Source: a virus. From it: 21,679 nucleotides of DNA. Position 1 is the stretch's first letter; each line of letters opens with the position of its first letter. The notes under the pieces were generated by a model, which was not told where the DNA came from, ran no database searches, and worked only from the letters and a program-made list of their open reading frames with translations. Shown here piece by piece: positions 1 to 21,679 of this stretch. The DNA lies in the IMG/VR virus record IMGVR_UViG_3300017969_000174, positions 1 to 21,679 of that record. One strand, 5' to 3'. The translations under genes and the position numbers were made by a program.

Positions 1-3000
1 AGACGAATTTTTATCATACACCTTAATAGGATCGCTATGATAATGATATATTCCATCTTCTTGAGGATGTCCACTGCCGTCATCAATACCTAATTCCTCA
101 TGACTTTCAACTGCATTAATTGTGTACGTTGTACCATTAAGGACTTCGGTTTCTGCCGCTTTAGCATTAAAAATTGCAACACCATTTATAGCAACACCAA
201 TCGGTCCTAATGGAGTTTCTGTTTTAGTTGTTGGTACCGCAGGAAATCTCGGAATTTGGAAAACAAAATTTTGTCTTTCAACATTTGTTTGTACAAATGA
301 ATGATCTGGAATACCTGTGCTATCCACATAAAAATACAAATTATCATAATCCGTTGTTACGATATCTCTAAACGGAGTGGTTTGAACTATTTTAGGTTTA
401 TCTTCTCTACCACCACTGATAACAACAATAGGTGCTTCTGTATATCCTTCGCCCGGATCACTGATTTCGATTCTTGCTACGTTGTATTTGTAATTGTCAA
501 ACCAATGAACATAAGGTTGTTCTGTAACCAAATCACTATTTTCGTTAACAACCGTCCATTTTTTAGTTGTTTCATCAAAGAAACTAGGTAAATCAAAGTC
601 AGTAGTTCCTATTGGGTTGTTTTCTAAATTATCATATCCAATTACATATTCTCTTAAAGTGCTTGAATAAGGTTTAACTTCATCGATATATTGTTGTAAG
701 AAACTTGGATCTTGAATATTGTAATTTACTTTTCTTGAGAAACCTCCAAGATTGTTTTTAACATCAATTAAACTGGTCTTAAATGCCCAATCAACAAAAC
801 TTTGTTCTTCAATAGCATATCTTAATCCTATAAAGAACATTTCATTCCAGGCATATTTTAAATCATCTACAAAAATACTATTGTTTAAAACATTAAGAAT
901 TAATCTTGTTTCTTCGTTAGGTTGCTCATCAAATAAGTTTTGATCAAACGTTTCTTCGCCTGCAAAACCAAAATTTAAACCTGAATAGTCAAAAAGATTA
1001 TTATTAAATCTAATAGTACTATTTGCTTTATACATAATATCATATTCTTCGTTCCATGTACCATTAGACTCAACACGTTTAAGAATGATAGTATTACCGT
1101 CACCAGCATTATCTATCTGTACTAGATCTCCAGTTACAGGTTTAATTGTATCTAATTTATAAGGTGCTGAAATTTTAAAGTTTACAATACTATCAGTATT
1201 AAAACCGTCAACTACATAATCTGCATAATCCCAGAACCTATTTAAATCAAATGTTTGTGTATTTGTTCTTACCCACTCGCCAACAGCAACTCTCCATTCA
1301 TACATAGTCCAATAATTGCCTGCCGTTGAATCAGCATTAACAAGAGTTTTAAATGGACGCATATGAATATTGCCAAATGTATAATTACGTCCTTCTCTTA
1401 AGACTTCGATGTTAGTAACTCTACCATCACTATCAATCGTTGATTTAAATTTAGCGCCTGATCCTTCAGCAGAAACTTCAACTTCAGGAGCAATTTTATA
1501 TCCATATCCTGAATTTGTAATTGTTACAGATTTAATTCTTCCATTAACAATATTTGCTGTTGCTGTTGCTTGTACAAGATCTTGTGTTTTTAATGTTTGT
1601 AAATCTTCTACTTCATCAACCTTAACATCATATTTTCCTGAGGCTTCATTTGGTTGTGGATCACTAACAAATAAACCACTAATGTCTTTTTGATCAACAA
1701 TTCTATGCTTAGCCATCAAATCGTTTGTGTATTTCATTAGGGCCGTTACAGCACCTAAACGATCAACAAACATACTTTGTCTTGGTCTAGTAGAAATACC
1801 GTATTTCTTTTGTGGTGGAAGATTTGGATCAGGCACAGCATTACCTTGATCATCAAATCCAACTAAACTATCAAAGAATTTGTTGATAATTGATGGATAT
1901 TCAATTTTATCTTTTTGATTTTCACCAACCAACAACCATTCGTTATGTTCCGGAATATCTGTTTTAATATTTCTATATTGCACAGATAGACTTACACTTT
2001 CATCACTAAGTGTAGTTTTAATATTACTTAAACTAAAACTTTCTTTAGAAAGTAATTGTAAACTTTTAATACCATACGCTTGAGGACTTGCAATGATTGT
2101 TGCTATTTCTCTTGCTGGTAAAGATCTATTATAATTATTATCAGGAATGATAACACTATTTTTTACCCAGTAGTAGTATCTGCTAACAAAGTTTCCTGTT
2201 GCTGAATTATAAACTCTTTTTAACACATAGGTATTATCGTCATATTTTGTAACACCACTGAACCCTGCTGTAACTCCTTCGTTTGAATCAGCAATAGCGT
2301 TCCATTCGCTAGGTAGTAAATCTGTTTCTACCCACTCATAAATGTCAATTTGTGAACCAGGAAATGCTGATCCCCAATTGTTTAAACGATATTCTATATC
2401 GCCTTGTTCATACCACATAAATCTTACGGTGCTTAAATCCCACCACAACTCTCCAACATGTGGATCAGTCCAATGTGTTAATCTATCAGCATTAACGTCT
2501 GTTCTATTTGTTGTCGTATATGTAGCAGGATCCTTTTCACTTTTATATGTAATTTCACTTTCAACGATGTATGGAAGTTTTCCTTTTATAGGATCTACCG
2601 TTTCTAAGAAATCAACAACACTTTGTTTGTCTGTTCTATATGTAAATGCTTTTCCGATGCTGTAAGGATCAGTTAAATCATCCTGTTGTCTTAATGTGTT
2701 CCATCCTGCTGTGGCTTGTTTTTGATACACAAATAATGATCCAGTATAACTTCCTTCCACAGGATCAGCACCCGGTGCACCAACATATATGCTAGTTTCA
2801 CTATATGCTAGTCCCATACCAAATTCATCATTTGGTCCAGCATTACTATTATTAATTTTTTGTCCGTAAACAAAATAATCACCTAATTTTGTATAAGTGT
2901 ACGCAGTTCCTGATCCTTCAACTTTATCAATAATTTTTGTGGATCCTGCATCAAATGTCGTTGCTTGATCTTTTTCTCCACTAGCAGGATCATTTACATA

Positions 3001-6000
3001 TATTGTTCCGTATTTTGTAAATGCATCATCGTATGCTTCTTTATAAACATCTAGTGTTGTTTCTGTTTCATTCTTACCACTAGCGGCTCCAACTACAACA
3101 GAAGTACCTGTTGGATTAACAGCAAGTGTTGACCCAAAACTTTCACCGCCGGTTGCTTTTGGACTTGTTATTTTTTGTACAAAAGTATACATGTCTTTTG
3201 TACTTTCATCTGAAGTATTTTCAAATATGTAAACTTCGCCTTGATTTGATTCCACATCGTCGCCATATGGTGCACCAATAACTAGTGTTTCGCCTTTTTT
3301 ACTAATTGATAAAGATGTACCTAATCTATCACCTACGGCTAATTCACCTATTGTGCTAGTATTAATTGTTTGTACTAAGTCATACTCGTTTCCTACAAGT
3401 CTATAAACATAGACTGATCCTGTATTAAGGTCGCTTCCGCTATCTTTACCTGGAGCACTTATAACAAGTATTTCTTGATCATCACTCATTACCATTGAGT
3501 ATCCAAACTCGTCATCGTTGTTTAGTGTTTCAGGTGCTTGAATTGTTGGGAATGATGCAACTTGCCAATCTAGTGTACTTCCGTCTGTTGCTGTTCCTAA
3601 TATATAAGAATAAACTTTACCTTGATTGTTATTTGCTCCAGGAGCACCTACATGAATTCTGTTTTCTCCTATTACAACTGAATAACCAAATCTTTCATTA
3701 CTTGCTGGACTTTGTGAAGCAATTACATATTCTGTTTCATATAAATTACTAATTGTGTCATACTTACTAACTTTTACTATACCTTGATTTTCAAACGCCG
3801 AAGCACTTGAAGCAATATCTGCATAGATAAAGTTTGGCCTTGTAACATCGGTCGTTTGTTTTACATTAGATGCATATGGTGCACCTGCAATAATCCTATC
3901 GCCAGTTGCGTCAACATCAATGCTAAATCCAAACTTAGGTCTCGCACCCAATACTAAATTATCACTAGCATTATCACTAATTGCGTAACCTTGATTTTGT
4001 TCTAGTGTAGCAATTGAAGTATTTGTTTTTCTACGTAAAATGTTTACAGATCCTTCATCACCAAAGTCAGGTGCACCAACAATAATTGTTCTACCTTGAT
4101 TAGCATACTTGATGACTTGACCATATCGTATCCTGTCGCTTGTTGCTGGTGCGCCGAATTCGTTTTCTACAAATGCTTTTGTCTTTTCATAAACAATCCA
4201 GTTACCTGCTGTGTCATTATCAGCCCAAATTTTAGATCCTGGTGCAAATTCACTAATGTTTCTAACATTGTTTATTTCGTTTGATGTAGAAACTCTAGCA
4301 TTTACAAATTCTAATATTGTACCTGTTGCACTATCATTGTTTAGATTAATACTTAATAAGTCTGTTGCTATTGTAAATGATACTAAATCAGGAACACTTG
4401 TTACAATATGAACCCCATTAATTTGATTATCAAAATCCTTAATACTAATCGTAGTTCCTTCCTCCAATCCATGAGGAATATTTGTATGTAGAACTATATT
4501 TCCGTTATCAATTGAAACCGGAGTATCTTCTGGATTTATTAATCTTGCATCACTTACTAATAATCTGTATATTGTCCAAGTATCTTTTTCATCACGTGCT
4601 ACCCAAATAGTATCACCTTCATCTAATGTAGGAACAAGAGTATTAGTTGATAATTCTGACTTATCAAATAATGTCATTGTAACATCATCAAGTCTTGCAT
4701 AACCTGCATAAGGAAGTTTTAATACTGATGTTAAGGAAACACCTTCTTCATTAAAATTATAAACAGGCCACGGTTTGCTGGTATAGTTTGCAGGCTTAAC
4801 CGTTAACTCTCTTGGTAACACTTGAATAACATTACTAGATGTTGAACCCGATACTTTTGTGTTAACAAATTCGTATGGTTGTGGATTTTCAACATTTAAT
4901 CTTTCATTAAGAGGTAATTCAAGTTCTTTAATAGTTGAATTGCTTCCTAGACTACCAATTTTAAACGCCCATAAAGAATCTACTTCGACATCTGTCGGAA
5001 CACCGTCGATTTGTAAACGTTGTATTTTATCAATGGCGGTTTTTGTTCCTTTTTCTTTAATATAACCTTGATAGAATTTGTATTGTGCTATTTCATCAAT
5101 AATTAAATTATCTAGATAATCACGTTTTTGATAACCAATTAAGTGTTGTGCTAATTCTGTTGCCTCTGTATCAAAGTTTTCACTTTCTAAGGAATAAAAA
5201 TCCTCGTAACTATATGCTTTATAATCTAAATTAGGTAATAGTTCTGCAACAGGCTTATTACCAATATAAACCCAATCTTCGTAAACAAACTCTGATTCTC
5301 CTGGTAAAAACTTAGAAGCACTATAAAATTTACTTTTAAATCTTACAACATCGCCAATATTATAATCCCATCCTGGCTTCCAATCTTGTATTACTGCCTC
5401 GTCAAATACAAATCCTGGTGTTACAAAATCTCCGTTCCATTCACTTGTTTTAAACCCTACAAGTTTAATACGCTTCTGTCTATATCCTGCTTCTTGATCG
5501 TAAAGCACGTCACCAAAAGAACTTCTATCATCAAATACAATAACATGTTCATGTTGAACAAGATTAAGTACAGCAAAGTAAAGACCCCTTGCTGTATCTT
5601 TAGGACTTAGATAAAATTTTCCTTTTGAACGTATTGTTGAAATACTATCCTTAGGCATAGGTGTACCGTTTGCTGTAAGAATACTATATTCATAAAAACT
5701 ATTCAATACATTATCTACCTGTCCTGTTGTGTAATTAAATTCAATCTGTTCTGCAAACGGAGACAAAGAAATAATCGTTCCTTCTGCCCATTTTTGCGTT
5801 ACCCAGAATAAAAATTCTTTTCCACTTAGATCCCAGTTTTGCATTTCAAGACTTTCTTTTTGATAGTTGTCAAAAACAAAGCCTAAACTTTCTAAATATT
5901 TTCCATAACCTCGAATAACATCATATACTTCTTGTACCCTTGTAAATTTTGTACCATATTGAACTTCTGTTATTCTTTCAGCAAACTTTGTTGCTTTAAT

Positions 6001-9000
6001 AACTTCGGCGCCACCGCTTGTAGGAACTTCTGGTATACTAGCAAATTTAGATCCATCAAACGTTGCTGTACTTGTATGACTTTCTTTTACTCTATAATAC
6101 TTGTCAGAAAATTCAACAATCTGTCCTACACCGTAAAATTTTTCTTCATCCCATTGTACGGTTTTTGCTTGTTCCCCTCCGACATTAATCGAAGAATCGT
6201 TTTTAGTAGTAATCGGTTGAAAAATATTAAAATAAGGTCTTAACTTATCATATCCTCGAACGATAAATCCGTCAGTTGCTTTTTCAACAATGATACCACT
6301 AATTCTAACACTTTCTACAGGATTAGATTTTCTTAAAACAAGTGTATAATTTTCTTCTGGAAGAAAAACACTATTATCTGCACGATTAGGATTTGAACTT
6401 TCTGCTAGTACACGTAAACGTTTTTTATTAGCAAAGCCGCCTAGTTTATATGCTAAATTCATAGATGTATTTGTAATTTGACTATAATAATTGTCATTTA
6501 CATCTTTTCCTAATCCTTTTAGGAAGTCTGTTATCATTACGTGATAACCTGTTCCTTTAAATCTAATATTATTGTAGTATAGACCGTCGACTTTTACTTC
6601 TGGAAAACTTAAAATTTTTCCGCTATCTTTGTAAATTAAATTTCCACTTGCTGTAATTACATTTTGATTTGTATCAAATAATGACCCAAAATATTTTGCA
6701 GGACGAGTAAGTGCTAATGCAATTTGTAAAGCAAATGGATACCAACTTGATTTTCTCCATGCTGTTTCTGCAGGACCTTGATCTCCATATTTCCAGGGAT
6801 TTCTAACATTAACAACACTAAATCCTTTTAGAATATTGACCCTTGACGGATCAATTAAATCACCGTATTCGTCAACAGGAATGTTTTTACTTAATCCCGG
6901 TCTCGCATAAGTTTCGTCAATATATGTTCCGTTAGGATCTTTAATTCTTCCTGCTTCAAGATCGTTCCATAAAATTTTATTACCATTTGTGTAAGGTGCT
7001 TTGCCGTACACATCATCCCACCATGTAGGTTTTATTGTCATTCCTAACATTTCCCATGGATGGGTATGCGGACGATCTGTATCAAAATAATGTTTGTAAA
7101 TTCCTCTCCAGAAACCTGGGACAGGATTATTATCAAGATTTACAACCGTATTATAATTGTAACTAAATGGACTTTCTAAATCTGTTGTGGAATTTGTTTC
7201 AGCATCAATATTAAAAATTGATTTCCATTGACCGAAATCGTTTCTTAATACTTCATCAAGTTCTCTTGCTGTGTATTTTGTTTTTCTATAATAACCAGGT
7301 ATTTCATCAAAAACATCAAGTACATTTTTATTGTATTCAACCTTGATATTATTATAGATACGCTTTTCAAATTCTAATAGTAATGCATCGCGTTCATCGC
7401 CGTAGGTTTTTGTAATAGACCCATCATGGCCTTGTAATACTTCCTGAGACGTTGCATAGGTGTCATCTAGATAAATTTCTGGTTTATATTTTGGATACAA
7501 TCCTAACTTTGTTGGCGTGTTAGGAATAACGTTACCTGTTGTGTCATAATCCGTAATGATAACAACGTCACCTTGTTTTAATGTTCTTTTGATTGTTACC
7601 GTATTATCAATACCATCAAACTCGTAATCTTCATGTGCAATTAACTGCTCGTCATTCAAATAAACATAAACAGAACGATCGCTTATTTCTTCAAGCGTAT
7701 ATGCACTATCAATACCAAAAACATTTTGCGTTGCTGTTTTTACCGTATACGTTCTAGTGCTAACTTTTTTACCATATCCTGCCATGTCACTATAAAAGTA
7801 ACTGCTTGACGGTGTTTTATCAACGCCTAGTGAATATAAAATATTATCAACATCGACTTTAACGTCACCTGTTAAAGGAGTTTGGTTAACCCTATCTAAA
7901 AATTTATCTTTGAAGAATGAATAATCACTAGCATTCTTCCTAATTGCATTAATAAAATTAACACTTTCTAAGTTTAACCCAACTAGCGATGGTAATAAAG
8001 ATCCTTTGTGTTTTACATAACGTAAGCCGTCTTTAAAAATATCCTGTAAGTCTCTAGAGTTATTAATTCCATTAACTTCGCCTTTTAAATTAGAATTATT
8101 TAAAAATATAGTTCTAAAATGATCAGTCACGCTACCTAAAGTAAATGTTTTAAGATCGTTATTTTCTGCATTATTTGTTAAGTTAATAGGCGGTTCATAA
8201 AATCCTTGATCGTTAGGTATTTGATCTGTTTTAATTTTTAATGTAACTTTTGAATCTGCAGGAATACTTTCATTAAAAACTAATTTGTATGATCCTCTAA
8301 TGGTATCAATTTCTTTTGTAAAGTCTGTAACTTCTTTTAAAATTTTTCCTGAATATTCAACAACAATATCTAGATCATATTTCCATGGTGTATCAATACA
8401 AGTAACTTCTAGGGTATTTGTTTCAGCAATAACATTTAAGATCTGTTGTACACGTTGATCTGTTGTTTTGTTTTCAACTATTTGCCATCCGCTAACAAAC
8501 GTCGATGTTGCGTCTGCATTATTAATTTTTACCAAACCACTTGCTGTATCTACATCATATTTTGTATCGTTTGTAATCCAACTAAACTTGGAATCATCCC
8601 AATCAAAGTTAAATGTAATATCACCAACGTTATTAATGTTCTGATAAGAAATTGGAAAACCTAATGCACTATCGTTTGTGCCTGTTCCTCTTTTATAACT
8701 AGCAATAGCATTTCCCACAAAATCTGTTGTAGGATATCTATCCTCATCGGAAAATGCAATACCATCTGAATTGTATAATTCAAAAAGAGGTGATTGATTT
8801 AATGTTGTTTTTTGTTGTCCACGAATCCACTGCGATCCGTCAAAATACCAACTAGAACCTTGATTATTTCTTCCATCTTTAACAACAATACCCTGACCTT
8901 GTGTTGGTGTTGTTTTTTCAATTAAATGAACTCGCTCAACTCCATTATATTCTACAAAATCTACTTCGAAAATTTTTCCTTTTACGGTAATATCCGGATC

Positions 9001-10437
9001 AGCATTAAAAGATATTAGCATTCCTTTTCTAAGAAGCACTTCATCAACATGGTAACCGAACGATCCTTCAACATTGCTCATTGCATCTTTGGTGCTTGTA
9101 TCAATTAAATCAATATTTTGTAGTCCTGTTACAGCAAAATTGTGTAATTGTATATTTGCTTTAAATTCTAAAATAGGTCTGATGGCTCTGTAGTTTTCAT
9201 CAAGTACCGGAGTTGCTTGATTATATTCTGCTGTTTTTTCGATTACATCTTTATGAACCCATCTGTTATATCTTGACCATGGATTTTTATCAATTGATGC
9301 TCTATTAATTGTAACATACTCAGGCGTTAATGGACTATTTTCTGTATCGTCATAAGGAGTATCATCAAACGGATCAACGTCAAATTCATAATCTTGGTTT
9401 TGAGAATAAGATTCTGGAGTGTTTAATTCACTTTCGTCAATTAAATTAATTTCTGTTCCAACACCTTCGACATAAAAATTCTTGTTTTTATATTTTGACG
9501 GAAGAACTTCACCGATAAATTGAACACGCATACCATTAGTAAACTCAACATTGTTTTTACTAGTAAAGGTTGATTTTCCAATAATTTCTTCTTCTACATT
9601 AATTTTAAAATCATCTTTGGCATTTCTTACTTCAAAATAACCTTGCATGTTCTGATGATATTGACATGCATAATAAATTCTATCAGGGGCATCAATTGGC
9701 ACCGTAATTTCAATAGTGCCTTTATCAGTTCCATTGTTGGTAACCCCAGTGCTATAACGATCACCGATACCGGTTGTTAATGCTGTTTTAAGATTAAACG
9801 GATGACCTTCCGCATCAATTTCAAGTTTGTACGTAGCACCTCTATATAAAGTTATCGTTGGATTTTTAGTAAAACCGTTTGGCGTAAACACATACGCATT
9901 TTGTCCATCATTTGTAACTTTATATGTACTGATTGATCCACCGGCGTCACCAGAAACAAGAACCGGAGACGGTCCTTCTGGCATCCAATAATATTGTCTG
10001 TAGTTTACAAATTTATCAAAATCAAATAACGGGTTCCATGCATAGTATTCTGATTCGAATAATCTTTCATGATTGTTTGTTTTACCATTAAAGAATTTAA
10101 TTTGATTTACTAAATCGTCGTAAGTTGCTATCCACTTGAAAACATCTTCCTTAGGTTCTTTAATAATAGCAGAAGGTAAAAAATTATATCTCCTTCTATT
10201 TGCTGTTATTTCTGTAACATAAGTGTCTGTGGCTTTAGAATTTTCAGTGTTTCTTGCACCAACAAATCCATTAATTCTGTCAAGAGTTCCTGTTGATATT
10301 AAAGAATCTAAAGTACTGCCTAAGAATTTTTTGTTTGCTTCCGTACGGAAGAACATAGGCAACAGATCAGCACTATTTCGTAACTTATCTTTATTTTCTA
10401 TGTTTACAGGAGTACTTTCGTTCTCACTATATGCCAT
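1..10437 (-). CDS. Giant multi-domain virion baseplate protein in the gene 7 position (3' end beyond the window)
   Basis: The frame is open from ATG at 10437 to the left edge: 3,479 codons with no stop, so the C-terminus is missing. CGGAG lies 8 nt before the ATG, and gp6 ends 14 nt upstream. Visible parts in order: a cupredoxin-like domain (about residues 170-272); long stretches resembling giant structural proteins of marine T4-like phages (for example HPWEMLG and KPTWW near a YGKAPYT motif); two CBM-like W/Y/GD modules (about 1429-1470 and 1686-1726); a PHGLEEG motif (about 1990); seven FG-GAP-type repeats (about 2100-2570); two GxGYxxAP motifs; and a YHYH motif (3464-3467). Position after gp6 suggests a wedge or peripheral baseplate protein, like T4 gp7 (about 1,030 residues), but I see no clear similarity to T4 gp7 itself. 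No signal peptide or membrane segment is evident. Virion role is confident; exact role is inferred. Confidence 0.85.
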   Translation of the reverse strand, partial: MAYSENESTPVNIENKDKLRNSADLLPMFFRTEANKKFLGSTLDSLISTGTLDRINGFVGARNTENSKATDTYVTEITANRRRYNFLPSAIIKEPKEDVFKWIATYDDLVNQIKFFNGKTNNHERLFESEYYAWNPLFDFDKFVNYRQYYWMPEGPSPVLVSGDAGGSISTYKVTNDGQNAYVFTPNGFTKNPTITLYRGATYKLEIDAEGHPFNLKTALTTGIGDRYSTGVTNNGTDKGTIEITVPIDAPDRIYYACQYHQNMQGYFEVRNAKDDFKINVEEEIIGKSTFTSKNNVEFTNGMRVQFIGEVLPSKYKNKNFYVEGVGTEINLIDESELNTPESYSQNQDYEFDVDPFDDTPYDDTENSPLTPEYVTINRASIDKNPWSRYNRWVHKDVIEKTAEYNQATPVLDENYRAIRPILEFKANIQLHNFAVTGLQNIDLIDTSTKDAMSNVEGSFGYHVDEVLLRKGMLISFNADPDITVKGKIFEVDFVEYNGVERVHLIEKTTPTQGQGIVVKDGRNNQGSSWYFDGSQWIRGQQKTTLNQSPLFELYNSDGIAFSDEDRYPTTDFVGNAIASYKRGTGTNDSALGFPISYQNINNVGDITFNFDWDDSKFSWITNDTKYDVDTASGLVKINNADATSTFVSGWQIVENKTTDQRVQQILNVIAETNTLEVTCIDTPWKYDLDIVVEYSGKILKEVTDFTKEIDTIRGSYKLVFNESIPADSKVTLKIKTDQIPNDQGFYEPPINLTNNAENNDLKTFTLGSVTDHFRTIFLNNSNLKGEVNGINNSRDLQDIFKDGLRYVKHKGSLLPSLVGLNLESVNFINAIRKNASDYSFFKDKFLDRVNQTPLTGDVKVDVDNILYSLGVDKTPSSSYFYSDMAGYGKKVSTRTYTVKTATQNVFGIDSAYTLEEISDRSVYVYLNDEQLIAHEDYEFDGIDNTVTIKRTLKQGDVVIITDYDTTGNVIPNTPTKLGLYPKYKPEIYLDDTYATSQEVLQGHDGSITKTYGDERDALLLEFEKRIYNNIKVEYNKNVLDVFDEIPGYYRKTKYTARELDEVLRNDFGQWKSIFNIDAETNSTTDLESPFSYNYNTVVNLDNNPVPGFWRGIYKHYFDTDRPHTHPWEMLGMTIKPTWWDDVYGKAPYTNGNKILWNDLEAGRIKDPNGTYIDETYARPGLSKNIPVDEYGDLIDPSRVNILKGFSVVNVRNPWKYGDQGPAETAWRKSSWYPFALQIALALTRPAKYFGSLFDTNQNVITASGNLIYKDSGKILSFPEVKVDGLYYNNIRFKGTGYHVMITDFLKGLGKDVNDNYYSQITNTSMNLAYKLGGFANKKRLRVLAESSNPNRADNSVFLPEENYTLVLRKSNPVESVRISGIIVEKATDGFIVRGYDKLRPYFNIFQPITTKNDSSINVGGEQAKTVQWDEEKFYGVGQIVEFSDKYYRVKESHTSTATFDGSKFASIPEVPTSGGAEVIKATKFAERITEVQYGTKFTRVQEVYDVIRGYGKYLESLGFVFDNYQKESLEMQNWDLSGKEFLFWVTQKWAEGTIISLSPFAEQIEFNYTTGQVDNVLNSFYEYSILTANGTPMPKDSISTIRSKGKFYLSPKDTARGLYFAVLNLVQHEHVIVFDDRSSFGDVLYDQEAGYRQKRIKLVGFKTSEWNGDFVTPGFVFDEAVIQDWKPGWDYNIGDVVRFKSKFYSASKFLPGESEFVYEDWVYIGNKPVAELLPNLDYKAYSYEDFYSLESENFDTEATELAQHLIGYQKRDYLDNLIIDEIAQYKFYQGYIKEKGTKTAIDKIQRLQIDGVPTDVEVDSLWAFKIGSLGSNSTIKELELPLNERLNVENPQPYEFVNTKVSGSTSSNVIQVLPRELTVKPANYTSKPWPVYNFNEEGVSLTSVLKLPYAGYARLDDVTMTLFDKSELSTNTLVPTLDEGDTIWVARDEKDTWTIYRLLVSDARLINPEDTPVSIDNGNIVLHTNIPHGLEEGTTISIKDFDNQINGVHIVTSVPDLVSFTIATDLLSINLNNDSATGTILEFVNARVSTSNEINNVRNISEFAPGSKIWADNDTAGNWIVYEKTKAFVENEFGAPATSDRIRYGQVIKYANQGRTIIVGAPDFGDEGSVNILRRKTNTSIATLEQNQGYAISDNASDNLVLGARPKFGFSIDVDATGDRIIAGAPYASNVKQTTDVTRPNFIYADIASSASAFENQGIVKVSKYDTISNLYETEYVIASQSPASNERFGYSVVIGENRIHVGAPGANNNQGKVYSYILGTATDGSTLDWQVASFPTIQAPETLNNDDEFGYSMVMSDDQEILVISAPGKDSGSDLNTGSVYVYRLVGNEYDLVQTINTSTIGELAVGDRLGTSLSISKKGETLVIGAPYGDDVESNQGEVYIFENTSDESTKDMYTFVQKITSPKATGGESFGSTLAVNPTGTSVVVGAASGKNETETTLDVYKEAYDDAFTKYGTIYVNDPASGEKDQATTFDAGSTKIIDKVEGSGTAYTYTKLGDYFVYGQKINNSNAGPNDEFGMGLAYSETSIYVGAPGADPVEGSYTGSLFVYQKQATAGWNTLRQQDDLTDPYSIGKAFTYRTDKQSVVDFLETVDPIKGKLPYIVESEITYKSEKDPATYTTTNRTDVNADRLTHWTDPHVGELWWDLSTVRFMWYEQGDIEYRLNNWGSAFPGSQIDIYEWVETDLLPSEWNAIADSNEGVTAGFSGVTKYDDNTYVLKRVYNSATGNFVSRYYYWVKNSVIIPDNNYNRSLPAREIATIIASPQAYGIKSLQLLSKESFSLSNIKTTLSDESVSLSVQYRNIKTDIPEHNEWLLVGENQKDKIEYPSIINKFFDSLVGFDDQGNAVPDPNLPPQKKYGISTRPRQSMFVDRLGAVTALMKYTNDLMAKHRIVDQKDISGLFVSDPQPNEASGKYDVKVDEVEDLQTLKTQDLVQATATANIVNGRIKSVTITNSGYGYKIAPEVEVSAEGSGAKFKSTIDSDGRVTNIEVLREGRNYTFGNIHMRPFKTLVNADSTAGNYWTMYEWRVAVGEWVRTNTQTFDLNRFWDYADYVVDGFNTDSIVNFKISAPYKLDTIKPVTGDLVQIDNAGDGNTIILKRVESNGTWNEEYDIMYKANSTIRFNNNLFDYSGLNFGFAGEETFDQNLFDEQPNEETRLILNVLNNSIFVDDLKYAWNEMFFIGLRYAIEEQSFVDWAFKTSLIDVKNNLGGFSRKVNYNIQDPSFLQQYIDEVKPYSSTLREYVIGYDNLENNPIGTTDFDLPSFFDETTKKWTVVNENSDLVTEQPYVHWFDNYKYNVARIEISDPGEGYTEAPIVVISGGREDKPKIVQTTPFRDIVTTDYDNLYFYVDSTGIPDHSFVQTNVERQNFVFQIPRFPAVPTTKTETPLGPIGVAINGVAIFNAKAAETEVLNGTTYTINAVESHEELGIDDGSGHPQEDGIYHYHSDPIKVYDKNSS
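28..84 (-). other. YHYH-family motif at the end of the visible giant protein
   Basis: The last readable stretch contains DDGSGHPQEDGIYHYHSDP. A GHP, then an acidic DG turn, then YHYH is the signature of the YHYH domain family (Pfam PF14240), whose function is unknown. The four-residue core is residues 3464-3467. The domain may continue past the window edge. Confidence 0.65.
2725..4140 (-). repeat. Seven FG-GAP-type protein repeats (predicted beta-propeller) in the giant protein
   Basis: Residues about 2100-2570 hold seven units of the form (F/Y/L)G-S-x10-15-(V/I)xGAP followed by a G-S/K-V-Y-Y strand. Their cores are RYGQVIKY..IIVGAPD, KFGFSIDV..IIAGAPY, RFGYSVVI..IHVGAPG, EFGYSMVM..LVISAPG, RLGTSLSI..LVIGAPY, SFGSTLAV..VVVGAAS and EFGMGLAY..IYVGAPG. 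Units are mostly about 60 residues apart. Seven such repeats is the number that closes an integrin-alpha type propeller. The acidic metal loops of integrins are weak or absent. They are degenerate at DNA level, so this is a protein repeat, not a simple DNA repeat. Confidence 0.8.
5260..5382 (-). other. Carbohydrate-binding-module-like stretch 2 in the giant protein
   Basis: Residues about 1686-1726 contain WKPGWDYNIGDVVRFKSKFY, followed about 15 residues on by EDWVYIG. The W, Y, GD.V, K.Y and terminal W spacing is that of a CBM5/12-like module and matches stretch 1. Sugar binding is inference. Confidence 0.45.
6025..6153 (-). other. Carbohydrate-binding-module-like stretch 1 in the giant protein
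   Basis: Residues about 1429-1470 begin WDEEKFYGVGQIVEF and continue SDKYYRVKESHT. The W...Y..GQ.V...YYR order resembles the short aromatic CBM5/12-type chitin-binding fold, which is common in phage tail proteins. No structural confirmation is possible here, and the pattern is short. Confidence 0.4.
9622..9930 (-). other. Cupredoxin-like domain with a complete type 1 copper ligand set (inside the giant protein)
   Basis: Residues about 170-272 of the giant protein read as a small beta domain: a strand with NPTITLYRGATYKLEI, then GHPF, a TGVTNNGTDKGTIEITVP stretch, and YYACQYHQNMQG. His212 (GHPF), Cys258, His261 and Met264 match the ligand order of blue-copper proteins. The C-x2-H-x2-M spacing is the same as in amicyanin. 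Related RG-T-rich domains occur in marine phage structural proteins, as I recall them. The ligands are seen directly; copper binding is inference. Confidence 0.7.
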
Positions 10438-10445
10438 TTATAACA

Positions 10446-10450
10446 CTCCG
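10446..10450 (-). promoter_or_regulatory. Ribosome binding site of the giant gene
   Basis: CGGAG sits 8 nt before the ATG at 10437, inside the 14-nt gap after the gp6 stop. It supports this start over any downstream ATG. Confidence 0.7.
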
Positions 10451-10451
10451 T

Positions 10452-13400
10452 TTAATAATTGTTCTCACTGCTATTCGCAGAGGATGAAACTTGTATATTA
10501 CCAATACTATCGACTGCTGTTACAACATTACCAGTTGCTTTAAGATTGGTTGCTGTAATTTGATCAATAATATCAATGTTGTCAACGGTAGCGGTGCTAA
10601 TGAAAACTTCATCTGCTTTACTTGTTATCTGATACATTGATCCAAAACTTTGTGTGCTTGATCTAGGAACAATAACAAAGTTAGCAACATCAGGTGCTGT
10701 TTCTTGTTGGATATAAGTTGCTAGTTCAGTAAAATAAAAACTATCTCCAAAGTCCCAATTTTCAATATTAAAGAAATCATTTATCGCTGTAATAACTTTA
10801 CTTTTAATTTCGTTATCACTAATTGTTGAGTTATCATTTTTAACAATTTTAAATGTTGCTTGTAATGAAGTATCTGCATCAGCGCCAAACAAAGGTCTGT
10901 AATTTACAGAATGATATATAATTTCATCTGATAAACTTTTTACAGGATCAAGCACCGGTGCTAATTCCTGTTTAAGACTTTGTGATGTTGGTGCTACCGG
11001 CAATGTTCCTACGCCGTTAACGTATGCTCTAAATTCATCGTCATAGTTTTTAGATAAAACATACATATCAATAATATTTGTCTTACTAGGATCGATACGT
11101 CTGTCATTTTGTGCATTATGAATATATTGGAATTTAATATTATCTCTTCCAGGTCTAGCAAAATAACTAGTATCTAAATCTAATGTACCAGTTGTTGAAT
11201 TGTAAACCTTAATAACATCCTCTAAATCATTATAAAAATAAAATAGTTGACCATTTGTATAAGGATCTAAATCTGTAACATTTGCTTCTCTATCAAAAAT
11301 AACAAAATTATTAGAATCAATTTTTTCTGTTACTTGGTAACCTTCAACGGTTGTTGTTCTAAAAAATACAAAGTTAGTTAGATAACCTCTACTATCTTCT
11401 GTATCAGGTTTTACAATATTAATAAATGAATCTGGATCGTCGATCATTCCGTCATCATCACCGTCATAAAAATTAATACGAACCCTATTTGTTTCTTCGA
11501 ATCCGTCTGTATTTCTAATACTACCTACAATTTCCCACTGATAATCTTTTTGTAGTATGCTATCTAAAACAGGGTCTTCGTTGACTTTAAGGACCTTAAT
11601 TTGATCTTTAATAACCAATCCTGTTTCACTATCAAACTTTTTAATTCCTAGGTCAACAAAAAATTGAATTAAATTTTCACTTTCAAATCTATAATCTAAT
11701 CCTCTATATGTTACGGAATAAGTTTCTCCATCTGTTTCAAATAATACAAACCAACTCTTATCTGCTTTAGCACCTGTTGTATCACCTTGACGCTCTAAAC
11801 TAAAATCATCTTTGGTATTTAGGTTTGCATTAACAATAATTTTCCAAGTTTGTGTTTCTTGATCGTAACGAATACCAAATGTTTTATAATTAAACACAAG
11901 ATCAACAAGTTGTGTTTCTAATTCAACAGGAAGATTAGTAACAATTGGTGGTACTAATTCCTGTGGTACCGCCAGTGAAGGTATATTTTCGCTTAATACA
12001 ATCGGTCCTGTTCCATCATCTAAGTTACCTCGACCGCTATTAGAACCATCGCCGCTGACTTGAACCACTTTTGTCCAAATGTAATCTGTTGTTTTTTTAG
12101 TTTTTGTATCTGTTAGTGTTCCGTCTGGCAAAAAGTATTTTCCTTCTGGCGGAGTAAACTTAATCATTGTATCGGGTTTAATATACTGGAAATTATTACT
12201 AGTAAAACTACCTACCGTAATAGGCGCACCATTAATATTATTACGAAAATAACCCGTGCTACCATTTGAAATTGTAGTTGCTAAGGTCCAGTCGATATTA
12301 ATATCACCTGTAAGTACTCTCGGAAACTTATCTAAATAAAATGCTTTTGTTGGTAAACTTTCAACAACCGGTTCAACTCTATTTCTAATAATTCCTAAAA
12401 TATCATTTCTTGTTTGCCAAGTAAAAGTAAAATCATTTTCAAAATAGTTTTTATATAAAATACCATCATCGGCAATTAAGTTTGTTGACGAATATTTTCC
12501 TGTTGGATCTGTAATTTCAAATTGTCTTGAAATTCCTGAACTAATTCTGTTTACTGCTTTTACTTTAATAACATTATTACTTGCTGACAACGGATAAGCG
12601 TTATAGTCTTCTCCTGTTATCATTCTATTTTGTGTATAGAATGCCTGTGGAGCGTTAGTTCTAATATCTTCTGTTGATTCAGAACGTGTTGCATTAGTAA
12701 CGGTTGTTTGTAAACCTAGTTGTATTGTTAATGTATTTCCTTGTCCTGACTTACTAAAGTATGGAATTGTTAAAACAATATTCTGTAGGTCATTAGGTCT
12801 AATAGTATAACTTAAACCGTTTGATGATCTAAAGTATGTTCTAAAATTTCCTTTTGGTAAATCACCAAAGGTTCCGTCAGCAAAATTTAAACTAATCTGA
12901 TCATCGTTTCTTGTATTAACACTATAAAGTGTTCTTGTGTTTTTATTAATACTATTGTAAATTACATTACTTCCGTAAACTGAATTTAAACTGGTCCATT
13001 CAGTTGTTAAATTATTATCCCTATCACGTTCCCATAACCATACATCTGTTTGATTTATGTTAGGAGAATCGATATTAATGATTTCATTTGGACTTGGGTC
13101 TGTAATAGTAAAGTTACTATTTTGCATTTCCCCTTGTACAAATCTTAGAAAGAATCCTGTATTAGGAGAACTATTTCCTCGTTTATCATTTTTGTAGACC
13201 ATTGACAATGTTGATCCTGGAAGTGGCGATTGTTCTAAAAGGGCATTGTCTTTTATGTAAGAACTTGTAATTTCAAAATTCATGTTTCTTCCAGCAACGG
13301 TTTTACTAAATTCATATAAAGGAACATCTATATTTTGTGTGTTTAACCTATAAATGTCTGTTGTAATACCGTCAATAACTCCAGACTGATTTGGCTTACC

Positions 13401-13910
13401 AAACACGGTAGTACCGTTCATGGCACTATTCATTATTACGGTGAATTGCTCTAGCCAATTAGTATTTGTGTCATCGTTCCATGAAATAATTCTATTGCCA
13501 ATATTATTTCCTAAACTATCTTGAACATTCTCAGTTGTTTGTATTCCTATAATTTTTAACAATCCTGAAGCAGATGTATTACGTTTAGGATTGTATCCTA
13601 CTAATCTTGCAAGTCGTAAAACTGAACTGCGTTTTTCGGCTAATTCAATAAAATTTTCTCTAGCATTTAAATCAAATCTGTATGATAAACTTTGACCCAA
13701 GAATGCAATTAAATCAATAAGTGCCAAATACTCAGTTGATTCAATATAATCGTTAAAATCTTCTGGATAATTCTTACGCAGATAGTTAATCATGGTTCTA
13801 CGCAAGGTAGGAAAGTCATATGAAGCAAAATCTGCATCAGCAAATGCACGATAAATTTTACTCCAATCTTGGTTCGCTATTAGCGAATTTTGTCTATTTT
13901 TACTGGCCAT
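10452..13910 (-). CDS. gp6: Baseplate wedge protein gp6 (enlarged)
   Basis: Gp6 forms the wedge dimers that hold the T4 baseplate ring together. The product is 1,152 residues, against about 660 in T4. The N-terminal part (about residues 20-110) has the family pattern: YRAFADADFASYDFPTLRR, then STEYLALIDLIAFLGQSLSY and NARENFIELAEKRSSVLRLA. The core (about 335-445) has LNFADGTFGDLPKG and ITGEDYNAYPL, both typical of gp6. The large C-terminal extension contains an EF-hand-like loop (816-827). The gene lies 42 nt after gp25 and 14 nt before the giant gene. There is no Shine-Dalgarno sequence. A promoter-like box ends 5 nt before the ATG, so translation may start on a nearly leaderless message. 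The identity is confident; the start is slightly less so. Confidence 0.93.
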   Translation of the reverse strand: MASKNRQNSLIANQDWSKIYRAFADADFASYDFPTLRRTMINYLRKNYPEDFNDYIESTEYLALIDLIAFLGQSLSYRFDLNARENFIELAEKRSSVLRLARLVGYNPKRNTSASGLLKIIGIQTTENVQDSLGNNIGNRIISWNDDTNTNWLEQFTVIMNSAMNGTTVFGKPNQSGVIDGITTDIYRLNTQNIDVPLYEFSKTVAGRNMNFEITSSYIKDNALLEQSPLPGSTLSMVYKNDKRGNSSPNTGFFLRFVQGEMQNSNFTITDPSPNEIINIDSPNINQTDVWLWERDRDNNLTTEWTSLNSVYGSNVIYNSINKNTRTLYSVNTRNDDQISLNFADGTFGDLPKGNFRTYFRSSNGLSYTIRPNDLQNIVLTIPYFSKSGQGNTLTIQLGLQTTVTNATRSESTEDIRTNAPQAFYTQNRMITGEDYNAYPLSASNNVIKVKAVNRISSGISRQFEITDPTGKYSSTNLIADDGILYKNYFENDFTFTWQTRNDILGIIRNRVEPVVESLPTKAFYLDKFPRVLTGDINIDWTLATTISNGSTGYFRNNINGAPITVGSFTSNNFQYIKPDTMIKFTPPEGKYFLPDGTLTDTKTKKTTDYIWTKVVQVSGDGSNSGRGNLDDGTGPIVLSENIPSLAVPQELVPPIVTNLPVELETQLVDLVFNYKTFGIRYDQETQTWKIIVNANLNTKDDFSLERQGDTTGAKADKSWFVLFETDGETYSVTYRGLDYRFESENLIQFFVDLGIKKFDSETGLVIKDQIKVLKVNEDPVLDSILQKDYQWEIVGSIRNTDGFEETNRVRINFYDGDDDGMIDDPDSFINIVKPDTEDSRGYLTNFVFFRTTTVEGYQVTEKIDSNNFVIFDREANVTDLDPYTNGQLFYFYNDLEDVIKVYNSTTGTLDLDTSYFARPGRDNIKFQYIHNAQNDRRIDPSKTNIIDMYVLSKNYDDEFRAYVNGVGTLPVAPTSQSLKQELAPVLDPVKSLSDEIIYHSVNYRPLFGADADTSLQATFKIVKNDNSTISDNEIKSKVITAINDFFNIENWDFGDSFYFTELATYIQQETAPDVANFVIVPRSSTQSFGSMYQITSKADEVFISTATVDNIDIIDQITATNLKATGNVVTAVDSIGNIQVSSSANSSENNY
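11430..11465 (-). other. EF-hand-like calcium-binding loop in gp6
   Basis: Residues 816-827 read DGDDDGMIDDPD. Acidic residues fall at loop positions 1, 3, 5, 9 and 12, with Gly at 6 and Ile at 8, which is the canonical EF-hand/dockerin loop pattern. It sits in the C-terminal extension that T4 gp6 lacks. Calcium binding is inference. Confidence 0.6.
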
Positions 13911-13913
13911 AAC

Positions 13914-13941
13914 ATTATTTATTTGATTGATTAACTGCGTA
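13914..13941 (-). promoter_or_regulatory. Late-promoter-like element before gp6
   Basis: On the minus strand this carries TACGCAGTTAAT, then AATAAATAAT. The AATAAATA box (13923-13916) is one base from the T4 late promoter TATAAATA. It matches the element at 21048-21075 at 25 of 28 positions with identical spacing. The box ends 5 nt before the gp6 ATG, so a start site at the usual distance would give almost no leader. Promoter function is inferred. Confidence 0.6.
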
Positions 13942-13952
13942 TATTATTTCTG

Positions 13953-14384
13953 TTAGAAGTTTGCGTTAGAGCGATCAAAGTTAAGTCGCAATGCTTCGCT
14001 AACGTTATATTCAACAAATGATAACACACAGGAAACCTGAATCCCATAATCCTTTTCTACTACTTCCATCGCATCTATACGTATGCGAGGATCACCGTCT
14101 ACAATAGCGATAATATCGCTAACAATTTGTTGTCGAACGTTTTCTGTAAATGGTTCAAACAACAAACCCCATATAATTGTACCAACATTTGGTTGGTAAA
14201 TTTTTTCACCTTTTTTAATGTGAAAATGATTAACTAGATCTTGCTTGATTAGTTCTATATCATACAACTTATGATTCCTATTACCCGAAATAGTGCTCAT
14301 TCCTCTATATATTTGAGAAGTTCGACCAGTGTTACCTTTGTTGGTTTTATTAGGTTTAATTGTGATGTCGTTATATCTAGCCAT
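13953..14384 (-). CDS. gp25: Baseplate wedge protein gp25
   Basis: Gp25 is a small wedge protein at the point where the sheath meets the baseplate and is the relative of T6SS TssE. The product is 143 residues (T4: 132). The recognisable core is VNHFHIKKGEKIYQPNVGT, then IIWGLLFEPFTE, and GDPRIRIDA, where DPR (98-100) stands at the family's EPR motif. The N-terminal 30 or so residues are basic and polar. It starts 11 nt after the gp5 stop and precedes gp6 by 42 nt. The ribosome site is poor: GAGAGG lies about 16 nt upstream, farther than usual, so translation may depend on coupling to gp5. Identity is confident. Confidence 0.92.
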   Translation of the reverse strand: MARYNDITIKPNKTNKGNTGRTSQIYRGMSTISGNRNHKLYDIELIKQDLVNHFHIKKGEKIYQPNVGTIIWGLLFEPFTENVRQQIVSDIIAIVDGDPRIRIDAMEVVEKDYGIQVSCVLSFVEYNVSEALRLNFDRSNANF

Positions 14385-14395
14385 ACTACTATTTA

Positions 14396-16258
14396 CTATA
14401 CCTCTCTATCCGTTTCTTCTTTAGAACTTGTTAGTTTAGTTTGATCTTCATGGAAATCATAAGGTTCATGTGTTGGAATTCTTTTAATCATTGATGTAAA
14501 TGTTCCAGCATTGTAATAATTATATTTTTCCCAACCTGCTTTTGTACTTTTTTCATTGTGAGTATGTACACCAAAGTGTTTAACAAATCTACTTGTTGGC
14601 GGAGCCGCATCATTTGAAACGATCGCTGTAAACGCACCCGGGCCAGGTAAGTTTAAATGTACTGCATCTGGTCCGTCAATAAAAACCGTTTTATCTGTTT
14701 CTACATTGATATTTGCTCCGAGTGTTTCAATGTTGATATCATCTAATGTTGTTGAAATATTAATCTTTCCGTTATCACATAAAAGTTTATTTTGTGGACC
14801 TTGAAATTCTGCCCAGTATTCTGTGTTATCAGGAGTGGTAACTTCAAGCGTATCCGGAACTTGTGTTCTTTTAAGTGCTTGATAAAATTTCAATTCATTA
14901 TTTTCATTTAGATAAGTTACGGTATAATCTTTTGAGTATATTTCATTCGGATCAAATGTTTCTGTAATTGTAGGAGCAGAGTTTGCTTTTATGTTTATGC
15001 TTGTTCCTGCTGTTTGTCTAATACCTAATTGTGTGTGCAAATCAAAATTACCACTTGTAATTGTTGTATCAATTCTATTAGCAATACTGATGTTATTGGT
15101 ATTAACATTTAAATCATTTGTGTCTATTCTTTGATTTAATGTTTTAATATCACTATTACCTTTTACTTCAAGTCTATGAGATCCATTGACTAATTGTCTT
15201 AAATGATTAGACTCTGTTTTTATAATATTTTTTGATCTTATATTAATGTTACGTTTTGCTTCCAGATTAAAATCTCTATCAGCGTAAAAATTAAAATCAC
15301 CCCTAGTACGCATACTGATACTATCTTCGCAGAAAACATCCATCTTACCGTCACTGGTTAACTCTATCCAAGCGGTACCTTTTGAATTTCCAATGTAAAT
15401 TAAATCATTACTATCATGTAATAAAATTTGATGTCCGGCTTGTGTTCTTAATCTAACTAAATTATTAGTTCCGTCAATTGCTCCGTCATCCATTGTAAAT
15501 GAATGTCCACCCGGTTGTGTTACTTTCATTTTAACTGAATTAGCAATAGGTCCAACTAACTTTTCATCGCCGGTAAATCTTCCAGGAGTTTTAACACCAA
15601 AAATTTGATTTACTGCATCACGTCTTTGTGAACTGGATGTTAGTCCTCTAACATTATCAACTAAAAGTCCTTGTCTTCTTAAAGTAAAAGCCATAGGATG
15701 AACAGGATGTCTTACTTTATCTGGTGTTGTTTGTCCGATGTTTGCAGACTTAACAACATTTTCAACAGGCAATCCATCTTCGCCGTTTGCAAAATATTTT
15801 GCTGTATCATTATCCATCGCAACTTTAGTTGATGCCGCAGGTTCAGGAATACTATGATTTAGTGTTTGTTCTTGAAATGCTCCTAGCCAGATTCCCTGTT
15901 TAATACTTTTGTTTAGAAACATTACTAAACCTTTTGTTCCTATTTGAGGAGCAGGAAAAATCATTCCATGTGCTTGTTGAGAGTCTTGAAATTTTTGTGG
16001 ATCCTGTCCAGCATTAATAAAGTCTTTAACACTATAATAAGGATACAACATTCTTACAGATATTCTGTTTTCAACTAATTCTCTAGTATCATCCTCATTA
16101 CCTTGTAATGTAACCTGCAAACTTCCATGCTTTGTATAATCAGCATTACTTTCTACAACCGCTATGTATGGTCCTAATCCAATTTCTTGTGATAACTTTT
16201 CCGCTCTTTCTGGATTTAACGGAGCACTTGTTTTTTGTCTTTTATCATATATTGGCAT
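14396..16258 (-). CDS. gp5: Baseplate hub spike protein gp5-like, without lysozyme domain
   Basis: This is the central spike that pierces the outer membrane. An N-terminal OB-fold-like segment (about 29-130) has GPYIAVVESNADYTKHGSLQ and ends near GIWLGAFQEQ. A gp5/VgrG-type stretch follows (about 250-345): GGHSFTMDDGAIDGTNN, LRTQAGHQILLHD, GTAWIELTSDGK, then short repeats (FNFYADRDFNLEA, KRNINIR) that suggest a triple beta-helix. The C-terminus has HTHNE and RIPTHEPYDFHED, a tail I associate with marine T4-like gp5. No T4-lysozyme-type domain lies between OB fold and helix, unlike T4 gp5 (575 residues). A W/Y-rich insert (441-484) resembles a carbohydrate-binding module. TAGGAG 6 nt upstream fixes the start; the hub gene ends 14 nt before it. 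Confidence 0.9.
   Translation of the reverse strand: MPIYDKRQKTSAPLNPERAEKLSQEIGLGPYIAVVESNADYTKHGSLQVTLQGNEDDTRELVENRISVRMLYPYYSVKDFINAGQDPQKFQDSQQAHGMIFPAPQIGTKGLVMFLNKSIKQGIWLGAFQEQTLNHSIPEPAASTKVAMDNDTAKYFANGEDGLPVENVVKSANIGQTTPDKVRHPVHPMAFTLRRQGLLVDNVRGLTSSSQRRDAVNQIFGVKTPGRFTGDEKLVGPIANSVKMKVTQPGGHSFTMDDGAIDGTNNLVRLRTQAGHQILLHDSNDLIYIGNSKGTAWIELTSDGKMDVFCEDSISMRTRGDFNFYADRDFNLEAKRNINIRSKNIIKTESNHLRQLVNGSHRLEVKGNSDIKTLNQRIDTNDLNVNTNNISIANRIDTTITSGNFDLHTQLGIRQTAGTSINIKANSAPTITETFDPNEIYSKDYTVTYLNENNELKFYQALKRTQVPDTLEVTTPDNTEYWAEFQGPQNKLLCDNGKINISTTLDDINIETLGANINVETDKTVFIDGPDAVHLNLPGPGAFTAIVSNDAAPPTSRFVKHFGVHTHNEKSTKAGWEKYNYYNAGTFTSMIKRIPTHEPYDFHEDQTKLTSSKEETDREV
14807..14938 (-). other. 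Aromatic CBM-like insert in gp5
   Basis: Residues 441-484 read YSKDYTVTYL, then LKFYQALKRTQVPDT, then NTEYWAEF, and interrupt the predicted spike helix. The Y..V.Y...K.YQA...P....YW order resembles the CBM-like stretches of the giant protein. Function is inference. Confidence 0.35.
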
Positions 16259-16264
16259 TATACA

Positions 16265-16270
16265 CTCCTA
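16265..16270 (-). promoter_or_regulatory. Ribosome binding site of gp5
   Basis: TAGGAG lies 6 nt before the gp5 ATG at 16258, in the gap after the hub stop codon. It is the strongest Shine-Dalgarno match in the window together with that of the hub gene. Confidence 0.8.
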
Positions 16271-16272
16271 AA

Positions 16273-19200
16273 TTAATCATCATCAACAATGTTTCCGGAT
16301 TCGTCAAGAATTACAACGTTGCCATCTTCGTCTTCAAAAAGACCGTCCGCATTTCTTTTAAGGAAAGGTGGAGCAGATACATCTGGTATGTCTGGTACGC
16401 CTGGGAAGTTAACACCTATGTCACTACCTGTCGGTAAACCTTGTCCTAGGTCAACCCCTAGTCGGTCGCCTGTTAATGCTGGGTTTTGGAACCCTCCGCT
16501 TCCGACTGATACTCTCGAACTAAGGTTAACACCTATATCACTACCTGTCAGCGTTTGTACTGGAGTTTGTATTCCACCTGGACCCGATTCTATTGCTGAT
16601 TGTACAGCAGAAGGAACAAAATTGTTTAAAGCATTGCTGTTTCCTGAAGCAACTGCTCCAGCAATATCTTTTGCTTCTGCAAAAGATGTCATTAATGCTC
16701 CACCAAATGCATTAGGACTAAACCCTATTGCGGAAGGAGCAATTTCTACTGCGGAAACTTCACTTAACCCGTCGACTCCGTTAGGATTAAATTTTAGAAA
16801 CGCTTCTAATTCTTCTTTTGAATTAATTTTAACTTGAGGTGCTTTATCTAACTTGGCTGTTTGATCTTCCGGTGCTGGTCCTTGTTTTTTATCTTCAAGA
16901 TCTTCAGTTTTAGAAACAACAATTGGTCTTGGGACGGTGTAATCTTCTGTTTGATTTGGTCTTCTAGCCGCTGTCAGTGTTTGAGAAAAAACACCCTGAG
17001 AAAAATTACTTTCGATTGTTAGTAACTTATATAATCCGCTGTAAACACTTTGATTTAATTTCATTGTGGATGGGAACCGCTCACCAGTTCTAAGTTCGTC
17101 GGCTGATGGATAATCGTATGCTGATGAGAAATTAAAAATAATATCAACTTCGCGACTAAAACTATTCATTTCACCATTGTTAGTTTCTAGTTCATCAGCA
17201 CGTATGATCGGTCTGTTACCTATTCCACTACCGACAAGAAAAACAGGATCTCCTACTATTCCAATATCTGCTTTTAATAATGCTTTCTCTCCTGGATTAT
17301 TAAACAACACTTCGTTTAACAATCTTGCTGTTTGATTAGCATTATTAGGTGTTGATGTGTTTGCTGTTGTTGTGTCTTTTTCTTGTACCGGTTGTGTTTT
17401 TTTATTTCCTACCCTGTTATTAAATGCTTCCGTAATGATTTCGCTAGGTGATTTATATATCTTTTTCTCTGTAACTTCAGATGTTGATGCTTCTGGGTCA
17501 TTTTTAGGTCTATATTGTCCAGCGGCAAAAAACAGATTATTAAAATCTAAATTAAATTCCATTACATCAATGTTTTTTCCTGTAAAGATATAATTGTATT
17601 CTCTTACAGCGAATTCTTTTGCTTGTTCATAGTTCATTCCTTCAGTTGGTCCTGGTATTTGACTATAATGAACATAATATGGTTGAATACAATAATGAAT
17701 TTCATACACTTCTCTATTGTAATATGTGTCATACCCATAAGGAATAGCATACTTTTCAATTTTGTACCACTTAATAAAACCTGTTTTTACAAAGACGTCT
17801 GTTTCCTCGTCTAACACTTTCGCATAACTGCTATCAGTTATTAAAGTATGAATATTTTGTTCTAGTGTTGTTCCTTTTTTAAACTGCCAATTTTCTCTAT
17901 CTTCACCGTATGCTTTAAAAGTTTTTTCAAAAATACCTTCTTTATTGTCGTCTAATGTTTTACCTTGATCATTTAAATTTTTTAATTCACGTTTTAGATT
18001 TTCAATAATTTTTAATTGCTTATAATATTTTGCTCTTAATTCATTAAGTGTTTCTCCAACTTTTTGTGCTCCTCCATCTAGTTCAACTTCATCGGTAGCA
18101 ATATCACCTTCAGGATCCGCATCATCAATTTCAACCCTATTCCAGTTATCAAAATCAAATGTAGATTTTGCTTGTCCTTCTGTTTTTTCAAACACAAGTC
18201 CTTCATTACCCTTATCCGTATCGTCAAAAAATTGTTTTAGTTGTGCATCGGATGGTTTATAATATGTTTGAATTTCAAAAATTAAATCTTTTCTTAGGGA
18301 TTCTGCTTCACTAATAGCAGTTCTCATATCTGCGGCTTTGTCGCTTATTTCTTTTACTTTTTGATCTATTTGTGTATTTGATTGCTTAACTTCTTCATCT
18401 AAACGTTTTACTGCATAAAATCCTGAAAATGTTTTTTCTTTTTTCTGCATGGGTGATGAAGCAAACTTGTTTGTAATTGCAACTGGACCTCCCGGGGAGA
18501 ACACTTGTTCAAAGTCCTTTTGCTCTCCATCTGATAGTGCTACCGCGGCATTGTTTTTCCATACATCTGCATTGAAATTTTTAAAGTTTAAAGCCGCACC
18601 TGCTGTTTCAACACTTCCTGTATCAACAGGAGCAAATTCTGTAGTTGCTCCGCCGGGTTTGCTGTAATTGGCAGGAAACCATACAGCATATTTGTGAGGT
18701 AAAAACGGAGCAACTTTTAATTCTGATGCTTTGCTTATTGATTTAAATCTTTTTGAACTTTTGTTTTTAGCAACAATTTCATTAACTTGCTTTTCAGATC
18801 CTGCTTTTGATTTTTTCTCTGCCATTTGTTGTTCTTCAATCTTATTGAATCTTTCAAATAAGTGATAAACAACACTTCCAACGGTTGGATTGTTTTGTTT
18901 TGGAGAATCTACATTAGACGATAATGTGGATACAACCGAAGTCTGGGCGGCTGAATTTAAACTGGTAAATTTCACATCATACACAGCACCCGCTTCTGTG
19001 ACCTTCATAGAACTTGAATTGATTATTATTGGAAAGTATCTTCTTGTTCCAGGAATCGATTCTGTTTGTAGTGTTGGGGTTTTTTCGTTAGGCATAAATC
19101 TATGTCCAACAAAATCTAATGCTAAAAGAAAAGGTGCTCCTAGATAATCTTGATATCCAGCAAATCTTGAGGCATTGTATAATTCTTCATAAAAGCCTCC

Positions 19201-19851
19201 CACGCTGTAAGGTTCTGTTACCTTAAATGTTCCTGTTGTTATATTACCACCGCCAACACTTGAAAGACCTACAGCACCCTTAAAACTAACATCATCGATA
19301 AACAAGTCTCTTGATTTTGCCGATCCACCGATTTTAAAGGCGCCTGATCCACCTTTATTAAGTTGTTCTTGTGTAATGGCCTCTATTTCTTCGGTATCTG
19401 CTCCTTGTTCTTGGGCTTCTTTTATCGCAGAGTTAAATGCATTACTATTGCCTTGTGATCTTTTGTACCCCCCACTTCTTAACACAATGTAAAACTCAGA
19501 TGTTTCTGCTCCTTCTACACCAGTTTTAAACAAACTATCAAACTTACTGGGTAATTCATCATCCTTAATTTGCTCTGGAGTTATGCTGGCCAGTGTGAAA
19601 AGATAATTGTAGGAATTATAATCATGTAATCTATTATATCCTCTCTTGGTTTGTGGTCGTAGTGATGAAACAAGATGGCTGGGTACATTTTCCGTATCAA
19701 CATTTGAAGTTATTGGAAAGTCCTGCGATATGTCTTCTGGATTAGGAATTGGAATTTCTATATCTGCCTTAACATCCCCTTTGAATCCATCAGGTACTTG
19801 GTTGCTTCCGAATGCAGTTCGTGTAACCCTTTTAGCCTCAACGCTATCCAT
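16273..19851 (-). CDS. Large baseplate hub protein (gp27-position structural protein)
   Basis: The 1,192-residue product sits immediately before gp5, and its parts match the large hub/structural proteins of marine T4-like phages as I remember them: FIDDVSFKGAVGL and VTEPYSVGGFYEELYNASR (about 183-250), YNYIFTGKNIDVMEFNLDF (about 750), and GIVGDPVFLVGSGIGNRP then YSGLYKLLTIESNFSQGVF (about 860-960). T4 gp27 is only about 390 residues. The middle (about 474-640) is rich in heptad-like charged helices, probably a coiled coil. The C-terminus has three TGSDIGVN-type repeats and ends in an acidic DEDGNVV...DDD tail. By position and partial similarity it should anchor the gp5 spike; direct homology to gp27 is not shown. 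TAGGAG upstream, 1-nt gap from gp53. Confidence 0.8.
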   Translation of the reverse strand: MDSVEAKRVTRTAFGSNQVPDGFKGDVKADIEIPIPNPEDISQDFPITSNVDTENVPSHLVSSLRPQTKRGYNRLHDYNSYNYLFTLASITPEQIKDDELPSKFDSLFKTGVEGAETSEFYIVLRSGGYKRSQGNSNAFNSAIKEAQEQGADTEEIEAITQEQLNKGGSGAFKIGGSAKSRDLFIDDVSFKGAVGLSSVGGGNITTGTFKVTEPYSVGGFYEELYNASRFAGYQDYLGAPFLLALDFVGHRFMPNEKTPTLQTESIPGTRRYFPIIINSSSMKVTEAGAVYDVKFTSLNSAAQTSVVSTLSSNVDSPKQNNPTVGSVVYHLFERFNKIEEQQMAEKKSKAGSEKQVNEIVAKNKSSKRFKSISKASELKVAPFLPHKYAVWFPANYSKPGGATTEFAPVDTGSVETAGAALNFKNFNADVWKNNAAVALSDGEQKDFEQVFSPGGPVAITNKFASSPMQKKEKTFSGFYAVKRLDEEVKQSNTQIDQKVKEISDKAADMRTAISEAESLRKDLIFEIQTYYKPSDAQLKQFFDDTDKGNEGLVFEKTEGQAKSTFDFDNWNRVEIDDADPEGDIATDEVELDGGAQKVGETLNELRAKYYKQLKIIENLKRELKNLNDQGKTLDDNKEGIFEKTFKAYGEDRENWQFKKGTTLEQNIHTLITDSSYAKVLDEETDVFVKTGFIKWYKIEKYAIPYGYDTYYNREVYEIHYCIQPYYVHYSQIPGPTEGMNYEQAKEFAVREYNYIFTGKNIDVMEFNLDFNNLFFAAGQYRPKNDPEASTSEVTEKKIYKSPSEIITEAFNNRVGNKKTQPVQEKDTTTANTSTPNNANQTARLLNEVLFNNPGEKALLKADIGIVGDPVFLVGSGIGNRPIIRADELETNNGEMNSFSREVDIIFNFSSAYDYPSADELRTGERFPSTMKLNQSVYSGLYKLLTIESNFSQGVFSQTLTAARRPNQTEDYTVPRPIVVSKTEDLEDKKQGPAPEDQTAKLDKAPQVKINSKEELEAFLKFNPNGVDGLSEVSAVEIAPSAIGFSPNAFGGALMTSFAEAKDIAGAVASGNSNALNNFVPSAVQSAIESGPGGIQTPVQTLTGSDIGVNLSSRVSVGSGGFQNPALTGDRLGVDLGQGLPTGSDIGVNFPGVPDIPDVSAPPFLKRNADGLFEDEDGNVVILDESGNIVDDD
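16406..16550 (-). repeat. Three imperfect C-terminal repeats in the hub protein
   Basis: Copies at about 16550-16522, 16474-16448 and 16432-16406 encode LTGSDIGVNL, LTGDRLGVDL and PTGSDIGVNF. The first and third are nearly identical also at DNA level. They lie in a Gly/Pro-rich linker before the acidic tail. Role unknown. Confidence 0.75.
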
Positions 19852-19852
19852 G

Positions 19853-20146
19853 CTATACTCCTACAACACGTTTAATGATATCTATCGTTGGTACCTTTAT
19901 TTCGACTCCTGCTACAAAATCAAAAATAGGATCTTCCAGCACTTCGGGGTTTCTGCTTTTGAATACCCACCATAGATTAGGATCTTGATATAAATCGCTG
20001 GCGAATAAATCGGGTCTATAATTGTATTGAGGTTTAATTACATACAGCACGTCGGATCTAACAGGTGGAATTGATCTATAGTTTAGTATGCCCAAACCGT
20101 TTTGATCAATAAATGTATTTCCATACAAACTAGATTTACTATACAT
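19853..20146 (-). CDS. gp53: Baseplate wedge protein gp53
   Basis: Gp53 is the wedge component that, in T4, bridges neighbouring wedges and so closes the baseplate around the hub. The product is 97 residues, against about 196 in T4; the short form fits marine T4-like relatives. The diagnostic block is YRPDLFASDLYQDPNLWWVF, then RNPEVLEDPIFDF and AGVEIKVP (about 43-86), which is the conserved gp53 core. The N-terminus (YSKSSLYGNTFID) precedes a Tyr/Arg-rich strand. It begins 1 nt after the gp48 stop and ends 1 nt before the hub gene. AAAGGA in the last gp48 codons serves as the ribosome site. Identity is confident. Confidence 0.9.
   Translation of the reverse strand: MYSKSSLYGNTFIDQNGLGILNYRSIPPVRSDVLYVIKPQYNYRPDLFASDLYQDPNLWWVFKSRNPEVLEDPIFDFVAGVEIKVPTIDIIKRVVGV
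19858..19863 (-). promoter_or_regulatory. Ribosome binding site of the hub gene, inside gp53
   Basis: TAGGAG lies within the last codons of gp53, 6 nt before the hub ATG at 19851. The stop TAG of gp53 and the ATG are separated by a single base, so the two genes are probably translationally coupled. Confidence 0.75.
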
Positions 20147-20147
20147 T

Positions 20148-21023
20148 TTATAACATTCCTTTTTGTTTTGTCATTTCGCCTGTTGCAAATTTCTCTAAAT
20201 TAAATGACGCTTGATCTGTTCTTGCAAATGCTGGTAAACATTCAACCGTAATATCTGTTCTTGTAGGAATCGATGTTTTAGAACCTCCCGAGGATGGTAA
20301 ATCAATATAGTCAACATCATCATTCATTGTAAAAAAGAAACTTGATATTACCACTGGCATATTATTAAACATATAATCACCATATCCATCTAATAATACT
20401 ACCGGAGGAGGAGCGCCTAAGTGTGCTCCACTTCCGAAGTGCATTTTAGTTATTGTTCTAAGTGCGTGTACCGTTGCTAAAACGAATTCCGCTTCACCTC
20501 TATTCTGTGCTGTAAAAGTTCCCACAATTGATATAGCATCCAAATTGGAGTTCTGGTATGACTGAAATGCATAATTACTATGTGTTGGTTGGACTGCATT
20601 ATAATTCGCTCTTGATTGTAAAACTATTTGTGGTGTGTATGGAAATACAATACAATTGGCATTTGACTTTCGAAGGGGTTTAAGAACGTCCCCCGCTAGA
20701 TAATCTTCGGAGATTTTGATCTTGATTCTTTTATCTATTTTTGCTAATGTTGGAAGTTGGCTTTCTTGTAAGTATGGCAAGCCACCTGCTTTAATGTCAA
20801 ACCCCAATCTATCTAGTACACCACTTAACCCGGTAATTTCACCTAGTTTAGAAAGACCCTCCATGGCTCCGGCATTTTGTGTTATACCTGTTGCTTCACC
20901 GATGTTTGATAAAAACCTAGTTCCGGCGGCCCCGGCGTCTTGTGCAAACCCTGCTCCTAGTTCTCTACCCTTATTGATAGAACTAGTTCCAAATGATGAT
21001 ATACTTTCTAAAAATCCAGCCAT
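20148..21023 (-). CDS. gp48: Baseplate tail-tube cap protein, gp48-like
   Basis: In T4, gp48 and gp54 sit on the central hub and start tube polymerisation. This 291-residue product has a Gly/Ala-rich N-terminal region (1-85) of low complexity, then a conserved domain: CIVFPYTPQIVL (124-135), THSNYAFQSYQNSN, a hydrophobic EAEFVLATVHALRTITKMHF, GAPPPVVLLDGYG, FNNMPVVISSFFF and RTDITVECLPAFARTD. This matches what is called gp48 in marine T4-like phages; T4 gp48 is about 364 residues. It is first in the operon, and a late-promoter-like element lies 26 nt upstream of its ATG. AAAAGGAA gives the ribosome site. The tube-like fold is shared by gp48 and gp54, so gp54 is the alternative. Confidence 0.8.
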   Translation of the reverse strand: MAGFLESISSFGTSSINKGRELGAGFAQDAGAAGTRFLSNIGEATGITQNAGAMEGLSKLGEITGLSGVLDRLGFDIKAGGLPYLQESQLPTLAKIDKRIKIKISEDYLAGDVLKPLRKSNANCIVFPYTPQIVLQSRANYNAVQPTHSNYAFQSYQNSNLDAISIVGTFTAQNRGEAEFVLATVHALRTITKMHFGSGAHLGAPPPVVLLDGYGDYMFNNMPVVISSFFFTMNDDVDYIDLPSSGGSKTSIPTRTDITVECLPAFARTDQASFNLEKFATGEMTKQKGML

Positions 21024-21047
21024 GTCGTTTTGGTTCCTTTTCTTACA

Positions 21048-21075
21048 ATTATTTATTGCATTTATTAACTGCGTA
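21048..21075 (-). promoter_or_regulatory. Late-promoter-like element before the gp48 operon
   Basis: On the minus strand it carries TACGCAGTTAAT, then AATAAATAAT. The AATAAATA box (21057-21050) is one base from the T4 late promoter TATAAATA and leaves room for a leader with the AAAAGGAA ribosome site before the gp48 ATG at 21023. The same upstream box occurs at the same offset before gp6. Confidence 0.65.
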
Positions 21076-21084
21076 GTTTATAAT
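21056..21084 (+). promoter_or_regulatory. Sigma70-like promoter of the rightward gene
   Basis: A perfect TATAAT (21079-21084) stands 17 bp after a weak -35 candidate TTGCAT (21056-21061, three of six). A start near 21091 would give a 20-nt leader with CGGAGA (21097-21102) 8 nt before the ATG. This looks like a promoter used by unmodified host polymerase. Confidence 0.55.
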
Positions 21085-21110
21085 AGTACTTATATCCGGA
21101 GAAAAATATA

Positions 21111-21679
21111 ATGATTAGACAGAAATACTTAACAAACAAAGACCTATTACACGAGATTTGGAAAAGCAAGAATACGTTTTCTTCGTTTCAGGATGAAAAG
21201 TATGCACAATACGACATTATTCTTGCAAGTTTAGAAAAAGTTAATAGACTTTCAATAGCACAGGCTAAACGTAATCAAGCAGAACGCATTGGTAAAGAAG
21301 CCTATGCAGAAGCAAAAGAAAACAAACAAAAGGTAAAACTAGCAGAAGTTACACCTGATTGGAAAAAAATTGAAAAAACAGACTTGGTTTTTAGGATTAT
21401 GACATTTGATCATGTTCCAGAAGAGCCTGGTCGCAAACGCAAAACAAAGACGGTAGCAGATAAACATGCAAAATGCAACTTTCCACCATTTCAACATTGG
21501 AAGTATGATGAAAATGACAACCTAATTTGTGTTGGCAAAAGTCACTGGCAAGGCGGAGTACATAACGGCCATTTTTCTGTGAGTCATGGTAGAATGACCG
21601 AAGATTTAGGACGCATGTTCCTAAAACTTGCTGATCGTTATGGTACACGAAGCAACTGGCGTGGTTATACCTACAATGA
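21111..21679 (+). CDS. Unidentified phage protein, possibly gp55-like (3' end beyond the window)
   Basis: The frame runs from ATG at 21111 to the window edge, 189 codons plus two bases, with no stop. The N-terminus is MIRQKYLTNKDLLHEI, then a charged helical stretch (about 40-80) that could form a coiled coil, then DLVFRIMTFDHVP. A His/Trp-rich part follows (CNFPPFQHW, GKSHWQGGVHNGHF, SHGRMTEDLG). The last readable stretch, LADRYGTRSNWRGYTYN, resembles the start of sigma region 2 in T4 gp55 (LSKRFNFSGYT). I recall the same protein type, usually unnamed, in cyanophage genomes. A late sigma role is a suggestion only; it is divergent from the structural operon and has its own sigma70-like promoter. 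The cut at the edge hides the helices that would decide it. Confidence 0.75.
   Translation, partial: MIRQKYLTNKDLLHEIWKSKNTFSSFQDEKYAQYDIILASLEKVNRLSIAQAKRNQAERIGKEAYAEAKENKQKVKLAEVTPDWKKIEKTDLVFRIMTFDHVPEEPGRKRKTKTVADKHAKCNFPPFQHWKYDENDNLICVGKSHWQGGVHNGHFSVSHGRMTEDLGRMFLKLADRYGTRSNWRGYTYN

Follow-up and report, generated by a model that had tools for sequence, protein, structure and literature searches.

A predicted type 1 copper site in a mobile cupredoxin-fold module of a giant virion protein from a jumbo-phage relative

The window (the whole 21,679-nt stretch of viral DNA analysed here) carries a minus-strand series of baseplate-type genes that encodes gp6-, gp25- and gp53-like wedge subunits, a gp5-like hub protein and further virion proteins. 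The gp6-like wedge subunit (10452..13910, minus strand; phrog_10646, E 2.5e-299) has the jumbo phages Phosso, Atu_ph07 and RaK2 as its nearest named relatives, and a gp25-like wedge subunit (phrog_261 and phrog_43) is encoded at 13953..14384 on the same strand. Positions 1..10437 (minus strand) hold a frame, read from 10437 to 1 and open at the window end, for a giant virion protein of at least 3479 aa (phrog_10938, virion structural protein); the matching frame in the close relative G495 encodes 4646 aa. Because the neighbours are of gp6, gp25 and gp53 type, and because homologous giant virion proteins adjoin gp6 in related phages, we label this product a putative baseplate protein. A cyanophage identity of the virus was considered, since cyanophage proteins are the closest named relatives of the cupredoxin domain described below, and was ruled out: gp6 and the remainder of the giant protein match Phosso, Atu_ph07, RaK2 and PA5oct relatives, which makes the window virus kin to these phages by sequence.

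The giant protein contains a CBM_5_12 carbohydrate-binding module (6064..6156, minus strand; Pfam E 1.1e-7), four FG-GAP repeats (the best at 3223..3339, minus strand; Pfam E 2.2e-28) and the start of a YHYH domain that is cut by the window end (10..261, minus strand; Pfam E 1.8e-14). The YHYH domain, which is full length in G495, is a second candidate metal-binding module on the same chain; zinc binding and a role as a metal-dependent tail-associated hydrolase have been predicted for it (PMC7824862).

Near the N-terminus, residues about 168-272 (about 9622..9936, minus strand) form a predicted cupredoxin-fold domain, delimited by an AlphaFold2 model, PDB fold matches and a 38-row alignment (A1). 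Translation places the putative copper ligands exactly where the original prediction had put them, in cupredoxin order: His212 in a G-H-P-F motif (9802..9804), Cys258 as the putative thiolate ligand (9664..9666), His261 (9655..9657) and Met264 as the putative axial ligand (9646..9648), all on the minus strand and all assigned from translation and from conservation among relatives. The last three follow C-x2-H-x2-M spacing. Only two cysteines occur in the 3479 residues of the giant protein, and Cys258 is the sole Cys of the domain, which can therefore form no internal disulfide. The pattern H-x25-60-C-x2-H-x2-6-M is found once in the giant protein and in none of 2000 shuffles of the same protein.

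Modelling of the domain by AlphaFold2 with 38 relatives gave a pLDDT of 90 and a pTM of 0.82, and revealed a Greek-key beta-sandwich that matches solved cupredoxins. All 50 of the PDB fold matches listed for this model are cupredoxin folds (best E 3.8e-6; TM-scores about 0.4-0.6), including AcoP, rusticyanin, nitrite reductase, plastocyanin, pseudoazurin, laccases and CuA domains. In the model, His212 falls between two strands and Cys258 closes the penultimate one, while His261 and Met264 belong to the loop that leads into the last strand. Type 1 copper proteins place their ligands in the same way. The claim of a complete type 1 ligand set on a cupredoxin fold is thus borne out at the level of translation and model. 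A 450-residue model covering the N-terminus of the giant protein was poor outside the domain (mean pLDDT 53) and was set aside.

Sequence comparison reaches the accepted copper proteins less directly. Searches of PDB sequences with the single domain and with its profile found no cupredoxin, although the fold search did, and a Pfam search of the window domain alone gave no match, with the PF00127 Copper-bind cut-off not reached. Profile-profile comparison with 14 plastocyanin-family proteins gave an alignment (E 1.7e-6) that pairs Cys, His and Met and leaves the first His two positions out of register. A small exported picocyanobacterial relative scores 26.4 against PF00127 (curated cut-off 21.2), and by this score it is a sequence bridge from the domain family to accepted copper proteins. 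In alignment A1, 22 of the 38 members also show a weak match to Pfam PF25489 (At5g54830-like domain; best E 6.6e-8), which may point to kinship with that plant domain.

The window domain shares with type 1 cupredoxins (plastocyanin, amicyanin, rusticyanin, AcoP) the beta-sandwich and the order of a His followed by Cys, His and Met, but differs from them in forming part of a virion protein that is thousands of residues long. The plastocyanin/azurin group constitutes PF00127, whereas the window domain is without a Pfam match, and the first-His motif of plastocyanin is of P-H-N-V type where the window domain has G-H-P-F. We take the latter motif to resemble the H-P-x-H of multicopper oxidases, in which the first His binds type 1 copper. 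The proposed likeness to amicyanin held for the length of the C-x2-H-x2-M loop and no further: native amicyanin is absent among the 50 listed fold matches, which include only chimeras carrying an amicyanin loop, and we do not assign the window domain to the amicyanins.

Ligand conservation was assessed in 200 distinct instances of the domain drawn from four viral_contigs scans, named phages and bacterial genomes. All four ligands (H-C-H-M) are kept in 146 of them, exactly three in none, two in 3, one in 27 and none in 24, and both histidines are missing in all 54 relatives that lack the full set. Because the ligandless instances were gathered with a ligandless query, 146:54 does not estimate frequencies in the population. 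Free loss of the Cys or Met among homologues had been named as evidence against a copper site, and no homologue has lost one ligand alone. After removal of near-copies, 72 full-site and 26 ligandless rows remained. A tree built without the ligand columns (few columns, quick search) requires two ligand changes, one in a viral clade around L056 (SH-aLRT 100) and one in the Flavobacteriaceae-group protein L103. The ligands therefore co-vary as a unit. Retrieval bias was considered as a source of this conservation and rejected: each distinct scan sequence checked held a ligand-free pattern, except 22 gp9 copies, which were retrieved solely through a ligand-containing pattern. A large viral clade (L116-L195) keeps the fold signature with the copper ligands missing.

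Full-site domains of phages and bacteria are about 40-50% identical to the window domain and keep the Cys throughout, and both synonymous codons are in use at the His and the Cys ligand positions. This persistence of the ligands across wide divergence with synonymous codon changes speaks against the earlier suggestion that the site is a relic. The fold and the ligand conservation are well beyond chance. We read the all-or-none pattern as a sign that one functional site is under selection and is lost entirely once the function goes; because independent losses are few, the covariation supports metal binding but does not prove it.

Alignment of the N-termini of giant proteins showed that the domain directly follows a conserved stretch ending in Y-Y-W-M-P-E-G-P. 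At that position, four uncultured relatives, from close to more distant (L004, L024, L047 and L058), carry a full-site domain, L056 has the domain without its ligands, an unrelated stretch takes its place in Sinorhizobium phage Phosso, and next to no sequence is there in Pseudomonas phage Ettore. The domain position in the giant protein is, on this alignment, a plug-in site. Since four states occur at one site, the copper site would not be required for assembly of this virion class; the ligands look selected, yet not essential for building the virion.

Beyond these viruses, the distribution indicates that the domain is a mobile module reused in many phage tail proteins. Named relatives amount to 344 records, mostly from Synechococcus and Prochlorococcus phages, with the domain in gp9-type connectors (Syn9, P-SSM4), in Bellamy gene 29 and in a tail fibre-like protein of P-SSM2; the podoviruses P-GSP1 and P-SCSP2 are also carriers. 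In uncultured viruses it is further found in collagen-repeat fibres and next to RCC1 repeats, some proteins have two copies, and its position varies among tail proteins. Contrary to the original expectation that such a domain would be unusual in a virion, it is frequent among the tail proteins of aquatic phages, cyanophages included. The cyanophage gp9-type baseplate wedge tail fibre connector (phrog_677) has a homologous domain with all four ligands; there the domain forms the C-terminus of a T4-like cyanophage protein some 400 aa long, whereas in the window it lies inside the giant protein of a jumbo-phage relative. The Syn9 and P-SSM4 proteins that follow the gp9-type connector (L085:3325-6312 and L086:3259-6246, both plus strand) match weakly and have a C-x2-H-x2-M stretch of their own. 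In the viral structure library BFVD, the domain model matched cyanophage peptidase S8 proteins. BFVD also contains matching beta-sandwich proteins from relatives of Pithovirus and Marseillevirus (E about 1e-8 to 1e-6).

Cells have the domain too: Flavobacteriaceae and picocyanobacteria carry it in exported proteins (21 of 201 genomes sampled for the family around L089, 5 of 201 for that around L090). Flavobacteriaceae secreted lipoproteins with CHRD or related repeats (L089, L095-L102) have the same domain at the C-terminus with all four ligands; these are cellular, exported proteins with a putative copper function, in contrast to the virion protein of the window. Secreted lipoproteins of the Flavobacteriaceae group that combine CHRD-type repeats with the C-terminal domain include L089:2279-4312 (plus strand), L095, L096 and L097. 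Small exported single-domain relatives are encoded by open frames in picocyanobacterial genomes (L094, minus strand, 148 aa; L114, plus strand, 139 aa); L094 has C-x2-H-x4-M spacing and passes the Pfam Copper-bind cut-off. Because exported bacterial relatives exist, capture of the domain from a host is plausible, with transfer possible in either direction.

We propose that the domain is a copper-binding mobile cupredoxin module that serves as a surface-exposed host contact on a giant adhesin-like protein beside the baseplate wedge of a jumbo myovirus, a reading that we consider probable and hold with moderate confidence. The domain would bind a single copper ion, acquired either inside the host or once the cell has lysed, and would project from the baseplate as a metal-stabilised surface. 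There it would touch the host envelope together with the other modules of the chain (CBM_5_12, FG-GAP and YHYH), and it is these neighbours that suggest exposure at the surface and contact with the host. Such a role does not need electron transfer, which is unsupported for this domain. Viruses with the full-site domain probably carry copper on their tails. Against the proposal stand related viruses whose domain at this position lacks the ligands and in which, judged by these sequences, copper is dispensable; the offset of the first His in the profile alignment and the small number of independent losses also weigh against it.

The strongest rival to a copper-dependent host contact is a metal that only stabilises: copper (or zinc) would only fasten the beta-sandwich loops, keeping the decoration intact outside the cell while doing nothing at the host surface. 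Placement of the module at varied positions in many tail proteins is what a robust building block would show, and a zinc-bound cupredoxin-like protein (4hcg) is among the listed PDB fold matches, but the ligandless version at the same place argues that a metal is not needed to keep the domain in this protein. We regard a purely structural metal as possible but appreciably less likely than host contact, with which it may co-exist. That the four residues are instead a fold-linked sequence signature, in virions that carry no metal (for example, when assembled without available copper), seems improbable to us. Metal binding is so far a prediction from sequence and model, and persistence of the ligandless version would fit such a signature; all-or-none retention of four sequence-distant residues in phage and bacterial proteins of such moderate identity, the use of both synonymous His and Cys codons, and retention in the whole full-site set of a Cys that can form no disulfide within the domain argue against it. 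A redox or sensor domain, whose copper site would swap electrons with a partner on the host surface or sense the envelope at attachment, matches the electron-transfer sites that this ligand set forms in known families found by fold, but is very unlikely given that Pfam recognised no redox partner or second cofactor domain in the giant protein and that modular spread in fibres and connectors suits binding better than electron transfer.

Copper-site proteins of the cupredoxin kind are electron carriers and enzyme parts. What appears new, from sequence and model, is the setting of this accepted copper-protein domain in a virion: we found no description of a cupredoxin in a phage tail in the open-access papers searched, and databases may already label cyanophage proteins cupredoxin-like through automatic annotation. 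The nearest published idea is, by analogy, iron on phage tails, in which HxH sites of tail fibres such as T4 gp37 bind iron and are proposed to serve host contact, linking phages to ocean metal chemistry (the Ferrojan or Trojan Horse hypothesis; PMC11705849). Both cases place a metal on the phage tail with a proposed part in host contact; the gp37 sites hold octahedral iron between His pairs in a fibre, whereas the window domain has a predicted H-C-H-M site of cupredoxin type. One could speculate, at long odds, that copper-loaded tail and baseplate cupredoxins are general in aquatic phages and engage the host envelope or its copper-uptake machinery as a counterpart to the Ferrojan Horse. If this were true, some of the protein-bound copper of natural waters would reside in phage particles.

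Full-site and ligandless versions at one position of a baseplate-region protein amount to a natural experiment, and the question can be put to a direct test in cultured cyanophages, whose gp9-type proteins carry the site. Cyanophages, podoviruses and jumbo-phage relatives all keep the complete site in tail proteins, and metal chemistry may thus aid the survival of aquatic phages or their binding to hosts.

Follow-up and report, generated by a model that had tools for sequence, protein, structure and literature searches.

Bacteriophage T4 provides the textbook example of late promoters recognized solely through their -10 box and activated by the replication clamp. Their consensus is quoted as TATAAATA in PMC5259590, and PMC2988020 describes no conservation at the -35 position and no upstream element. 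For the jumbo phage CBB, PMC5259590 gives late promoters as ATAAATA with only A/T downstream. T4 middle promoters do carry a phage activator site at a fixed distance from the -10 box, centred at -30; this MotA box is characterized in PMC2988021 as a short, asymmetric site that a monomer binds and that works together with sigma70 plus AsiA.

The window analyzed here is the whole stretch of 21,679 nt, positions 1 to 21,679 of IMG/VR virus record IMGVR_UViG_3300017969_000174. An initial annotation had singled out two late promoter elements (13914-13941 and 21048-21075) sharing an extra upstream box at a 14-nt offset from the -10 box. Indeed, on the minus strand the two elements are identical at 25 of 28 positions, and the offset holds, with TACGCAGTTAAT and AATAAATA lying 6 nt apart at both sites. 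The features of the two sites are listed below; gp6 and gp25 are T4 names that we take to apply to the two wedge genes.

10452..13910, minus strand: gp6-like baseplate wedge gene encoding 1152 aa from an ATG at 13910 (phrog_10646, E 2.5e-299)
13916..13923, minus strand: late -10 box AATAAATA of the gp6-like gene
13928..13949, minus-strand reading AAATAATATACGCAGTTAATCA: dyad of the gp6-like baseplate-wedge promoter, 21.5 bits with the gp6-derived matrix, second-best site of the window
13930-13941 and 21064-21075, minus-strand reading: upstream box TACGCAGTTAAT
13953..14384, minus strand: gp25-like baseplate wedge gene (phrog_261, E 3.2e-15)
20148..21023, minus strand: structural gene (phrog_12050, E 5.1e-47)
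21050..21057, minus strand: late -10 box AATAAATA of the structural gene
21056..21061, plus strand: -35-like TTGCAT of the gp55 promoter (TTGACA consensus in relatives), overlapping the late box of the opposite strand
21062..21083: highest-scoring dyad of the window (25.0 bits), in the spacer separating gp55 from the baseplate-type structural gene
21079..21084, plus strand: gp55 promoter -10 TATAAT, separated from TTGCAT by 17 nt and sharing bases with the outer end of the dyad
21111..21677, plus strand: homologue of the late sigma factor gp55, truncated at the window end (phrog_12791, E 1.6e-47)

The structural gene is the first of a block that extends to the gp25-like gene, which itself ends 3 nt before the 13928..13949 dyad. 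Within the window, exact TACGCAGTTAAT is confined to its two listed positions, AATAAATA is likewise found at its two listed positions and nowhere else on either strand (5.6 expected), and the composite of both boxes, allowing up to three mismatches, matches twice, compared with a mean of 0.00 in 100 shuffles. The exact composite is present in 68 stretches of viral_contigs, and in all 68 the ATG of a long frame lies 5-35 nt downstream; these loci are a selected set, and counts on them are not frequencies.

The shared box proved to be one half of an inverted repeat of ~20 bp, AATWAACTRC/GYAGTTWATT, which was recovered by a seed-free fit on unselected gp6-like promoters of relatives. In these promoters, one axis reaches a symmetry correlation of 0.85 and no other exceeds 0.29; such two-fold symmetry is expected of a dimer operator. 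The annotation had overlooked that conservation continues upstream of TACGCAG and that the whole element is an inverted repeat; at 13928..13949, TACGCAGTTAAT lies in the 3' half of the dyad. Apart from the 21.5- and 25.0-bit sites, no dyad score in the window exceeds 9.0 bits.

Spacing to the late box is nearly invariant. TAAATA begins 28 or 29 nt from the first base of the dyad in 68 of the 70 gp6 promoters scoring above 6 bits (72 in total, 7 of them below 12 bits; 3 of 80 loci were dropped because the match did not start from residue 1, and 6 duplicates were removed), but counts at these sites are circular, since gp6 sites also served to train the matrix. A held-out family of promoters from another gene (80 loci, 47 after removal of 9 short loci and duplicates) gave 34/47 above 12 bits, every one of the 34 at offset 28/29, with a weaker form of the dyad at the same place in the remaining 13. 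A scan of 1.06 Mb returned 49 strand hits of at least 17 bits, versus none in a Markov control of the same length. The shuffles, the Markov control, and the held-out family together rule out a chance origin of the box pair.

The spacer between dyad and TAAATA carries little information. The dyad axis lies 17 or 18 bp before TAAATA, which would put it at about -28 to -30 if transcription begins about one turn after the box, as in T4. A location around -29 means overlap with the promoter, and the site might just as well serve a repressor. Radical-SAM and other genes show a different spacing, 25, which our model leaves unexplained. The position resembles that of the MotA box; however, MotA-dependent promoters pair a TGCTTA-type box with a sigma70 -10 element, whereas the dyad differs in sequence, is symmetric, and is paired with the late box TAAATA.

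Among 192 late promoters of 12 large records, 18 carry the dyad, mostly before baseplate/tail genes. The two classes are clearly separated (18 above 12 bits, none between 8 and 12), and at a control offset none of the same 192 promoters scores above 0 bits. A general late-promoter element is thereby ruled out. In this large environmental clade of mostly uncultured jumbo phages, which comprises at least ~600 stretches and includes dyad-bearing contigs of 327 and 353 kb, an 8-bp TATAAATA-like box precedes late genes as in T4, and only the dyad subclass departs from the T4 pattern of no conserved upstream element. The dyad and its spacing are common to non-homologous genes (wedge gp6, phrog_12050, the baseplate hub phrog_150, tail tube, and a hydroxylase-like gene), and offset 28/29 is kept by the promoters of gp6, phrog_12050, and the tail tube and by some of those of the hub; the 224-site collection of dyads across genes is a selected one whose counts are not frequencies. 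The forecast that copies would be found before late operons only was nearly borne out. Absence of the box from other late gene starts, named in advance as grounds for rejection, is true of ~90% of late promoters, and the element accordingly marks a subclass. A symmetric site at a fixed distance from about a tenth of late promoters, mainly those of baseplate genes, and in one place within the promoter of the late sigma itself, suggests a regulator not seen in T4.

We also searched cultured phages. No convincing dyad match was obtained in T4 or in ten other named phages, and the match in the Sinorhizobium phage Phosso, the nearest cultured candidate, is ambiguous. Under strict filters, a 35-nt model (R1) had no match below E 0.04 in Phosso, PA5oct, Atu_ph07, SCTP-2, 2.275.O, RaK2, and T4. 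The model had none below E 0.08 in S-PM2, P-SSM2, HTVC008M, Syn9, and phiM12. In a matrix scan, Phosso has two weak matches, one of 18.0 bits before its gp25-like gene (TAAATA at 27) and one of 11.7 bits in the hub/tape-measure spacer; sites in Atu_ph07 (16.4 bits) and PA5oct (13.7 bits) lack TAAATA at 28/29. Jumbo phages of the CBB, GAP32, and RaK2 kind share the late box (ATAAATA) and a gp55 of the same long type, and in RaK2 and PA5oct gp55 is likewise divergent from a structural gene. In contrast, no model match below E 0.08 was found in RaK2 and PA5oct, and the CBB promoters, as presented in PMC5259590, have ATAAATA with A/T downstream only.

The late sigma factor gene itself lies on the other side of the 21-kb copy, a neighbor that the annotation did not mention, and the box is part of its presumably early promoter, which had not been foreseen. 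This dyad occupies the -35/-10 spacer of a sigma70-type gp55 promoter, and the -35 of that promoter overlaps the opposite-strand late box. The arrangement TTGACA - 16 to 18 nt - TATAAT, with at least 9/12 matches and in fixed register to the dyad, (-6,17) or (-7,18), is found at 58/61 sites; in the control, 5/19 antisense gp6 dyads have at least 9/12 matches. Overlapping divergent promoters act as a switch in lambda PR/PRM and reportedly also in pLS20. Back-to-back promoters with a common operator are a feature shared with both, but here the sigma70-type promoter makes the sigma used by the other promoter.

The clade gp55 homologue is ~283 aa long, and its predicted fold matches T4 gp55 (7d7c) in the C-terminal half alone. 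Fold comparison of the ~150-residue N-terminal part, missing in T4 gp55, matched nothing, and no sigma region 4 was seen in the homologue. Families of gp33 and gp45 were each detected in 5/5 positive controls (T4, cyano- and pelagiphages) and in 0/4 named jumbo relatives; in 20 environmental records, which are fragments from which divergent forms may escape, there was no match at E 0.001 and one weak gp33 match at 0.02. Because these families were not found, late activation in the clade probably differs from that of T4. The annotation was right that a real, precisely spaced element sets these promoters apart from T4 late promoters, for which PMC2988020 reports no upstream element. Of its two explanations, a different late sigma finds no support: within the same records, late promoters with and without the dyad use an identical -10 box, and the clade has a gp55 homologue with a predicted T4-like fold and no sigma region 4 seen; a second DNA-binding factor is the better option, since a dyad would fit a dimeric DNA-binding protein.

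Most likely, a dimeric phage regulator co-controls late sigma and baseplate operons; the direction of control is what we infer. We consider it an even bet that the dyad is a symmetric operator for a dimeric, probably phage-encoded protein X that activates baseplate late promoters and shuts the gp55 promoter. The originally noted box would be half of this operator, which would mark a subclass of gp55-dependent late promoters heading baseplate/tail operons. X would take the position occupied on other polymerases by sigma region 4 or gp33, from which it would aid gp55-RNA polymerase, and the spacing would therefore have to be fixed. X would close the gp55 promoter because its operator lies between the -35 and -10, and late polymerase on the overlapping late box would do likewise. 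The outcome would be a one-way switch from late sigma production to late sigma use.

Alternatively, X may be a repressor that silences baseplate late promoters and gp55 until release, or limits late baseplate output. Its site overlaps core-promoter sequence in both directions and at gp55 occupies a -35/-10 spacer of the usual 17-18 bp, as a repressor operator might; yet repression rarely needs spacing exact to one base across unrelated genes, and offset 28/29 is kept at several of them, which makes this reading rather unlikely.

Candidates for X were sought among genes with a dyad near their start, as in autoregulation, and among genes conserved in 12 dyad-bearing records minus PA5oct and RaK2. 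In the first group, MPLKNG-type (96 aa) and MDDRLK-type orphan genes were rejected, with a dyad in 2/12 and 2/10 of the homologues listed, and a hairpin covering the ribosome site accounts better for the MSRPKP-type matches (10 of 11 leaders folded: eight with a clear stem, one weaker, one with none). In the second, Pfam and PHROGs searches of the 86 clusters of at least 60 aa absent from RaK2 revealed, among the best 25 families of 27 and of 61, no clear transcription factor apart from a DsbA homologue, whose match to Spo0A_C is weak and below the cut-off; many of these clusters are probably antisense frames.

Two T4 late promoters have AT-rich sites bound by DsbA, and the DsbA family occurs in 10/20 records (E 5e-8 to 1e-13), the genes lying, as judged by eye, behind early-type promoters. 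GapR relatives encircle AT-rich DNA, and to our knowledge they have no dyad code. PMC7824862 sets out the ring model and proposes that DsbA might recruit RNAP to jumbo-phage late promoters. However, the predicted DsbA model consists of three helices without a significant PDB match, PA5oct has a homologue but no convincing dyad, and no dyad above 12 bits precedes dsbA in the loci that could be tested (best 11.2). Identity of X with a DsbA/GapR-like protein is thus improbable.

Direct reading of the dyad by gp55, through its extra N-terminal part and as a dimer or with a partner, would suit the lack of a fold match in that part, the T4-like C-terminal half, and the position of the gene next to the dyad. 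Yet the RaK2 and PA5oct proteins, which align over 94-95% of the length, come from phages lacking a convincing dyad, and ~90% of late promoters here are without it; we regard this reading as quite doubtful. A cis-acting RNA or DNA structure, suggested by the inverted repeat, is highly improbable, as the dyad lies upstream of the late box, outside the promoter's own transcript, and its axis leaves no loop for a stable hairpin.

Returning to the dimeric regulator X, we tentatively propose, as a less likely scheme, that in this clade, apparently without gp33 and the gp45 clamp, it substitutes for them at baseplate operons and, through the same operator, switches off the sigma70-type gp55 promoter. 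This would be a lambda-like two-way switch from host sigma to phage late sigma, setting baseplate dosage apart from capsid dosage. Late promoters of the clade split into two classes, and the operator class is common to unrelated baseplate genes and the late sigma's own promoter. If confirmed, the regulator could account for late activation in phages in which neither gp33 nor gp45 is found, and it would let such tailed phages time or dose baseplate assembly apart from heads.

The window, a fragment 21,679 bases long from an uncultured virus, has the gene content of a T4-related baseplate block, including a frame of 3,479 aa that runs open at the left end; a homologue of the T4 late sigma gp55 begins at its right end, on the opposite strand. 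The nearest relatives of its wedge protein, each at <60% identity, come from jumbo phages such as Phosso, Atu_ph07, RaK2, SCTP-2 and GAP32. Gene order around gp55 is the same in PA5oct, whose gp55 is 48.5% identical to one from the uncultured clade. The initial annotation had noted two late promoters sharing an extra box at fixed spacing from the TAAATA-type late box. This holds: the two elements, which lie upstream of a gp6-like gene and of the structural gene phrog_12050, are identical at 25/28 positions, with the offset as it had been given. The composite was absent from shuffled sequence (mean 0.00, 100 shuffles), and a scan of viral_contigs found it exactly in 68 stretches, in all of which the ATG of a long frame lies 5-35 nt downstream of the late box.

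We collected 77 of the best 80 gp6-like loci, picked without regard to the box. They supplied 71 distinct upstream regions, and with that of the window the set came to 72 sequences. An EM fit seeded with a palindrome yielded a 22-nt motif (consensus about AATWAACTRCGCASTTWATT) scoring >6 bits in 70/72 sequences and >12 bits in 65. Its first base lies 28 or 29 nt before TAAATA in 68 of the 70 sequences above 6 bits. A second, seedless fit anchored on TAAATA (n = 70) recovered the same motif, with a self reverse-complement correlation of 0.85 at one axis and ≤0.29 at all others. The extra box makes up one half of a dyad. Information content between dyad and late box is low (0.02-0.34 bits at most positions, with 0.84 at the second base ahead of TAAATA), and therefore the length of this stretch is kept, not its sequence.

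A matrix built from 61 gp6 sites was then applied to a held-out gene, phrog_12050, using unselected upstream regions (80 loci, 47 distinct and sufficiently long). Scores exceeded 12 bits in 34/47, with TAAATA at 28 or 29 in all 34; the remaining 13 scored 6-10 bits, with the site at the same place. Among random windows from the same loci, which may include gp6 sites, 8/213 exceeded 12 bits. In 16 large contigs (1.06 Mb), 49 strand matches reached at least 17 bits, against none in an equal-length Markov control; at 12-14 bits, observed and control counts were equal.

ATAAATA before a frame serves these phages as their general late promoter, and the dyad marks a subclass of late promoters, not all of them. 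Of 192 promoters in 12 large records, a count covering ATAAATA only and leaving out GTAAATA and CTAAATA dyad promoters, 18 carry a dyad that scores more than 12 bits at offset 28/29; no promoter scores 8-12 bits and two score 0-8, and at a control offset no score exceeded 0. Dyads precede gp6, phrog_12050 and the baseplate hub gene (phrog_150), which faces a tape-measure-like gene; they also precede a tail-tube gene and a hydroxylase-like gene, the latter facing a radical-SAM gene. Over all loci, 224 distinct sites exceed 15 bits, 117 at gp6 (115 at offset 28/29) and 64 at phrog_12050 (64/64); these are not frequencies, as loci were fetched around these two genes. A few other genes show a second offset, 25. 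At L083:14110-16339, L117, L125 and L120, a dyad separates divergently oriented radical-SAM and Asp/Arg-hydroxylase-like genes, with the late box at offset 29 one way and 25 the other.

Weaker dyad-like sites occur in Sinorhizobium phage Phosso (L356), at a gp25-like promoter (position 6194; 18.0 bits, TAAATA at 27) and in the hub/tape-measure spacer (position 25837; 11.7 bits), places of the same kind as in the uncultured clade; model R1 had no match in Phosso. Separately, the gene for a conserved MSRPKP-type phage protein of 93-99 aa (L350, minus strand, and homologues) has a late box followed directly by a hairpin around the ribosome-binding site. When 10 such leaders were folded, eight gave a clear stem, one a weaker stem and one none. 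Both sides of the stem differ from phage to phage (ATATACGTG/CACGTATAT versus TATGCGT/ACGCATA), which suggests translational control.

At 63 sites gp55 faces phrog_12050 over the dyad. A sigma70-type gp55 promoter with at least 9/12 matches is present in one register (-35 beginning 6 or 7 nt ahead of the dyad, with a spacer of 17 or 18) at 58/61 testable sites, 9 being perfect TTGACA/TATAAT and 25 having 11/12 matches. As a control, 19 gp6 dyads read on the antisense strand gave one 11, four 9s and otherwise 7-8. The fixed register therefore places the dyad between -35 and -10, touching -10, and the late box on the opposite strand overlaps the -35 or directly adjoins it. The window's copies of these features are:

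21050-21057, strand opposite gp55, late box
21056-21061, gp55 strand, -35 of the gp55 promoter (TTGCAT)
21079-21084, gp55 strand, -10 of the gp55 promoter (TATAAT), 17 nt after TTGCAT

The predicted structure of the clade gp55 (pLDDT 87) resembles T4 gp55 (7d7c_F) in its C-terminal half (rmsd 1.3 over 89 columns, E 2.7e-3); its N-terminal part of ~150 residues had no match, and no sigma region 4 was seen in the model. In one 259-kb record (G018, L332:6386-8203), gp55 carries an in-frame insert of ~320 residues between the two conserved parts (606-aa frame), with no Pfam intein match at E 0.01. A SegE-like GIY-YIG gene (L323:3181-3624 and many loci) is conserved in 11/12 dyad-bearing records, with no match in PA5oct or RaK2. 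The gp45 and gp33 families used were each detected in T4, Syn9, S-PM2, P-SSM2 and HTVC008M (5/5), not in PA5oct, RaK2, Phosso or Atu_ph07, and not in 20 fragmentary environmental records at E 0.001 (one gp33 match at 0.02). PMC7824862, in contrast, describes gp33 as present in group 2 jumbo phages; it also relates DsbA to GapR. A DsbA-like protein, found in 10/20 environmental records and at least 577 viral stretches and modelled as three helices with no significant PDB match, is a candidate reader of the dyad.

T4 late promoters are described without an upstream element (PMC2988020), the CBB and GAP32 late promoter as ATAAATA alone (PMC5259590), and the MotA box as short and monomer-bound (PMC2988021). 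Among the open papers listed in searches by the sequence itself and by topic (upstream elements of late promoters, palindromes, gp55, jumbo phages), none described the element in its title or abstract start. The PA5oct and Syn9 transcriptomes are reportedly the subject of published papers, under subscription and outside the open literature covered. We regard the dyad-bearing promoter as a variant of the T4-type late promoter.

With positions relative to the transcription start borrowed from T4 geometry, the dyad would be centred near -29, where T4 gp33 and clamp act, as does MotA on middle promoters. The dyad overlaps both promoters, and a protein bound there could therefore be a repressor; contact with polymerase is favoured because the spacing is exact across unrelated genes. 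Our best reading is that a putative dimeric regulator at this site would help the gp55 polymerase at baseplate late promoters and, from the same site, shut the gp55 promoter.
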